From Bordetella parapertussis (lineage in GTDB: Bacteria > Pseudomonadota > Gammaproteobacteria > Burkholderiales > SG8-41), in contig CAMCYP010000010.1 of NCBI GenBank assembly GCA_945885345.1, forward strand, positions 1 through 64,000: a DNA stretch of 64,000 nucleotides, in the 5' to 3' direction. A program made the position numbers and the translations under genes. How positions within the stretch are numbered: position 1 is the stretch's first letter; each line of letters starts with the position of its first letter. Below, in pieces: positions 1-64,000 of this stretch. The notes beneath the pieces are model-generated. The model worked only from the letters and a program-made list of their open reading frames with translations, ran no database searches and had not been told where the DNA came from.

Positions 1-616
1 GCGCGCTCCAGGCAATTTCAAAACCGCAGTTGGATGGCAGTAATGGGGCGACCGGTATGCCGCGCGCCGTCAGCAAGGGCACCCAGGCGCCGTCCGACCC
101 CAGCCTTGCCCAGCTGCCGCCGCCCAAGGCGAGCACGGTGCAGTCGGCGCGGAGGATTTGTTCCCCGACAGGTGTTGCAAAGCGTAGTCCGCCATCATCG
201 GTCCATCCGGTCCAGCGGTGACGCACGTGGATGCGCGCGCCGGCGGCACGCAAACGATGCAGCCAGGCACGCAGCAGGGGTGCCGCTTTCATTTCTTTCG
301 GGAATACGCGCTGCGAAGTACCGACGAAGGTATTGATGCCGAGATCGTAGACCCAGGCACGCAGCGCATCGGCGCCGAAGTGTTGGAGCAGCGGCGCGAC
401 CTGGGACTTGCGTGCGCCATAACGCAGCAGGAATTTTTCCGCGGGTTCGGCATGGGTGATGTTCAGGCCACCCTTGCCGGCAAGCAGGAACTTGCGGCCG
501 ACGGAGGGCATCGCATCGTAGATGTCGACCTCTACGCCGCCCGCAATCAGGATTTCCGCCGCCATCAATCCGGCGGGGCCACCGCCGATGACAGCCGCGC
601 GGACAGCTACAACCAC
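1..616 (-). CDS. NAD(P)/FAD-dependent flavoprotein, HI0933/TIGR03862-like (partial, 3' end outside window)
   Basis: The N-terminal 205 codons or so are present; the rest lies beyond base 1. The protein opens with a Rossmann dinucleotide motif (VIGGGPAGLMAAE) at about residues 9-21, followed by GRKFLLAGKGGLNITH, the signature stretch of the HI0933-like flavoprotein family. ALGGGSW further on is the second FAD contact. No ATG precedes the Rossmann motif. An in-frame stop lies at 623-625 and a GTG at 614-616, so I start there, inside the last codons of corA (10-base overlap). This implies translational coupling to corA. The exact substrate of this family is not known. Confidence 0.82.
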   Translation of the reverse strand, partial: MVVAVRAAVIGGGPAGLMAAEILIAGGVEVDIYDAMPSVGRKFLLAGKGGLNITHAEPAEKFLLRYGARKSQVAPLLQHFGADALRAWVYDLGINTFVGTSQRVFPKEMKAAPLLRAWLHRLRAAGARIHVRHRWTGWTDDGGLRFATPVGEQILRADCTVLALGGGSWARLGSDGAWVPLLTARGIPVAPLLPSNCGFEIAWSA

Positions 617-1572
617 TTCGCTTTACGGAAGCGGTAGAACAGATAACCGTCGATGATCGCCATCGTGGCGAGCGATAGCGGATAACCCCAGATCCATTTC
701 AACTCCGGCATGTGCTCGAAGTTCATGCCGTAGATGCCGGCAATCATGGTTGGTACTGCGACCAGCGCGGCGTAACCTGCGAGTCGCTTGGTGACTTCGC
801 TTTCCTGCAGCGTGATCAGCGACAGATTGACCGAAATTGCCGTGGTCACCATCTCGCGTGCGGCATCGATGCTCTGATTGATGCGCCCGAGGTGATCCGA
901 GACATCGCGGAAATATTCACCCAGCCCGGTGCAGATCAGCGGTACGCGGCCGCCATACAGTTTACTGACGGCCTCGTGCAGCGGCGAGGTCGCGTGTTTG
1001 AGGGTCATCAGATCCTGCTTGATGCCGTACAGCGTCTCGATGTTGGCGCGCGGGGAGGTGCCGGCACAAATATTGTCTTCGATGTTCTCGAGCTGGGTCT
1101 CGATGCGGTCGAGGATCGGGAAATAGCGGTCGACCACAGCATCCATCAATGCGTAAAGGATGTAGCCCGTGCCGTGTTGCATCAGTTCCGGCTCGCGTTC
1201 GCAGCGGGCGCGGACATCCTGGAAATTGCGTTCGCTGCGGCTGCGTACCGACAGCACGTAATTGCGGGCGACAAAAATATCGACCTCGCCCACCCGAAGT
1301 TCATCACCGTCGGGTTCGAGCATGTGCATGACGAGGAACAGTGAATCACCGTATTCCTCGAATTTCGGCCGCTGGTGGCCGTGGTGCGCGTCTTCGATGG
1401 CCAGCGGATGCAGGTTGAACTGCTCTTCCAGCTGGTCAAGCTCGTGCGGTTCCGGATCGCGCACGGCCACCCACACGATGCAATCGTTGCGCGCGAGATA
1501 GGTGTGAATATCCTCACGCGCGACATCCGCGATTTTTTTGCCGTCTTTGTAGGCGACGCTGTTGACCAGCAT
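607..1572 (-). CDS. corA: CorA-type magnesium/cobalt transporter
   Basis: A 321-residue inner-membrane divalent cation channel of the CorA family. The long cytoplasmic N-terminal part is acidic and helical. The C-terminus has two membrane spans (about 265-285 and 295-313) around the ion-selectivity loop YGMNFEHMPE, which carries the invariant GMN. The basic tail (FRKAKW) ends the protein, as is usual. Length is normal for the family. The gene begins with ATG and its end overlaps the downstream flavoprotein start. I see no Mg-sensing leader in the 54 bases between it and leuD. Confidence 0.93.
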   Translation of the reverse strand: MLVNSVAYKDGKKIADVAREDIHTYLARNDCIVWVAVRDPEPHELDQLEEQFNLHPLAIEDAHHGHQRPKFEEYGDSLFLVMHMLEPDGDELRVGEVDIFVARNYVLSVRSRSERNFQDVRARCEREPELMQHGTGYILYALMDAVVDRYFPILDRIETQLENIEDNICAGTSPRANIETLYGIKQDLMTLKHATSPLHEAVSKLYGGRVPLICTGLGEYFRDVSDHLGRINQSIDAAREMVTTAISVNLSLITLQESEVTKRLAGYAALVAVPTMIAGIYGMNFEHMPELKWIWGYPLSLATMAIIDGYLFYRFRKAKWL

Positions 1573-1626
1573 GGGTGTTTTCCTTCACGCCGATGATAAC
1601 GCAGCGGCGGTCCAGATGGCCGGTGT

Positions 1627-2241
1627 TCAGGCCAGCCAGGGCCGCTCGGCGTGGTAGCTGTGTTCGAAGGCCTCAATGCCGGGGAGCTGTTCCAGCACCA
1701 GCCCGATGTCGTCGAGCCCCTTCAGCAGGCGCTCCTTGTACACCGGATCGATGGTGAAGGGATGCGCCGTGCCCTCGGTATCGGTGACGGTCTGCGCCGG
1801 CAGGTCGATGGCCAGCGTGGCGCCCGGATTGGCTTGCAGCTGGTCGCGCAGCCCGCGGCAGATTTCCTCGGGCAGGGTCACCGGCAGCATGCCGTTCTGC
1901 AGCTCATTGGCGTAATGGATGTCGCCGAAGGACGGCGCGATCACGGCGCAGATGCCGTAGTCGAGCAGGGCGTAGACCGCACCTTCGCGCGAGGAACCGC
2001 AGCCGAAATTGGCGCCGGCGACGATGATGCCGGCGTGGCGGAAGGCCGCCTTGTTCAGCACGAAGTCGGGTTTTTCCTGTCCGTTGTTGTCGAAACGGGC
2101 ATCGTGAAACAGGTATTTTTCATAGCCGGCCTCGGCGTTGCGCAGCTTGCGCAGGAAACGCACGGGGATGATGCGGTCGGTGTCGATGTTCGCCATGTCG
2201 ATGGGTGCTGCGACGGCGGTGAGTGTCGTAAAAGGTTTCAT
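1627..2241 (-). CDS. leuD: 3-isopropylmalate dehydratase small subunit (LeuD family)
   Basis: A 204-residue swivel-domain subunit of the aconitase superfamily. The start MKPFTTLTAVAAPIDMANIDTD and the motif GANFGCGSSREGA (about residues 75-87) are LeuD hallmarks that hold the substrate-binding arginine. The gene starts three bases after the leuC stop, so the two are surely co-translated into a heterodimer. In leucine synthesis LeuCD isomerises 2-isopropylmalate to 3-isopropylmalate through isopropylmaleate. No leuA or leuB is nearby, and the partner genes upstream (a lyase and a solute receptor) leave open a catabolic hydro-lyase role. Confidence 0.9.
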   Translation of the reverse strand: MKPFTTLTAVAAPIDMANIDTDRIIPVRFLRKLRNAEAGYEKYLFHDARFDNNGQEKPDFVLNKAAFRHAGIIVAGANFGCGSSREGAVYALLDYGICAVIAPSFGDIHYANELQNGMLPVTLPEEICRGLRDQLQANPGATLAIDLPAQTVTDTEGTAHPFTIDPVYKERLLKGLDDIGLVLEQLPGIEAFEHSYHAERPWLA

Positions 2242-2244
2242 GGT

Positions 2245-3663
2245 TCAGACGCCTCCTGCCAGCAGTTTGCGTACATCGGTGACGTGGCCGGTGATCATCG
2301 CCGCGGCGGCCATCGCCGGGCTCATCAGGTGGGTGCGCGCACCCTTGCCCTGACGACCCTCGAAATTGCGGTTCGAGGTCGACGCACAGCGCAGACCCGC
2401 AGGCACGGTGTCGCCGTTCATCGCCGCACAGCTCGAGCAGCCCGAGGCGCGCCATTCGACGCCCGCGTCGAGGAAAATGCGGTGCAGGCCTTCGGCCTCG
2501 GCCTGCGCCTTCAGTGCGGTGGAGCCCGGCGACACCCAGGCCGGGATCATCGATTTGCGTCCTTTGAGCACGGCGGCAGCGGCGCGCAGGTCTTCGATGC
2601 GGCCGTTGGTGCAGCTGCCGATGAAGGCGCGGTCGATGCGGATATCGGTCAGCGCCATGCCGGGTTTCAAGTCCATGTAGGCGAGGGCCTGCAGGGCATG
2701 GGCGCGCTGATTCGGATCGCCCAGCGTTTTCGGATCTGGGATGTACCCCGAGACTGGCAGCGCTTCTTCGGGGCTGGTGCCCCAGGTCAGCATCGGTTCG
2801 AGCTGCGTGGCATTGAGCGTGACAGTGCGGTCGAAACGTGCGCCGTCGTCCGTGGGCAGCATGCGCCATTGCGCCAGCGCGTGATCCCAGTCTGCCCCCT
2901 TGGGCGAATATTCGCGGCCATGCAGATAGTCGTACACCGCATCGTCGGGCGCGATCATGCCGGCGCGGCCGCCGGCTTCGATCGCCATATTGCACACCGT
3001 CAGCCGGCCTTCGACGCTCAGGCCGCGGATCGCCGAACCGGCGAATTCGATGACATGCCCGGTGGCGCCGGCCGTGCCGATTTTGGCGATGATCGCCAGC
3101 ACGATGTCCTTGCCGGTGACCTGCGGCCCGAGTTTTCCGTTGACCACCACCTGCAGCGTTTTCGGCCGTTTCAGCCACAGGCACTGCGTGGCAAGGATCT
3201 GTTTCAGCTGCGAGGCGCCGGTGCCGAAAGCATAGGCACCCAGCGCACCGTGCGTCGAGGTATGCGAGTCACCACAGGTGATGGTCAGGCCCGGTTGCGT
3301 GATGCCGAGTTCGGGGCCGATCACGTGCACGATGCCCTGGCGTGCGTCGTCGATACCGAAATGCGCGACCTGGTTGACGCGGCAGTTCTCTTCCAGCAAC
3401 CGGATCATGTGCCGCGCATCAGCATCTTCGGCGCCGTCCACGCCGCGTTCACGGCCGACGGTGGGCACGTAATGGTCGGCAACGGCAAAGGTCTGCCGCG
3501 GTTTGCGTACTTTGCGGCCTTCCTTGGCCAGCGCGCCGAAGGCGTGGAAGGAACCTTCATGCACAAAATTGCGGTCGATGTGCAGCAGCGCATCGCCACC
3601 CGGTTTTTCGACAATGACGTGGCTGTCCCAGATCTTGTCGAACAGTGTGCGCGGATTTCTCAT
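2245..3663 (-). CDS. leuC: 3-isopropylmalate dehydratase large subunit (LeuC family)
   Basis: A 472-residue [4Fe-4S] subunit with typical LeuC blocks: TITCGDSHTSTHGALGA, IGSCTNGRIEDL, and the cluster pair GCSSCAAMNGD, then CASTSNRNFEGRQGKG. The three cluster cysteines are all present. It matches the classical LeuC length. The second cluster motif differs in detail (SSCAAMNGD) from the E. coli enzyme (SMCLAMNND). The gene follows an isocitrate-lyase-family gene and has no Shine-Dalgarno sequence; an AT-rich element runs right up to the ATG. Biosynthetic LeuC is the simplest call; a paralogue acting on another 2-hydroxy dicarboxylate is possible. Confidence 0.88.
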   Translation of the reverse strand: MRNPRTLFDKIWDSHVIVEKPGGDALLHIDRNFVHEGSFHAFGALAKEGRKVRKPRQTFAVADHYVPTVGRERGVDGAEDADARHMIRLLEENCRVNQVAHFGIDDARQGIVHVIGPELGITQPGLTITCGDSHTSTHGALGAYAFGTGASQLKQILATQCLWLKRPKTLQVVVNGKLGPQVTGKDIVLAIIAKIGTAGATGHVIEFAGSAIRGLSVEGRLTVCNMAIEAGGRAGMIAPDDAVYDYLHGREYSPKGADWDHALAQWRMLPTDDGARFDRTVTLNATQLEPMLTWGTSPEEALPVSGYIPDPKTLGDPNQRAHALQALAYMDLKPGMALTDIRIDRAFIGSCTNGRIEDLRAAAAVLKGRKSMIPAWVSPGSTALKAQAEAEGLHRIFLDAGVEWRASGCSSCAAMNGDTVPAGLRCASTSNRNFEGRQGKGARTHLMSPAMAAAAMITGHVTDVRKLLAGGV

Positions 3664-3689
3664 TAAATTATCAATAAAAACAATTAGTT
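3664..3689 (-). promoter_or_regulatory. AT-rich leader element directly before leuC
   Basis: Read toward leuC this is AACTAATTGTTTTTATTGAT followed by AATTTA and the ATG. It resembles leaders before the SDR, tsaC, nicC-like, gntR and second enolase-superfamily genes. There is no purine-rich ribosome-binding site. Its role (promoter, unstructured translation leader or dispersed repeat) is not known. Confidence 0.45.
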
Positions 3690-3699
3690 ATATGGATTA

Positions 3700-4605
3700 T
3701 TAGAGGGCGGCGCGCTGGTCTTCGGGCAGTCCGTAAAGGTTTTCCAGTTCCTGGATTTCGGGCAGGCCGGCGATGTCTGTGAACTGTTTGAAGTTCGCGA
3801 CTTTATCGCGCATGTGCGCGATCGAGCCGGTTTTTTTCAGTTCACGCAGCAGGTTCTGCATCGCCGGGATTGCCGCGAGCATGATCCAGTTCGGGTAAAT
3901 CGCAATTTTGAAGCCGAGCCTGCCCAGTTCTTCCGCGGGCAGGTCCGGCGTTTTGCCGCTGGAGGCCATGTTGTAGAGCAAGGGCACGCCCTTGAAGCGT
4001 TTCGAGACGATCTCAACCTGTTCGCGGCCGACGGGTGCTTCAATGAACAGCACGTCGGCTCCCGCTTCGCGATAACGCTCGCCGCGCTCCAGCGCGGCAT
4101 CCATGCCTTCGACGGCGATGGCATCGGTGCGGGTGATGATCACGAAATCATCGTCGCGCCGCGCGTCACAGGCGGCCTTGATCTTGGCAACCATTTCCGC
4201 CGTCGGGATCACGCGCTTGCCGGCGAGGTGGCCGCAGCGTTTGGGCCAGGCCTGGTCTTCGATGTGCACACCGGCGACCCCGGCTTTTTCGTAATCGCGG
4301 ATGGTGCGCCGGGTGTTGATCGGGTTGCCGTAACCGGTATCGGCATCGGCGATCACCGGCAGTCCCGAGGCGTCGGCGATACGACCGGCGTTGTCGATCA
4401 TTTCATTGGCGGTGAGCAGGCCGACATCGGGCATGCCCAGTCGCGTCAGGCTGGTGCCGAAGCCGGTCATGTACACCGCTTCGAATCCCTCCATTTTCAC
4501 CATGCGCGCGGCAAATGCATCGGCGACGCCGGGTACCACCAGGCAACCGGGGCGTGCCAGCAGTGCGCGCATGCGGATGGTCAGACGTTCATTGGTTTTG
4601 GCCAT
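3700..4605 (-). CDS. Isocitrate lyase / PEP mutase family carbon-carbon lyase
   Basis: A 301-residue TIM-barrel enzyme. Diagnostic pieces are the metal-binding stretch DADTGYGNP near residue 85 and HIEDQAWPKRCGH near residue 120, whose KRCGH is the mobile-loop motif of this superfamily. Members include methylisocitrate lyase, 2,3-dimethylmalate lyase, oxaloacetate decarboxylase and carboxyphosphonoenolpyruvate mutase; the sequence alone does not choose between them. It sits 36 bases upstream of leuC on the same strand and just downstream of a Bug receptor gene. This points to breakdown of an imported dicarboxylate to smaller acids. Confidence 0.85.
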   Translation of the reverse strand: MAKTNERLTIRMRALLARPGCLVVPGVADAFAARMVKMEGFEAVYMTGFGTSLTRLGMPDVGLLTANEMIDNAGRIADASGLPVIADADTGYGNPINTRRTIRDYEKAGVAGVHIEDQAWPKRCGHLAGKRVIPTAEMVAKIKAACDARRDDDFVIITRTDAIAVEGMDAALERGERYREAGADVLFIEAPVGREQVEIVSKRFKGVPLLYNMASSGKTPDLPAEELGRLGFKIAIYPNWIMLAAIPAMQNLLRELKKTGSIAHMRDKVANFKQFTDIAGLPEIQELENLYGLPEDQRAAL

Positions 4606-4640
4606 CAGATATTCCAGTCATTGAAGTAATGCGAGTCGCT

Positions 4641-5603
4641 TTATTCAAATTTCAGATCAAGTTTTTTCACCAGCGCCCGCCACTGCGCCAGTTCATCGCG
4701 GATGCGCTTGCTGAACTCCGCGGGGGAGCTTGCACCGGGTTCGGTACCCAGGCCGCGGAAACGGTCGCGGACCACGCTGTTGTCCATGACTTTGCGGATT
4801 GCGGCATTGAGTTTGTCGATTACGGGGCGGGGCGTGCCCGTCGGCGCCAGCAGGCCGAGCAGCGTGGTCGCCTGATAACCCTTGTAACCGAGTTCATCCA
4901 GCGTCGGCACATTGGGCAGCACGCCGGATCGCTGCGCGGTGGTGATTGCCAGCACTTTCAGCCGGCCGTCCTTGATGTAACCGATCGAGGCCGCGAGTTG
5001 GTCGACCATGGTATCGACCTGGCCGCCAAGCAGCTCCGCCAGCGCCGGCCCGCTGCCCTTGTACGGGATGTGCAGCACCTTGACCCCGGCCATGCTGGAA
5101 AACAGTTCGATCGCGAAATGGTTGGTGGTGCCGGCGCCGGACGAAGCCATGGTCAGCTTGCCGGGGCGGGCTTTGGCGGCGGCGACCAGATCGGTGATGG
5201 AATTGATGCCGGATTTCGGACCGGCCAGCACGATCAGCGGTACCGACTGCACGGTGGACAGCGGCGCAAAATCCTTCAGTGAATCGTAAGGCAGGTTTTT
5301 GTATATGACCGGGTTCACCGACAGCGGGCCGCTGGAGCCGACCAGCAGCGTGTAACCGTCGGGCGTGGATTTCGCCACCAGTGAGGCACCGAGATTGCCG
5401 CCGGCGCCAGGCCGGTTATCGACGACCACCGATTGCCCGAGCACCTCAGCCATTGGTGGCGCGATGATGCGCGCGGAAATATCGACATTGCCGCCGGGCG
5501 CATAGGGCACCACCAGGCGGATCGGGCGAGACGGGAACGATTCAGCAGCACCGGCAGGCGCGGACATTGCGGCAAACACCAGCACGACCATGATTTTTTT
5601 CAT
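4641..5603 (-). CDS. Bug/TctC-family periplasmic solute receptor (1)
   Basis: A 320-residue tripartite-tricarboxylate-type binding protein. The signal peptide (MKKIMVVLVFAAMSAPAGA) leads into FPSRPIRLVVPYAPGGN, then the family signature VVDNRPGAGGNLG and LPYDSLKDFAPLS. I chose the ATG at 5603 because a GGAGA ribosome-binding site precedes it and the signal peptide begins there; the frame stays open further upstream without support. Bug receptors bind carboxylates and hand them to TctAB-like carriers, none of which is nearby. The lyase gene follows after 35 bases, so the ligand is probably the substrate of the lyase/LeuCD group. Confidence 0.9.
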   Translation of the reverse strand: MKKIMVVLVFAAMSAPAGAAESFPSRPIRLVVPYAPGGNVDISARIIAPPMAEVLGQSVVVDNRPGAGGNLGASLVAKSTPDGYTLLVGSSGPLSVNPVIYKNLPYDSLKDFAPLSTVQSVPLIVLAGPKSGINSITDLVAAAKARPGKLTMASSGAGTTNHFAIELFSSMAGVKVLHIPYKGSGPALAELLGGQVDTMVDQLAASIGYIKDGRLKVLAITTAQRSGVLPNVPTLDELGYKGYQATTLLGLLAPTGTPRPVIDKLNAAIRKVMDNSVVRDRFRGLGTEPGASSPAEFSKRIRDELAQWRALVKKLDLKFE

Positions 5604-5638
5604 GTGACTTCTCCAGCGCTGCGTATTCCTGGTGTGGC

Positions 5639-6997
5639 TCAGGCCGTGGCGCGCTTCGCTCCTGCGCCGGTCTCGTAATCGACATTGGCGAGTTTTTCGG
5701 TGCTCCACAACTGTTTCAGCAGAGATGCCGCGGCAGCCTTGCCCAGTACCGGCTCGGCGAGCTCGGTGAATTTGTCGTTCAGCTCTTCGTCGCTCAGCGG
5801 CAGCTCCGGGTCCCCCTTGCGGTAAGGCTGGAAGAACTCGAGTTTGCGGCCGTCGTTGAGCTCGATTTCCACCCGTGATTCGCGGCGCTTGGGGTAACCC
5901 GCGGAGATTTCCGGATCAGCGATCGGCTCGATCTTTTTGAGCAGTGTGCGGATGTCGGGGTCACTCAGGTGGTCGGGGTCGAACGCGTTCAGGCGCACGC
6001 TGCCACGCACCAGCGCGTGCGCGACGGTGTACTGGATGCTGAACTTGGCCTGGTATTCGCCCTCGGGATTGTTGTTGTCGATGATGTTGAGGCCGGCCTT
6101 GTAGGTGTGCAGCTTGATGTGCTTGATGTCCTTGTGACTGAAGCCATGCTGCTTCTGCAGGTGCAGCGCGCCGTCGATCGACGGGAAGGTGTGGCCGCAG
6201 CAGCCGTGGTTTTTGAAGGTCATCTGGATGATGTGGTAGTCGGTGCCAAGGCCCTTGGTGGCCTTGCTCCAGTCCGGGTTCACGCTCATCGCGTTGCCGA
6301 AGCCGACTTCGCCCTCGAGCATGTCCAGTGCACCGGTAACCCCTTTGAGCGCCATCATCGCGGCCCAGCAGCCGGCATCGGCCGCGTGACCACCGTGCAA
6401 CGGCTTGGTCATCGCCTGCGAACGGAAAGCCTGTTGCAGACCGGAGGCAAAACTGCCGACCGTCGCCAGCGCATGCATGAACTGTTCCTTGTTCGCACCA
6501 AGGATGGTGGCTGCCGCAGCCGCCGCGCCGAAGGAACCGACGGTGCCGGTGGTGTGCCAGTACTTGTAGTGCGAAGGCATGATCGCCTCGCCGATGCGGG
6601 TGGAGATTTCATAACCGACAATCACGCCGCGCAGGAATTTGTCGCCGGAAGCGCCGCTGGACTGGGCAGCCGCCAGGGCCGCCGAAATCACCGGGCTGCC
6701 CGGGTGGTAACCGGCGTCGCGGTAAATGTCATCGAATTCCACCGAATGCGAAGCGGCGCCGTTGATCAGTGCGGCCGTACGGAGGGTCGCGCGGCGGCCG
6801 GTGGCCAGACGGGCGCGACCGCGGTCGAGGTCCTCGGCAAAAGCCTGTTCCATCAGGGTCGCCGGCGCGACAATGCTGCCGGGCAACAAGGCCGCGTACC
6901 AGTCGATCACTGCACGTTTGGCGTGGTGGATGACTTCCGGCGGCAGCTTGGAAGTCTGTTCCTTGATTGCGTAATCGGCCAGTTGTTGCATCAGCAT
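5639..6997 (-). CDS. MmgE/PrpD family protein (1)
   Basis: A 452-residue all-alpha/beta member of the 2-methylcitrate dehydratase family. Recognisable blocks are HHAKRAVIDWYAALLPGS near the N-terminus, INGAASHSVEFDD with the family's conserved histidine and acidic pair, the glycine-rich DAGYHPGSPVISAALA, and MTKPLHGGHAADAG. The family includes 2-methylcitrate dehydratase, cis-aconitate decarboxylase and iminodisuccinate epimerase, so the substrate is undefined. A good ribosome-binding site (GAGGAG) precedes the ATG. It lies between an acyl-CoA ligase gene and a Bug receptor gene on the same strand, as in many Burkholderiales organic-acid clusters. Confidence 0.88.
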   Translation of the reverse strand: MLMQQLADYAIKEQTSKLPPEVIHHAKRAVIDWYAALLPGSIVAPATLMEQAFAEDLDRGRARLATGRRATLRTAALINGAASHSVEFDDIYRDAGYHPGSPVISAALAAAQSSGASGDKFLRGVIVGYEISTRIGEAIMPSHYKYWHTTGTVGSFGAAAAAATILGANKEQFMHALATVGSFASGLQQAFRSQAMTKPLHGGHAADAGCWAAMMALKGVTGALDMLEGEVGFGNAMSVNPDWSKATKGLGTDYHIIQMTFKNHGCCGHTFPSIDGALHLQKQHGFSHKDIKHIKLHTYKAGLNIIDNNNPEGEYQAKFSIQYTVAHALVRGSVRLNAFDPDHLSDPDIRTLLKKIEPIADPEISAGYPKRRESRVEIELNDGRKLEFFQPYRKGDPELPLSDEELNDKFTELAEPVLGKAAAASLLKQLWSTEKLANVDYETGAGAKRATA

Positions 6998-7046
6998 GAT
7001 GAAATCTCCTCGTGAGTGCGCTACATACTTTTCCTGATTGTTTCGT

Positions 7047-9122
7047 TCAGCGGCGAACGATCAGGCCGTCAACGGCGACTACCCCTTCATTTTCCTTCTT
7101 GACGATCAGCGGGTTGATTTCCGCCTCGGCAATGTCTTCAAACGTCGCCAGCTGCGAAAACGCCGCCACGGCCTGCGCCAGCGCCGCGCAATCGCCTTTT
7201 GTCATGCCGCGATAACCGCGGATCACCGCCAGGCCTTTGACTTCCTCGATCATCTGCGCTGCCGCCTCCGGCGTCACCGGCGCCAGGCGCATCGCGAAGT
7301 CATGATAAATCTCCGCCAGCACGCCGCCAACGCCGATTACTACCAACGGCCCCACCTGTGGATCGCGCTTGTAGCCGACGATGACTTCGGCCAGCCCGCG
7401 CTCCATGCGCTGCACCAGGATGCCGTTCAATTTGGCCTGTGGATGTTTTGCCTTGACGCGGCTATAAATGTCCTCAGCCGCTTTTTTCAATTGCGCCGCA
7501 TCACCGACATTCAATACCACGCCGCCGGCGTCGGTCTTGTGCGCGATGTCCGGCGACAGGATCTTGGCGACCACCGGATAGCCGATGTCGACTTTTGCAT
7601 TCGCATCAGCCATCACCGCAGTCTGCGCCTGCGGTACACCCAGCGCGCCGAATACCGCGCAGGCCTGTTGTTCATTGAGTTGTTTGCCGCTCGCAGCTTT
7701 CAGTAATGTTCCAGCGGCGGTCGTGCGCTTGGTATCCGTAGCCGGGATGGTCGCGGGTGGCGCCCAGTCGCGCCAGGCGCGGATCGAATCGGCACAGGAT
7801 TCCGGCGTGCGAAAACCGGCAACGCCGGCGCTCGCCAGCAGCTTCAGCGAGGCTTCGGCATGTGGTGCGAGGAACACCGCCAGCGCCTTGTCGCCGCGAT
7901 CGGCTTCGACCAGTGGCTCCACCGCGATCTGCGGCTGGAATTGCGCCGAGCTGCCGGCGACAGCGAGCACCAGGTCGCAGTGGTCGGAGGCCAGCAGCGC
8001 GTTCAGCACACCGCCGTAGATTTCCTTTTTCGCGCCAGCCAGCGTCAGGTCGGTAATGCGCGACTTGTTGATGCTGATGTTTTTCTGCGCCAGTGTTGCG
8101 ACCAGCGCATCGGTGGGGCCGACGACATCGACGCCGTAGGTGCCGATGCGATCGACCACACAGGCTGCACCGCCGCCGGTGGTGGTCATCGCCGCGACGC
8201 GGTGTGTCTTGTTCGGCTTGCGGCCCTGCACCAGCGCCGGCAGTTCGAACAAAGCTTCCAGCGTATCGACGCGCAGCATGGCGTGGGCCTTGAAAAAGGC
8301 ATCGACGGCTTCATCGGTACCGGCCATGGCACCGGTGTGCGAAGCGGCCAGGTCCTGGCCCACTTCGGAGCGCCCGAGTTTGTAGACGATCACCGGCTTG
8401 TTGACGTTGTAGGCGCGGCGCGCGGCATCCGCCAGATGCGGAGCGTCACGAATCGTTTCCATGAACAACAGGATCGCCTGGGTGTGCGGATCATCGACCA
8501 AGAGGCCGGCCAGTTCACCGACACCGAGATCAGCTTCATTGCCGACCGAAATCAGTTTTGAGAAACCCACGCCGCGGCCAAGGCCGCGCGACATCAGGCC
8601 GCCCATCATGCTGCCGGATTGGGACACGATGGCGAGGCCGCCCGGTGTGATCTCCAATTTCTCGAGCACGGCATTGACTGACAACGCGAGATGGGTCTGC
8701 GTGCTCATCAGGCCGATGCAGTTGGGGCCGACCAGCCGCGTGTTGCTGCCGCGGATGATCTCGTTCAGTTCCAGCTGTTTGACGCGGCCTTCCGCGCCGG
8801 TTTCGGCGAAGCCGTCACTGTAGACGGTGACCACCGGGATTTTTTTCGCGACACACTGCGCAACGGCAGCCGGCACGGCTTTCGCCGGCACCATCACGAA
8901 CGCGTGATCGACTTCATCGGGGATCGACGTCACGTCGGGATAAGCCTTGTCGCCAAAAATCTCGGCGCGTGCCGGATTTACCGGGATGATCTTGCCGGTG
9001 TAACCGTGGCGACGCAGATAACGTTGCGGGCGCGAAGTGTTTTTCTTTTCGTCGCTAGACGCGCCGATCAGCGCGATGGAGCGGGGGTCAAAGACGGCTT
9101 GGTAGAGTTTGTTGGTGGACAT
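7047..9122 (-). CDS. Acetate-CoA ligase (ADP-forming) family protein, fused alpha-beta
   Basis: A 691-residue acyl-CoA synthetase of the nucleotide-diphosphate-forming type. The N-terminal CoA-binding Rossmann domain shows SIALIGASSD (15-24). A flavodoxin-like succinyl-CoA-ligase domain contains SHTGAMAGTDEA, with the probable phosphohistidine at residue 262. The C-terminal third is an ATP-grasp domain (HKTDAGGVVLNV, VIVGYKRDPQVGP, AEINPLIV). It converts an organic acid, ATP and CoA to acyl-CoA, ADP and phosphate, or the reverse. It sits downstream of an acyl-CoA dehydrogenase and upstream of an MmgE/PrpD gene, fitting CoA activation in a degradation route. Confidence 0.9.
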   Translation of the reverse strand: MSTNKLYQAVFDPRSIALIGASSDEKKNTSRPQRYLRRHGYTGKIIPVNPARAEIFGDKAYPDVTSIPDEVDHAFVMVPAKAVPAAVAQCVAKKIPVVTVYSDGFAETGAEGRVKQLELNEIIRGSNTRLVGPNCIGLMSTQTHLALSVNAVLEKLEITPGGLAIVSQSGSMMGGLMSRGLGRGVGFSKLISVGNEADLGVGELAGLLVDDPHTQAILLFMETIRDAPHLADAARRAYNVNKPVIVYKLGRSEVGQDLAASHTGAMAGTDEAVDAFFKAHAMLRVDTLEALFELPALVQGRKPNKTHRVAAMTTTGGGAACVVDRIGTYGVDVVGPTDALVATLAQKNISINKSRITDLTLAGAKKEIYGGVLNALLASDHCDLVLAVAGSSAQFQPQIAVEPLVEADRGDKALAVFLAPHAEASLKLLASAGVAGFRTPESCADSIRAWRDWAPPATIPATDTKRTTAAGTLLKAASGKQLNEQQACAVFGALGVPQAQTAVMADANAKVDIGYPVVAKILSPDIAHKTDAGGVVLNVGDAAQLKKAAEDIYSRVKAKHPQAKLNGILVQRMERGLAEVIVGYKRDPQVGPLVVIGVGGVLAEIYHDFAMRLAPVTPEAAAQMIEEVKGLAVIRGYRGMTKGDCAALAQAVAAFSQLATFEDIAEAEINPLIVKKENEGVVAVDGLIVRR

Positions 9123-9142
9123 GAAGGTCTAGGTCAAAAGCG

Positions 9143-9252
9143 TTTGCCACAGAGGACACAGAGTTCACAGAGAAAACCCGAAAAGCTCGAACGCTGTTCG
9201 TGATTTTCTGCTTTTGAAGTTCTCTGTGCTCTCTGTGTCCTCTGTGGCTAAA
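9143..9252. repeat. Long imperfect inverted repeat (CCACAGAGGACACAGAG type)
   Basis: Left arm 9143-9174 and right arm 9220-9252 are reverse complements with only a few mismatches, separated by about 45 bases. The core CCACAGAGGACACAGAG is a palindromic dispersed repeat that I know from many proteobacterial intergenic regions. It fills the gap between the acyl-CoA dehydrogenase and the ligase gene and could fold in mRNA to stabilise the upstream part. Confidence 0.85.
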
Positions 9253-9257
9253 AGGGT

Positions 9258-10412
9258 TTAGGTTTTGGGCGGGCGCTGCGAGAAGGAACGTTCAAACACG
9301 CCTTCGGCAATGCGGTTCTTCAGAATTTCAATCGAGCCGCCGGCAATCATCCAGCCGCGGCATTTGCGGAAGCAGTATTCCACCAGCGTTTCGTCGGTGT
9401 AACCCATGCCGCCCATGATCTGCATCGCTTCATTGCAGATATCGAAACCGGCCTGGTTGCAGAAGGCCTTGGCGACGGCGGTGTCGTCGGCCGAGGGAAT
9501 GCCGTTGTCGGCGTTGACCGCGGCCTTGTAGAGCAGCAGCTGGCCGGCGTCGAGTTTCATTTTCATGTCGGCGAATTTCCACTGGATGCCCTGGAATTCG
9601 CACAGCAGGCGGCCGAACTGTTTGCGCTGCATCGCCCATTCACGCGCGATGTTGTAGGCGTAACGGCCGAAGGCCAGCGAACGCGCGGTGTTGCCGATGC
9701 GCTCGACGTTGAATCCGGCGATTTGTTTCTTGAACCCGCCTTCCTTCAGCATCACGTTCTCGGGACCGACGTAGACATTGTCGAGGTAGGTCTGCACCCA
9801 GTCTTCGCCGTTGAGGAATTTTGACGGCGCGCCTTGCTTGAAACCCTGCGCATCGCGCGGAATCAGCACCGAACCGATGCCGCCGACGCCCGGACCGAAA
9901 CGCACATAGGTCAGCATCACCGCAGCATACGAAGCATGGGTCTGGAATACTTTGACGCCGTTGATGCGGTAACCGTCGCCGTCGGGCGTGGCCGAAGTCT
10001 TGAGGTCGGTCACCGCCGAGCCGGCTTCCGGCTCGGTCATGCCGACGGTGATCAGCGATTCACCGGCGAGGATCTTGTCGAGATAACGTTTTTTCTGGTC
10101 CGGCGTGCCGTACTCGGCGAGCACGCGCACCGGGCCGAAGTTGCCGGCCTGGATCACGTCGGCGCTGCGCGGACATACCGAGGCAATGGTTTCGATGGCG
10201 ATGATGGCGTCCATCAGCGAGCCGCCCTGCCCGCCGTCTTCTTCCTTCATGGTGATGCCCATCAGGCCCTGTTCGGCCATCAGCTTGCCGACATCCCAGG
10301 GATGTTCTTCCTGGTGCGCGCGGGCGAGTGCGCCGTCGCGCAAATGGCGCTCGGCAAAACCGCGCACGGCGTCGCGGAACTGTTCCTGCTCGGGGGTAAA
10401 GTGGAAATCCAT
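9258..10412 (-). CDS. Acyl-CoA dehydrogenase family protein
   Basis: A 384-residue flavoenzyme with the standard layout. The helical N-terminal domain (DFHFTPEQEQFRDAVRGFAE) is followed by the middle beta domain with VGMTEPEAGSAVTDLKT, which contacts FAD and substrate. The C-terminal helical domain has YAMQRKQFG-like REWAMQRKQFGRLLCEFQ and QIMGGMGYTDE. It oxidises an acyl-CoA thioester at the alpha-beta bond and passes electrons to ETF. The Bug receptor upstream and the CoA ligase downstream suggest that the imported acid is activated and then dehydrogenated. The chain length cannot be read from the sequence. Confidence 0.9.
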   Translation of the reverse strand: MDFHFTPEQEQFRDAVRGFAERHLRDGALARAHQEEHPWDVGKLMAEQGLMGITMKEEDGGQGGSLMDAIIAIETIASVCPRSADVIQAGNFGPVRVLAEYGTPDQKKRYLDKILAGESLITVGMTEPEAGSAVTDLKTSATPDGDGYRINGVKVFQTHASYAAVMLTYVRFGPGVGGIGSVLIPRDAQGFKQGAPSKFLNGEDWVQTYLDNVYVGPENVMLKEGGFKKQIAGFNVERIGNTARSLAFGRYAYNIAREWAMQRKQFGRLLCEFQGIQWKFADMKMKLDAGQLLLYKAAVNADNGIPSADDTAVAKAFCNQAGFDICNEAMQIMGGMGYTDETLVEYCFRKCRGWMIAGGSIEILKNRIAEGVFERSFSQRPPKT

Positions 10413-10507
10413 GATATGAAACTATGCGGTGGGAGGGCGCTTATTTTACCGCGTGGTGCACAGTGAGTCAGCACGCATGGCCCTATCCGCATGCTGGAGA
10501 ACAGGCC

Positions 10508-11467
10508 CTAGGGCCGAATGCCAGCGGCCCGGACCACCTTGCCCCATTTCTCGACTTCCGACTTGAGAAACCTGCCGAATTCCTCGGGGGTGTCCGTCAC
10601 CTGTTCCGCACCGGACCGCGCGAGCAGATCCTGTGCGCGTGGCGAGTTGAGGGCGACGTGTATGGCCTGGTTGATTTTGAGCACGATGTCGCGCGGCGTG
10701 TTTGCCGGTACGAGCATCGCATTCCAGCCGCCGGCTTCGTAGCCCGCGACACCGGCCTCGTCGATGGTCGGCACATCCGGCAGCGCCTTCGAGCGCTTCA
10801 GCGAACTGATGCCCAGTGCGCGCAATCTTCCGGACTGTACCGGCGGAACCGCCGCAGCAACGGGCGCGAAGGTCATGTGCACATGTCCGCCCATGGTATC
10901 TGCGACGGCCGGGGCCGCACCCTTGTAGGGAACATGGCCGATTTTTGCGCCGGACAGCATGTTGAACAGTACCAGCGCCAGGTGGTTCGAACTGCCGACA
11001 CCGGCAGATGCCGAGTTCAGTGTTTTCGGATGCGTGCGGTCGAGCGCGATCAGCTCCTTGACCGATTTCGCCGGCAGCGAGGGATGCACCACCAGCACAT
11101 TGGCCTGGTTGACGACGAGGCCCACCGGCGCGAGGTCGGTCAGCACGTTGTAGCTGAGCTTGGAATAGACCGCCGGACTGCTCGACAGCGCGGTGGTCCC
11201 GTAGAGCAGCGTATAACCGTCCGGTGTTGCGCGCACCACGGCTTCGGTGCCGATATTGCCGCTGGCGCCCGGCCGGTTCGAGATGAGTACGTTCTGCTTC
11301 CAGCTTGCGGTCATGTGCTCGGCAACCGCGCGGGCGATGAGATCCGCCGATCCACCGGCCGGGAACGGCACAATCATCGTTACCGGTTTTTCAGGGAAGT
11401 TTTGAGCAATGGCGATGCCTGCGGCGCAAAACATGAATGCAGATGCAGCAAGATTGCGATACCACAT
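10508..11467 (-). CDS. Bug/TctC-family periplasmic solute receptor (2)
   Basis: A 319-residue receptor. The signal peptide (MWYRNLAASAFMFCAAGIAIA) is followed by QNFPEKPVTMIVPFPAGGSAD and the motif LISNRPGASGNIG. A strong GGAGGAGGAA ribosome-binding site lies just before the ATG at 11467; the open frame continues upstream, but that part has no coding look. It ends 95 bases before the acyl-CoA dehydrogenase start and could lead that operon. Ligand unknown. Confidence 0.9.
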   Translation of the reverse strand: MWYRNLAASAFMFCAAGIAIAQNFPEKPVTMIVPFPAGGSADLIARAVAEHMTASWKQNVLISNRPGASGNIGTEAVVRATPDGYTLLYGTTALSSSPAVYSKLSYNVLTDLAPVGLVVNQANVLVVHPSLPAKSVKELIALDRTHPKTLNSASAGVGSSNHLALVLFNMLSGAKIGHVPYKGAAPAVADTMGGHVHMTFAPVAAAVPPVQSGRLRALGISSLKRSKALPDVPTIDEAGVAGYEAGGWNAMLVPANTPRDIVLKINQAIHVALNSPRAQDLLARSGAEQVTDTPEEFGRFLKSEVEKWGKVVRAAGIRP

Positions 11468-11600
11468 GTTCAATTCCTCCTCCGGAATTATGGTGTTGGC
11501 GTGCCACCTGTGCGACTGATTTTTGTTTTTCTTATTAAAGGTTATACATTCTGCACTGTCAAACGGGCGACCCTCAATACGGACTATTGATGAATATCGA

Positions 11601-12776
11601 TCATGTGCGTTCCAGAATGTGCAGTCCACGTAAGCGGTCATAAAGATAAATGAGTCCGCGATCATCAACCGTCACGTCATTGCTCTGCACGCGATCCGAT
11701 CCCTGCGGCACATCCGGCAGGTAATAGGCCACTTCTTTGGGTGCATGCGGCTTTGCGATATCCACCACGCGCAGGCCGTGGGCGAACCAGGCCACCGGAA
11801 TTTCCGTGCCGGTGATTTTTTCGCAGGGCTGATGGCAGCCGGTGAAATTCGGTTGCGGCGAACCATCGAAACAGTCGAGCTGAAACGTTGAAAACGGCAC
11901 CGGCTTGGTTTCGATGCTGATATCGACGATCCACATGAATGCCGGCGGCGACGGTTCGAGCTTCTGTGCATCCTCGTCGGCAACGATCATCACGGTGCGG
12001 CCTTCGAGTTTGAACGGCACCGGCAAAACAGTATGGGTCGGACTGGTGAACGGCGGGCTCCAGTCAGCGTGACAAATCATTTTTGGCTTGCTCATGTCGT
12101 CGATGTCGAGGATCACAAAGCCGCCGTGCCAGTAGCTGGTGTAAAGCCGGTTGCCGAAACGCAGGGGATGGTGGCAGCGGTGCGCGCTGCCTTTCCAGGT
12201 CGGTTCTTCGCCGCCGGCGGTCCACTGGCCGGGCATCCACCAGCGCCCGACTTCCTCGGGTTTCGCCGGATCCTTCAAATCGAGGATCATCACGATATTG
12301 CCGAGATAACCGTCGACCGTGGGCGAGATGTAAGCGTAACGACCATCGAAGTCGAAACGATGTACGCCGGCCATGCCGGTGCCGCCGGTTTCCCAGTTGG
12401 TGATGTGTTTGGGGCGCCCCGGGGTGGATACGTCATAGATCGCCAGCCCGCCCTTGAAACCATCGGGGGCCGCAGTCTCGTAAGTGGCATTGCCGCCTTT
12501 GAAGCCGTCGGGCGAGCGTGCGCCCTTGAACGGCATCACCTCACGATTGGTGATCATGATGTTGTTGGCGACGCGCACCTTGTGCGAGTGCGTGCCGACC
12601 GGCATCTGCAGTTCGGCGACGATCTTCGGATTTTTCGGGTCACTGACATCGACCATCGTCGTGCCGTGCGGGCTTTTGACATGCCCGAGATAGGCAATGT
12701 TGCGGTCGATGGTGACCTGACCGCCACCAACACAGTCGAGATAACCGACTTCGCGGATTCCTTTGGCTAGACTCAT
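11601..12776 (-). CDS. LVIVD-repeat beta-propeller protein
   Basis: A 391-residue protein made of repeats with the pattern D(V/I/L)xDPxxPxxVG: DVSDPKNPKIV, DVSTPGRPKHI, DLKDPAKPEEVG, DIDDMSKPKMI and DIAKPHAPKEVAYY. This is the LVIVD repeat, expected to fold as a beta-propeller. Histidines are frequent (THSHKVRV, AHRCHHPLRF). There is no signal peptide at the chosen ATG, so it is probably cytoplasmic. It starts 21 bases after the SMP-30 gene ends and is likely the last gene of that operon. No enzymatic role is established for such proteins. Confidence 0.8.
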   Translation of the reverse strand: MSLAKGIREVGYLDCVGGGQVTIDRNIAYLGHVKSPHGTTMVDVSDPKNPKIVAELQMPVGTHSHKVRVANNIMITNREVMPFKGARSPDGFKGGNATYETAAPDGFKGGLAIYDVSTPGRPKHITNWETGGTGMAGVHRFDFDGRYAYISPTVDGYLGNIVMILDLKDPAKPEEVGRWWMPGQWTAGGEEPTWKGSAHRCHHPLRFGNRLYTSYWHGGFVILDIDDMSKPKMICHADWSPPFTSPTHTVLPVPFKLEGRTVMIVADEDAQKLEPSPPAFMWIVDISIETKPVPFSTFQLDCFDGSPQPNFTGCHQPCEKITGTEIPVAWFAHGLRVVDIAKPHAPKEVAYYLPDVPQGSDRVQSNDVTVDDRGLIYLYDRLRGLHILERT

Positions 12777-12797
12777 TTAGCTTGACTCATGCGCGGC

Positions 12798-13700
12798 TCA
12801 GGGAAACATGGCCCAGCCGACACGGCCGGTTTCGGCCTTGAAAAAATGACCATCGGTGCTGGTGACAAACAGTGTGGTCATGTCGGGCCCGCCGAATGAG
12901 CAGTTGGTCGGGCGATTGGCTGAAACCGGGTGCGTTTCCAGTACGCGGCCTGTCGGCGAAAACACGTAAATCATCGGCCCCGCGCCGGCGACCTCCCAGC
13001 CCGCCGTGGCGACGATGTTGCCGTCGATGTCCAGGCACATCCCGTCGATGCCGCGATGCACGCCGCGATGGTCCTCGCCCCAGGTGAACAACACCTTGTG
13101 CGGGCCGAGGCTGCCGTCTTCGTTGATCGGATAGGCACGCAGCTCGCGCGCGATGCCGCGGGTGAAGCTGCTTTCGGCGACATACAGCGTGCTCTGGTCC
13201 TGCGACACCAGGATGCCGTTGGGCTGCGTGGTATCGAAGGTGACGCGGGTCACCGTGTACGAACCGTCCTTCTGCGGATCCATGCGCAGCACGGAGCGGT
13301 TATCGAGTTCCTCGATTTCCGTGGCGTCGACGTTACCTTCGTTCCACGGATTGGTGAACCAGATACGTCCCTTGCGATCGATGGCGAGGTCGTTCGGCGT
13401 ATTCAGCCGCTTGCCGTCGACCTTGTCGGCGACCACCACGTTTTTGCCGTCGGGATCGAAGCGCAGCATGCTGCGCCCGCCCTGGCAGCAACCGAACAGC
13501 CGGCCCAGCGTGTCAAAGGCGAGGCCGTTGACGCGGTTGAGCCCGGTGCGCCATGGTGAGATGGCATTCGTTTTCAGGTCGTAGCGGAAAATGGTGCTGG
13601 CGTGGATATGGGTGAAGTACAGGTACTCGCCGTCCCACGCCGGACCTTCAGTGATCGGAATACCTGCGGGTTTTTTCAGCAGTTCGAATTTCCACGTCAT
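12798..13700 (-). CDS. SMP-30/gluconolactonase/LRE-family protein
   Basis: About 300 residues of a six-bladed propeller lactonase. Motifs include EGPAWDGEYLYFTHI near the N-terminus (metal-binding Glu), LNTPNDLAIDRKGRIWFTNP (the Asn-Asp metal site) and GIDGMCLDIDGNIVATA (the catalytic Asp region). It probably hydrolyses a sugar or organic-acid lactone. I use the ATG at 13700 because GGAG sits five bases before it; a GTG two codons earlier is possible. It lies between the LVIVD gene and an MmgE/PrpD gene on the same strand. Confidence 0.88.
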   Translation of the reverse strand: MTWKFELLKKPAGIPITEGPAWDGEYLYFTHIHASTIFRYDLKTNAISPWRTGLNRVNGLAFDTLGRLFGCCQGGRSMLRFDPDGKNVVVADKVDGKRLNTPNDLAIDRKGRIWFTNPWNEGNVDATEIEELDNRSVLRMDPQKDGSYTVTRVTFDTTQPNGILVSQDQSTLYVAESSFTRGIARELRAYPINEDGSLGPHKVLFTWGEDHRGVHRGIDGMCLDIDGNIVATAGWEVAGAGPMIYVFSPTGRVLETHPVSANRPTNCSFGGPDMTTLFVTSTDGHFFKAETGRVGWAMFP

Positions 13701-13729
13701 GGCCACTCCAGTTGGTGCGGGGGGTTGTG

Positions 13730-13789
13730 CTTCGACAGGCTCAGCACGAACGGATTAACGGAGAACCGTTCACCCTGAGCTTGTCGAAG
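13730..13789. repeat. Palindromic dispersed repeat (CTTCGACAGGCTCAG type)
   Basis: Arms 13730-13753 and 13766-13789 are near reverse complements around a 12-base spacer. The CTTCGACAGGCTCAG / CTGAGCTTGTCGAAG pair is a common bacterial interspersed palindrome. It occupies the gap between the MmgE/PrpD gene and the SMP-30 gene. Confidence 0.85.
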
Positions 13790-13812
13790 GGCGAACGGGA
13801 TGTCGCGATAAA

Positions 13813-15231
13813 TCAGGCCTTGAGCAGCGCGCGCAGCTTGGTGATGTTGCCGACTTTTTCCAGGTTCCACACCGCATCGCAGAGCTTGCGCGCGCGGGAT
13901 TTGCCGAGGATAGGCGCCATCAGGTGATAGCACTTCTCGTCGACCTGGGCGCGGGTCATCGGGTTCTGCGCCGTGCCCAGCACTGCCTTGACGTGCTTGC
14001 GCAGCATGCGGCCGTCTTTCAGTTTGAGTTCGAGGATGCCCTGGCGTGACGGCATCGCCGCGGTCAGCGCATCGTCACCGTACAGCGTGATGCGCTTGCG
14101 CAGGTCGAGCACCTTCTTGTCGGTCATGCGCTTCTCGTCGTGCGAGGACTTGAAGGTGACCATGCCGTCGATCAGCATCACCGCGCACATGTGCTGCATG
14201 CAGATGTCGGGCATGTTGCGGTTGTCGGTGGTGTTTGCCGCCTGATGTGCGACGCGGATCACCAGCTTGTCGACGTTGGACGCCTTGATGCCGTAGTCGC
14301 GGATCAGTTCCAGCAGGCCATCGAGCGGCGCCTGGATCGGCGAGCCGACCGACCAGCGCTTGATGTTGGTGTTCATGACCTCGTAGGTCTTGCCGAGATC
14401 CTTGATCAGGCGCTCGGGCTGCGGCTTTTTGCCGATGCGGCGGGTTTCGTCATAGGCGATATAGAAATTGCGCTCGCCGGAGAACACGTCTTCCACTGCG
14501 GTGAAGCCGCAGGACACCATCGACGCGGCCGCGGTGCCGTTGCGCGCCGGCATGCCGCCGAAGTCGAAGGCTTTTTCGATGTGCTCTTCATCACGCATCC
14601 AGCACGAAATGCCCGAGCACTGCTGCGCGGTGTACGACAAGGCATGGCGCATGCCGTTGTAGTCGAGGCCGGCGAGCAGTGAGGCGGCTGCGGCGGCGCC
14701 GAAGCTGGGGCCGAAGCTGTGCGTCGAGTGCCCGGCCTGGCGGAAATCATAGGGATGCAGCGACAGATTGAGGCGTGCGCAGAGGTCATAACCCAGCGCC
14801 ACGGCGCGCAGCACCTGTGTGCCGTTCGACTTCTCGCGTTCGCCCATGGCCAGTGCTGCGGGAACAATCGCGCAACCCGGATGCGACAGCGAAGGCGCAT
14901 GTGAATCATCGGTCTCGTCGGCATGCGCCAGCATGCCGTTGATGTGCGCGGCCTGCTCGGCATTGGTGACGATGTTCGAGCCGATGACGATGGCCTGCGG
15001 TTTGCCGCCCAGCGTTTTGGCATAGGCGATGGCTTTTTCGCCCGGCAGCAGGCGTGAGCCCGAAACCATCGCGGCGATGGTGTCGAGCAGGTGGTGCTTG
15101 GTTTTTTCCGCGACGGCTTTCGGCAGCGGTTTTTTTGCGGCGCCGGCCATATAGGTGGCCAGCGTTTTCATCAGCGGCGATACCGCCGTCTTGGAATTGG
15201 ATTTGGATGATTTCGATTTTTTGCTGCTCAT
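13813..15231 (-). CDS. MmgE/PrpD family protein (2)
   Basis: A 472-residue relative of 2-methylcitrate dehydratase. After an unusual Lys/Ser-rich start (MSSKKSKSSKSNSK) come KTKHHLLDTIAAMVSGS, INGMLAHADETDDSH (conserved histidine and acidic residues), HPGCAIVPAALA and HSFGPSFGAAAAA. The ATG at 15231 overlaps the SDR stop as ATGA, and GGAGG precedes it, so translation is coupled. It differs clearly in sequence from the other MmgE/PrpD protein at 5639-6997. Its neighbours suggest an isomerase, epimerase or dehydratase step on an organic acid made by the SDR. Confidence 0.87.
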   Translation of the reverse strand: MSSKKSKSSKSNSKTAVSPLMKTLATYMAGAAKKPLPKAVAEKTKHHLLDTIAAMVSGSRLLPGEKAIAYAKTLGGKPQAIVIGSNIVTNAEQAAHINGMLAHADETDDSHAPSLSHPGCAIVPAALAMGEREKSNGTQVLRAVALGYDLCARLNLSLHPYDFRQAGHSTHSFGPSFGAAAAASLLAGLDYNGMRHALSYTAQQCSGISCWMRDEEHIEKAFDFGGMPARNGTAAASMVSCGFTAVEDVFSGERNFYIAYDETRRIGKKPQPERLIKDLGKTYEVMNTNIKRWSVGSPIQAPLDGLLELIRDYGIKASNVDKLVIRVAHQAANTTDNRNMPDICMQHMCAVMLIDGMVTFKSSHDEKRMTDKKVLDLRKRITLYGDDALTAAMPSRQGILELKLKDGRMLRKHVKAVLGTAQNPMTRAQVDEKCYHLMAPILGKSRARKLCDAVWNLEKVGNITKLRALLKA

Positions 15232-16004
15232 GGCATCAAGCCTCCGCCGTTGATATGGATGGATTGTCCGGTGATGTAACGCGCGTCCGGTCCGCACAAC
15301 ACGCGCACCATCGCGGCGATTTCTTCAGGGGCGCCGCGCCGGCCCGCGGGCGGCAGCGTGACGCGGTAGTCAGGGCGCGCCGGCGCGCCGGGCAGGCCGC
15401 GCACGGTTTCCACGGTGCCGGGTACCACGCAGTTCACGGTGATGTTGCTGGCGGCGAGGTCCAGTGCCACCGCCTTGGTCATTGCCGCGAGACCGCCTTT
15501 CGCAGCCACTACATGCGAGCGGTGGATGGCGCCCTTGTGGCCGGTGAGGCCGCCGATGTTGACCACGGCGCCGCCGCCGGCCTTGACCAGGTGCGGCAGC
15601 GCGGCCTGTGTCGTCAGGAACGCGCCATCAAGCACGATCGACGTCACGCGTTTCCATTCTTCAAAAGTGATTTTGTCGAACGGTGTCTCGGCGCGGATCG
15701 CTGCGTTGTTGACCACCATGTCGATGCGGCCGAACTGCTTGACGGTTTCGGCAACGAGTTGTGCAACCTGTTTCGGATCGGTGACGTCGGCAATGTACAG
15801 CGCGGCTTTGCCGCCGGCCTTTTTGATCATCGCCACGGTTTCTTCGCCGGCTTCGCGCGAAGTGTTGGCGTTGACCATCACGCTGGCGCCGCCTGCGGCC
15901 AGTGACAGTGAAATGCAACGGCCGATATTGCGCGCGCCGCCGGTGACCAGCGCGACCTTGCCGGCGAGTTCATCGCCGGGCCGCATGCCTGCTGCTATGC
16001 TCAT
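15228..16004 (-). CDS. Short-chain dehydrogenase/reductase family protein, atypical active site
   Basis: A 258-residue SDR-fold protein. The cofactor motif TGGARNIG (about 22-29), VNNAAIR and the C-terminal GPDARYITGQSIHINGG are all classical. In the catalytic region the usual Tyr-x-x-x-Lys reads V-V-A-A-K within HRSHVVAAKGGL, so the catalytic tyrosine is replaced by valine while the lysine remains. I recall a subfamily with HVVTAK at this place, so it is probably a real variant and not an error. Function is uncertain: reductase by other means, or a different reaction. First gene after the Bug receptor, coupled to MmgE/PrpD. Confidence 0.85.
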   Translation of the reverse strand: MSIAAGMRPGDELAGKVALVTGGARNIGRCISLSLAAGGASVMVNANTSREAGEETVAMIKKAGGKAALYIADVTDPKQVAQLVAETVKQFGRIDMVVNNAAIRAETPFDKITFEEWKRVTSIVLDGAFLTTQAALPHLVKAGGGAVVNIGGLTGHKGAIHRSHVVAAKGGLAAMTKAVALDLAASNITVNCVVPGTVETVRGLPGAPARPDYRVTLPPAGRRGAPEEIAAMVRVLCGPDARYITGQSIHINGGGLMP

Positions 16005-16030
16005 TAAATTTCCTTTAAAAACAATCAGTT
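16005..16030 (-). promoter_or_regulatory. AT-rich leader element before the SDR gene
   Basis: AACTGATTGTTTTTAAAGGAAATTTA runs up to the SDR ATG and contains the stop codon of the Bug gene (TGA at 16025-16027). It belongs to the same leader class as that before leuC, but here it also holds a ribosome-binding AAGGA. Confidence 0.4.
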
Positions 16031-16996
16031 ATTCGCCACGTGCGATTCGCGCACCAGCTTGCCCCATTTGGCGACCTGCGAATTCAGAAAGCTTGTGAAT
16101 TCCTGCGGTGTGGTCCAGGTCAGTTCCGCACCTTGTGCCGCCGCACGATCTTTCATGTCGGCGAGCGATATCACCCGCTTCATCTCGCGCCCGAGGCGTT
16201 CGGTGACGGCGCCCGGTGTGCCGTGCGGCACCATCACGCCGTTCCAGGCGCTGACATCAAAACCGGGAAGTCCGGATTCGGCGACGGTCGGAATGTCGGG
16301 CAGCGCTGCCGAGCGTTTGGCTGAACCGACCGCGATGGCACGGGCCCGGCCGCCTTTGACAAAAGGCAGTGCCGCCGGCACCGAGGCGAAAGTGAACTGC
16401 GTTTCTCCGGCGACGATGGAGGTCAGTTGCCCGCCGGTGCCCTTGTACGGCACATGCACGATATCGATTTTGGCCATCGACTTCAGCAGTTCGCCTGAAA
16501 GATGCGCCGTGGCGCCTGTGGTCCCCGCGGCGTAATTGACCTTGCCCGGCCGCGCCTTGGCGTAGGCAATCAGCTCCTGCACACTTTTGATCGGCAGATT
16601 GTTGTTGACCAGCAGCACGCCGGGAAACAGCGCGAACAGGCTGACGCGTTCGAAACTCTTGACCGTGTCGTAGGGCAGTTTTTTGTGCAGGCTGGGCATC
16701 ACCGAAAAACTGGTGTGCGTGTAGAGAACAGTGTGGCCGTCGGGCACCGACTGCGACACGATCTCCGCGGAAATGAGTCCGCCGCCGCCGGGCCGGTTGT
16801 CGATGACGACCTGCTGGCCGAGGCCTTCGCCCATGGCCTGCGCCAGCATCCGCGACATGATGTCGGTGGTGCCACCGGGGGCGGAGATGACCACCATGCG
16901 GATGGGTCGGTCAGGGTAGGCTGCTGCGGCTGGTAGCGCGACACTTGCGGTCAGTGCGCAGGCCAGAATGCGTGCGCAATGCAAAGGCTGGATCAT
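16025..16996 (-). CDS. Bug/TctC-family periplasmic solute receptor (3)
   Basis: A 323-residue receptor with signal peptide MIQPLHCARILACALTASVA and AYPDRPIRMVVISAPGGTTD, then VVIDNRPGGGGLIS and LPYDTVKSFERVS. GGAG lies upstream of the ATG at 16996. The reading frame stays open beyond but without Bug-like sequence. Its stop lies 20 bases before the SDR start, so receptor, SDR, MmgE/PrpD, SMP-30 and LVIVD genes probably form one transcript. It diverges from purE. Confidence 0.9.
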   Translation of the reverse strand: MIQPLHCARILACALTASVALPAAAAYPDRPIRMVVISAPGGTTDIMSRMLAQAMGEGLGQQVVIDNRPGGGGLISAEIVSQSVPDGHTVLYTHTSFSVMPSLHKKLPYDTVKSFERVSLFALFPGVLLVNNNLPIKSVQELIAYAKARPGKVNYAAGTTGATAHLSGELLKSMAKIDIVHVPYKGTGGQLTSIVAGETQFTFASVPAALPFVKGGRARAIAVGSAKRSAALPDIPTVAESGLPGFDVSAWNGVMVPHGTPGAVTERLGREMKRVISLADMKDRAAAQGAELTWTTPQEFTSFLNSQVAKWGKLVRESHVANN

Positions 16997-17186
16997 CAGG
17001 TTTTTCTCCTCGGGTGGGCCGGCGCGGGTTGGGGCTGCTCCCCAAGGGGACTTCCTTCGGGGCGCGCTTGGCCAAAATGACAGACGCGGGACGACCGATT
17101 CTAGCAGTCCTTTTGTGCGCCCGTAGCTGCGTGTCCGTACTGTAAAATATGACTTTAAGGCGGGCCGTAAAACAAAGGGACAGATT

Positions 17187-17681
17187 GTGAAAAAACCGCT
17201 GATCGGCATTGTCATGGGCAGTCAAAGCGACTGGGACGTGATGCAACATGCCGTCAATATGCTGAAACAGTTCGGCGTGCCCTGCGAAGCCCGCGTGGTT
17301 TCCGCGCATCGCACACCCGATGCCCTGTACGCCTATGCCGAACAAGCCGCAGCGCGCGGCCTGCAATGCATCATCGCCGGCGCCGGCGGCTCGGCGCATC
17401 TGCCGGGCATGCTCGCCGCCAAGACCATCGTGCCGGTGCTCGGTGTGCCGGTGACCACGCGCAACCTGCAGGGCCTCGATTCACTGCTGTCCATCGTGCA
17501 AATGCCCAAGGGTGTGCCAGTGGGCACTTTCGCCATCGGTGAAGCGGGCGCGGCCAATGCCGGACTGTTTGCAGTGGCGATGCTGGCGCGCAGCGATGCG
17601 AAGCTCGCGAAAAAACTTGCCGCCTTCCGCAAGCAGCAGACCGCGAAGGTCCGCGCGATGAAGCTGCCCGTCAAAAAATGA
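17187..17681 (+). CDS. purE: N5-carboxyaminoimidazole ribonucleotide mutase
   Basis: A 164-residue class I PurE. The motifs [13 protein letters not shown] (7-19), [14 protein letters not shown] with the catalytic histidine, and [14 protein letters not shown] are all intact. It rearranges N5-CAIR to CAIR in purine synthesis and works with PurK, encoded next. The start is a GTG after AAAGGGACAG. A possible -10 (TAAAAT at 17143-17148) precedes it, but I find no convincing -35 and no PurR box. A basic tail ([18 protein letters not shown]) extends past the usual end. Confidence 0.95.
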
Positions 17682-17692
17682 ATTCATTTGTT

Positions 17693-17777
17693 CGTCATTC
17701 CGGCCAAGCGCAGCGCGAGCCGGAATCCAGAGGTTCTGACGAGCGTTCACTGGATTCCGGCGTTCGCCGGAATGACG
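17693..17777. repeat. Palindromic dispersed repeat (GTCATTCCGGC type), copy 1
   Basis: Left arm about 17693-17730 and right arm 17750-17777 pair through CGTCATTCCGG and CCGGAATGACG, and through GAATCCAG and CTGGATTC. The same right arm, nearly base for base, recurs at 21187-21214. It fills the purE-purK gap. Confidence 0.85.
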
Positions 17778-17805
17778 ATGTGGTTCCTCAGCCGGTAAAG
17801 CAGAA

Positions 17806-18942
17806 ATGATTTTTCCGGACGCCATGCTCGGCATGCTGGGCGGCGGCCAGTTGGGCCGCATGTTCACGCTGGCTGCGCACAGCATGGGTTACCGCGTCAC
17901 CGTGCTCGATCCGGATCCGCTGAGCCCCGCCGGCGCCATCGCCGATGTGCACCTCAAAGCCGCCTACCAGGACCGCGAAGCGCTGCAGCAGCTCGCCGAC
18001 ACCTGCGCTGCTGTCACCACCGAATTTGAAAACGTACCCGCCGACAGCCTGCGCTGGCTGGCCAGCCATTGCGCTGTACGGCCTGGCGGTGATGCGGTAG
18101 CCATCGCGCAGGATCGCATCCGCGAAAAAGCCTTTGTGCGTTCCTGCGGCATTGAAGTCGCACCCTATGCCGTCATTGAGAACATCGCCGACATCGACGG
18201 CGCCGATGCCCGGCTGTTCCCCGGCATCCTGAAGCGTGCGCGTTTCGGTTACGACGGCAAGGGCCAGGCCCGCGTCGCCAATGCCGCCGAGGCGCGCAAG
18301 GCCTTCAAGGACATGGGCGCGGAATCCTGCGTGCTCGAACAACGCATTGCACTGAAATGCGAAATCTCCGCCGTGGTTGCGCGCGGCGCGGATGGTGCGG
18401 GGCGCGGATTTCCGGTCGCCGAGAACCGCCACCGCAACGGCATCCTCGATGTCAGCATCGTGCCGGCGCGCGTACCGCCCGAACAAGCACAAAATGCAAT
18501 GGACTGGGCGCTGACCATTGCCGAAAAACTCGATTATTGCGGCGTACTCGCGGTGGAGTTTTTTATCGCTGAATCCGGCGAGCTGCTGGTCAATGAAATG
18601 GCGCCGCGTCCGCACAACAGCGGCCATTACACGCTGGATGCCTGTGCCACCTCGCAGTTCGAGCAGCAGGTTCGTACATTGTGTGGCCTTACGCTGGGTG
18701 ATACGCGCCTGCTGGCGCCTGTGGTGATGGTGAATCTGCTGGGCGAAGCTTGGCAGCATGGCCAGCCGCAGTGGGAACGCGTGTTCAATGTGCCGGAAGC
18801 CAAGCTGCATCTCTACGGCAAACACGAAGCCCGCGATGGCCGCAAGATGGGTCATTACACGATGCTCGGCGCGACCGCCGATGCGGCCTTGCAAAAAGCA
18901 TTGATTGTCAGAAGCGCGTTGTACCCTGAATGGAAAGATTAA
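17806..18942 (+). CDS. purK: N5-carboxyaminoimidazole ribonucleotide synthase
   Basis: A 378-residue ATP-grasp enzyme. It opens with MLGGGQLGRMFTLAAHSMGY, the PurK dinucleotide-fold motif. The middle has ILKRARFGYDGKGQ and the ATP-grasp metal site shows YCGVLAVEFFIAESGELLVNEMAPRPHNSGHYT. It makes N5-CAIR from AIR, ATP and bicarbonate. It begins within a repeat-bearing gap after purE on the same strand and is presumably co-transcribed. Confidence 0.95.
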   Translation: MIFPDAMLGMLGGGQLGRMFTLAAHSMGYRVTVLDPDPLSPAGAIADVHLKAAYQDREALQQLADTCAAVTTEFENVPADSLRWLASHCAVRPGGDAVAIAQDRIREKAFVRSCGIEVAPYAVIENIADIDGADARLFPGILKRARFGYDGKGQARVANAAEARKAFKDMGAESCVLEQRIALKCEISAVVARGADGAGRGFPVAENRHRNGILDVSIVPARVPPEQAQNAMDWALTIAEKLDYCGVLAVEFFIAESGELLVNEMAPRPHNSGHYTLDACATSQFEQQVRTLCGLTLGDTRLLAPVVMVNLLGEAWQHGQPQWERVFNVPEAKLHLYGKHEARDGRKMGHYTMLGATADAALQKALIVRSALYPEWKD

Positions 18943-18970
18943 GGCTTGCAAGAGGATGACGCCTTGCAGC

Positions 18971-19010
18971 CCCTCACCCCGACCCTCTCCCCGCAAGCGG
19001 GGCGAGGGAG
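18971..19010. repeat. Palindromic dispersed repeat (CCCTCACCC...CCCTCTCCCC type), copy 1
   Basis: CCCTCTCCCCGC and GCGGGGCGAGGGAG form a GC-rich stem around a two-base AA loop. The flank GCAGCCCCTCACCC is shared with the copy at 27181-27223. The distal arm (GAGGGAG) lies where a ribosome-binding site for the upstream purC ATG (19020) would be. Confidence 0.82.
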
Positions 19011-19046
19011 ATTTTCTTGATGCGCGTAGTGGAAACTAAAACGACG

Positions 19047-19934
19047 ATGAGTGACACCCCGCTGTACCAATCCGATCTGAAAAGCCTGCCCTTCCTGCAT
19101 CGCGGCAAGGTGCGTGACCTGTATGCCGTCGGCGACGACAAGCTGCTGGTGGTGCAGAGCGATCGCTTGTCCGCATTCGACGTGATCCTCGACGATCCGA
19201 TTCCCGGCAAAGGCCGCGTGCTGACGGAAGTGTCGTACTTCTGGTTCGATAAATTGAAACACATCGTCCCCAACCACCTGACCGGCATTGACCCCGCCAC
19301 CGTGGTGGCGCCGGAAGAACGCGCGCAGATTGCAGGCCGCGCGATGGTGGTGCACAAATACCAGCCGCTGATGGTCGAAGCCGTCGTGCGCGGTTACATC
19401 ATCGGCTCGGGCTGGAGCGATTATCAGAAGACGGGCGCCATCTGCGGCATCCAACTGCCCGCCGGACTGAAGCAGGCGGAAAAACTCGCCGAACCGATTT
19501 TTACGCCGGCCTCCAAAGCCCCCGCCGGGCACCACGATGAAAACATCACTTACGAGGATGTGGTGGCCACCATCGGCGCCGCGAACACCGCGAAGGTCAA
19601 AGAGATTTCGATCAGGCTCTACAAGGAAGCCGCGGCCTTTGCCGCAACACGCGGCATCATCATCGCCGACACCAAATTCGAATTCGGCACCGATGCTGCC
19701 GGCAACATCGTGCTGATCGACGAAGCACTGACCCCCGATTCCTCGCGCTTCTGGCCCGCCGCCGAATACCGCACCGGCATCAGCCCGCCGAGCTTTGACA
19801 AACAATTCGTCCGCGACTGGCTGGAAACCCAGCCCTGGGGCAAAAAGGCCCCGGCACCGCGGCTGCCCGCCGATGTGCTGACAAAAACTTCCGCGAAGTA
19901 CCGCGAAGCGCAGCGCATGCTGACTGGAACCTGA
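19047..19934 (+). CDS. purC: Phosphoribosylaminoimidazole-succinocarboxamide synthase
   Basis: A 295-residue SAICAR synthetase of the longer type. Motifs: [45 protein letters not shown] and [12 protein letters not shown] followed by the acidic [15 protein letters not shown]. It joins aspartate to CAIR. I place the start at the ATG at 19047 ([15 protein letters not shown]), which fits the family's usual N-terminus; the in-frame ATG at 19020, preceded by GGGAG from the repeat, would add nine residues and is quite possible. The stop is one base before the next gene's ATG. Confidence 0.94.
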
Positions 19935-19935
19935 G

Positions 19936-21111
19936 ATGAAAAACGACGCCGGCAAACTGTTCAACGAAGCGGACACCAAACCGTCCGCTGACGGCGTGAC
20001 CACCGGCATCCTGCCGGATCGCGACATCGCCAGGCTGATCGACGGCGGGCGCATCAGTGCCGAAGGTGGCGTCGATCAATCGCAGATCCAGCCGGCAAGC
20101 CTCGACCTGCGCTTGGGTAGCACGGCTTGGCGTGTGCGCGCGAGTTTCCTGCCGGGCAAATCCTCCACCGTGCAGGCGAAGATCGACCGCCTGCAGATGC
20201 ACAGGATTGATCTCAGCAAACCGGCGGTGCTGGAAAAAGGCTGCGTCTACATCGCCGAACTGATGGAAGAACTGAAGCTGCCCGCCGACATCGCCGGTTA
20301 CGCCAATCCGAAAAGCTCCACCGGGCGGCTGGATATTTTCACGCGGCTGATCACCGACTGTGGCGCCGAGTTCGAAGGTGTGGCGGCCGGTTACAAGGGC
20401 AAGCTCTACGTCGAAATCATGCCGCACACCTTCAGCGTGCTGGCGCAGCAGGGCACGCGGCTGAACCAGATCCGTTTTGTCCGCGGCAATCCGCCGCCCT
20501 CCGACGCCAAACTCACCGAACTCGATCAGACATTGAAGCTGGTTTATTCCGACAGCGACGGCCCGTTGCCGGCGATCATCAAAAACGGTTTGTGGATTTC
20601 GGTGGACCTCGAAGGCGACGCCAGCAACGGCATCATCGGTTACCGTGCCAAACACCACGCGCCGTTAATCGACCTGTCGAAGCTCAATCATTACGATCCG
20701 CTGGATTTCTGGGAGCCGATCGCACGCAACGCTGAACGCAGCCTGGTGCTGAGCCCTGACGATTTTTATATTCTGGTTTCGCGTGAACGCGTGCGCATCC
20801 CCAACAGCCACGCTGCGTCGATGGTGCCCTATGACCCATCGGTCGGCGAATTCCGTATCCACTACGCCGGCTTTTTCGATCCCGGCTTCGGTTACGGCGC
20901 CAACAACCTCAAGGGTGCACGCGCCGTACTCGAAGTGCGCTCCCACGACGTGCCCTTCATGATCGAACACGGCCAGGACGTCGGCCGCCTGATCTACGAA
21001 CGCCTGCTCGGCGAACCGGAAAAAATCTACGGCGTGAACATCGGCTCGAACTACCAGTCGCAGGGATTGAAGCTGAGCAAGCAGTTCAAGCCATTGGCGA
21101 TGCCTGTCTGA
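19936..21111 (+). CDS. dcd: 2'-deoxycytidine 5'-triphosphate deaminase, long form
   Basis: A 391-residue protein with two dUTPase-like halves. The first half has IQPASLDLRLGSTAW and NPKSSTGRLDIFTRLITDCG, the Dcd active-site region. The second half repeats the fold (PYDPSVGEFRIHYAGFFDPGFGYG, VLEVRSHDVPFMIEHGQDVGRLIYER). Standard bacterial Dcd is about 190 residues, so this is the tandem-domain type often seen in alpha- and betaproteobacteria. It makes dUTP from dCTP for thymidylate supply. It is in the purC transcript, starting one base after purC stops. Confidence 0.88.
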   Translation: MKNDAGKLFNEADTKPSADGVTTGILPDRDIARLIDGGRISAEGGVDQSQIQPASLDLRLGSTAWRVRASFLPGKSSTVQAKIDRLQMHRIDLSKPAVLEKGCVYIAELMEELKLPADIAGYANPKSSTGRLDIFTRLITDCGAEFEGVAAGYKGKLYVEIMPHTFSVLAQQGTRLNQIRFVRGNPPPSDAKLTELDQTLKLVYSDSDGPLPAIIKNGLWISVDLEGDASNGIIGYRAKHHAPLIDLSKLNHYDPLDFWEPIARNAERSLVLSPDDFYILVSRERVRIPNSHAASMVPYDPSVGEFRIHYAGFFDPGFGYGANNLKGARAVLEVRSHDVPFMIEHGQDVGRLIYERLLGEPEKIYGVNIGSNYQSQGLKLSKQFKPLAMPV

Positions 21112-21140
21112 ATTACCGTATCAGACGAATAAAAATAGTC

Positions 21141-21214
21141 CGTCACCCCGGCGAAAGCCGGGGTCCAGGAATTTAGGTTAACTACACTGGATTCCGGCTT
21201 TCGCCGGAATGACG
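21141..21214. repeat. Palindromic dispersed repeat (GTCATTCCGGC type), copy 2
   Basis: Arms 21141-21168 and 21187-21214 pair at 24 of 28 positions, the mismatches being CC against AA pairs. The right arm matches that of the copy at 17750-17777. It sits between dcd and tsaC. Confidence 0.87.
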
Positions 21215-21239
21215 GGTACTTTCCCAGAGCGATATCCAT

Positions 21240-21268
21240 AAGTATTTGTTTTTATTGATATATTTATC
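21240..21268 (+). promoter_or_regulatory. AT-rich leader element before tsaC/sua5
   Basis: AAGTATTTGTTTTTATTGAT followed by ATATTTATC ends three bases before the ATG at 21272. No ribosome-binding site is present. It matches the leader class seen before leuC and the nicC-like gene and includes a TATATT that could be a -10. Confidence 0.45.
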
Positions 21269-21271
21269 AGT

Positions 21272-22270
21272 ATGCGCCACACTGCCGACATGACCCACAC
21301 CGTCTCCAAATCCGACATCACCCACGCAGTAGCCCAACTCAAGGCCGGCGAACTCGTCGCATTCCCCACCGAGACGGTCTACGGCCTCGGCGCCGATGCC
21401 TCGAACGCCGATGCCGTGCGCAAAATCTACGCCGCCAAAGGCCGGCCTTCGAACCATCCGCTGATCGTGCATGTCGCCGACGCGGCACAACTCGCCAACT
21501 GGGCACGCGACATTCCGCCCTTCGCACACACACTGGCAAAAAAATTCTGGCCCGGACCGCTGACGCTGGTGCTGAAGCGCAACCCGCGCGTGCCCGATGA
21601 AGTCACCGGCGGCCAGGACACCGTCGCGATCCGCGTGCCTTCGCATCCGGTGGCGCAGGCACTGCTGCGGGAATTCGGCGGCGGTGTGGCCGCGCCCTCG
21701 GCGAATCGTTTTGGCCGTGTATCGGCAACCACGGCGGCGCATGTGCGCGAGGAATTCGGCGACAGTGTCGCCTGCGTGCTCGACGGCGGCGCAGCCGATG
21801 TCGGCATCGAATCCACCATCGTCGATTGTTCACGCGCAACACCGACACTGCTGCGCCCGGGCTGGATCACACCACAAGAACTCGAAGCCGCACTTGGCGC
21901 GCCGCTGGCCGCGCCTGACGCCGACGCACCGCGTGTATCCGGCACACTCGAAAAACATTATTCGCCGCAGACCCCGGTACTACTGATGGAAGGCGACCTG
22001 ATCGTCGAACTCGCGCACAGCATGGCGCGCCAGGGCAAACGCGTCGCGGTGCTGGCACGCACCGCGCTGCGGCCGCTGATCGACGGCATGGTGTGGTTGG
22101 CTGCGCCGGCGGATGCGGCGGGTTATGCGCATGACCTGTATGCCAATCTGCGCGAACTGGATCAGGCGGGTTGTGATGCGATTCTGGTGGAGCAGCCGCC
22201 GGAGAAGGCGGAGTGGTTTGCGATTCGGGATCGTTTGAATCGGGCGACTGCAGGGTCCGGTGAGACCTGA
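21272..22270 (+). CDS. L-threonylcarbamoyladenylate synthase (Sua5/YrdC type)
   Basis: A 332-residue two-domain Sua5-type enzyme. The YrdC domain shows GELVAFPTETVYGLGADAS, KIYAAKGRPSNHPLIVHV and the SAPSANRFGRVS-like VAAPSANRFGRVS motif. The C-terminal Sua5 domain starts after GTLEKHYSPQTPV. It forms threonylcarbamoyl-AMP for t6A37 in ANN-decoding tRNAs. In betaproteobacteria this gene commonly follows the purine genes, as here. A second in-frame ATG (21290) is possible. The AT-rich island begins right after its stop. Confidence 0.92.
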   Translation: MRHTADMTHTVSKSDITHAVAQLKAGELVAFPTETVYGLGADASNADAVRKIYAAKGRPSNHPLIVHVADAAQLANWARDIPPFAHTLAKKFWPGPLTLVLKRNPRVPDEVTGGQDTVAIRVPSHPVAQALLREFGGGVAAPSANRFGRVSATTAAHVREEFGDSVACVLDGGAADVGIESTIVDCSRATPTLLRPGWITPQELEAALGAPLAAPDADAPRVSGTLEKHYSPQTPVLLMEGDLIVELAHSMARQGKRVAVLARTALRPLIDGMVWLAAPADAAGYAHDLYANLRELDQAGCDAILVEQPPEKAEWFAIRDRLNRATAGSGET

Positions 22271-22376
22271 GTGATTGTGTGCCTTAAGGGAAGTTAAAAA
22301 AACACGAAAATCAGCAATTAACAAAACTATAAAGTTAAAAAAAGACGGTTTTAAAAAGAATAGTAAAGGGGGCGAA

Positions 22377-25300
22377 ATGTTAGTTACAGAAAATCAACTT
22401 GACGAATGGGTGCGCGGACACGCGAGAGATGCTCAAGGAGTGATCGTCGAGCTTGTTTGGCGCCTTGTGGCTGCGTCGTCTCCAAGACCTAAGGATCGTC
22501 GATTTCCTCTAGAGGACAGCATTGGTCAGCATGGACCAGATGGAATATTAGATGTGGATTTTCCATTTGATCCATTTGTGCCCGAAGGGCGCTCGTTCTG
22601 GGAAATTGGAACGGGGCTAAATGCCGGAGATAAAGCGACTTCAGATTACAACGGATTGGTTTCTGGTGTTCCCGAAAACGAACGAAAAGCGGCTACATTC
22701 ATTTTTATTACCCCACTTTCAGCGCGGAGAGATTGGGAGCACACGTGGAAAGAAGATTCCCAGGGGAAATGGCTCGCTGATCGTCGTTCTCGCAGCGATT
22801 GGAAAGATGTCAGAGTCATAGATGGAACGAAGCTAATCGACTGGGTGCATGAATTTCCACCGGTTGAGCTTTGGCTCGCTCAAAAACTGACAGGAATGCC
22901 TACAGACCAAGTTGAGACATTAGAGCAATGTTGGAACTTGGTTCGTAGCATCGGCGAGCCACCACCATTGACCCCTAAAGTTTTCTTGGCTAATCGCGAA
23001 GAGGCTCACGAGAAAATTAAGGAAGTCTTCTCTGGGAGTACGGTGCATCTAAAGCTAGAAACACATTTTCCTGACCAAGTTGTTGATTTTGTGTGCGCAT
23101 GTGTGGCTAATTTAAGTGATGAAGATCGCATTGATGTCGCGGGACGCTGCGTTGTTATTTCTGGCCCCGAGGCATGGAACGCAATGGCCGGACAAAAAGA
23201 GAAGCTGATTTTAGTTGCCGGCTCGACACTCGATCTTACAGGTGGCGCGGGGACAAAATTGATTCAAAAAGCTCGGCGAGCCGGGCATGCGGTTATTTTC
23301 GGAGGGGCGGCTGTAGGAATTCCAGATCCTGCAAGTGTGCCGCTTCGTATTCCTCGATCGCATCAACTGAAAGAGGCGCTGGAGCACGCCGGGTACAGCG
23401 AAGAGCGAGCGCGCACTTTAGCCCAGAAGAGTGGAGGGAATTTAGGTTCACTGTTGAAATGCCTTCAAAATATTTCAACGATCCCTGAGTGGGCAGAGAG
23501 TAGTGTTGCCTCGGAGTTGGTAGTGGCCGCAATTTTAGGATCATGGAATGAAAATTCGGAAGCCGATCGCTTAATTGTGGAGCGCTTATCGGGAAACTCA
23601 TACGGGGAGTGGATCGGTAAGATGCGTGAGGTTTCGCTTCGACCGGGCACTCCCCTCATTCAACGAGATGGAAATTGGAAATTCGTTACGAGATACGAGG
23701 GATGGTATGTTCTCGGCCCACAAATTTTTAATGAGCAAATCGAAAAGTTGCGAGACGCCGCGGTCTCGGTGTTGACGGAAAATGATCCTCAATTCGAACT
23801 TCCTACTAATGAGCGATATGCGGCAAGTATTCATGGAAAAGTTCTTAGTCATTCAGAGCGAATTCGGGATGGTCTAGCTGAATCCTTGGCGCTGCTTGGA
23901 AGCCATTCAAAAGCATTGACTTCATGCCAATTCGGTAAAGCCGAGATATCGGCCGCACTTGCTGTACGAGCAATATTGAAAGACGCCGATTGGCAGCGTT
24001 GGGCCAGTCTGAATGGCTTGTTGTCATTGCTTGCGGAGGCTGCACCAAGTGAATTCCTTGACGCCGTTGAAGGCGCGCTCAATAAAGAGCCATGCCCATT
24101 TGATTCAGTATTTAAACAGGAGAGTGATGGAATAACTGGTGGCACATATATAAGTGGGTTGCTTTGGGCCTTAGAAACCCTCGCATGGGATGCTACCCAC
24201 CTAAACCGTGTTGTGATTTGTTTAGGAGAGCTTTCAAATCGCGATCCTGGTGGGCGTTGGTCAAATCGGCCATCAAATTCTTTAACCACAATTCTTTTGC
24301 CATGGCTTCCGCAAACGTGCGCGCCCATTTCAAAGCGCGTTGGAGCAGTAGCGGCATTGCAGTCGGAGTTACCAGAGATTGGTTGGAAATTATTGCTAAG
24401 TCTACTTCCTCAAGCACACTCCACTTCATCAGGTACGCGTAGACCAGCTTGGCGCGAGACCATACCGGATGATTGGTCTAGAGGGGTAACAAATAATGAA
24501 TACTGGGATCAAACTCGACTTTACGCTGATATGGCAATTGTAGCGGCACAAAATAATAGAGAAAAGCTTGCTGAATTAATTGATTGTTTAGAAAACCTGC
24601 CGCCAGAGGCGAAGGACAAATTGATTGCCCATTTGTCATCTGAAAGTGTAATGGCAATGTCGGATTCGGATCGGGTAAAACTTTGGACTGAACTTGTGGA
24701 CTTAGTTACAAAACATAAAAGACATGCAGATGCTGATTGGGCGATGGGATCTAAGGAAGTTGATAAGCTGGAAGCGCTGGCCGAAAAAATAAAACCAATT
24801 GCTCCAATTTTTCGACATCAGAGATTATTTAGTGAACGAGATTTTGATTTATTCGAAGATATTGGGAACTATGATGAGCAGTCCAATGCTCTTGAAAAAT
24901 TACGACAAGAGGCCATAACTGAGATCGCAGCGAATGGCGGGACCCAGGCAATTATTTCTTTTGCTTGCCTTGTTCAGTCTCCATGGCGAGTGGGCATTTC
25001 ATTTGGAGTGGTTGCTGAGCCAGACGTTGACGAAGAAATTCTCCCCGGGTTGCTCGAGTCTAGTTCCCAACCACTTTCTCAGTTTTCGGGTGCATTTGTT
25101 GGAGGGAGGTTTCATTCTCAAGGATGGGAATGGGTAGACAATGTAAATAAAAAAAATTGGACTGAGTCACAGCTAGGAGATTTTTTTACTTTTTTACCGT
25201 TCATTCCCAGTAATTGGGAACGAGCAGAAAGTCTCCTTGGTTCTGACAAGGGAATTTACTGGCGTAAAGTCCAAGTTAATCCATATGCGACAGACATAGA

Positions 25301-26180
25301 TGTCGATTTCGCAGTTGATCGTTTGATTCAATTCGAAAGGCCGTATGCCGCATTGCGGTGTTTTACCAAAAGGCTATACGAGAAAAAGCCGCTTGGATCA
25401 GAGAGGGCGATAAGTGCTTTGCTAGCTACTCTGAAATCATCTGAAGATCCAGCGTCAATGGACCGTCACACGATAGTTGAGATAATCAAGGCGCTACAGA
25501 ACGATTCAACAGTAAATTCAGAAGATCTCTTTCGAGTCGAGTGGGCATATTTAAGGCTTTTAAATCATCACAGTCGAGTGTCTCCGCTACAGCTTTGGCG
25601 AAAACTGGCAACAGATCCAAAATTCTTCTGTGAAGCAATTAGGCTCGTTTTTCGTTCAAAAAAAGAAGAGTCTCCAAAGGAAATTATTCCTGAGGAAAGA
25701 AAAAGTGTGGCGGCCAATGCTTATACGCTTCTAAGTCAGTGGCGTTATCCCCCTGGTACCCTACAAGATGGGTCATATGACGGATTAGCTTTTGATTCTT
25801 GGCTTGATGCGGTTAAAAACGAATGTAAAGAGTCTGGCCATTTAGAGATTGCAATGTCTATGCTGGGGCACGTATTAATTTATTCTCCCCCTGATAAAGA
25901 TGGATTGTGGATTCATCGGAGTGTCGCTGCTGCACTGAACGCTAAAGACTCTAGCGATATGCGTAATGGTTTCCGAACAGAGTTGTTTAATTCAAGGGGA
26001 GTTCATTGGGTGGATCCATCTGGTAAGCCAGAGCGAGAACTTGCAAGTAAATATCGCGCGCGCGCTGAAACTATTGAAGCTGTTGGATACCATCGTTTAG
26101 CAACAACTTTACGGGATTTGGCGGATTCTTATGATCGTGATGCTGAGAGAGTATTATCGAGGGAGCACTTTGATGGGTGA
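22377..26180 (+). CDS. Large AT-rich protein of unknown function; possible nuclease-like N-terminus and degenerate ATPase-like region
   Basis: A 1267-residue protein that I cannot name. The N-terminal 175 residues contain GPDG (53-56), WEIGTG (75-80), K86, FIFITP (108-113) and WKDVRVIDGTKLIDWV. This order resembles PD-(D/E)xK-type nuclease domains fused to large proteins, though a clean ExK is missing. Residues about 205-400 look like a STAND/AAA ATPase without a P-loop: KLILVAG as a Walker B-like strand and KSGGNLGSLLKCL like the GxP helix. The rest is probably helical repeat, ending in ERELASKYRARAETIE and LRDLADSYDRDAERV. GGGGG five bases before the ATG at 22377 sets the start. Composition is far AT-richer than the neighbours. 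A defence role is inference only. Confidence 0.8.
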   Translation: MLVTENQLDEWVRGHARDAQGVIVELVWRLVAASSPRPKDRRFPLEDSIGQHGPDGILDVDFPFDPFVPEGRSFWEIGTGLNAGDKATSDYNGLVSGVPENERKAATFIFITPLSARRDWEHTWKEDSQGKWLADRRSRSDWKDVRVIDGTKLIDWVHEFPPVELWLAQKLTGMPTDQVETLEQCWNLVRSIGEPPPLTPKVFLANREEAHEKIKEVFSGSTVHLKLETHFPDQVVDFVCACVANLSDEDRIDVAGRCVVISGPEAWNAMAGQKEKLILVAGSTLDLTGGAGTKLIQKARRAGHAVIFGGAAVGIPDPASVPLRIPRSHQLKEALEHAGYSEERARTLAQKSGGNLGSLLKCLQNISTIPEWAESSVASELVVAAILGSWNENSEADRLIVERLSGNSYGEWIGKMREVSLRPGTPLIQRDGNWKFVTRYEGWYVLGPQIFNEQIEKLRDAAVSVLTENDPQFELPTNERYAASIHGKVLSHSERIRDGLAESLALLGSHSKALTSCQFGKAEISAALAVRAILKDADWQRWASLNGLLSLLAEAAPSEFLDAVEGALNKEPCPFDSVFKQESDGITGGTYISGLLWALETLAWDATHLNRVVICLGELSNRDPGGRWSNRPSNSLTTILLPWLPQTCAPISKRVGAVAALQSELPEIGWKLLLSLLPQAHSTSSGTRRPAWRETIPDDWSRGVTNNEYWDQTRLYADMAIVAAQNNREKLAELIDCLENLPPEAKDKLIAHLSSESVMAMSDSDRVKLWTELVDLVTKHKRHADADWAMGSKEVDKLEALAEKIKPIAPIFRHQRLFSERDFDLFEDIGNYDEQSNALEKLRQEAITEIAANGGTQAIISFACLVQSPWRVGISFGVVAEPDVDEEILPGLLESSSQPLSQFSGAFVGGRFHSQGWEWVDNVNKKNWTESQLGDFFTFLPFIPSNWERAESLLGSDKGIYWRKVQVNPYATDIDVDFAVDRLIQFERPYAALRCFTKRLYEKKPLGSERAISALLATLKSSEDPASMDRHTIVEIIKALQNDSTVNSEDLFRVEWAYLRLLNHHSRVSPLQLWRKLATDPKFFCEAIRLVFRSKKEESPKEIIPEERKSVAANAYTLLSQWRYPPGTLQDGSYDGLAFDSWLDAVKNECKESGHLEIAMSMLGHVLIYSPPDKDGLWIHRSVAAALNAKDSSDMRNGFRTELFNSRGVHWVDPSGKPERELASKYRARAETIEAVGYHRLATTLRDLADSYDRDAERVLSREHFDG

Positions 26181-27132
26181 TTTGTTTTTGTTACGTGCAG
26201 TTACTGTTTGTGCATTCCTAGTCGCACCGCTTACTCAAGCGCAAACATATCCCACCAAACCCATCCGCATCATCTCCCCCTACACCGCCGGCGGCCTCGG
26301 CGACCTGGTGCCGCGTGCCATAGGAGCAGGGCTGACCGAAGCCCTGGGCCAGCAGATCCTCGTTGAAAACCGCCCCGGCGCATCGCAGGCCATCGGCATG
26401 CAGCTCGTTGCCAAATCGCCCGCCGATGGTTACACGCTGGTCTACGGCAGCGTGACCAGCCTGACGATCAATCCGGCGGTGAACAAGAATCTGCCCTACG
26501 ACCCGGTCAAGGATTTCGCGCCGCTGTCCTTGTGTGTGACCACGCCCTTGTTTCTGGTGGTGCATCCCTCGGTGCCGGCGAAGAATGTGAAGGAACTGAT
26601 CGCGCTGGCGAAACGTCAGCCCGGCAAACTCACCTTTGCATCGGGTGGCAACGGCTCATCGAATCATCTGGCCGGCGAATTGCTCAAACTGCTGGCGGGT
26701 ATCGACCTGCTGCATGTGCCGTACAAGGGCGCGGGTCCGGCGATGATTGATGTGATGGCGGGGCACGTGGACATGATGCTCGGTGCGGCGGGTCTCGCCG
26801 AAGCACACGCGGGTCGGGTGAAGGTGCTGGGCGTGACCAGTCCCAAACGTGCGGCTGCTGCGCCGGATCTGCCGACGCTCGCTGAAGCGGGTGTGAAGGG
26901 TTATGAATCGACGATCTGGTTTGGCCTGCTGGCGCCGGCTGGTACGCCGCAACCGATTGTGAACCGACTGTCGCAGGAGATCGGCAAGGTGCTGCAGCAA
27001 AAAACCATGCGTGAGCGTTTTAATACCGTGGAGCTGACGCCGACTACGCCGGAGGGATTTGCTGCGCATATCCAGCGCGAGATTCCGAAGTGGCGGAAGG
27101 TGGTTACTGAAGCGAAGATTTCGGCGCTTTGA
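26173..27132 (+). CDS. Bug/TctC-family periplasmic solute receptor (4)
   Basis: A 319-residue receptor: signal peptide MGDLFLLRAVTVCAFLVAPLTQA, then QTYPTKPIRIISPYTAGGLGD, VENRPGASQAIG and LPYDPVKDFAPLS. The ATG lies within the last codons of the large AT-rich gene (8-base overlap). The signal-peptide codons are AT-rich like that gene, whereas from about base 26250 the composition turns to the GC-rich style of the genome. The mature part is normal Bug sequence with the HVPYKGAGPA loop. Ligand unknown; the nicC-like gene follows. Confidence 0.9.
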   Translation: MGDLFLLRAVTVCAFLVAPLTQAQTYPTKPIRIISPYTAGGLGDLVPRAIGAGLTEALGQQILVENRPGASQAIGMQLVAKSPADGYTLVYGSVTSLTINPAVNKNLPYDPVKDFAPLSLCVTTPLFLVVHPSVPAKNVKELIALAKRQPGKLTFASGGNGSSNHLAGELLKLLAGIDLLHVPYKGAGPAMIDVMAGHVDMMLGAAGLAEAHAGRVKVLGVTSPKRAAAAPDLPTLAEAGVKGYESTIWFGLLAPAGTPQPIVNRLSQEIGKVLQQKTMRERFNTVELTPTTPEGFAAHIQREIPKWRKVVTEAKISAL

Positions 27133-27180
27133 TTTTTGATGTGGCCCTTGCTTCGCACCAAGTGTTTCCTTGTTCGCAGC

Positions 27181-27223
27181 CCCTCACCCTAGCCCTCTCC
27201 CCACAAAAGTGTGGGGAGAGGGG
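27181..27223. repeat. Palindromic dispersed repeat (CCCTCACCC...CCCTCTCCCC type), copy 2
   Basis: CCCTCTCCCCACA and TGTGGGGAGAGGG form a stem around AAAG. The flank GCAGCCCCTCACCC matches the copy between purK and purC. It lies between the Bug receptor and the nicC-like gene. Confidence 0.85.
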
Positions 27224-27235
27224 ATGGATCTTTGT

Positions 27236-27261
27236 AAGTATTTGATTTTATTTATTATTTT
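27236..27261 (+). promoter_or_regulatory. AT-rich leader element before the nicC-like gene
   Basis: AAGTATTTGATTTTATTTAT followed by TATTTT ends exactly at the ATG, with no ribosome-binding site. Same class as the leaders at 3664-3689 and 21240-21268. Confidence 0.45.
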
Positions 27262-28410
27262 ATGAAACCCCTCTCTATCGCCATTATCGGCGCCGGCATT
27301 GGTGGCCTCGCTGCTGCTGCGCTGTTGCGCCGTGCCGGGCATAGCGTGAATGTGTTTGAACAGGCGACGCAGTTTGCCCGCGTCGGTGCCGGCATCCAGA
27401 TGGCGCCCAATGCGATGAAGGTGTTGCGCCTGCTCGGAGTTGAAGAGCGGCTGGTGGCCGGCGCGTTCCAGGCGGATGTTGCCTTGAGCCGCGAATGGGA
27501 TAGCGGCAAGCCCAGCAGTGAATTGCCGCTGGGCGCGGAGGTGATGCAGAAATTCGGCGCGCCCTATCTGTTCCTGCATCGCGGTGATCTGCATGCGGCG
27601 ATTGCCGATGTGGTGCCCAAAGACATTTTGCATCTCGGCATGAAGCTGAAATTTTTTGAGCAGAAACCCGGTGGCGTGGATCTGCATTTCAGCAACGGCG
27701 TGATGATCAAGGCCGACGCGGTGATCGGCGCCGATGGTGTGCATTCGCTGATTCGCGAGCAGATGCTCGGGCCGGAGAAACCGCATTTCACCGGCAGAGT
27801 CGCTTATCGCACGACCTTCCCGACATCACGCTTGCAAGGCGTGACGCTGGCGCCAGTGCGCACCAAGTGGTGGGGGCCGGACCGGCACATGGTGGTGTAC
27901 TTCGTCACGCGCAACCGTGATGAGTTGTATTTTGTGACCTCGGTCCCGGAGAAGGCGGACTGGATCACGCCGGAGTCGTGGTCGGCGAAAGGGGATCTGG
28001 AGGAACTGCGCGCACTGTATGCCGGCTTTCATCCGGAAGTGCAGGCGATCCTGCAGGCCTGTCCCGAAGTCTACAAGTGGGGTTTGTTCGAGCGCGATCC
28101 CTTGTCGCGCTGGTCGGAAGGGCGCGTCGCGCTGCTCGGCGATGCCTGTCATCCGATGACACCGTACATGGCGCAGGGCGCGGCCTCGGCGCTGGAAGAT
28201 GCCGCAATTTTGTCGCGGGTGCTGACGGGTGTAGAAGTCGATGGCTTGTCCGCAGCGTTCAAACTCTACGAAGCCATCCGCAAGCCGCGCGCATCCGCGA
28301 TCCAGGCCGGCTCCAGCGCCAACACCTGGCTGAAGGACAAGACCGATCCGTCGTGGGTGTACGGCTACGATTCGACAACGGTGCCGCTGCAGGAGCCGGC
28401 CGCGGCGTAA
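27262..28410 (+). CDS. FAD-dependent aromatic monooxygenase, 6-hydroxynicotinate 3-monooxygenase (NicC)-like
   Basis: A 382-residue single-component flavoprotein hydroxylase. Class A motifs are complete: GAGIGGLAAAALLRRAG, the DG motif VIGADGVHSLIRE and the GD motif LLGDACHPMTPYMAQGA. Several blocks recall NicC of Pseudomonas putida as I remember it: RVGAGIQMAPNAMKVLR, RGDLHAAIADV, KWWGPDRHMVVYFVT, SSANTWLKDKTDPSWVYGYD. NicC decarboxylates and hydroxylates 6-hydroxynicotinate to 2,5-dihydroxypyridine. Salicylate-hydroxylase-type activity on a related ring acid is the alternative. No other nicotinate genes lie nearby. The gene ends at a strong terminator. Confidence 0.85.
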   Translation: MKPLSIAIIGAGIGGLAAAALLRRAGHSVNVFEQATQFARVGAGIQMAPNAMKVLRLLGVEERLVAGAFQADVALSREWDSGKPSSELPLGAEVMQKFGAPYLFLHRGDLHAAIADVVPKDILHLGMKLKFFEQKPGGVDLHFSNGVMIKADAVIGADGVHSLIREQMLGPEKPHFTGRVAYRTTFPTSRLQGVTLAPVRTKWWGPDRHMVVYFVTRNRDELYFVTSVPEKADWITPESWSAKGDLEELRALYAGFHPEVQAILQACPEVYKWGLFERDPLSRWSEGRVALLGDACHPMTPYMAQGAASALEDAAILSRVLTGVEVDGLSAAFKLYEAIRKPRASAIQAGSSANTWLKDKTDPSWVYGYDSTTVPLQEPAAA

Positions 28411-28429
28411 TCCGGCTGATCAAAAACAA

Positions 28430-28460
28430 AAAAAGCCGCGGCATGTGCCGCGGCTTTTTT
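28430..28460. terminator. Bidirectional intrinsic terminator
   Basis: AGCCGCGGCA and TGCCGCGGCT form a perfect 10-base stem (28434-28443 with 28446-28455) around a TG loop. A T run follows on the plus strand and an A run precedes, so it can stop both the monooxygenase transcript and the convergent Bug transcript. Confidence 0.9.
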
Positions 28461-28474
28461 GCCGATGCAGCGGA

Positions 28475-29437
28475 TCAGCGTTCGAACGTCAGGTTCGCCG
28501 CTTTCACCACCTTGCGCCATTTCTCGATGTCCTGGCGAATGTAATCGGTGAATTCCTCGATCGACATCGTCAGCGGATCGGCGCCGACGGACAACAGGCG
28601 ATCGCGCACCGCCGGGGTGTTCACGGTCTTGATGATCGCGTCGTGCAGCTTGAGCGCAATGTCGCGCGGCGTTTTCGCCGGTGCGAGCAGGCCGTAGTAG
28701 TTGAGCATGTCGACATTGTCGAAACCCTGTTCCTTGGTCGACGGGATGTCGGGGAAGTGCGGCGAGCGCTTGCTGGCGGCTACCGCGATGGCGCGCACAC
28801 GGCCGGATTTTACGTACGGCGAAATCACCGGCAGGTCGACAAACATGCCCTGGATCTGGCCGGCGATCAGGTCACTGACGGCAGGCCCCGCACCCTTGTA
28901 AGCGACATGGGTGATCTTGATCCTGGCCTCGGCCATCAGCATTTCCAGCCCGAGGTGCAGCGTGCCGCCGGTGCCCGCCGAGCCGAAGGCAATCTGGTCC
29001 GGCCGTGATTTGGCGAGGGCGACAAATTCCTTCAGAGTTTTCGCCGGCATCGACGGATGGATTACGATCAGGCTGCCGGTGGTCATCACCGGGGACAGCG
29101 GCAGCATGTCGCGCAGCGTGTCGTACGGCGGCTTGGTGTAGGTCACCATGTTGATTGAGGTGACGCTGGCGGTGGTCATCAGCAGCGTGTGGCCGTCGGG
29201 GGCGGAGCGGATCATCGCTTCAGCGCCGATGGTGCCGTTGGCGCCACCGCGGTTGTCGACGATGATCGCCTGGCCGAGCAGTTCGGTCAGCCGCGGTCCG
29301 ATGTTGCGCGCGGTGATGTCGGCGGGGCCGCCGGCGGCGAAGGGCACGATGATGCGGATCGGCCGACTGGGAAAGTTCTGGGCCTGCGCGCCAGTGATGG
29401 TCAGCAGCATGGCTGCGAGTATCAGTATGGATTTCAT
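28475..29437 (-). CDS. Bug/TctC-family periplasmic solute receptor (5)
   Basis: A 320-residue receptor: signal peptide MKSILILAAMLLTITGAQA, then QNFPSRPIRIIVPFAAGGPAD, IVDNRGGANGTIG and PPYDTLRDMLPLS. The usual RPGAGG is RGGANG here. A GGGAGG site lies five bases before the ATG at 29437; I reject the longer frame upstream. It is convergent with the monooxygenase and lies 67 bases after an enolase-superfamily gene on the same strand, so it may serve that enzyme. Confidence 0.9.
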   Translation of the reverse strand: MKSILILAAMLLTITGAQAQNFPSRPIRIIVPFAAGGPADITARNIGPRLTELLGQAIIVDNRGGANGTIGAEAMIRSAPDGHTLLMTTASVTSINMVTYTKPPYDTLRDMLPLSPVMTTGSLIVIHPSMPAKTLKEFVALAKSRPDQIAFGSAGTGGTLHLGLEMLMAEARIKITHVAYKGAGPAVSDLIAGQIQGMFVDLPVISPYVKSGRVRAIAVAASKRSPHFPDIPSTKEQGFDNVDMLNYYGLLAPAKTPRDIALKLHDAIIKTVNTPAVRDRLLSVGADPLTMSIEEFTDYIRQDIEKWRKVVKAANLTFER

Positions 29438-29504
29438 CAAACCTCCCTTGGCTGCTTCGATTTTTTTGATTTGTTTTCGGTGATTATAGCCACGCGGGGT
29501 TTGC

Positions 29505-30626
29505 TTATGGCCCGATGCTGAATCGCTGCAGCACATCGGCATCCGGTTCGTAACCCAGTCCCGGTCGGTCGCTGAGCTGTACGCGGCCGTCGCTCACCTT
29601 GAAATCCTGCGGCAGCAGCAATTCACGCAGCGGGTTCGGATTGGCGTCCACTTCGCCCCAGCCGCTGGCATCGGCCGCAGACAGCAGGTTCAGCGCAGCG
29701 AGCAGGCCGATGCCGCCGCCCAGCCAGTGCGGGCAAAAGCGCACACCGGCGTCGGCTGCGACGCGCGCCACTTTCAGGCAACCGGAAAATCCGCCCCATT
29801 TGCCGGGATCGGGCTGGATCACGGCCAGCGCACCGGACTGGATGGCGGCGCTGAACGATTCGAGTCCGCGCAGGTTCTCGCCGGCGGCGAGCGGTGAGCC
29901 GAGTGTGCGCGCCAGCGTTTGCCAGTGCGCAATCGGTTCATCTGCGGCGATCGGTTCTTCCAGCCATGCCATGGCGTATCGGTCGAAGGCCTTGCCCGCG
30001 ACTGCGGCCTGCGCGGGCGTCCAGCGCTGGTTGGCGTCCGCCATCAGCGCGTTGTCTTTGCCCAGCACTTCACGCAAGGCTTGCAGGTTGCGGTCGTCGA
30101 TCGCGGCATCGAATCCGACTTTGACCTTGACCGCGCGATAGCCCTCATCCAGTTTCTGCGCCGCGAGTTTTTCTGGTTGTTCGGGCCCGAGCCCGCTGGC
30201 ATAGACGCGCACCGAGCCCGTGCCGCCGAGCTGGCGCCACAGTGCAACCCCGGCGCGCCGCGCAGCAAGATCCCACAGCGCAATGTCGATGCCGGCGACG
30301 ACTTGCGCGAACGGTCCGGGCTCGCCGCACTGGATCGCGGGTACGCGAGTGGCCTGGTCGAGGTATTCAAAAGCCTGCGCAGGATCCGCGAAACGGCGCC
30401 CGATGAGCAGCGGCGCGATGACTTTTTCCAGCAGGCGCGCGCGATGCGCAGCGCCCCCCGGCGGATAGTTGCACCAGACTTCGCCCCAGCCGGTGGCACC
30501 ATCTTCGTCGGTGATGCGCAGCAACAGCGCGGGACGCGCGGTCAGCGTGCGGAAGGAATTGCGTACCGGGTTGGCGACCGGCGCTTCAAGCAGGAAAGTT
30601 TCAATGCGCGCGGCTTGCAGTGCCAT
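29505..30626 (-). CDS. Mandelate racemase/muconate lactonizing enzyme family protein (1)
   Basis: A 373-residue enolase-superfamily enzyme. The second-strand lysines sit in AVKVKVGFD, the metal ligands in LMADANQRW and AWLEEPIA, and the third ligand region in PLAAGENLRG. The C-terminal barrel holds CPHWLGGGIGLLAALNL. Members abstract the alpha proton of a carboxylate and then racemise, dehydrate or cycloisomerise it; the substrate cannot be set from the motifs. GlcG/HbpS lies 11 bases upstream, a Bug receptor downstream. Confidence 0.87.
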   Translation of the reverse strand: MALQAARIETFLLEAPVANPVRNSFRTLTARPALLLRITDEDGATGWGEVWCNYPPGGAAHRARLLEKVIAPLLIGRRFADPAQAFEYLDQATRVPAIQCGEPGPFAQVVAGIDIALWDLAARRAGVALWRQLGGTGSVRVYASGLGPEQPEKLAAQKLDEGYRAVKVKVGFDAAIDDRNLQALREVLGKDNALMADANQRWTPAQAAVAGKAFDRYAMAWLEEPIAADEPIAHWQTLARTLGSPLAAGENLRGLESFSAAIQSGALAVIQPDPGKWGGFSGCLKVARVAADAGVRFCPHWLGGGIGLLAALNLLSAADASGWGEVDANPNPLRELLLPQDFKVSDGRVQLSDRPGLGYEPDADVLQRFSIGP

Positions 30627-30637
30627 GGCGGATTTCT

Positions 30638-31054
30638 TTAACCCAGCAACACATCCAGTCCGATGCGGGCCAGCGCTTCATCGAGATGTCCGCCGTCATA
30701 ACCGCCGACGCCGATGCCGCCGAGCAGCACGCCGTCGCGCTTGACCACGAGTCCGCCCTGCATGCCGGTCAATTGCAGGTCGCCCATTTCGCTGATGCTG
30801 CGGCCCTGTTCCTTCAGCTTCTTGCCGTTCGCCCCCGTATCCGTGGCCATGATCGCCGCGGTGTAGGCCTTGCGGATGGCATGGCGACGGCTGAACAGGC
30901 GCAGTGCACCGGTCTGGGCATAGGCGAGCAGGTTGCCGCTGCTGTCGACGATGGCAATGGCGACCACATCGTCCGGGGTTTGCATGGCCTTGTCGGTCAT
31001 GGCGTTCATGGCTGCCTGTACCTTGGCGAAGGGCAGGGGTGATTTGTCGGGCAT
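30638..31054 (-). CDS. GlcG/HbpS family heme-binding-type protein
   Basis: A 138-residue protein of the GlcG/HbpS (DUF336) family. The pattern VVAIAIVDSSGNLLAYAQTG, then RKAYTAAIMATDTG and the glycine-rich GGLVVKRDGVLLGGIGVGG, is diagnostic. Streptomyces HbpS binds heme, whereas GlcG homologues beside glycolate or diol genes have unclear roles. There is no signal peptide. It ends 11 bases before the enolase-superfamily gene and probably shares its transcript. Confidence 0.88.
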   Translation of the reverse strand: MPDKSPLPFAKVQAAMNAMTDKAMQTPDDVVAIAIVDSSGNLLAYAQTGALRLFSRRHAIRKAYTAAIMATDTGANGKKLKEQGRSISEMGDLQLTGMQGGLVVKRDGVLLGGIGVGGYDGGHLDEALARIGLDVLLG

Positions 31055-31198
31055 CAGGGTTTCTCCTCAGGGCTTATCAAAATCGGTGATGCGTTTATAC
31101 CATCAGGCAAGCATTCGGTGATGCCGTCGCAGTGCCGCGCTGGAAACCGGCGCCATATCAACTTATATTCGGGCTTGATCCTTGACGGCTGATCGGAC

Positions 31199-32953
31199 AT
31201 GAAATCAACGTTGCGCGAATGGCGCAGGAAACTGGCCACTGCGCTGGAGGGTCAGCTGCTGCGCGTGTCGCAGGCGGAGGCACTGCCGCAGTTTGCCGTG
31301 CTCGGCATCCTCTGCGGGCTGCTCGCCGCAGTGGTGATGATTGCATTCCGCGTGGTGATTGAGCTGGCGCAGGGTGTGCTGTTACCGCCGGGTGGCCCGG
31401 AAAATTATGAAGATCTGGGTATGGCCGCGCGTTTCATTTTCCCGATGGTCGGCGCGCTGCTCATTGCCGCGCTGTTCCATCGCCTCTCGGATGCAACCCG
31501 CAACGTCGGACCGGTGCATGTGCTGGAGCGGCTGGCCTATTATCAGGGCCGACTGCCGCTGAAAAGCGCCATCGTGCAGTTTGTCAGTGCCGCTGTGGCC
31601 ATCGTTGCCGGGCTGTCGGTGGGCCGCGAGGGTCCGGCCATCCATCTCGGCGCGGCGAGCGCCAGCCTTGCCGGGCAGCATTTGCGTTTGCCCAATAACA
31701 GTTTGCGCATCCTCGTCGGTTGCGGCGTGGCGGCGGCGATCGCGGCTTCATTCAATACGCCGCTCGCCGGCGTGGCGTTTGCGATGGAAGTGGTGCTGAT
31801 GGAATACACGGTGGTCGGTTTTGCGCCGGTGATCCTCGCCGCAGTCAGCGCCACCGCGGTGACGCATATTGCCTATGGCGGCGCGCCGGCATTCAGCGTG
31901 CCGACAGTTGTCCTCAAATCGGTGTGGGAGCTGCCTTATGTGCTGGCCATGGGGCTGCTGATCGGCATACTCGCGGCGACTTTTACAGTGCTGGTCAACC
32001 GTACGGCGCGTTATACGAAAGCCTGGTCGTTCTGGACCCGCGCCTTGCTGGTGGGTTTGCTGACCGGGCTGTGTGCGCTGCCTGCGCCGCAGATCATGGG
32101 CGTCGGTTACGACACCGTGGGCAGCACGCTGCTCGGCAATGTTGCGCTGACCATGCTGATCACGATCATTGTATTCAAGCTGCTGGTGACCGGACTTACG
32201 ATCGGCATGGGCATGCCCGGCGGCTTGATCGGTCCGCTGGTGGTGATTGGCGCAGCGGCAGGCAGTGCACTCGGCATTTTCGGGCAATGGGCGGCGCCGG
32301 ACAGCGTGTCTTCACCGGCGCTTTATGCGCTGATCGGACTGGGTGCGATGATGGCCGGGACCCTGCACGCGCCACTGGCGGCATTGACGGCGATGCTCGA
32401 ACTCACAGGCAATCCGAATATCATCTGGCCCGGCATGCTGGCGGTGATTGCCGCCTATGGCGTGTCGCGCGTGGTTTTCGGCCAGCAGCCGATTTTCATC
32501 ACGCTGATGCGCGCGCGCGGATTGGATTATCGCCATGATCCCATTGTGCAGTCGCTGCGCCGTGTCGGTGTCGGTGCGGTAATGGATACGAATGTGGTTG
32601 CGCTGGAGCGGAAATCAGGCCGCGAGGCCATTGATACCGCGCTTGCACGCAGTCCGGGCTGGATACTGGTGCTTGCGCAAGGAAACCCCCTGGTGATTCT
32701 GCCCGCAATGGATCTGGCACGGCAGCGGAAGGAATCACCCGATGTCGTTGAGCTGGATTTGCTGGAGCTGCCGGCGGAACGGCTGCAGGTCGCGCCGATT
32801 ACCCTGCAGGCAACCTTGCGGGAGGCGCTTGATGTGATGGACACAACCGGTGCCGAAGCCTTGTATGTCGAACGTCCGGCGTACGCGGCGGCGGTGACTT
32901 ACGGGGTCATCACGCGACCGGACATCGACAAAAGCTACCGTTACGGTGCGTGA
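31199..32953 (+). CDS. ClC-family chloride channel/transporter with C-terminal CBS domains
   Basis: A 584-residue membrane protein. The ClC core (about 1-440) contains GREGPAIHLGAAS with the gating glutamate and GMGMPGGLIGPLVVIGAAAG for the inner anion site. The inner proton glutamate of E. coli ClC (second E of IIEEM) aligns with valine in FAMEVVLMEY, as in channel-type members. A pair of CBS domains (about 450-580) follows, likely sensing a nucleotide. A plain helical, charged N-terminus precedes. It stands alone, divergent from the GlcG gene. Confidence 0.92.
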   Translation: MKSTLREWRRKLATALEGQLLRVSQAEALPQFAVLGILCGLLAAVVMIAFRVVIELAQGVLLPPGGPENYEDLGMAARFIFPMVGALLIAALFHRLSDATRNVGPVHVLERLAYYQGRLPLKSAIVQFVSAAVAIVAGLSVGREGPAIHLGAASASLAGQHLRLPNNSLRILVGCGVAAAIAASFNTPLAGVAFAMEVVLMEYTVVGFAPVILAAVSATAVTHIAYGGAPAFSVPTVVLKSVWELPYVLAMGLLIGILAATFTVLVNRTARYTKAWSFWTRALLVGLLTGLCALPAPQIMGVGYDTVGSTLLGNVALTMLITIIVFKLLVTGLTIGMGMPGGLIGPLVVIGAAAGSALGIFGQWAAPDSVSSPALYALIGLGAMMAGTLHAPLAALTAMLELTGNPNIIWPGMLAVIAAYGVSRVVFGQQPIFITLMRARGLDYRHDPIVQSLRRVGVGAVMDTNVVALERKSGREAIDTALARSPGWILVLAQGNPLVILPAMDLARQRKESPDVVELDLLELPAERLQVAPITLQATLREALDVMDTTGAEALYVERPAYAAAVTYGVITRPDIDKSYRYGA

Positions 32954-33035
32954 TGCAATGCTGCATCGGGCGCGGGCAAGGGCATATGATTGCTCCTGAT
33001 GCGGGCGGCAGGCTCGAATTCCGGAGAAGCTTTTC

Positions 33036-33446
33036 ATGAACAATGCATCGTTGTATTCCCGCTTTGCCAAAGGTGCGGCGCACTTCTGCGGCCGGCCGCG
33101 GGTGTTTGTACTGGCGGTTGTGGTCATTCTGGTCTGGATTGTGACCGGTCCGCTGTTCGGCTTCAGCGATACCTGGCAGCTGGTGATCAATACCGGAACG
33201 ACGATCATCACCTTCCTGATGGTGTTCCTGATCCAGAATACGCAGAACCGCGATACGGAGGCGATCCAGGTCAAGCTCGACGAGCTCATCCGCGCCACCA
33301 AGGGCGCGCATAACGCGCTGCTCGACCTGGAGGAACTGGAAGAAGAAACACTCGACGCTTTCCGCACCAAGTATCAGGCACTGGCCAGTGCCGCCAGAAA
33401 AGAGCTGGGTGAGGGCGTGGAAGACACCGGAACGCCGGAGGCGTGA
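33036..33446 (+). CDS. Low-affinity iron permease family protein
   Basis: A 136-residue protein with two membrane spans (VFVLAVVVILVWIVTGPLFG and LVINTGTTIITFLMVFLIQN) then NTQNRDTEAIQVKLDELI, the signature of this small family named after yeast Fet4. A charged helical tail follows (DLEELEEETLDAF). The name comes from homology; iron transport by the bacterial proteins is not well shown. GGAG precedes the ATG. It is followed after 37 bases by an unknown membrane protein gene. Confidence 0.88.
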   Translation: MNNASLYSRFAKGAAHFCGRPRVFVLAVVVILVWIVTGPLFGFSDTWQLVINTGTTIITFLMVFLIQNTQNRDTEAIQVKLDELIRATKGAHNALLDLEELEEETLDAFRTKYQALASAARKELGEGVEDTGTPEA

Positions 33447-33483
33447 TAAGTAAGCGTGCTGGCCACTGCACAATGACCGTTCA

Positions 33484-34545
33484 ATGACCAAACTTCGATT
33501 GTCCCTGTGGATCCTGATCGCCTGGCCGCTGCCGGCGCTGATCGCCGGTGTGCTCGGCTGGAAAGGCATCTGGGGCAGCGGCAGTGCATTGCTGGATTAC
33601 CTGATTCCGATGCCGGTGGCGGGTGGCGCGTTTCACGTGCCGTCGTTTGTGGTGGCCGGGGTCATCGTGTTGGTGATGCCGGGTTTGAGCGCCGTTGGCG
33701 CTGCGCGGCTGCGGGCATTGCTGATCGGTATGGCCCTGGCCGGTGTGTTGTGGCTGTTGAACCTGCATGACCTGTGGCTGGCGCAACAGACCGGGGAGAA
33801 ATTCTCCGGCAGCCTGTGGCAGGATAATCCTCTGGGCCTGTTTCTGCTGAGTGATGCTGTGCTGGCGCTGCTCTTTACGGCCGGCACCGAACAACGGCCA
33901 TGGTTGCGCCTGAATGTCATGACGCTGATCCTGCTGGTGTTGCCCTCTGCGCTGCCCTTGAGCATGGCCAAGCCCCGCGCTTCGGCCGATCCACCGTTCA
34001 GGGCCGGCATGAGCCAGCGCGGTGAAACGCGCGGCGATGAATGGTTGATGGTGTATACAAAACTGGACACCAATACGGCGGATTTTCGCAAACAGGCCGA
34101 AGCCTGGACGGAAGAGCCTGTATCCATGGCGCATCCGCGATTCCATATCGACGCGGAGGACATGGCCGTGATGTTTACGCGCAGCCGGGAGGCGGCGCAG
34201 CGCCTGGACCGCGCACAGGTGGAATTTACGCTGTGCCTTTATGAAGACGGCGCAGCATCGCACTGGCTGCAGGGGGCGGCCGACTGCTTCAGTGATCATG
34301 CGGGATTCAGCGAGCGGCTGGCCCGCGCTGCCAGTGTGCGTCCGCAGGATGAACCTGCGGAACTGCGGCGTTACCTGGCGGCGCGCGAGTTGTGCGCGAC
34401 GGAGAAATCCGCGGTGGTCGAATCCGGGCGCGGCCTGCAGGTGACCAGCGCGTTTATCTGTGACGGAATGCGGCGTTGGCGCGAGGAACTGCTGCGGAAA
34501 TTCCCGCAGGAACCCCGCTTGCAGGAGCCGGCAAGGAATCCGTAA
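33484..34545 (+). CDS. Membrane protein of unknown function
   Basis: A 353-residue protein that I do not recognise. The first half holds about five hydrophobic spans (LWILIAWPLPALIAGVLGW, VPSFVVAGVIVLVMPGL, LLIGMALAGVLWLLNLHDLW, GLFLLSDAVLALLFTAG, LNVMTLILLVLPSALPL). The second half (about 165-353) is a soluble, charged, Ala/Arg-rich domain with four to five cysteines (LCLYED, ADCFSD, RELCATE, FICDG). It could form disulfides if periplasmic. Composition is typical of the genome. It is co-directional with the iron-permease-family gene. Confidence 0.78.
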   Translation: MTKLRLSLWILIAWPLPALIAGVLGWKGIWGSGSALLDYLIPMPVAGGAFHVPSFVVAGVIVLVMPGLSAVGAARLRALLIGMALAGVLWLLNLHDLWLAQQTGEKFSGSLWQDNPLGLFLLSDAVLALLFTAGTEQRPWLRLNVMTLILLVLPSALPLSMAKPRASADPPFRAGMSQRGETRGDEWLMVYTKLDTNTADFRKQAEAWTEEPVSMAHPRFHIDAEDMAVMFTRSREAAQRLDRAQVEFTLCLYEDGAASHWLQGAADCFSDHAGFSERLARAASVRPQDEPAELRRYLAARELCATEKSAVVESGRGLQVTSAFICDGMRRWREELLRKFPQEPRLQEPARNP

Positions 34546-34670
34546 CAGCGGGGATCGCGTTTTGTTCCGGCAATCCGGGCGGGCTCATTGTAAAAATTTT
34601 GTGAAAAATGTACGGGCGTGGCGCGGGGCGGGTTGTTACACTTCCCCCATACGGAACAGGATTGCAGGAT

Positions 34671-35609
34671 ATGCGCCGCAGCGATTTCGACATTACCGAC
34701 AAGATACGTACCACTGATCCGATTGAAGTATGTGACCGGACCCTGGATCTGTTCCGTGCGTTGTATCCGGACGGCAATCCGCGCCCGATGCAGCGCGCCT
34801 TTGAAGATCTGTCGCAGCTGTATCACGGCAAGCATCCGGATTACCACGCCTGCGACACCGAATACCACGACATCCAGCATGTACTGGATGTGACGCTGGC
34901 GATGGCGCGACTGCTGGACGGTTATCAGCGCGACCCGAAAGAAAATGCGCCGTTGTCACCGGAGCTGTTCAATGTCGGTATCGTCACCGCGCTGTTTCAT
35001 GACGTCGGCTACCTGCGGCGGCGCAACGACCACAAGCACCGCTTTGGCGCGGAATACACGCTGACCCATGTCGGCCGCGGATCGAAGTTCCTGCGCGAAT
35101 ACCTGCCCCACATCGGCTTTAAGCGCCATGCGGCGGATGCTTCGGTGCTGGTGCATTTCACCGGCTATGAGCGCGATGCCGATACCATCCGCATGGATGA
35201 TCCGGTGCTGCGCCGCATCGGCGAAATCCTCGGCACCGCCGACATCATTGCGCAGATGTCCGACCGCTGTTACCTCGAGAAATGCCACGACCGGCTGTAT
35301 CCGGAGTTCGTGCTCGGCGGCATCGCCCGCCGCAAGATGCCCGACGGGACGTTCAAGGTCATCTACAAGTCAGGCAAGGACCTGCTGAGCAAGACCCCGG
35401 CGTTTTATGTGAACGCGATGAAACGCCTCGACGACAAACTGCACCGGGCATACCGCTATGCCGAAACGCACTTTGGCGGCGAAAACCTGTACATCGTGGA
35501 AATGGAAAAGAATGCCGCGCATGCCACTGCGGCAATCAGCGCGTCCGGACGCAGCCGCCTGCGTCGTGCGCCGCCAAAAACCGGCGCGGATACGCTGGTT
35601 ATTCCCTGA
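34671..35609 (+). CDS. HD-domain protein (metal-dependent phosphohydrolase type)
   Basis: About 312 residues. The HD signature is clear: YHDIQHVLDVTLAMARL (first histidine), ALFHDVGYLRRRNDHKHRFG (the HD pair) and further histidine and aspartate (VLVHFTGYERD, ILGTADIIAQMSDR). Such proteins hydrolyse nucleotides, cyclic nucleotides or phosphoesters. No partner domain is visible. I use the ATG at 34671; the frame is open 63 bases further up but GGAT before this ATG and the start of conserved-looking sequence favour it. The end has a basic tail. It converges on the efflux operon with a 15-base gap. Confidence 0.82.
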   Translation: MRRSDFDITDKIRTTDPIEVCDRTLDLFRALYPDGNPRPMQRAFEDLSQLYHGKHPDYHACDTEYHDIQHVLDVTLAMARLLDGYQRDPKENAPLSPELFNVGIVTALFHDVGYLRRRNDHKHRFGAEYTLTHVGRGSKFLREYLPHIGFKRHAADASVLVHFTGYERDADTIRMDDPVLRRIGEILGTADIIAQMSDRCYLEKCHDRLYPEFVLGGIARRKMPDGTFKVIYKSGKDLLSKTPAFYVNAMKRLDDKLHRAYRYAETHFGGENLYIVEMEKNAAHATAAISASGRSRLRRAPPKTGADTLVIP

Positions 35610-35624
35610 ACTGCGCGCCGGGTA

Positions 35625-37064
35625 CTATGGCTGCGCTGCGACTTTGCCCGCCCCGGGCCAGTCTCCGCCCAAAGCCTTGACCAGGAATACCGAGGTCAGC
35701 AGCCGCTGGCCCGCGAGTTGCGCGGCGAGCCGTTCGCTGTTGAGCAGCGCCTGCTGCGCGATGATGACATCCAGCGAGGTGGCAACCCCGCCTTCGTAAC
35801 GCGCGGTGGCCAGTTCCAGTACGCGCGAGGCGCCGTCGATGGCGACCCGCGCCTGGGTATGCGCACGCTCCAGCGCGGCGAGTCCGGTGATGCCGTCTTC
35901 AACTTCCTGCATGGCGGTCAGCACTACGCGCCGGTAATTGGCCACCGTCGCTTCGTAACCCGCATTGGCGAAATCCACGCCGGCGCGGATGCGTCCACCG
36001 TCGAACAGCGATTGCGCCACGGTGGCGCCCACCGACCAGATGACGCTCGGCGCGTTGAACAGCGAGTCGAGAATGCGCGTTTCGCTGCCGTAGCCGGCGC
36101 CGAGCACAATGCTCGGATAAAACGCTGCCGTGGCGACGCCGATCTGGGCATTGGCTGCAGCCATTGCGCGTTCGGCGCTGGCTACGTCGGGGCGGCGCTC
36201 CAGCACATCGGAAGGCACGCCGGCCGGGATGGGCGGCGGCGTCATCACTTTCGGATCGGCTGCCAGTTCGAACAGCGGTGCCGGCGTGCCGGTCAGGGTC
36301 GCCAGCGCATGCAGGAACTGGTTGCGCTGCCGGCGCAGCAGATCGACCTGCACCAGCGTGCTGTCGATCAGCGTCTGCTGCTGCGCGACATCCAGTCCCG
36401 AGGTGGCGCCGAGGTCGTGGCGGGATGTGGCGTAACCGAGCGAGCGTTTCTGCAGATCAATCGAACGCTGCAGCACATCGAGCTCGATGTCGACGGCGCG
36501 CAGGTTGAAATAGGCGGTGGCGACGTCGGCGGTGATCAGCAGGCGGACATTCTCGAAGTCGATCGCGGATTGTTCGGCTGAAGCGCGCGCCCCTTCAACG
36601 CTGCGCCGCACGCGGCCGGCGAGGTCGAGTTCATAACCGGCGGTGAGCGTCACCAAGTGATCGCTCTGCGTGGTGGTGAAGTTGGCCGAGTTGTAGTTGG
36701 TCAGCGGGCGGTTGGCGGAAATGCGCGCGCGCGTTTCGCGCACGCCAAGGCCGACCTGCGGGTACTGCGCGCCCGCAACAGCGGCCAGCGTCGCACGCGC
36801 CTGCGACAGGCGCGCACTGGCGATGGTCAGGGTCGGGCTGCCGGCGAGCGCCTGTTCCTGCAGCTTGTCGAGCCGTGCGTCGCCGAAGCGTTGCCACCAC
36901 GGGCCCTTGGCTGCGGCATCACTGGGTGTGGCTTCGCGCCAGGGCGCTTCGATTTTCCATGCCGCGGGCATTTCGACCGAAGGCTTGTTGTAGTCAGGTC
37001 CAACCGCGCAGGCACCGAGCAACGCGGCGGCGCTGATCGCGGCTGCGACGGCAACGGTTTTCAT
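35625..37064 (-). CDS. RND efflux outer-membrane channel (TolC/OprM-NodT type lipoprotein)
   Basis: A 479-residue outer-membrane factor. The N-terminal lipobox is LLGACAVGPDYNKP, so the mature protein is lipid-anchored at Cys19. It carries two outer-membrane efflux protein repeats, each with long helices (for example ASARLSQARATLAAVAGAQYP and AERAMAAANAQIGVATAAFYPS). It is the exit duct of the pump. Its ATG overlaps the adaptor stop as ATGA. It is the last gene of the three-gene operon. Confidence 0.92.
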   Translation of the reverse strand: MKTVAVAAAISAAALLGACAVGPDYNKPSVEMPAAWKIEAPWREATPSDAAAKGPWWQRFGDARLDKLQEQALAGSPTLTIASARLSQARATLAAVAGAQYPQVGLGVRETRARISANRPLTNYNSANFTTTQSDHLVTLTAGYELDLAGRVRRSVEGARASAEQSAIDFENVRLLITADVATAYFNLRAVDIELDVLQRSIDLQKRSLGYATSRHDLGATSGLDVAQQQTLIDSTLVQVDLLRRQRNQFLHALATLTGTPAPLFELAADPKVMTPPPIPAGVPSDVLERRPDVASAERAMAAANAQIGVATAAFYPSIVLGAGYGSETRILDSLFNAPSVIWSVGATVAQSLFDGGRIRAGVDFANAGYEATVANYRRVVLTAMQEVEDGITGLAALERAHTQARVAIDGASRVLELATARYEGGVATSLDVIIAQQALLNSERLAAQLAGQRLLTSVFLVKALGGDWPGAGKVAAQP

Positions 37065-38305
37065 TTTGCTGCGGCCTTGTCTTCTGCAGCCTTGCCTTTG
37101 GCGGCAGATTTTTCCTTGGGCGCGGCGGGTACGACCTGGTCGCCGTCGGTCAGCGAATCTGACGGATTGAGTACCAGCCGGTCTTTGACGGTCACACCCT
37201 CAAGGACTTCGACGCTCTGGCCGTAGTTGCGGCCGATTTTGACGGGGCGCAGCCGGATGCGGTTTTCCTCACCGACCACGGCCACCTTGATGCCGTCGCC
37301 GCGGATCACCAGCGCGTTGGTGGGCACGGCAAGCGTGCGGCTCGACGGCAGCGGCAACGACACTTGCACATAAGCACCCGGCATCAGCAGATTGTCGCGA
37401 TTGCGCAGCGTGATCTCGACCTGCATGGTGCGCGTTGCAGCGTCGATGGACCCCGAGGTGCGGGCGACTTCGCCGTCAAAGGACTGGCCGCGCAGTTCAG
37501 TCTGGGTGACGATCGCTTTTTGCCCGCGCTTGATGAGCTGGGCGGAGGACTGCGGGACATTGATATAGACGCGCAGCGGATCGGTCTGGGCCAGCAGGAA
37601 CATTGCGCGGCCGGCGCCGCCGCCGGCATCGATCAGGTCGCCGACATCGACGTTGCGGCGGGTGATCACGCCGGCAAACGGCGCGACCACGCGTTTGAAA
37701 CTTTCGAGCTGGCGCAGGCGTTCGACGTTGGCATCGGCGGCTGCGAGGTTGGCGGCGGCCTGTGCGCTGGCGCTGCGCCGTTCGTCGAGTTCCTGCTGCG
37801 ACACCGCATCTTTTTTGCGCAGGGCTTCCCAGCGTTCGAGTGTGCTTTTGGCGAGTGCCAGGCTCGATGCTGTTTGTGCGCGTGTGGCGATGGCCTGTGA
37901 CAGCTGCTGATCGATTTCCGGTGTGTCGAGTTCGGCGAGGAGATCGCCTTTTTCGACGCGGCTGCCGATGTCTTTGTGCCAGCGCCGCAGATATCCGCTG
38001 GCGCGCGCGGCGATCGGCGACTGGACAAAACCCTGCAGGGTGCCGGGCAGGACCAGGGTCTGGCCGGTTTCACCGCTGCGTGGCGACGCGACATTGACGT
38101 ATTGCGCGGCCTGCGCGGTAGTGCCTGCTTCCAGCACCTTGGCATTCGATATCCGGCTGACGACAGTGCGGCCCGCGCCGGCAGCCAGCACAACCAGCAC
38201 GATGATGGTCAGGATTTTGGCGCGACGCATGACCCGGCGCTTTTTCAGCGCTTCGTCTGCCGCGCCGTCCGCGATTTGAGCATGGGAATGATGTTGTTCG
38301 GACAT
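37061..38305 (-). CDS. RND efflux periplasmic adaptor (HlyD/MFP type)
   Basis: A 414-residue membrane-fusion protein. A short cytoplasmic tail (MSEQHHSHAQIADGAADEAL) is followed by an anchor (ILTIIVLVVLAAGAG), a lipoyl half-motif (IAARASGYLRRWHKDIGSRVEKGDLLAELD), a coiled-coil (about 120-190), the second lipoyl half (VVAPFAGVITRRNVDVGDLI) and the beta barrel. The C-terminus is Ala/Lys-rich. The ATG at 38305 lies 4 bases after the pump gene. A frame open beyond it is inside the pump gene and rejected. Confidence 0.92.
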   Translation of the reverse strand: MSEQHHSHAQIADGAADEALKKRRVMRRAKILTIIVLVVLAAGAGRTVVSRISNAKVLEAGTTAQAAQYVNVASPRSGETGQTLVLPGTLQGFVQSPIAARASGYLRRWHKDIGSRVEKGDLLAELDTPEIDQQLSQAIATRAQTASSLALAKSTLERWEALRKKDAVSQQELDERRSASAQAAANLAAADANVERLRQLESFKRVVAPFAGVITRRNVDVGDLIDAGGGAGRAMFLLAQTDPLRVYINVPQSSAQLIKRGQKAIVTQTELRGQSFDGEVARTSGSIDAATRTMQVEITLRNRDNLLMPGAYVQVSLPLPSSRTLAVPTNALVIRGDGIKVAVVGEENRIRLRPVKIGRNYGQSVEVLEGVTVKDRLVLNPSDSLTDGDQVVPAAPKEKSAAKGKAAEDKAAAK

Positions 38306-38309
38306 TGCT

Positions 38310-41300
38310 TCAGGCCCCCTCGGGTGTGCCGCTGGTCGGTGCATGTGGTGCGAATGACTGATCCCGCGTTTTGCGTTGCTCCATGCGCCGGTGTATGCCT
38401 GCGTAGACCACCGGCACAAAGAGCAGCGTTGAAATGGTTGCGAACAGCAGTCCGCCGATGACGGCGCGACCCAGCGGTGCGTTCTGTTCGGCGCCTTCGC
38501 CGATGCCCAGTGCCATCGGGATCATGCCGATGATCATCGCCAGCGCCGTCATCAGCACCGGCCGGATACGCGTCGCACCGGCTTCCAGTGCGGCGGTGAG
38601 TGCATCGACGCCGGCTGCGGTGCGGTCGCGGGCAAAGGACACCAGCAGGATGCTGTTGGCCGTGGCGACACCCATGGTCATGATGGCGCCGGTCAGCGCC
38701 GGCACACTCAGCGTGGTGCCGGTGATGAACAGTATCCAGGCAATGCCAGCCAGTGCGGCCGGCAGCGCCGCGATGATGATCACGGCATCGATCCACGACT
38801 GGAAGTTGACGACCACCAGCAGGTAGACCAGTACGATGGCCAGCGCCAGCCCGACGCCGAGGCCGATGAACGAGGACTGCATGGTTTCAACCTGGCCGCG
38901 CATCCTGACCTGGCTGCCGCGCGGCAGCTTGGGGCGTATTTCATCGATCTGTTTTTGCACCAGGCCGGCGACGCTGGCGAGGTCGGTGCCCTGCACGCTG
39001 ACGTAAACGTCGATGGCCGGCTTGATGTTGTAACGCGAAACGATGGCCGGACTGCGCGCCGGGGTGGCTTCCACCAGGTTGCCCAGCAGCTGGGTATTGC
39101 CGGCAGCGGCCGTGGTGGGGTTGCCCACGGGGATGTTGAGCAGGGCATCCAGTGAATCGATGTTGTACTGCGGCGTCTGCACGGCGATGCTGTAGACCAC
39201 GCCGTTCTGCGGATTGAGCCAGAACGCCGGTGAAGTCTGCGAACTGCCGGATAGCGCGATCAGTACGTTCTGCCCGACGTTGGAGGCGCTGAGGCCGACC
39301 TGCTGCAGGCGCGAACGGTCCATCTGCAGGTTGACAGCCGGGTTGTCGAGACGCTGGTGCAGGTGGACGTCGACCGCGCCGGGGATTGTTTTGACGGATT
39401 TCACCAGCTCGGCGGCGAGCTCGGCATTTTTTGTCATGTTGGCCCCGCTGAACTGGACGTCGATGGCCGCGGGCAGGCCGAAATTGAGGATCTGGGTGAC
39501 GATATCGGCCGGCTGGAAAAAGAATTCGATGCCGGGGAAACGTTTCGGCAGTTCGCTGCGCAGCAGCGTGACGAATTCCTGCGTCGGACGATGTCCCTTG
39601 CGCAGCGACATCAGAATCTCGCCGTCGAGCGTGCCGATGGTGCCGGCGTTGCTGTAGGAGAGGTTGATGCCGCTGTTGGGAACGCCGAGGTTGTCGAGGA
39701 TGGTTTCAAGCTGGTCTTTGGGGATCAATTCGCGGATGGTGGCTTCGACCGCGTCAGCGAGGCGCGCGGTTTCCTCGATGCGCGTGCCGGTCGGTGCGCG
39801 CATGTGCAGGCGGATCTGGCCGGCATCGACGCTCGGGAAAAAATCGCGGCCGAGCACGGGGTAGAGCAGACAGGACAAGATGCAGAATCCCATGAACAGC
39901 AAGGCGAAGGCACGGCGTTTTTCCAGCAGTCCCGACAATGTCAGCGTGTAGGCCTGGCGCACACGCTCGAACTGCCTGTCAAAACTGCGATACAGCCGCT
40001 GCAGCAGGCTGGTGCTGTCTTCGGCTGCGGCATGTGCGCCGCCCATCAGCAGCATGACCAGCGTTGGCACGAGGGTTCGCGACAGAAAGTACGATGCAAT
40101 CATCGCGAACACCACGGCTTCGGCCATGGGCACGAACAGGAAGCGCGCGACGCCGGAGAGGAAAAACATCGGCACGAATACGATACAGATGCACAGCGTG
40201 GAGACAAAGGCCGGGACGCCGATTTCACCCGCACCTTCGAGGATGGCCGCGTTGAGCGGTTTGCCCATGTGCAGGTGACGTTCGATGTTCTCAATGGTGA
40301 CGATGGCCTGGTCGACGAGGATGCCCACCGACAGCGCCAGCCCGCCCAGGGTCATCAGGTTCAGCGTTTCGCCGAGCATGAACAGCACCAGGATGGAGGC
40401 GAGGATCGACAGCGGAATGGTCAACGCGATGATCAGCGTGCTGCGCCAGTTGCCGAGGAACAGCAGCACCATCAAGGCGGTGAGGCCGGCAGCGATGAAT
40501 GCTTCGATGACCACGCCCGCGACCGCCGCTTTGACAAACACCGATTGATCGAACAGCGGCGTGACCTTGATGTCGGCGGGCAGAATTTGTGTGGCGCGGG
40601 GCAGCATCTCCAGAAGGTTCGAAACGATGTCCAGCGTCGAGGCGCCGCCGTTTTTCAGTATCGACAGCAGCACGCCGCGTTCGCCGTCCTGCCGCACGAT
40701 GTTGGTTTGCGGCGAGAATCCGTCGCGCACCTGTGCCACGTCGCGCAGGTAAATAGTGGCGCCGTTCGCAGTGCGCACTGGCAGGTCGTTCAGTCCGCCG
40801 ATGGCATCGGGTGAGCCGTTCATTTTCACGTCGTATTCGGTTGGGCCGAATTTGGCGGAGCCCGACGGGAGGACCAGGTTCTGGGCATTTACCGCGTTGA
40901 CCACGTCCGAAGGCGCCAGTCCTCGCGCCTGCAGCGCCTGGATATCAAGGTCTACCGAGATCAGACGGACTTTGCCGCCGTAGGGAAACGGAATGGCAAC
41001 GCCGGGAATCGTGACCAGTTGCGGGCGCAACTGGTTGACCGCAGCATCGAATACCGAGTTTTCCGGCAGCGTGGGACTCGACAGCGCGAGCTGGATCACA
41101 GGAATGCTCGATGCTGAATATTTGATGATCAGCGGTGGTGTCGTGCCGGGCGGTAACTGGCGCACCTGTGATTGCGCAATGGCCACCACCTGCGCGATGG
41201 CGGTCTGGATGTTGGCCGTGGGCTGGAAAAAAATCTTGATTACCGAAACACCGGATAACGATACCGACTCGATATGTTCGATATCGCTGACCGTGGTGGT

Positions 41301-41558
41301 CAGGCTGCGCTCGGTCTGGGGGGCGATGCGCTGGCCCATCTCCTGGGCGGACAGCCCGCGGTAATTCCAGATGACACTGATCACCGGAATGTCGATCTCG
41401 GGGAAGATGTCGGTGGCGATGTTGCGCAAGGCGAATGGTGTCGCCAGCAGAATCAGCATCGCCATCACGATGAAGGTGTACGGGCGGCGCAACGCCAGAT
41501 GGACCATGGACATCGGGGAGGCTGGCGGGAGACCGCTTTGTGGCGGGGAAGAGGGCAT
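38310..41558 (-). CDS. RND efflux inner-membrane pump (HAE-type permease)
   Basis: A 1082-residue pump with twelve predicted spans and two large periplasmic loops. It opens LRRPYTFIVMAMLILLATP and has the RND motif DIFPEIDIPVISV. In span 4 the usual Asp-Asp reads D416-Q417 (GILVDQAIVTIENIERH). In the span-10 region the lysine of AcrB SAKNAI aligns with alanine in GVATANSILLVSFARD. So the proton relay is not of the AcrB kind. The substrate is not known. First gene of the pump-adaptor-channel operon; no local regulator is visible. Confidence 0.93.
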   Translation of the reverse strand: MPSSPPQSGLPPASPMSMVHLALRRPYTFIVMAMLILLATPFALRNIATDIFPEIDIPVISVIWNYRGLSAQEMGQRIAPQTERSLTTTVSDIEHIESVSLSGVSVIKIFFQPTANIQTAIAQVVAIAQSQVRQLPPGTTPPLIIKYSASSIPVIQLALSSPTLPENSVFDAAVNQLRPQLVTIPGVAIPFPYGGKVRLISVDLDIQALQARGLAPSDVVNAVNAQNLVLPSGSAKFGPTEYDVKMNGSPDAIGGLNDLPVRTANGATIYLRDVAQVRDGFSPQTNIVRQDGERGVLLSILKNGGASTLDIVSNLLEMLPRATQILPADIKVTPLFDQSVFVKAAVAGVVIEAFIAAGLTALMVLLFLGNWRSTLIIALTIPLSILASILVLFMLGETLNLMTLGGLALSVGILVDQAIVTIENIERHLHMGKPLNAAILEGAGEIGVPAFVSTLCICIVFVPMFFLSGVARFLFVPMAEAVVFAMIASYFLSRTLVPTLVMLLMGGAHAAAEDSTSLLQRLYRSFDRQFERVRQAYTLTLSGLLEKRRAFALLFMGFCILSCLLYPVLGRDFFPSVDAGQIRLHMRAPTGTRIEETARLADAVEATIRELIPKDQLETILDNLGVPNSGINLSYSNAGTIGTLDGEILMSLRKGHRPTQEFVTLLRSELPKRFPGIEFFFQPADIVTQILNFGLPAAIDVQFSGANMTKNAELAAELVKSVKTIPGAVDVHLHQRLDNPAVNLQMDRSRLQQVGLSASNVGQNVLIALSGSSQTSPAFWLNPQNGVVYSIAVQTPQYNIDSLDALLNIPVGNPTTAAAGNTQLLGNLVEATPARSPAIVSRYNIKPAIDVYVSVQGTDLASVAGLVQKQIDEIRPKLPRGSQVRMRGQVETMQSSFIGLGVGLALAIVLVYLLVVVNFQSWIDAVIIIAALPAALAGIAWILFITGTTLSVPALTGAIMTMGVATANSILLVSFARDRTAAGVDALTAALEAGATRIRPVLMTALAMIIGMIPMALGIGEGAEQNAPLGRAVIGGLLFATISTLLFVPVVYAGIHRRMEQRKTRDQSFAPHAPTSGTPEGA

Positions 41559-41660
41559 AGGGCATTGATTCTATACAAAGCCGCGGAATTTTCGACGGTA
41601 ACTGCAGACTTTCTGCAGCCATAGCATGTGGAATACCCGCATCAATTCCAGGTGACGGTC

Positions 41661-42323
41661 TCAGTCCGCGGCACGCATAAAACTGAACAACTGTCCCCGC
41701 GCTGCCGGCATGCCCACCGATGCCGCCATCGGCATCGCTTGCGCCGTGCGCACATAACCCTGCGCCGCCATCAGTACGCTGAACGGGCTGACATAACCCC
41801 GCCCCGGGTCGGCGATCAGTATTTGTGCCGCGGGCTTGGCGTGCGCATCAATAAATCCGGCCAGCAGTACCGCATGATCGCGCTCATAGAGCAGATCGCT
41901 GCCGATGATCAGGTCGTAACGGCCGATCCGCGGGTTGGGACCCAGCCACGGCGCATGGAGGAAGGCAATCGGCGGCAGTCCGTTCAGTTCGGTGTTGCGA
42001 CGCAAGAAATCTTCTGCCAGCGGATGGTGGTCACAGGCGGTAATGCGGGCGCCGCGGCGCGCCAGCACCAGGCTGGTGAGACCGATGCCGCAACCGAGTT
42101 CAAGGATGTTTTTGCCGGCAATCGGAAACCGGCTCATGGCTTCGGCCAGTGCGAGGCCTGCCGGCCACACCACGCCGAACAGCGGCCATGACGCGGGTGA
42201 CACGCCGGCGCGTTCGGCCGCGCCGTCGGGATCGGAAAACTGCTGTTTGTTGAGCAGGGTGCGGACGCGGAAATCGCTGTCGCCGACATGGAGGGTGACG
42301 GTCTCGACTTCGTAACCAGGCAT
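41661..42323 (-). CDS. SAM-dependent methyltransferase, class I (protein-lysine/ETFB methyltransferase-like)
   Basis: About 220 residues. The SAM motif I is ILELGCGIGLTSLVLARRGA, motif II ITACDHHPLAEDFL, then the post-I YDLIIGSDLLYERDH, which resembles the METTL20/ETFB and calmodulin-lysine methyltransferase family. SWPLFGVVWPAGLALAEAM before it also fits. The substrate is unknown. I start at the ATG at 42323 (MPGYEVETVTL); a GTG three codons upstream is an option. It stands alone, downstream of nothing on its strand, after the efflux operon. Confidence 0.83.
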   Translation of the reverse strand: MPGYEVETVTLHVGDSDFRVRTLLNKQQFSDPDGAAERAGVSPASWPLFGVVWPAGLALAEAMSRFPIAGKNILELGCGIGLTSLVLARRGARITACDHHPLAEDFLRRNTELNGLPPIAFLHAPWLGPNPRIGRYDLIIGSDLLYERDHAVLLAGFIDAHAKPAAQILIADPGRGYVSPFSVLMAAQGYVRTAQAMPMAASVGMPAARGQLFSFMRAAD

Positions 42324-42467
42324 AGTGCGCACTCGGTGAAGTCGGGGCTGCCGGGATAGGCAGCGGGGACAGCGGTGCTGAACCGCGTGGTTTCAGTTTA
42401 CGCGCAATGGGGGCGACGCAACGGGCCCTGAAGCATTACATTAGCCCTTCCATTTAATGGAGCATTC

Positions 42468-43028
42468 ATGCGTTTCCTGATTCGTACCGGAACTTTTGCT
42501 TTGCAACTGGCGGTCTTTTTTGCGCTGGTCACGCTGCTGTCGCAGGCGACGACGTATTTCACCGCCGAACGTTATGTCCCCGGCAATATTCCCAGCCGGC
42601 TGTTCCCGCTGGTGGCGCTGCAGCCGGCTGTGTCGCCGGCCACAGCGCCGCAGTATGAATTGCTGCGCTGGCCGGAGTTCACGCGCAAGAACCCGCCGCC
42701 GCCATTGCGGAATTTGCGCTTGCCGGAGCCGAAAGGCGGGTTTGTCGTGCCGGTGATTGGTGGCTTTGAACCGGAGGTACATTTCAGTGTGGCTGCCGTC
42801 GCGGACGGCCGCCAGCGGGTGGACGTCAAGGTCACCGATGACGATTACGTGGTGTATTCCACCTATGTCACGGACGGCGCGAATGTCGTGCCGGAGTCCT
42901 TCCGTCTCTGGGGCCCGAGCGCGGCGCTGATCGCGGTGTTTCCGGCGTTTGTGCTTACGGTGGCGCTGAACCGGACGTTCAGGCGCTGGCGCGAACGCAG
43001 GAAAGCTGCACCCGCCGCGATCAGTTGA
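42468..43028 (+). CDS. Small membrane protein of unknown function
   Basis: A 186-residue protein I do not recognise. It has an N-terminal span ([23 protein letters not shown]), a periplasmic-type loop with a proline-rich run ([21 protein letters not shown]), and a C-terminal span ([19 protein letters not shown]) with a basic tail. An ATG at 42468 is preceded by GGAG 8-11 bases upstream. Its end overlaps the convergent glutaryl-CoA dehydrogenase stop by 8 bases. No neighbour explains its role. Confidence 0.7.
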
Positions 43029-44220
43029 ACGCAGAAATGCCGGTTTGCGAACGACCCAGCACCAGCGCGTGGATGTCGTGTGTGCCTTCCAGCGTGTTGA
43101 CGGTTTCGAGGTTGAGCATGTGCCGGATCACCGGGAATTCATCGGAGATGCCGTTGCCGCCCAGCATGTCGCGCGCCTGACGCGCGATGTCCAGCGCCTT
43201 GCCGGTGGAATTGCGTTTGAGCAGCGACACCATTTCCGGTGTTGCCAGTCCCTGATCGCGCAGCCGGCTGACATGCAGGCAGGCGAGCAGGCCCAGCGCG
43301 ATTTCCGATTGCATGTCGGCAAGTTTCTTTTGAATGATCTGGTTCGCGGCGAGCGGACGGCCGAATTGCTTGCGATCCATGGTGTATTGGCGCGCAGTGT
43401 GCCAGCAGGCCTCGGCTGCGCCCAGCGCGCCCCAGCAGATCACGAAGCGTGCGTTGTTGAGGCAGCCGAACGGCCCCTTGAGGCCCGACACATTTGGCAG
43501 CAGATTGGCTTCAGGCACGAACACGTTGTCCATCACGATTTCGCCGGTGGGTGAAGCGCGCACCGAAAATTTGCCTTCGATCTTGCGCGTCGACAGTCCT
43601 TCCATGCCGCGTTCGAGGATGAAGCCGCGGATCACGCCGCCGTCGTCCTTGGCCCAGACGATCATGATGTCGGCAATCGGGGCATGGGTGATCCATAATT
43701 TGGCGCCGCTCAGCCGGTAACCGCCGTCTACACTGCGCGCGCGGGTTTTCATGGCGCCGGGATCGGAACCGTGGTCGGGTTCGGTGAGGCCGAAGCAGCC
43801 GAGCAGTTCGCCGGTGACCATTTTCGGCAAATACTTTTGTCGTTGTTCTTCATTGCCATAGGCGTAGATCGGCGTCATTGCCAGCCCGCTCTGCACGCCG
43901 CAGGCCGAACGGAAGGCGGTGTCGACGCGTTCGAGTTCGCGCATGATCAAACCATAGGCGACATAACCGATGCCGGCGCAGCCGTAACCCTCAAGCGGCG
44001 CACCGAGGAAACCGAGTTCACCCATTTCGCGCATCACCACGCGGTCGAAGGTTTCATTGCGGTTCCAGTCGCGGATGCGCGGTGCCAGTTTCTCCTGCGC
44101 GTACTGGCGCGCGGTGTCGCGGATCATTTTTTCTTCGGCGGTGAGCTGCGCTTCGATCAGCAGCGGGTCATCCCACTGGAAGTGCCCGCCGCTGAGGGTG
44201 ACTGATTGGTGATCGATCAT
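43021..44220 (-). CDS. gcdH: Glutaryl-CoA dehydrogenase
   Basis: A 399-residue acyl-CoA dehydrogenase of the glutaryl-CoA type. [33 protein letters not shown] and the C-terminal [18 protein letters not shown] with the catalytic glutamate are all diagnostic. It oxidises and decarboxylates glutaryl-CoA to crotonyl-CoA in lysine, tryptophan and aromatic breakdown, passing electrons to ETF. A CoA-transferase partner is usual; a CaiB-type one is in the window but 18 kb away. It is followed by the membrane protein gene end to end. Confidence 0.93.
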
Positions 44221-44239
44221 GGTCCGGTCTTTCTGCAGG

Positions 44240-44947
44240 TTATTTCAGGAATGGCACGGACAGCAGGCGCAGCCCGACCGAGAACCAGCGTGCGTCGTGC
44301 TTGTCGCCATACTGGTTGCCGTAGGTGGTATCGACCTGAACGTGGTTGGGGACAATCCAGAAACGCACGCCAAACTGGTATGAAGCATTGGCACGGGTTT
44401 CACCGAAAGTTTCGGCGATCAGGTAGGCGCGCGGCGCAATCATGATTTCCGAGCCGAGGCCCCAGGTCGCACGCGCCTTGCCCTCGTCACGGATGTGTTT
44501 TGCGCCGGTGTTGGTATGCAGCACCACGCGATCATCGGCGAATGAGAAGCTGACGGGCACGTAGAAATAGGGATCGCCCAGTGCGCGGCCATTCTGTGCT
44601 GCCGGGTGTGTGGCATAGCCGGCGGCAAAGGCGACCCCGTAGCCGTTGGTTTCCAGCGGCTTGAGCAGCGTCTTGCCCTGAAGCACCACATCGGAGGTTT
44701 CACTGCCGGTCGCATCACTGATGCGGGCGCCACCGAGGGTCAGCTCGAGGTTGCCGGTGAAATTGCAGGCCGGCAGCGCCCAGTATTCACGGCTGCCGCG
44801 GTTGGTCTTGACCCAGGATTCCACCTGGCAGGCGTAAGAATCGACCGTGCGCGCATCGTCGGTGATCATCGGCCGCGCGGCATGCGCAGCTAGCGGACAG
44901 AGTAGAAGCAGGGTTGCGATGTCGCAGGTACGTTTGCGGAAGATCAT
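44240..44947 (-). CDS. Probable outer-membrane/periplasmic protein of unknown function
   Basis: A 235-residue protein with a signal peptide ending in PLAAHA. Mature sequence begins [22 protein letters not shown], followed by alternating strand-like segments ([47 protein letters not shown]) and a terminal FLK. This recalls small beta-barrel proteins of the phenol-degradation MetA-like group, but I am not sure of the assignment. Two cysteines (SYACQVE, LPACNF) may form a disulfide. It lies 15 bases from the hydrolase gene. Confidence 0.7.
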
Positions 44948-44962
44948 GCTGATCCGGCGTTG

Positions 44963-45709
44963 TCAGCGCGTGGCGCGGTCCAGAAACAGCTTGACGTTGC
45001 GTACCAGCTCGTTATCCATGCCGTTGAAAAAATGGTCGGCGCCGGCAACGCGGACTTGCGCCGAGCCCCGGACTTTCTGGATGGCAGCAGCGCGTTTGGC
45101 GGCGAATTCGAGTATTTCCGGGAAATCTTTTTCGCCGTAGAGATCAAGCACCGGCGCCTTGAAAGTCGCCGGTCTGGTGTATTCGCCGAGAATGCCGATC
45201 GATACCCAGGCGGTGATTGCCGGGGCATCGGCCTGGTTCAGCAGCACATTGGTCATCCGCGAACCGTAACTGTGCGACACGATGGCCACTTTTTTGTGGC
45301 CTTTGTCCTGCAGGAATTTGACTGCCGCAGCGATTCGCGCCGCGGCTTCAGGGAACAGCGGCGGATACTGGTCGCCACGAGCTTCGGCGGCGAGTACCGG
45401 CATCTGCACCGACAGCGTGGCGTAACCCTGTTCGGAAAGCTGGCTGCGCAGTGGATTGATCAGACCCCAGTCCGGATGCACGCCGAGGCCGTGCACCACG
45501 ACCACGCCGGCCTGTGCCTTGCTGTTGGGCGCGTAAATGCCGAGGAATTTACGGCCATCCGGTGTGGCCAATTGAACCGGGTCACCGACTAATATGGACG
45601 GTGTGATCTCATCGGCCCAGCGCTGTTCGCGGGCGTAATTTGCCTTGGCGTCCTGGGCGTAACAGGGGAGGCTGGCCAGTGCCAGCAGCAGTGCAAAAAG
45701 CAAACGCAT
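44963..45709 (-). CDS. Secreted alpha/beta hydrolase, DUF3530-like
   Basis: A 248-residue protein with a signal peptide ending in PCYAQ. It shows VVVVHGLGVHPDWGLINPLR (oxyanion region), the nucleophile elbow IVSHSYGSRM, the acidic residue in LDLYGEKDFPE and the histidine in VAGADHFFNG. These complete an alpha/beta hydrolase triad. The arrangement fits DUF3530. Its ATG overlaps the crotonase stop as TGATG. Substrate unknown; a periplasmic esterase is plausible. Confidence 0.82.
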   Translation of the reverse strand: MRLLFALLLALASLPCYAQDAKANYAREQRWADEITPSILVGDPVQLATPDGRKFLGIYAPNSKAQAGVVVVHGLGVHPDWGLINPLRSQLSEQGYATLSVQMPVLAAEARGDQYPPLFPEAAARIAAAVKFLQDKGHKKVAIVSHSYGSRMTNVLLNQADAPAITAWVSIGILGEYTRPATFKAPVLDLYGEKDFPEILEFAAKRAAAIQKVRGSAQVRVAGADHFFNGMDNELVRNVKLFLDRATR

Positions 45710-46491
45710 CAGCGCGCCTTGAATTCCGGTTTGGTTTTGGCGAGGAAAGCACGCACACCCTCGCGGTAATCATCGGTGTCGAAACAGGCGAAACCGACAT
45801 CCCATTCCTCAGGCGCGATGTTGGCCTGCACCGTCAGGCGTTCGATGAACTGTTTGTGCCAGCGCGCGACCAGCGGTGCACCGTCGGCGATGCGCTGTGC
45901 CAGTGCGTAACTTTCGGTTTCGACCTGCTCATCGGCGACGACGCGGTTGACCAGTCGCTTGCGATAAGCCTCGGCTGCATCAAATACGCGGCCTTCGAGC
46001 AGGATCTCCAGCGTCACTGCGCGTCCGGCCAGTGCCAGCAGCCCGGCGAGTTCGCCATAGGCCATGGTCAGCCCGAGCTTGTTGATCGGCACACCGAAAC
46101 GGCTGGATGTGCCGCAGATCCGCATGTCGCACATCGCGGCGATTTCAAGACCGCCGCCTATGCATGCGCCTTCGATCATCGCCACCGTCGGATGGCGGCA
46201 TTGCGCCACGGACTGCATCGCGGCGTGGATCAGTTCCCCGTACTGTCTGGCCTGGCGCGCATTGGCGCGCTCCGTCGCGAATTCGGCGATGTCGGCGCCG
46301 GCGGCAAAAGCCTTGCCGCCGGCGCCGCGCAGTACGATGCAGCGCAGCGCGTCGTTGCCCGACAACCGGCGCATGGTGCGACCTAGTTCTTCCCACATGA
46401 CCCGGTTCAGCGCGTTAAGCCGGTCCGGGCGGTTCAGCGTAACGGTGGCAATGGCGCCATCGCGCGTGGTGAGAATGGTGTCGGTCGTCAT
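45709..46491 (-). CDS. Enoyl-CoA hydratase/isomerase (crotonase) family protein (1)
   Basis: A 260-residue crotonase-fold protein. GAGGKAFAAGADIAEF gives the oxyanion loop and GACIGGGLEIAAMCDMRI has the first active-site glutamate position. The second glutamate (FGQPE in rat hydratase) reads FGVPIN here, so the classical hydratase acid is absent. The tail STDDYR-like CFDTDDYREGVRAFLAKTKPEF matches the crotonase at 60872-61657; the two are paralogues. It may act as an isomerase, thioesterase or other crotonase. Upstream lies a Bug receptor. Confidence 0.87.
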   Translation of the reverse strand: MTTDTILTTRDGAIATVTLNRPDRLNALNRVMWEELGRTMRRLSGNDALRCIVLRGAGGKAFAAGADIAEFATERANARQARQYGELIHAAMQSVAQCRHPTVAMIEGACIGGGLEIAAMCDMRICGTSSRFGVPINKLGLTMAYGELAGLLALAGRAVTLEILLEGRVFDAAEAYRKRLVNRVVADEQVETESYALAQRIADGAPLVARWHKQFIERLTVQANIAPEEWDVGFACFDTDDYREGVRAFLAKTKPEFKAR

Positions 46492-46527
46492 GCGGGATGC
46501 CGCGCGTCGGGCGGCGCCTGTGCCGGG

Positions 46528-47493
46528 TTATTGCTGCGGGATTTTGGCTTCGCGCACGACTTTAGCCCATTTTTCCGTTTCGTTTTTGAAGAGTTTCGAA
46601 AATTCCGCAGGGGTCGTGGGTATCGCGGCCACACCCTGCTTGGAATAGCGCTCCTGCATCGCCGGAGCGCTGAGCACGCCGACGATGGCCTTGTTCAGCT
46701 TTTCAATGATCGGTTTCGGGGTGGCCGCGGGCGCGAGCACGCCGTACCAGGTCGCGTACTCGAAGCCCGGCACGCCGGACTGCTCGACGGTGGGCACATT
46801 CGGCAGGGTATCCGCGCGTTTTTTGGTGGTCACGGCGAGCGCGCGCAGGCGGTTGGCCTTGACGTGGGGCAGCGCGGAGGCAAACGTCGACATGAATGCG
46901 TTGGTTTCGTTGCCGAGCAATGCCGCGACCGCCGGGCCGGTGCCTTTGTAGGGCACGTGGATCAGCTTGATTTTCTGCGACATCATCAGCATTTCCATCG
47001 CGAGATGCGTGCCTGAGCCCAGTCCGGCAGAACCATAAGTCAGTTTGCCCGGTTGCGAGCGGGCCAGCGCGACGAATTCCTGCAGGGTTTTGGCCGGCAG
47101 CGACGGATGGACGACGATGATGTTGGGTTGTTCGGTGGCCAGTGAAATCGGCGCCAGGTCGCGCAGTGCGACATAGGGCAGTTTTTTGTAGAGCGCAGCA
47201 TTGAACGCCATGCTGATATTGCCCAGCAGCGTGGTGTAGCCATCAGGCGTGGCCTGGGTCGCGAGATCGGTGCCGAGCACGCTGCCGGCGCCCGGGCGGT
47301 TGTCGATGACGATGGTGGTGCCCAGCACGCGACCGAGTTCCTCGGACATGGTGCGCGCACTGATGTCGCTGCCGCCGCCCGGGGCGAACGGTACGATCAT
47401 GCGAATGGGACGTTCGGGGTACTGGGCGGGGGCGGCGAATGCGGGAGCGGCTGCGAACAGTGCGGCGATGACAATTGCTGAGCGTTTGAACAT
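46528..47493 (-). CDS. Bug/TctC-family periplasmic solute receptor (6)
   Basis: A 321-residue receptor: signal peptide MFKRSAIVIAALFAAAPAFA, then QYPERPIRMIVPFAPGGGSD and IVIDNRPGAGSVLGT. The ATG at 47493 follows GGAGGAG. It ends 36 bases before the crotonase gene, with which it is probably transcribed. Ligand unknown. Confidence 0.9.
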   Translation of the reverse strand: MFKRSAIVIAALFAAAPAFAAPAQYPERPIRMIVPFAPGGGSDISARTMSEELGRVLGTTIVIDNRPGAGSVLGTDLATQATPDGYTTLLGNISMAFNAALYKKLPYVALRDLAPISLATEQPNIIVVHPSLPAKTLQEFVALARSQPGKLTYGSAGLGSGTHLAMEMLMMSQKIKLIHVPYKGTGPAVAALLGNETNAFMSTFASALPHVKANRLRALAVTTKKRADTLPNVPTVEQSGVPGFEYATWYGVLAPAATPKPIIEKLNKAIVGVLSAPAMQERYSKQGVAAIPTTPAEFSKLFKNETEKWAKVVREAKIPQQ

Positions 47494-47668
47494 GACTCCT
47501 CCGTTATGGTTGTAACCCCGGAACTCGTCAGCCGTGATCAGGCGGATCGGTTGCGGTGGGAGTCGAGCATACCATCGTGTCGGCACGATGTGGACTTCGA
47601 TGTGCACTTAATGGAGCTTTGCACTGGATGGATTGCGCCGCGTGCCGGCGGCGCAATGCTGCGGCCGG

Positions 47669-48868
47669 TCAGGCGGCTTTGGCTGCGCGTGCCGCGGCTT
47701 TTTCGCCGATGAGATATTCCATTGCAGCGGCCACGCCGCCTTTTTTGTGCGGTACGCCGGCGAGTTCCAGGCCCATTTCGACGCCGGCCAGCGTGCCCAT
47801 GAGAGTGAGGTCGTTGAAGTCACCCAGATGGCCAATGCGGAACACCTTGTCGGCGATCTTGCCAAGACCGCTGCCCAGCGACATGTTGAAGCGCTCAAGC
47901 ACGACCTTGCGGAAGGCGACCTCGCTGTGGCCCGCGGGCATCAGCACGGCAGTCAGCACACCGGAATATTCGGCCGGGTTCTGGCACAGGATCTCCAGTC
48001 CCCAGGCATTGACCGCACGGCGGGTGGCTTCGGCATGGCGCTGATGGCGGGCAAACACCTGGTCGAGGCCTTCGTCGTCGAGCAGCATCTTCAGTGCTTC
48101 GCGCAGACCATAGAGCAGGTTGGTCGCCGGGGTGTAAGGGAAAAATCCGTTCTTGTTCGGTACCAGCATTTCTTCCCACGACCAGTAGGAACGCGGTAGT
48201 TTTGCATTCTTGCTGGCGGCGAGTGCCTTGACTGATACGGCGTTGAATGACAGGCCCGGCGGCAGCATCAGACCTTTTTGCGAACCGGCGATGGTGACAT
48301 CGACGCCCCATTCATCATGGCGGTAGTCGATCGAACCCAGTCCCGAAATGGTGTCAACCATGAACAGCGCGGGGTGTTTGGCGCGATGGATGGCTTTGCG
48401 CACTTCGTCGATGCGCGAGGTGGCACCGGTGGAAGTTTCGTTGTGCACCACGCACACCGCCTTGATGGCATGTCCCTTGTCGGCATTGAGTCGCGCTTCG
48501 ATGGCCATCGGATCGGCACCGTGGCGCCAGTCGCCGGTGATGAATTCGGGTTTCAGTCCCAGGCGCAGTGCGAGGTTCTGCCACAGCGTGGCGAACTGTC
48601 CGCTTTCGTACATCAGTACGCTGTCGCCGGGCGACAGCGTGTTGACCAGCGCGGCTTCCCAGGCGCCGGTACCCGAGGCGGGATAAATGATCACATCGCC
48701 CTTGGTTTTGAACACGCGTTTCATGCCGGCGAGCACATCCTTGCCGAGCTGCGCGAATTCCGGACCGCGATGGTCAATGACCGGCATGTCGATGGCACGC
48801 AGCACGCGATCGGGCACGGTGCTGGGACCGGGAATCTGCAGGAAATGGCGGCCGGCGGCGTAGGTCAT
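47669..48868 (-). CDS. Serine-glyoxylate/alanine-glyoxylate type aminotransferase (class V)
   Basis: A 399-residue PLP enzyme. FLQIPGPSTVPDRVLRAID, HRGPEFAQLGKDV, PASGTGAWEAA and SQKGLMLPPGLSF (the PLP lysine in SQKG) are typical of SgaA/AGXT. It uses glyoxylate as amino acceptor, giving glycine from serine or alanine. I start at the ATG at 48868 (MTYAAGRHF), with GGAG upstream. It diverges from the GntR regulator gene, and a palindromic box lies in the shared intergenic region, so regulation by that GntR protein is likely. Confidence 0.9.
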   Translation of the reverse strand: MTYAAGRHFLQIPGPSTVPDRVLRAIDMPVIDHRGPEFAQLGKDVLAGMKRVFKTKGDVIIYPASGTGAWEAALVNTLSPGDSVLMYESGQFATLWQNLALRLGLKPEFITGDWRHGADPMAIEARLNADKGHAIKAVCVVHNETSTGATSRIDEVRKAIHRAKHPALFMVDTISGLGSIDYRHDEWGVDVTIAGSQKGLMLPPGLSFNAVSVKALAASKNAKLPRSYWSWEEMLVPNKNGFFPYTPATNLLYGLREALKMLLDDEGLDQVFARHQRHAEATRRAVNAWGLEILCQNPAEYSGVLTAVLMPAGHSEVAFRKVVLERFNMSLGSGLGKIADKVFRIGHLGDFNDLTLMGTLAGVEMGLELAGVPHKKGGVAAAMEYLIGEKAAARAAKAA

Positions 48869-48935
48869 GGTCGAACTCCAGAGAGCAACAGTTGAGCGGT
48901 CATGGTAACGCCGGCGCATCGGCAGGGCAAACGCT

Positions 48936-48949
48936 TTTTGTATGCAAAA
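48936..48949. promoter_or_regulatory. Putative GntR operator, aminotransferase side
   Basis: TTTTG-TATG-CAAAA, with perfect five-base arms. The GTATGC core recurs in inverted orientation at 49041-49055. It is 68 bases upstream of the aminotransferase ATG, near where a -35 would be. The GTATAC-like core fits FCD-type GntR operators. Confidence 0.5.
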
Positions 48950-48987
48950 TGAGGCGCTAGGCTGGCTGGCTCAATGGTAAATTTAGT

Positions 48988-49013
48988 AAGTATTTGTTTA
49001 TAATGATGTTTAT
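48988..49013 (+). promoter_or_regulatory. AT-rich leader element upstream of gntR
   Basis: AAGTATTTGTTTATAATGAT then GTTTAT resembles the leader class before leuC and tsaC, but here it lies upstream of the -35 and 53 bases from the ATG. Confidence 0.35.
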
Positions 49014-49016
49014 TTA

Positions 49017-49055
49017 TTGCCTGTAATGCTGCAGGACGGTATTATGCATACAAAT
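49017..49055 (+). promoter_or_regulatory. Predicted gntR promoter with overlapping operator
   Basis: TTGCCT (49017-49022) and TATTAT (49040-49045) are separated by 17 bases, a good sigma-70 pair. A box ATTATGCATACAAAT (49041-49055), related in inverted orientation to that at 48936-48949, covers the -10. Binding there would block transcription, as in self-repression. Confidence 0.55.
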
Positions 49056-49066
49056 GGAGTTTTGCC

Positions 49067-49768
49067 ATGCCTGCTGCCACCTCATCCAGTACTGCAGATA
49101 CTAATAGTAATGTCGCCTCGCTGGCCGACCGCCGCCTGCTGCATGAAACCGTGATCGACCAGCTGCGCGACCTGATTGTGCAGGGCGAACTGGCGCCGGA
49201 AACCAAACTCAATGAACGCGTGCTGGCGGAAAAACTCGGCACTTCGCGCACCCCCTTGCGCGAGGCGATCAAGTTTCTCGCCTCGGAAGGTCTCGTTGAG
49301 TTACTGCCCCACCGCGGCGCGGTGGTGGCGCCGCTGAAGCCGGAAAAAATGAAAGAGGTGTTTGTCGTGCTCGGCGCGCTGGAAGCACTGGCCGGTGATC
49401 TCGCCTGCCGCAATGCGACCGAAACCGACATCGTCGAAATCCGCGCGTTGCACTATCACATGCTCGCCCACCACGCCCGCGGCGAACTGGCGCAGTACTT
49501 CCGTTACAACCAGCAGATCCACATCAAGTTCATGGAATGCGCGGGCAATGCGACATTGGCGCAGGTGTATCGCGGACTGAATGCCCATGTGAAACGCGCG
49601 CGTTACCTGGCCAATCTGTCGCGCGAACGCTGGGACAAGGCGGTGCAGGAACATGAGGACATGCTGGATGCACTGGTTAAACGCGACGGTGTGCGCCTGC
49701 AGGCTTTGTTGCGCGATCACCTCGCCAATAAATTGGTGATGGTGATGGAGGCTTTGGGAAATCGATAA
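49067..49768 (+). CDS. GntR-family transcriptional regulator, FCD type
   Basis: A 233-residue regulator. The N-terminal winged helix has VIDQLRDLIVQGELAPETKLNE and LAEKLGTSRTPLREAIKFLASEG, then the wing (HRGAVV). The C-terminal FCD domain (about 95-225) has the metal-type histidines in IRALHYHMLAHHARG and the D/H pattern KFMECAGN. FCD regulators bind organic acids and repress neighbouring catabolic genes. It diverges from the aminotransferase and precedes the FAD/Fe-S dehydrogenase; either or both are likely targets. GGAG precedes the ATG. Confidence 0.92.
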   Translation: MPAATSSSTADTNSNVASLADRRLLHETVIDQLRDLIVQGELAPETKLNERVLAEKLGTSRTPLREAIKFLASEGLVELLPHRGAVVAPLKPEKMKEVFVVLGALEALAGDLACRNATETDIVEIRALHYHMLAHHARGELAQYFRYNQQIHIKFMECAGNATLAQVYRGLNAHVKRARYLANLSRERWDKAVQEHEDMLDALVKRDGVRLQALLRDHLANKLVMVMEALGNR

Positions 49769-49888
49769 AAGCGACTGGCGAGCGCGTGGGGAGCGCAGCG
49801 ACCAAGCGCACACGCCCCCCGGACTTAAAGAAGAGATGTTTTATAAAACGATGATGAGCCGATTTTTTATGCTTATGAGCGGCATGCG

Positions 49889-52786
49889 ATGAATGCCCCC
49901 GTCCAACCCGTGCATTTGCTGCGTTCTTCGCCGGATCGCAGCGCACTGGCGCAGCGGCTGCGCCGTGAATTGCGCGGCGAGGTGCTGTTTGATGCCGCGT
50001 CGCGCGGCCGCTATTCGACCGATGCCTCGATTTACCAGATTGAACCCGTGGGCGTGGTGGTGCCGCGCAACGAGAATGACGCGCTGACCGCGCTGCAGAT
50101 CGCGATGGAAGAGGGCGTGCCGCTGCTGCCGCGCGGCGGCGGTACATCCCAATGCGGCCAGACCGTGGGTGCGGCGCTGGTGCTGGATGTATCGAAACAC
50201 CTGAATAAAATCACCGCCTTCGACCGCGACGCACGCACGGTCACCGTGCAGCCAGGCATGGTGCTCGACCATCTGAATGCCTGGCTGAAACCCTACGGCC
50301 TGTGGTTTCCGGTCGATGTGTCGACCAGCGCGCAGGCGACCATCGGCGGCATGGCCGGCAACAATTCCTGCGGTTCGCGCTCCATCGAATACGGCAACAT
50401 GGTGCACAACGTGCTGGGCATCGATGCCTGCCTGGCTGACGGCGCGCAGTACCGCTTCGGCGCACTGCCGCAGGATCTGGCCGAGCTTGATGCGCCCCGC
50501 GGATATCGCGATCTGGTCGAACGCATCACCGGCATCGCGCGCCGCGAAGCCGAGGAGATCGAACACCGTTATCCCAAAGTACTGCGCCGCGTCGGCGGTT
50601 ACAACCTCGACATGATGTTGCCGCCGGGCGTGAACATGGCGCATCTGCTGGTGGGCTCCGAGGGTACGCTGGCGTTTTCGCGGCGCGTCGAACTGCGGTT
50701 GTCGGCGCTGCCGAAACATAAAACACTGGGGATCTGTCACTTCCCGACGTTTTACCAGTCGATGGAAGCGCCGCAGCATATCGTCGGTCTGAAGCCGGCA
50801 GCTGTCGAACTGGTCGACAACACCATGATTGCGCTGGCGCGCAGCAATCCTGCTTTCCGTCCCATTGTCGATCAATGCGTGAAGGGCGAACCGGCGGCGA
50901 TCCTGCTGGTGGAGTTTGCCGGCGAAGATCGCGAGGAACAGATCCGCCGCCTGAAACAGCTGGTCGAACTGATGGCCGACCGCGGCCTGCCGGGCAGCGT
51001 GGTTGAAGTCATCGATCCCGCCGTGCAGCGCGAGTTCTGGGAAGTACGCAAGGCCGGGCTCAACATCATGATGTCGATGAAGGGCGACGGCAAACCGGTG
51101 TCCTTTATTGAAGACTGCGCAGTGCCGCTGGAGCACCTCGCCGAATACACCGATCGCCTGACCCAGGTGTTCCACAAACACGGCACCAAAGGCACCTGGT
51201 ATGCGCATGCCTCCGTCGGCTGCCTGCATGTGCGGCCGATCCTCGACATGCGTCGCGACGGCGCACAGAAAATGCGTGCGATTGCCGAAGAGGCCGCGGC
51301 ACTGGTGAAGCAATACAAGGGATCGTACTCCGGTGAGCACGGCGACGGGCTGGTGCGTTCGGAATGGATCGCGCCGTTTTTTGGGCCGAAGTTGACCGGC
51401 GCCTTTGAGGAAATCAAGGATCTTTTTGATCCCAGGGGTTTGATGAACCCGGGCAAGATCGTGCGGCCGTCGAAGCAGGATGACCGTACGCTGTTCCGCT
51501 TCAAGCCGGACTATGCCGCGCAACCACCCGCGACCGTGCTCGACTGGTCAGAGTGGGGCGGCCTCGATAAAGCGGTCGAGATGTGCAACAACAACGGCCA
51601 TTGCCGCAAGTTCGACGCCGGCACCATGTGCCCGTCGTACCGCGTGACCCGCGAGGAACAGCACCTGACACGTGGGCGGGCAAATACCTTGCGTCTTGCC
51701 CTGTCCGGACAACTCGGCCCTGATGCACTGACTTCGGAGCCGGTGCGCGAGGCGATGGAGCTTTGCGTGTCCTGCAAAGGCTGCAGGCGCGAATGCCCGA
51801 CCGGCGTCGACATGGCGAAAATGAAAGTCGAGTTCCTGCACCACTGGCATCGCCACCACGGGCTGACCCTGAAGGAACGCCTGATTGCGTACCTGCCGCG
51901 CTACGCGCCGTGGGCGGCGCGACTGGCGCCGCTGATGAATGTACTGCAACGTCTGGCCAAGCGCTCGCTGGGCTTCGCTGCGCAACGGTCCTTGCCGGCC
52001 TGGCGCAGCGATGCCTTCGTTGCACCTGCTGTTCCGGAAAGCAGTGGCCGCGAAGTGGTGTTGTTCGTCGATACTTTCAATACCTATTTCGAGCCGGAAA
52101 ACGCGCGCGCTGCCGTCAGTGTTCTTGAGGCTGCGGGTTATACTGTGCACATGCCGCGTCCCGATGGTGAATCGCGGCCCTTGTGCTGCGGCCGCACTTT
52201 TCTTGCCGGTGGCCTGGTTGATGAGGCACGTGCCGAAGCGCAACGCATGATTGCCACGCTGCAACCCTATATCGCGCGCGGCGTGCCGGTGGTCGGGCTG
52301 GAGCCGTCCTGTCTGTTTTCGCTGCGCGATGAATTCCTGTCGCTGTTGCCGGGCGCCGATGCATCGGCGCTGGCGCAGCAGGCCTTGCTGTTCGAGGAAT
52401 TCATTGCCCGTGAGCACGAGGCCGGACGACTGAAACTGAAACTCAAAGCCCTGCCGCAGGTGAAAGCACTGCTGCACGGCCATTGTCACCAGAAGGCCTT
52501 CGCGGTGATGCCGGCGGTGCGCAAGGCGCTGGCATTGGTGCCGGAGCTGAAAGTGGAGCTGATCGAATCCAGCTGCTGCGGCATGGCCGGCAGTTTCGGT
52601 TACGAGGCCAAACACTACGATGTGTCGATGCGCATGGCGGAGCAATCGCTGCTGCCCAAGGTGCGCGAAGCCGGAGAGCACACGCTGATCGTCGCCGACG
52701 GCACCAGCTGCCGGCACCAGATCCATGACGGCGCAGCGCGCGAGGCGGTGCATGTCGCGCGCGTACTGGCGGCCGCGCTGGTCTGA
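49889..52786 (+). CDS. FAD-binding oxidoreductase fused to Fe-S/CCG domains (GlcD-GlcF / YdiJ type)
   Basis: A 965-residue fused dehydrogenase. The FAD-binding half (about 30-230) has PLLPRGGGTSQCGQ and IGGMAGNNSCGSRSIEYGN; a FAD-oxidase C-terminal domain follows with SGEHGDGLVRSEW. Two 4Fe-4S cysteine groups (CNNNGHCRKFDAGTMCPS and CVSCKGCRRECPTGVD) lie at about 565-650. CCG domains (GHCHQKAF, SSCCGMAGSFGYEAKH) end the protein. Relatives oxidise D-2-hydroxyacids such as D-lactate, glycolate or D-2-hydroxyglutarate to keto acids. It is next to a glyoxylate aminotransferase, which fits a 2-hydroxyacid/glyoxylate role. Confidence 0.88.
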   Translation: MNAPVQPVHLLRSSPDRSALAQRLRRELRGEVLFDAASRGRYSTDASIYQIEPVGVVVPRNENDALTALQIAMEEGVPLLPRGGGTSQCGQTVGAALVLDVSKHLNKITAFDRDARTVTVQPGMVLDHLNAWLKPYGLWFPVDVSTSAQATIGGMAGNNSCGSRSIEYGNMVHNVLGIDACLADGAQYRFGALPQDLAELDAPRGYRDLVERITGIARREAEEIEHRYPKVLRRVGGYNLDMMLPPGVNMAHLLVGSEGTLAFSRRVELRLSALPKHKTLGICHFPTFYQSMEAPQHIVGLKPAAVELVDNTMIALARSNPAFRPIVDQCVKGEPAAILLVEFAGEDREEQIRRLKQLVELMADRGLPGSVVEVIDPAVQREFWEVRKAGLNIMMSMKGDGKPVSFIEDCAVPLEHLAEYTDRLTQVFHKHGTKGTWYAHASVGCLHVRPILDMRRDGAQKMRAIAEEAAALVKQYKGSYSGEHGDGLVRSEWIAPFFGPKLTGAFEEIKDLFDPRGLMNPGKIVRPSKQDDRTLFRFKPDYAAQPPATVLDWSEWGGLDKAVEMCNNNGHCRKFDAGTMCPSYRVTREEQHLTRGRANTLRLALSGQLGPDALTSEPVREAMELCVSCKGCRRECPTGVDMAKMKVEFLHHWHRHHGLTLKERLIAYLPRYAPWAARLAPLMNVLQRLAKRSLGFAAQRSLPAWRSDAFVAPAVPESSGREVVLFVDTFNTYFEPENARAAVSVLEAAGYTVHMPRPDGESRPLCCGRTFLAGGLVDEARAEAQRMIATLQPYIARGVPVVGLEPSCLFSLRDEFLSLLPGADASALAQQALLFEEFIAREHEAGRLKLKLKALPQVKALLHGHCHQKAFAVMPAVRKALALVPELKVELIESSCCGMAGSFGYEAKHYDVSMRMAEQSLLPKVREAGEHTLIVADGTSCRHQIHDGAAREAVHVARVLAAALV

Positions 52787-52793
52787 TGTGCGC

Positions 52794-54816
<2,023 letters not shown>

Positions 54817-54818
<2 letters not shown>

Positions 54819-54847
54819 GGACCAACGGACTTTTAATCGCGGTCCTT
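54817..54847 (+). terminator. Weak hairpin after the ABC gene
   Basis: AAGGACC (54817-54823) and GGTCCTT (54841-54847) can pair around a 17-base loop that starts within the stop codon region. Only a short T run follows, so termination is uncertain. Confidence 0.35.
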
Positions 54848-54887
54848 TATATCATCAGCCAGATTTATCATTAAGTGCGCCGGGCCT

Positions 54888-55547
54888 TCAGAAATTCTTG
54901 CGATAGCCGATGAAAACGCCTCCGAAGGGCACTAAGATAATGCTTTGATTGCGCTGATGCATCAGGTAACCCGTGCCGGCACCAAGCAACGCGCCAGCGA
55001 TCACATCCGATTGCCAGTGTGCCCGGACTTTCATACGAGCCTCGGCATCGTAAATAAGCGTTGCAGCCGCTACTCCGACCAAAGCCGGATTTTCGCGACC
55101 GTATTCCAATACAAACGGTGTAAATATGGCCGCAACGTTTGCCACCTCGCCGCTGGGAAAGCTGCGATGGCCGGTACCTTGAAAAAATTTTGCTGCATCA
55201 GGCGTTTCTGTAGGGCGCTCACGTGAAAAGGCTATCTTGCCGGCCTGTGCCAGCGTAGCGGTGATCAACATTGAATCAAGCGATTGCCATGCCGTGCGCC
55301 CGAGGCGACTTTCGCTGCCTTCGTAAATCGCCAGTGAGCCAACTCCTGCGACAAGGGCGTACTGCAACCCCATCTGAGTACTACGCTTGTAGATTCCGTC
55401 GTATTTTGGGGAAAGGCGATGATCAATTTCGAACGGACCGTTGTTATCGTTGGCGCGAACGACCGTCGTACTGCCCAATAGTAATAAAACAAGAGAAAAC
55501 TGAAAACAGTGGAGGATAAAATAAGGCCGACATGGTCCAATCCACAT
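54888..55547 (-). CDS. PAP2-family phosphatase, variant active site
   Basis: About 219 residues with a signal-anchor (FSLVLLLLGSTTVVRA). PAP2 motifs: KIAFSRERP (motif 1), HRSFPSGEVAN (motif 2) and ARMKVRAHWQSDVIAGALLG (motif 3). The PSGH histidine is glutamate here, while the motif 3 histidine and aspartate are kept. Such proteins dephosphorylate lipid or polyprenyl phosphates; activity with the changed motif is uncertain. I use the ATG at 55547 with AGGGG upstream; a TTG two codons earlier is possible. The gene and its flank are lower in GC than the surroundings. Confidence 0.85.
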   Translation of the reverse strand: MWIGPCRPYFILHCFQFSLVLLLLGSTTVVRANDNNGPFEIDHRLSPKYDGIYKRSTQMGLQYALVAGVGSLAIYEGSESRLGRTAWQSLDSMLITATLAQAGKIAFSRERPTETPDAAKFFQGTGHRSFPSGEVANVAAIFTPFVLEYGRENPALVGVAAATLIYDAEARMKVRAHWQSDVIAGALLGAGTGYLMHQRNQSIILVPFGGVFIGYRKNF

Positions 55548-55592
55548 GCGCAATACCCCTCGACCTGACTACGTCAAAACGGTTAATGACTC

Positions 55593-55619
55593 GTCATAGT
55601 TTCAGCGCACTGGTGTCAA
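55593..55619 (-). promoter_or_regulatory. Possible promoter of the PAP2 gene
   Basis: On the minus strand TTGACA (55619-55614) is followed after 15 bases by TATGAC (55598-55593). The spacing is short and the -10 weak, so this is tentative. Confidence 0.3.
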
Positions 55620-55939
55620 TAATTTGTTAATACGATGTGAAAGATATGTGCATTTGGCCGTTTGAAAACCGCTACTTAATTGCTGTCCCGGCAGGCTATT
55701 TTCGCGCCAAATTCTATGAGGGAAAACCCGCCCCGCTTTGGGTCGAAGGTCGTTATGCAATACCCGCTTGTTTACGCGCTGAAAACATAGGGAGCATGTA
55801 TGAATCTCAGCGAGCGTTGGCGTGTATTGGCTAGCGAGGGTGGGCAACGTTCGCTATTAAACGACTACTTACTTCAACTTTTAATCCGTTGCTTGCAAGT
55901 TCAAATTCCGCACCACTTGCCAATTCGAAACAAGGAGCT

Positions 55940-55961
55940 AGCCTAAAAGAGGCTCTTTTTT
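55940..55961 (+). terminator. Terminator-like hairpin
   Basis: AGCCT, loop AAAAG, AGGCT, then C and six T residues. It reads as a plus-strand intrinsic terminator although no plus-strand gene precedes it for over 1 kb; it may mark a lost gene. Confidence 0.5.
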
Positions 55962-55974
55962 GCGTTGGAATCCC

Positions 55975-56388
55975 TCAGGACTTCGCTTTCTTCGATGATT
56001 TCGACTTGCCAGCACTATTGAGCGCAATCGCCTGAAGAATGAGTGCCTTGAAGGCAGACTCGTCGACTTCCTCTCCTTCGTGGATGTCGATTGCGCGGCG
56101 TACTTTTCCGTCGAGACTCGAGTTGAAAAGGTGCGCCGGATCTTTCAGGGACGCGCCCCTGGCGAAGGTCAGCTTCACCACATTCTTGTAGGATTCACCG
56201 GTGCAGATGATGCCGTCGTGCGACCAGACCGGTGTGCCCATCCATTTCCACTCCTCGACGACGTCCGGATCCGCTTTCTTGATGAGCCGGCGCATTCTGT
56301 CGAGGGTTTTTCCGCGCCAGTCGCTGAGACTGGCGATTTTTTTCGAGATCAGCGTTGATGCCGACTGGCTCGTGACCGGTTTTTTCAT
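55975..56388 (-). CDS. DUF1801 domain-containing protein
   Basis: A 137-residue YdhG-type protein. WRGKTLDRMRRLIKKADPDVVEEWKWMGTPVWSHDG is the DUF1801 core (about 24-60), followed by CTGESYKNVVKLTFARGASL and the C-terminal FNSSLDGKVRRAIDIHEGE. A Lys/Ser-rich tail (SAGKSKSSKKAKS) ends it. The family has an SRPBCC-unrelated small alpha/beta fold, and its role is unknown. It follows the second enolase-superfamily gene at a distance of 24 bases. Confidence 0.86.
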   Translation of the reverse strand: MKKPVTSQSASTLISKKIASLSDWRGKTLDRMRRLIKKADPDVVEEWKWMGTPVWSHDGIICTGESYKNVVKLTFARGASLKDPAHLFNSSLDGKVRRAIDIHEGEEVDESAFKALILQAIALNSAGKSKSSKKAKS

Positions 56389-56412
56389 GGAACGGAATCT
56401 TTATGCGGTTGA

Positions 56413-57519
56413 TCAGACTTCCCGCGTATAGCGCCGTACCTTCGCTTCGTCCACGCGTATCCCCAACCCCGGCCCAGTCGGCACATTGACGAATCCACCG
56501 GTCAGTGCAATCGGTTCGGCGACCAGGTCGTCGGACAGATAAGGACTCGACAGACTGACGCCCCAGTCCAGTGACGGAATCGCTGCGGCGAGATGCAGCA
56601 GGCCAGCGCTGGCGATGCCGGCTTCGGCGATTTTGCAGGCGAGGTTGACCTTCATATCCAGCTTTTCGCACAGCATCGCGGCATCGTGCACCACCTGCAG
56701 GCCGCCGAGCTTGATGGTTTTCAGGCTGGCGCCGTGTGCGGCTTTCATGTCGTGGTGGCGTTGCAGATCGTCGAGGCTGTGCAGGCCTTCATCGACGCCG
56801 ATCTTGACGCGGCTGGCCGCGGCGACGCGTGCCATGCCGGCAACGTCATGCGCGGCGACGGGTTGTTCGAAAAATTCGATGCGGGTGTCGGCGATGCCTT
56901 TGACAAAACGGATCGCTTCGTCTGGCGTCCAGGCCTGGTTGGCATCGGCGCAGATCAGAATGTCGTTACTTTTTACCGAAGCGGCGACGGCACGCGCACG
57001 TTCGGCATCGGCTTCGGGTGTGCTGACACCGACCTTGATCTTGATTGCGACATAGCCTTCGTCCAACCGCTTTTTGGTTTCTGCGATGTCGCCTTCGGTG
57101 CTGCCGGTGCCGATCAGGCGCAGCGCGGGAATACGCATGCGCCGCGCGCCGCCGAGCAGTTCATAAACGGGTTTGCCTTTGGCCTGTCCCAGCGCATCGA
57201 ACAGCGCCATTTCAATTGCGGCCTTGGCGCCGTTGTTGCCGTAGAGATATTGTCCGGCGCGGTGCATCGCCGCGGCGATGTCATCGGCGGGCATGCCCTC
57301 GAGTTTGTCGGCGAGGTAACGCACCGCAGCGACCATGCTGCCCGGGGTTTCGCCGGTCATGGTCGGCGCCGAAGCGGCTTCGCCCCAGCCGATGATGCCG
57401 TCGCTGGTTTCAATGCGCGCCAATATGTTTTCGGCATGGAGTATTTGCTCGAACGACATTTTCACCGGCTTGATCATCGGCAGGCTGACGGCGATGGGCT
57501 GGATGTGTTTGATGCGCAT
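56413..57519 (-). CDS. Mandelate racemase/muconate lactonizing enzyme family protein (2)
   Basis: A 368-residue enolase-superfamily enzyme. KIKVGVS holds the Lys-x-Lys pair, CADANQAW the first metal aspartate, FFEQPVA the second ligand and IGVDEGLHSL the third. The C-terminal barrel ends in GVSLSSPYLSDDL. The pattern is closer to muconate cycloisomerase and dipeptide epimerase than to mandelate racemase. It differs clearly from the enzyme at 29505-30626. I start at the ATG at 57519 (MRIKHIQPIAVSLP); no clear ribosome-binding site is present. A Bug receptor lies upstream. Confidence 0.88.
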   Translation of the reverse strand: MRIKHIQPIAVSLPMIKPVKMSFEQILHAENILARIETSDGIIGWGEAASAPTMTGETPGSMVAAVRYLADKLEGMPADDIAAAMHRAGQYLYGNNGAKAAIEMALFDALGQAKGKPVYELLGGARRMRIPALRLIGTGSTEGDIAETKKRLDEGYVAIKIKVGVSTPEADAERARAVAASVKSNDILICADANQAWTPDEAIRFVKGIADTRIEFFEQPVAAHDVAGMARVAAASRVKIGVDEGLHSLDDLQRHHDMKAAHGASLKTIKLGGLQVVHDAAMLCEKLDMKVNLACKIAEAGIASAGLLHLAAAIPSLDWGVSLSSPYLSDDLVAEPIALTGGFVNVPTGPGLGIRVDEAKVRRYTREV

Positions 57520-57530
57520 GATTAATTTCG

Positions 57531-57554
57531 AAAAAAGCGGCGCCTGAGCGCCGC
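57531..57554 (-). terminator. Intrinsic terminator between Bug (7) and the enolase-superfamily gene
   Basis: On the minus strand GCGGCGC, loop TCAG, GCGCCGC is followed by six T residues. It lies downstream of the Bug receptor stop and only 11 bases before the ATG of the next gene, so it could end the Bug transcript or act as an attenuator. Confidence 0.8.
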
Positions 57555-57582
57555 GATAAATATCAAATAAAATCAATAACTT
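57555..57582 (-). promoter_or_regulatory. AT-rich leader element upstream of the second enolase-superfamily gene
   Basis: On the minus strand AAGTTATTGATTTTATTTGA then TATTTATC. It belongs to the leader class seen before leuC and tsaC, here separated from the ATG by the terminator hairpin. Confidence 0.4.
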
Positions 57583-57601
57583 ATATGAATTCTATCGGTA
57601 C

Positions 57602-58558
57602 TCAGAGTTTACCGATTTTCTGCACGGCTTTGGCCATGCGTTTGTAATCGGCATCAAAGAACGTCTTGAATTCCGCTGTATCGCGATAATCGGGGACGAC
57701 TTTTACCTTGTCCAGGGCTTCCTTGAACGCCGGATCGGCGGCGGCCTTGCGTATCAGATCACGCAACTGCGTCAGTGTGGCGTCGGGGATGCCGGCCGCC
57801 GTGAACACGCCGACCCAGAGATAGGCTTCGAGGTCGATGCCTTGCTCCTTGAACGTCTGTGTATCGGGGAATGACGGATGCCGTTTCATGCCGGTGTTGC
57901 CGATGGCTTTCAGCTTGCCGGATACCACGTACGGATACACCGCTGCCGGGCCGCTGGCCGTGGCATCGACATGGCCACCCAGGGCCTGGGTGATGGCCGG
58001 GCCGCCGCCGGTGGTCGGTACATGACGCATCTTGATGCCCATCGCGTCGATGAACATTTCAAACGGCACATGGGTAATGCCGTACGGGCCTGAGGAGGAG
58101 AAGGTGCTGGTGCCGCTGGCTTTTTTGACGATCGCGGCGAACTCCTTGCCGGTTTTCGCCGGCACCGACGGATGCACCACCATGATCAGCGGATCCGCAC
58201 TCATCAGCGCCACCGGCTGAATCTGCGCCAGCGTGTACGGCGACTTGATGCCGTAGAGTTTGTCTTTCTCGATGACCAGGTAAATGTTCGGCGTGGTGAT
58301 CAGCAGCGTGTGGCCGTCGGCGGGCTGGCCGGCGACGTAGGCGGTACCCACGGCGGCGGTGCCGCCGGAACGGTTGACCACCGGTGCCGGCTGTTTGGTC
58401 AGGCGTTCGATGACGGCCGACAGCGGCTGGGCATGGATCTGGTTCATGCCGCCCGGCGGGTTCGGCACGACGACGGTTATGGCCTTGTTCGGGAAACCCT
58501 GCGCGTGCGCGGCAAACGGGGCAGCGGCGCAGGCAACGGCGATCAGCAATCGTTTCAT
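57602..58558 (-). CDS. Bug/TctC-family periplasmic solute receptor (7)
   Basis: A 318-residue receptor: signal peptide MKRLLIAVACAAAPFAAHA, then QGFPNKAITVVVPNPPGGMNQ. The signature reads PVVNRSGGTAAVGTAYVA rather than NRPGAGG, so this one is the most divergent of the seven. Conserved Bug features remain (VVHPSVPAKTGKEF, DATASGPAAVYPY). GGAGGAG precedes the ATG at 58558. The enolase-superfamily gene follows, separated by a terminator. Confidence 0.87.
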   Translation of the reverse strand: MKRLLIAVACAAAPFAAHAQGFPNKAITVVVPNPPGGMNQIHAQPLSAVIERLTKQPAPVVNRSGGTAAVGTAYVAGQPADGHTLLITTPNIYLVIEKDKLYGIKSPYTLAQIQPVALMSADPLIMVVHPSVPAKTGKEFAAIVKKASGTSTFSSSGPYGITHVPFEMFIDAMGIKMRHVPTTGGGPAITQALGGHVDATASGPAAVYPYVVSGKLKAIGNTGMKRHPSFPDTQTFKEQGIDLEAYLWVGVFTAAGIPDATLTQLRDLIRKAAADPAFKEALDKVKVVPDYRDTAEFKTFFDADYKRMAKAVQKIGKL

Positions 58559-58583
58559 CGTGAACTCCTCCAGAAAGAATGGA

Positions 58584-58649
58584 AACGTGATTCGGGAACG
58601 TGGTTCGGGAACGTGATTCGGGAACGTGATGCGGGAACGGTGATGCGGG
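58584..58649. repeat. Tandem repeat of 13 bases, five copies
   Basis: The unit AACGTGATTCGGG (58584-58596) recurs head to tail at 58597, 58610 and 58623 with single-base changes, then once as a 14-base version (58636-58649). It is just upstream of the Bug (7) ribosome-binding site. No protein-coding or CRISPR-type structure is seen. Confidence 0.9.
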
Positions 58650-58897
58650 TCGGGAAGCGTCGTGCGCGCATCCTGTTTTGTGATTATTGTTATTGCCGAA
58701 AAACGTTAAACCCATATCCACAGGGTGTCAACTTGCGTAGACCGGCAATAGCCCCGGCCCTGTCAAGCAGTTGGCAATGCGGTGCAACTTGGTTAGCCTA
58801 CGCGGGTAAAGTGCAGGGCGAAATGCGCGTCAACCAGCGCGCGCGCAGAACCAATTTCAGGACTCATCAGGACTCATTTCGGTACAATCATCAGGCA
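58650..58897. other. Intergenic stretch without a gene
   Basis: Apart from the direct pair CAGGACTCAT-CAGGACTCAT (58858-58876) and a TACAAT (58883-58888) that might be a -10, I see no structure. It carries the promoter region of the plus-strand hydroxyacyl-CoA dehydrogenase-type gene. Confidence 0.5.
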
Positions 58898-59815
58898 ATG
58901 ACCAAAAAAATCAATTCAATCCTGATCTACGGCTATGGCGTGATGGGCCGCGGTGTGGCCAGCACCTTTGCCAAACATGGTTTCGACACGACGGTGCGCA
59001 GCAGCCGCGCCGCGTCACTGAAGGATCTGCCGCCGGGCGTGCGCGCCGTCGACAAACTGCCGGCGACACCGCCGGACCTGGTGCTGGAGCTGGTGCCGGA
59101 GGATGTCGCCACCAAGCAGGCGGTTTACAAGGAGCTCGAGGCAACCTGGCCGGGCGCCGATTACCTGATCGCCACCGGGACTTCGGGGCTTGACCTGGTC
59201 GAACTGGCGAAACCGCTGAAACACCCGGAGCGTTTTCTCGGCCTGCACTATTTCATGCCCGCCGACCAGGCGCTGGTAGTGGAAGTGATGGCGGGACCGC
59301 AGACACCGCCGGCATTGGTGGATATCGCGGCAGAAGCGCTGCGCCGTTCGGGCAAGGAGCCGGTGGTCTTGTACAAACCCATCGTTGGTTTCCTGGTCAA
59401 CCGCCTGCAGCACGCGATCCTGCACGAAGCGTATTACCTCATTGAGAAAGGCGTTGCCAGTGCCGCCGATATCGACCATGCCGCGCGCCGCATGCTCGCG
59501 CCGCGCATGTGCATCACCGGCCTGATTGAGCAGAAGGACATCAGCGGCCTCGGCATCCATGCCGGTGCGCAAGCCTCCATCGTGCCTGAACTGTTCCACA
59601 ACCACATGCCGAATCCGATGCTGCAATCCATGGTCAAGGACGGTGAGACCGGGGCCGCGGCGGGCAAAGGTTTTTATGACTGGGCCGGCTGTGATGTCGA
59701 AGCAGCGCGCAAACAGTCATCGGCTCAGCTCGCCAAACTCACCGAATACCTTGATTCCGGCGTGAACGCGCCGGCGCCGCGCACCCAGCCCAAGCCGCGA
59801 GATCCGCGGCGTTGA
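58898..59815 (+). CDS. 3-hydroxyacyl-CoA dehydrogenase family protein
   Basis: A 305-residue NAD-binding oxidoreductase. The Rossmann motif is ILIYGYGVMGRGVASTFAKHG (about 8-28). DLVLELVPEDVATKQAVYKELE and IATGTSGLDLVEL follow. The catalytic-type histidine and glutamate region reads RFLGLHYFMPADQALVVEVM, and VGFLVNRLQHAILHEAYYLIE begins the C-terminal domain. It ends DWAGCDVE. It may oxidise a hydroxyacyl-CoA or a hydroxy acid of the lambda-crystallin type. Its stop overlaps the azlC start. Confidence 0.87.
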   Translation: MTKKINSILIYGYGVMGRGVASTFAKHGFDTTVRSSRAASLKDLPPGVRAVDKLPATPPDLVLELVPEDVATKQAVYKELEATWPGADYLIATGTSGLDLVELAKPLKHPERFLGLHYFMPADQALVVEVMAGPQTPPALVDIAAEALRRSGKEPVVLYKPIVGFLVNRLQHAILHEAYYLIEKGVASAADIDHAARRMLAPRMCITGLIEQKDISGLGIHAGAQASIVPELFHNHMPNPMLQSMVKDGETGAAAGKGFYDWAGCDVEAARKQSSAQLAKLTEYLDSGVNAPAPRTQPKPRDPRR

Positions 59816-60537
59816 TTGCGCAGCACCGTCGCGCGTTCGGCATTGGCGCGCGTGAAGCGCTGGGCGTACCTGCTGCGGTGCTGGGCGCGGGTTTTCTCGG
59901 TTATGGCTCACTCGCGGCCGACGCCGGCTATTCGATCTGGATGACGCTGGCGGCGACCTTCGCCATCTGGGCGCTGCCTGGACAGCTGGTGCTGATGGAA
60001 ATGCAGGCGGGCGGTGCAGCCGCGGCGGCGACGGTGCTCGCGGTATCGCTGAGCGCTGCGCGGTTTTTCCCGATGACGTTGACCCTGATGCCGCTGATGC
60101 GCGATGGCAGTCGTGGCCGCCGCATCGGACATTTTCTGCTGGCGGCGCAGCTGGTGTCGATGACCACCTGGGCGGTGGCGATGCGGCGCTTCAATGAAGC
60201 CGATCTCCAGGATCCCGAATCGCGCTGGCATTATTTTCTCGGCTTTTCCGCGGTATGCATTGCCTCGGCAGCGCTGTTCGCCATGGTCGGGCAACTGCTG
60301 CTGGTCGCGTTGCCGCCGCTGGCGCGTTTCGGCCTGGCGCTGCTGACGCCGTTGTATTTTTTTGTGACCCTGGTCGGTGAAGCGCGGAGTCGCTCGTCGA
60401 TCACCGCGCTGGTCTGCGGCAGCGCGACGGCACTGGCATTACACACGGTTGCACCCGGCTGGAGCCTGCTCGGCGCGGGATTCATCGGCGGAACGGCCGC
60501 GTACCTGCTGCAGAGGGGCCATGCGCGACGGCACTGA
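59812..60537 (+). CDS. AzlC family branched-chain amino acid exporter subunit
   Basis: A 241-residue membrane protein. LGAGFLGYGSLAADAGYSIWMTLAATFAIWALPGQLV is the AzlC core, and further spans follow (ASAALFAMVGQLLLVALPP, LALLTPLYFFVTLVG). AzlC with AzlD exports branched-chain amino acids or similar compounds. The start appears to be a TTG at 59812 that overlaps the preceding stop (TTGA); no ATG lies before the conserved block. It overlaps azlD by 17 bases. Confidence 0.87.
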   Translation: MIAQHRRAFGIGAREALGVPAAVLGAGFLGYGSLAADAGYSIWMTLAATFAIWALPGQLVLMEMQAGGAAAAATVLAVSLSAARFFPMTLTLMPLMRDGSRGRRIGHFLLAAQLVSMTTWAVAMRRFNEADLQDPESRWHYFLGFSAVCIASAALFAMVGQLLLVALPPLARFGLALLTPLYFFVTLVGEARSRSSITALVCGSATALALHTVAPGWSLLGAGFIGGTAAYLLQRGHARRH

Positions 60538-60862
60538 ACTCTGGCTGCTGTTGCTCGCCTGCGGCGCTGCGACTTACTTGTGGCGCGGTCTTGGCGTGCT
60601 GCTGTCGGGGCGCATCAATCCGCAAAGCGCAATGTTCGAGTGGGTGTCCTGCGTGGCCTACGCGCTGGTCGCCGGACTGATTGCACGCATCATCGTCTCG
60701 CCCTCGGGATTGCTGGCACAGACTGCACTGACAGACCGTTTGCTGGCTTGTGCAGTGGCGTTGCTGGCCTATCATCTGGCCCGCCGCAACATGTTCGTCG
60801 GGCTGGTCTGCGGCGTCGCTTTTTTCATGGTCGCCGGTTATGTGCGCGGCATCATCCAGTAA
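60521..60862 (+). CDS. AzlD domain-containing protein
   Basis: A 113-residue membrane protein with three to four spans (LWLLLLACGAATYLWRGLGVLL, WVSCVAYALVAGLIARIIV, LLACAVALLAYHLARR, VGLVCGVAFFMVAGYVR). This is the AzlD pattern; it pairs with AzlC encoded by the overlapping upstream gene. The ATG follows AGAGGGGCC, and the start lies inside azlC. The stop is 9 bases before the crotonase gene. Confidence 0.87.
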   Translation: MRDGTELWLLLLACGAATYLWRGLGVLLSGRINPQSAMFEWVSCVAYALVAGLIARIIVSPSGLLAQTALTDRLLACAVALLAYHLARRNMFVGLVCGVAFFMVAGYVRGIIQ

Positions 60863-60871
60863 AATTCAGGG

Positions 60872-61657
60872 ATGAAAGGCGAAATTCTGCTGACGCAAGA
60901 TGGCCCGGTGGCCACCGTCGCGTTATCCAATCCTCCCAAACTGAATGCACTGACGGTCGCGATGTGGCGCGAACTCGCTGCGGTAATGCAGCGGCTGTCT
61001 GCCGACGACGATCTGCGCTGCGTGGTGCTGCGCGGCGCCGGCACGGATGCTTTTGCCGCCGGCGCCGACATGGTTGAGTTTGCGACGGTGCGCAATACCG
61101 CGGCGCAGGGCAAGGCCTATCACCGCGAACTGGTATACGGCGCATTACGCGCGGTCGGCGAATGCCGGCACCCGACGATGGCGATGATCCACGGCGCCTG
61201 CGCCGGCGGGGGACTGGAACTGGCCTGCCAGTGCGATCTGCGCATTGCCGGCCACAGCGCACGCTTCGGTGTGCCAATCAACCGCGTGGGTTTTGCGATT
61301 GCGTACGACGAACTCGCTGCGCTGCTGCCGCTGGTCGGGCGCGCGGTGGCGCTGGAAATCCTCGTCGAAGGCCGGGTCTGGGGTGCGGAAGAAGCCGAGG
61401 CCAAGGGGTTACTGACGCGGCTGGTGGCGGATGCGGAACTCGCCGCGGAAACAGCGGCAACAGTGCAGCGCATCTGCGCCGGCGCGCCGCTGGTGGCGCG
61501 CTGGCACAAACAGTTCGTGCGCCGCCTGACGCCGCAACCGGTGCCGTTGAGTGCCGCTGAAATCGACGCCAATTTCGATTACTTCAGTACTGACGATTAC
61601 CGCATCGGTTACGATGCTTTCATCAACAAGCAGAAGCCCAGATTTACAGGACGTTAA
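60872..61657 (+). CDS. Enoyl-CoA hydratase/isomerase (crotonase) family protein (2)
   Basis: A 261-residue crotonase-fold protein. AGTDAFAAGADMVEF and HGACAGGGLELACQCDLRI match the oxyanion loop and first glutamate. As in the crotonase at 45709-46491, the second glutamate site reads FGVPIN. The tail YFSTDDYRIGYDAFINKQKPRF also matches, marking the two as close paralogues. It is coupled to the AzlCD genes, an unusual pairing. It may act on an acyl-CoA made by the CoA-transferase that follows. Confidence 0.87.
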   Translation: MKGEILLTQDGPVATVALSNPPKLNALTVAMWRELAAVMQRLSADDDLRCVVLRGAGTDAFAAGADMVEFATVRNTAAQGKAYHRELVYGALRAVGECRHPTMAMIHGACAGGGLELACQCDLRIAGHSARFGVPINRVGFAIAYDELAALLPLVGRAVALEILVEGRVWGAEEAEAKGLLTRLVADAELAAETAATVQRICAGAPLVARWHKQFVRRLTPQPVPLSAAEIDANFDYFSTDDYRIGYDAFINKQKPRFTGR

Positions 61658-61691
61658 CTGCGGGCGCTGATTTAATTTTTCAGGAATCATC

Positions 61692-62915
61692 ATGGCTGGA
61701 CCGTTATCGCATATCAAAGTACTGGATCTTTCGCGCGTGCTCGCGGGACCGTGGACCGCACAAAACCTCGCTGACCTGGGAGCCGAGGTAATCAAGGTGG
61801 AGCGTCCCGGCAAGGGTGATGATTCGCGTGCCTATGCCCCCCCTTTCCTGAAGGACGAACAGGGTAATGAGACGAAAGAGGGCGCCTATTTCTGCGCCGC
61901 CAATCGCGGCAAGAAATCAATCACGGTGAACCTGAGCAAGCCCGAGGGACAGCAGCTGGTACGCGAGCTGGCGAAAGGCGTAGACGTGCTGGTGGAAAAC
62001 TACAAGGTGGGGGATCTGGCGCGCTACGGCTTGGGTTATGACGATCTGGCCAAGCTCAACCCCGGATTGATTTACTGTTCGGTGACTGGTTTCGGCCAGA
62101 CTGGTCCGTACAAGGATAGGCCCGGCTACGATTTCATGGCGCAGGGCATGGGCGGGCTGATGAGCATCACCGGTGAAGCTGACGGCATGCCCGGTGGCGG
62201 ACCGCAGCGTGTCGGCATCCCGATCATCGATATGACCACGGGCATGTACGCTTCCATTGCGATCTGTGCTGCGCTGGCCAACCGCGCGGTGACCGGCAAG
62301 GGGCAGTGGATCGACGTCGCGCTGCTCGACAGCTGTGTTGCTTTCCTCGCCAATCAGGCCATGAACTACTTTGCCACCGGCGAGTCGCCGTCGCGCATCG
62401 GCAATGCGCACCCGAACATCGTGCCCTACCAGACCTTCGCCACCAAAGACGGCGCCATCATCCTCGCCTGCGGCAATGACAACCTGTTCAACAAGTTCTG
62501 CGAGGCCGCGGGCTGCGCCCATCTGCCAACAGATGCGCGTTTTTCCACCAATGCCGAGCGCGTGAAAAACCGCGTCGAGATCACGCGGCTGCTCAACGCG
62601 GTGTTCGAACAGCGCACGACCAAAGAATGGGTCAAGCTGCTCGACGACGCAGGCGTGGCCAACGGGCCGATCAATACCATCAAGGAAGTGTTCGAAGAGC
62701 CGCAGGTCATCGCGCGCGGCATGAAGTTCGATTTGCCGCATGCGGCAGCGGGGAAAGTGTCGCTGGTCGCGAGCCCGATGCGCTTTTCAGGCACCCCGCT
62801 GAAGCACGACATGCCGCCGCCCGTGGTGGGACAGCACACCGATGAAATACTCCGCACGGTGCTTAAACGTAGCGATGCGGAGATCGCGAAGCTACGGGCG
62901 GATCAAGTCGTTTGA
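61692..62915 (+). CDS. CaiB/BaiF (class III) CoA-transferase
   Basis: A 407-residue family III CoA-transferase. KVLDLSRVLAGPWTAQNLADLGAEVIKVERPGKGDDSR is the start of the family, RGKKSITVNLSKPEG follows, and GIPIIDMTTGMYA carries the catalytic aspartate that forms the mixed anhydride with the acid. The end has LKHDMPPPVVGQHTDEIL. It moves CoA between carboxylic acids, probably for the crotonase or for glutaryl-CoA dehydrogenase. It is the last gene of the plus-strand operon. Confidence 0.92.
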   Translation: MAGPLSHIKVLDLSRVLAGPWTAQNLADLGAEVIKVERPGKGDDSRAYAPPFLKDEQGNETKEGAYFCAANRGKKSITVNLSKPEGQQLVRELAKGVDVLVENYKVGDLARYGLGYDDLAKLNPGLIYCSVTGFGQTGPYKDRPGYDFMAQGMGGLMSITGEADGMPGGGPQRVGIPIIDMTTGMYASIAICAALANRAVTGKGQWIDVALLDSCVAFLANQAMNYFATGESPSRIGNAHPNIVPYQTFATKDGAIILACGNDNLFNKFCEAAGCAHLPTDARFSTNAERVKNRVEITRLLNAVFEQRTTKEWVKLLDDAGVANGPINTIKEVFEEPQVIARGMKFDLPHAAAGKVSLVASPMRFSGTPLKHDMPPPVVGQHTDEILRTVLKRSDAEIAKLRADQVV

Positions 62916-62919
62916 GAGC

Positions 62920-63003
62920 GTGATTAGGTGATTAAGTGATTAGGTGATTAGGTGATTGGTGAGGCGATCATCCATGGTTTTAATCACTTAATCACGCAAT
63001 CAC
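62920..63003. repeat. GTGATTAG tandem repeat forming a long inverted repeat
   Basis: The unit GTGATTAG is repeated from 62920 to about 62956. The arms 62920-62942 and 62981-63003 are reverse complements with only two mismatches in 23. It lies between the convergent CoA-transferase and TauE genes and could act as a bidirectional terminator or mRNA end. Confidence 0.85.
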
Positions 63004-63009
63004 TCGTTT

Positions 63010-63813
63010 TCAAAAGAAGTTAAAAAGCATTTTCGTCGCCAGCGTAAACAGCAGGCCAGCGAATATTTTTTTCAGCAGCGCGCCCGGTGTGCGGTGGGCG
63101 AGGCGGGCGCCCAGCGGTGCCAACGACATGCTGGCAATGACGATACCAATGAGTGCCGGCCAGTAGACATAGCCGACGCTGTATTGCGGCAGCCCGTTCT
63201 GGTTCCAGCCGCTGATGATGTAACCGGCAGTGCCTGCCGCGGCCAGTGGCCAGCCGATCGCTGCCGCAGTGCCAATAGCCTGGTGAATCAGCGTGCCGCG
63301 CTTGACCAGGTAGGCGATGACCAGCGCCGCACCGCCGGTCGCGGTGAGACTGGAAATTACGCCGATGAGGCCCGCCGACAGGTTCAGCCCCGCCGTGGAC
63401 AGCGGCTTGGCTCCGGGCTGGGGTTTTTTGCCGAAAAACATCTGCGCCGAGATGTAATAGATCAGCAGCGTAAACACCACGGACAGCAGGCGCACGTCGA
63501 GCTCGCTGGCCAGCATTGCGCCGCCGAAGGTGCCGACAACGATGCCCGGCGCCATGCGCTTGACCGCAGCCCAGTCCACTGCGTCGTGTTGATGGTGCGC
63601 GCGCACGCTGGATACCGACGTGAAGAGGATGGTTGCCATCGACGTGCCGAGGGCGAGGTGTACCACCTGCGCCGGATCAAAGCCCTTGGCGGCATAGATG
63701 AAGGCCAGCACCGGCACCATCGCAGCACCCCCGCCGATGCCGAGCAGGCCGGCAAAAAAACCGACAAAGGCACCGAGCGCGAGGTAGGCCCACCACCATT
63801 CGAGCATCGACAT
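63010..63813 (-). CDS. Sulfite exporter TauE/SafE family membrane protein
   Basis: A 267-residue membrane protein with about eight spans. AYLALGAFVGFFAGLLGIGGGAAMVPVL is the TauE signature and the second half repeats it (GAIGVISSLTATGGAALVIAYL). Members export sulfite, sulfoacetate or other anions, or import them; the ligand is not defined. The first codons are MSMLEWWW. It lies 10 bases after an EVE-domain gene end. Confidence 0.9.
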   Translation of the reverse strand: MSMLEWWWAYLALGAFVGFFAGLLGIGGGAAMVPVLAFIYAAKGFDPAQVVHLALGTSMATILFTSVSSVRAHHQHDAVDWAAVKRMAPGIVVGTFGGAMLASELDVRLLSVVFTLLIYYISAQMFFGKKPQPGAKPLSTAGLNLSAGLIGVISSLTATGGAALVIAYLVKRGTLIHQAIGTAAAIGWPLAAAGTAGYIISGWNQNGLPQYSVGYVYWPALIGIVIASMSLAPLGARLAHRTPGALLKKIFAGLLFTLATKMLFNFF

Positions 63814-63823
63814 CAGGCCAGCT

Positions 63824-64000
63824 TTACTTCATCAGCGTGAGTATGTACTTCCACGCATCGGGATCCACCGGCGTGATCGACAGCCGGTTGCCGCGGGCGA
63901 GCAACTGCATTTTGGCCAGCGCCTTGTGGTTGCGCAGTTCGGTCAGCGTCAGCGGTTTGGTTTTTTTCACGAATTTGAAATCGACATGCAGCCAGCGCGG
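63824..64000 (-). CDS. EVE-domain protein (partial, 5' end outside window)
   Basis: Only the last 58 codons are present, from PRWLHVDFKFVKKT to WKYILTLMK. PLTLTELRNHKALAKMQLL and LLARGNRLSITPVDPDAWKYI match the C-terminal half of small EVE (PUA-like) proteins, which may bind modified nucleic acids. The stop is TAA (63824-63826). TauE follows 10 bases further on. Confidence 0.85.
   Translation of the reverse strand, partial: PRWLHVDFKFVKKTKPLTLTELRNHKALAKMQLLARGNRLSITPVDPDAWKYILTLMK

Follow-up and report, generated by a model that had tools for sequence, protein, structure and literature searches.

A P-loop-less relative of PD-lambda-4 subunit A is a candidate one-protein anti-phage sensor-nuclease

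What is encoded by a long gene of foreign composition that matches no nameable family? The gene lies at 22377-26180 (stop codon included) on the plus strand of the 64-kb stretch of DNA analysed here (the window); every feature located below is on the same strand. The open frame reaches back to an in-frame TTG at 22275. The coordinates 22377-26180, and with them a protein of 1267 residues, were taken as correct because the ATG at 22377 is preceded by AAAGGGGG (22365-22372, four bases 5' of the ATG, read directly from the sequence), a putative ribosome-binding site, and because the proteins most closely related to it share this start. A promoter scan gave only two overlapping matches, both on the minus strand. 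The initial annotation had described a lone, foreign-looking gene of 1267 codons, and the reading frame was confirmed to be intact. By composition count its GC content is 0.464 and its GC3 0.378, compared with 0.600-0.653 and 0.697-0.776 in the seven flanking genes measured, which bears out the foreign look. The gene is also alone within the window, where the neighbouring ORFs, judged by eye alone, resemble core metabolic genes and none is Hsd-like.

Sequence searches returned no usable match in Pfam, NCBIfam, PADLOC or the PDB, in keeping with the earlier statement that no family could be named. The Pfam search gave a single sub-threshold row (DUF2452), and no PADLOC family was matched at E ≤ 1 by either the full protein or residues 200-1267. 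PDB profile matches of three alignments (best E values 0.012, 0.02 and 0.36) were taken as chance. Relatives are nevertheless found in records of unrelated groups, at 41-66% identity over the whole length; these full-length relatives, together with the invariant active-site columns described below, show that the pattern of the gene is beyond chance.

In AlphaFold models (pLDDT 88 and 86) a PD-(D/E)xK-like domain is followed by an AAA+/STAND-like hub and then by a HEAT-like solenoid. The motifs named in the initial annotation were located as claimed (GPDG at residues 53-56, WEIGTG at 75-80, K86, FIFITP at 108-113, KLILVAG and KSGGNLGSLLKCL), and the nuclease-like N-terminus that it had proposed corresponds to residues 1-171 (22377-22889), where the predicted structure contains a PD-(D/E)xK core fold with its ordered acidic residues and lysine. 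Conservation was scored in 34 type-A sequences, a few of which are near-identical pairs; these are the 60 family ORFs minus 13 of types B and C, 12 that are partial or are copies or fragments of the window gene, and the ORF of locus L007, which begins only at residue 129. The proposed catalytic acids are D55 (22539-22541), present in 34 of 34 sequences, and E76 (22602-22604), present in 33 and replaced by Q in L078. The proposed catalytic lysine K86 and D90 (K86 to D90, 22632-22646) are each present in all 34. Altogether 22 of 124 columns in the nuclease domain are near-invariant. In the model K86 is carried by a helix (residues 83-97) rather than by the third strand. This domain would be expected to cut DNA.

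The central hub (residues 187-366; 22935-23474) has a predicted AAA+/STAND fold, as anticipated by the earlier reading of a P-loop-less STAND- or ATPase-like core. At the place of the Walker A motif stands a strand-loop-helix (residues 224-244; 23046-23108) whose loop reads THFP and which has no GxxxxGK. The pattern GxxxxGK[ST] is absent from the whole window protein, and a P-loop is absent from the hub of all 34 type-A sequences. Among the 60 family ORFs, a number that includes fragments and near-copies, the pattern occurs once, at residue 69 of L092, which lies in the nuclease domain and not in the hub. The hub probably functions without using ATP.

The long helical remainder that the initial annotation had noted is modelled as a HEAT-like solenoid (residues 367-1267; 23475-26177), the proposed sensor, and it is retained when the head is exchanged. 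Type B proteins share the solenoid (hhalign E 8e-201 over 891 columns), and their head has no match to that of the window protein; judged from its FE, TDD and QxK motifs, it appears to be another nuclease-like domain. Further relatives have no head; directly upstream of them stands a separate GapS6a/HetE-N gene. A solenoid of the family type is encoded as a separate protein immediately after gapS6a in Buttiauxella and E. coli, a likeness to the GapS6a/GapS6b pair (NCBIfam NF047935 and NF047936), from which the window protein differs in having a fused nuclease and no GapS6a. GapS6b itself was rejected as a homologue of the solenoid (hhalign probability 0.1 for alignment A7 against one GapS6b sequence), and neither the window protein nor the type C proteins gave a GapS6b row in NCBIfam. 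A literature search on GAPS6 and GapS6a produced nothing relevant among the matches listed.

One of the closest known systems was found by profile comparison. The family aligns colinearly with PD-lambda-4 subunit A (PADLOC PDLC03991) at an hhalign probability of 98.9 and an E value of 1.5e-17 over 1052 columns at profile positions 28-1192 (alignment A9 against A8, the latter of 4 sequences only). PD-lambda-4 A was also the only PADLOC family matched by the members of alignment A7 (from about residue 200 onwards), with 4 of 27 matching and a best E value of 7.6e-7. The two share a nuclease-like head (DGGID..QxK in PD-lambda-4 A), a central NTPase domain and a long helical C-terminus. They differ in that PD-lambda-4 A retains GxxGxGKT in all 4 members read, whereas the hub of the window protein has no P-loop, and in that the QxK lysine lies on a strand in PD-lambda-4 A but K86 lies on a helix; the PADLOC model of PD-lambda-4 A misses the window protein. 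On the strength of the profile alignment, the window protein is judged to be a distant, P-loop-less relative of PD-lambda-4 A. PD-lambda-4 is a tested anti-phage system. A table in PMC10952713 ascribes it to Vassallo et al. 2022 and lists a P-loop NTPase for it; the name PD-lambda-4 has 0 occurrences in the main text of PMC9519451. PD-lambda-4 has a partner gene B, and the neighbours of the window gene appear by eye to be only of core type.

With this homology, the earlier reading of a nuclease, an NTPase-like hub and helical repeats as an anti-phage effector plan gains support, and we consider it likely that the window protein is a one-protein anti-phage sensor-nuclease of nuclease-hub-solenoid plan with a degenerate ATP switch. 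The C-terminal solenoid (about residues 367-1267) would bind a phage-made or phage-altered structure, or a partner, for example a type I restriction-modification (R-M) complex, would keep it inactive; binding would cause rearrangement or multimerisation through the hub, which would serve as a structural joint and no longer as an ATP switch. The N-terminal domain would then cut DNA, so that the phage or the infected cell is stopped. The defence role, the phage trigger, the substrate and the ligand of the solenoid are what we infer from the architecture and its relatives.

Avs4 (8dgf) and the Avs/STAND group also count among the closest known systems. Proteins of the Avs group have a TPR C-terminus. 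The window protein differs from them in its missing P-loop and HEAT-like C-terminus, and it has no Avs match in PADLOC. Searches on STAND proteins in type I R-M loci, on Avs4 and on P-loop-less STAND proteins, which covered mainly open-access literature and do not prove absence from print, did not bring up the window family recognisably among the matches listed.

The neighbourhoods of the relatives bear on how such a protein might be controlled. The relatives are rare and spread across phyla, in type I R-M loci, plasmids and prophage-like contigs, a mobile and patchy distribution, and defence genes do adjoin them. At 6 of 12 genome loci (L001, L003, L008, L010, L011 and L012) the family gene lies in or beside a type I R-M locus, in three of them (L001, L010 and L012) between hsdS and hsdR, and Hsd-like ORFs are also present at L139 and L147. 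About 175 HsdM_N matches (rows summed by hand) were found in 150 genomes of the phylum, giving a chance of about 0.6% per locus for an Hsd match within 10 kb at an assumed 3.8 Mb or so per genome, sizes being unlisted for 43 of the 150. For 6 of 10 loci, with L004 and L007 left out as having little or no flank, the binomial probability is about 1e-11, a rough figure with its rate taken from other taxa. Defence genes cluster in any case, which bears on this figure.

One alternative is that the protein is an accessory or guard of type I R-M systems, quiet under the R-M complex and firing when a phage inhibits that complex. PrrC combines an anticodon nuclease fold with an ABC-type ATPase. The likeness of the window protein to PrrC and further guards of type I R-M systems lies in the hsd-locus siting of half of its genome relatives; it is itself of predicted DNase type and has no ABC-type ATPase. 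PMC12707154 provides PrrC as the precedent for such a guard. R-M loci gather unrelated defence genes too, however, and no Hsd gene was found near the window copy, in the 64-kb window, or within reach in the plasmid and viral loci fetched, so that the family in general does not depend on R-M. The guard is the best placed of the alternatives, though we hold it to be rather unlikely.

An unlikelier alternative still concerns the hub, which might yet bind nucleotide or assemble with an active ATPase into a mixed ring. Some clamp-loader subunits are themselves inactive, and clamp-loader subunits are many of the best fold matches of the hub. In a fold search of BFVD no row reached E ≤ 1e-3, and the rows were mostly AAA or clamp-loader proteins; one row for endodeoxyribonuclease I stood at rank 13 (E 0.027). 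Against nucleotide binding or a mixed ring, the hub columns drift, only 4 of 170 scored columns being near-invariant, and no constant ATPase neighbour was seen by eye beside the relatives.

The plasmid relatives raise the question of whether the gene maintains mobile elements as an addiction factor rather than acting against phages. Relatives are carried by 22 plasmid records, 11 of them typed conjugative, and a search at a looser limit returned the same 22; in L014 the relative adjoins ParAB. Remote relatives have an N-terminal HTH or HigA-like fusion, which favours this explanation and suggests autoregulation; the HTH-fused proteins also match HTH-type PADLOC rows. Yet some relatives sit on chromosomes, in R-M loci or, in E. 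coli, in a prophage, no small antitoxin-like partner was seen by eye beside the window gene, and the homology is to PD-lambda-4 A, so that we regard addiction as improbable, somewhat more so than a nucleotide-binding hub. In 3 of 6 plasmids inspected, the neighbours included AbiE, Abi-family, SIR2, SieB or RES/Xre genes, a context in favour of the anti-phage reading. The phage collection gave one unannotated 6.6-kb record with 24% identity over 53%.

The insertion site itself carries variable cargo. Its left edge is a gene at 21272-22270, which we take to be Sua5/TsaC-like and which was matched in 18 of 21 genomes of the genus, our own included; its right edge, at 26173-27132, is presumably a TctC/Bug-type gene of uncertain start that overlaps the end of the CDS. 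From the 17 flank-matching relatives, 13 sister genomes were sampled (G017, G022 and G023 lay outside the sample, and G026 was fetched but left out as distant). Five of the 13 carry other low-GC cargo at the same site, mostly of defence type: ThsB-TIR with a caspase, a kinase with PP2C, ThiF with multiubiquitin, or a C5 DNA methylase. Neither Pfam nor PADLOC gave a family at E ≤ 0.01 for two of the L064 cargo proteins or for the one tested from L065. The other eight genomes (G012, G020, G010, G028, G027, G029, G025 and G016) have no low-GC cargo right after the upstream flank, which tells against our reading. No direct repeat of at least 12 bases bracketing the insertion was found, the 64-kb window contains no tRNA, and no integrase was recognised by eye among the neighbouring ORFs. 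That the gene is a recently inserted, decaying passenger without present function in its host, as its unameliorated AT-rich composition might suggest, is very improbable given 1267 uninterrupted codons, the retention of all proposed active-site residues and 66% full-length identity to L001.

STAND immune proteins are, in the textbook view, ATP-driven switches. Tentatively, the sensor-nuclease may represent a STAND-type family without an ATP switch, combining a constant HEAT-like sensor, killers that can be swapped (nucleases of two types, or GapS6a/HetE-N encoded by its own gene) and, in the nuclease form, a dead AAA+ hub, and acting in many bacteria as a type I R-M guard. If this is true, NLR/Avs-like immunity can function without nucleotide exchange. 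All type-A members read lack the P-loop while keeping nuclease site and sensor, which would make the need of this architecture for ATP testable, with the P-loop-bearing cousin PD-lambda-4 A as a direct comparison partner. The window protein was overlooked by the defence model library PADLOC 2023, and its constant sensor with exchangeable heads would offer a handle for finding the ligand that is sensed.

The open reading frame initially annotated at 22377..26180 proved to be real and uninterrupted. Its ATG start is preceded by AAAGGGGG, and the protein shares its start residue with its closest relatives. The gene has a GC content of 0.464 and a GC3 of 0.378, declining along the gene to 0.336 in the last third, compared with a GC3 of 0.697–0.776 in seven measured neighbouring genes. 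Two 16-base direct repeats, 94% alike and 41 bases apart, lie directly upstream (22291–22306 and 22332–22347) and are possibly an operator. A second GC dip in the window (0.495 in 55001–56000) lies over a 221-aa ORF on the reverse strand (54888–55553), which resembles a PAP2-type phosphatase.

The motifs listed in the initial annotation were all found in the protein, and its statement that no family could be named was borne out: the protein had no PADLOC or NCBIfam match (E ≤ 1), zero matches in the PDB by sequence, and a single sub-threshold Pfam row. Relatives were identified at 12 genome loci (best-segment identity 46–67%), in records, several of them MAGs, named Burkholderiaceae, Synechococcus, Deltaproteobacteria, Nitrospira, Contendobacter, Pseudomonas, Polaromonas, Alphaproteobacteria, Neomarinimicrobiota, Betaproteobacteria and Clostridiales. 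Matches to the gene occur in 2 of 21 genomes of its genus (its own and G016, at 58% identity), in 3 of 74 of its family, and in 12 of 398 across the phylum, its own included and one match (G149) being weak. A further 22 of 72,556 plasmid records match, 11 of them typed conjugative, and scanning viral contigs twice yielded 14 and 17 loci, some contigs being common to both scans. Such a distribution is that of a mobile accessory gene.

The core gene upstream of the insertion site is present in 18 of the 21 genus genomes, own included; in G016 it lies on contig C184 and the relative of the window gene on C231. The downstream gene family is present in all 21, with many paralogues, presumably TctC/Bug-type binding proteins; the downstream-type gene (26181–27132) has at least 25 matches in 20 of the 21 genomes and 14 in G026 (range 14–30). 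Lower-GC cargo (0.37–0.57) directly follows the upstream gene in 5 of 13 relatives counted, and in none of the remaining 8. This cargo comprises a 234-aa unknown, a caspase (PF00656), a ThsB_TIR protein (PF08937) and a 195-aa unknown in genome G024; a 234-aa gene resembling that of G024, protein kinases and a PP2C in G014; a 247-aa gene with no assigned family, plus shorter ORFs, in G013; a ThiF-type protein, a multiubiquitin and other genes in G015; and a C5 DNA methylase in G018. Sister-species cargo spans 1146–4256 in locus L064, 1122–5282 in L066, 6485–11105 in L070 and 1253–2380 in L071, and L064 and L066 share a 234-aa gene with no assigned family. From the five relatives and the window gene, we infer a recurrent defence-cargo site.

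The survey of homologue neighbourhoods for defence genes proposed in the initial annotation found Hsd-like ORFs at 6 of the 12 genome loci. HsdM-, HsdS- and HsdR-like ORFs accompany the gene in L001, L003, L008, L010, L011 and L012, some partial (an HsdM piece in L011, an HsdR piece in L008) or split (HsdR over two ORFs in L010); the genes checked against Pfam, in L001, L003 and L011, were confirmed. Further Hsd-like ORFs occur in L139 (HsdR piece) and L147 (HsdM, HsdS), and none was found among the plasmid and viral loci of the family. HsdM_N has 175 matches (summed rows) in 150 phylum genomes, about one per 3.3 Mb with an assumed mean genome size. The chance of HsdM_N within 10 kb is thus about 0.6%, and 6 of 10 flanked loci has a rough probability of order 1e-11, with the loci coming from taxa other than the sample and defence genes clustering anyway. 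A known precedent for a gene in a type I R-M locus is PrrC, described as residing in a type IC locus and firing on inhibition of the R-M enzyme (PMC12707154). On contig C52 of the window's own genome, a different contig from that of the window gene, two adjacent HsdM_N matches lie at 10978–13555.

Across 34 type A proteins (nuclease-like head, hub and solenoid), residues D55, K86 and D90 are invariant, and position 76 has E in 33 proteins, the remaining one having Q. None of the 34 hubs contains GxxxxGK[ST], whose absence had already been claimed for the window protein; among 60 family ORFs the motif occurs once, within the L092 nuclease domain. Of the columns scored in an alignment of 19 rows, 22 of 124 in the nuclease (39–171) are near-invariant versus 4 of 170 in the hub. 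A retained active site next to a drifting hub is the appearance that a dead NTPase should have, and we infer that the hub of this family is dead.

When family members were searched from residue ~200 on, the only PADLOC family matched was PD-Lambda-4_A (PDLC03991; 4 of 27, best E 7.6e-7). Full-length L017 matches it at 9.5e-5, and full-length L015 and L017, both HTH-fused, additionally match HTH-type PADLOC rows. The PD-Lambda-4_A model has matches in 8 of 398 genomes. Profile–profile comparison of the two families gave a probability of 98.9 (E 1.5e-17, 15% identity, 1052 columns); judged from the profile positions covered (28–1192), the three modules (head, hub, solenoid) match colinearly. Type B proteins, without the head and hub of the window family, align with PD-Lambda-4_A over 131 columns (E 1.8e-6). 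GapS6b, represented by one sequence as an unrelated comparison, gave a probability of 0.1 and was rejected as a homologue of the solenoid. In four PD-Lambda-4_A proteins a DGGID...QxK-type head is followed by an intact P-loop and a long remainder, whereas the window family lacks the P-loop and the window protein is missed by the PADLOC model; on both counts the family is a P-loop-less cousin and not a member. PD-lambda systems are described as products of a functional selection made in E. coli, each cloned system lowering plating of the selecting phage (PMC9519451), and a table attributes PD-lambda-4 to that work (PMC10952713).

The solenoid, from residue ~369, is common to the window family and type B (E 8e-201, 891 columns). 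In type B proteins (1176–1187 aa) the head is another one, with FE, TDD and QxK as its conserved motifs; type C proteins (924–932 aa) are headless, with a short N-terminal stretch containing GTGHNVAG or a variant, and follow a 106-aa gene that in Buttiauxella matches GapS6a (NF047935, E 4.7e-41) and HetE-N (PF20701, E 1.5e-40) and in E. coli is annotated gapS6a. Of 5426 E. coli genomes, 7 have DNA near-identical to the L088 gene (type C) and 8 to the L083 gene (type B), 7 of the latter full. The E. coli type C copy examined is flanked by an Ogr-like gene and a late control D gene, in what looks like a P2-like prophage. In L018 (7573–10667) and L095 (7681–10799), a GapS6a/HetE-N gene is followed by a large non-GapS6b protein bearing the window-family solenoid, so GapS6a seems to have partners of more than one kind. 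A remote type A form has an extra N-terminal HTH or HigA-like domain fused to the nuclease (by family match in L015 and L017, by eye in L016, L090 and L094), which suggests self-regulation. Immune sensors typically exchange heads on a constant arm; head exchange on the constant solenoid is taken as the strongest independent support for a sensor-effector reading.

The window protein probably acts in defence as a sensor-nuclease. Its family, which has no name yet, is a widespread but rare group of one-protein defence candidates that varies the nuclease-STAND-solenoid plan: no type A member read has the ATP-binding loop.
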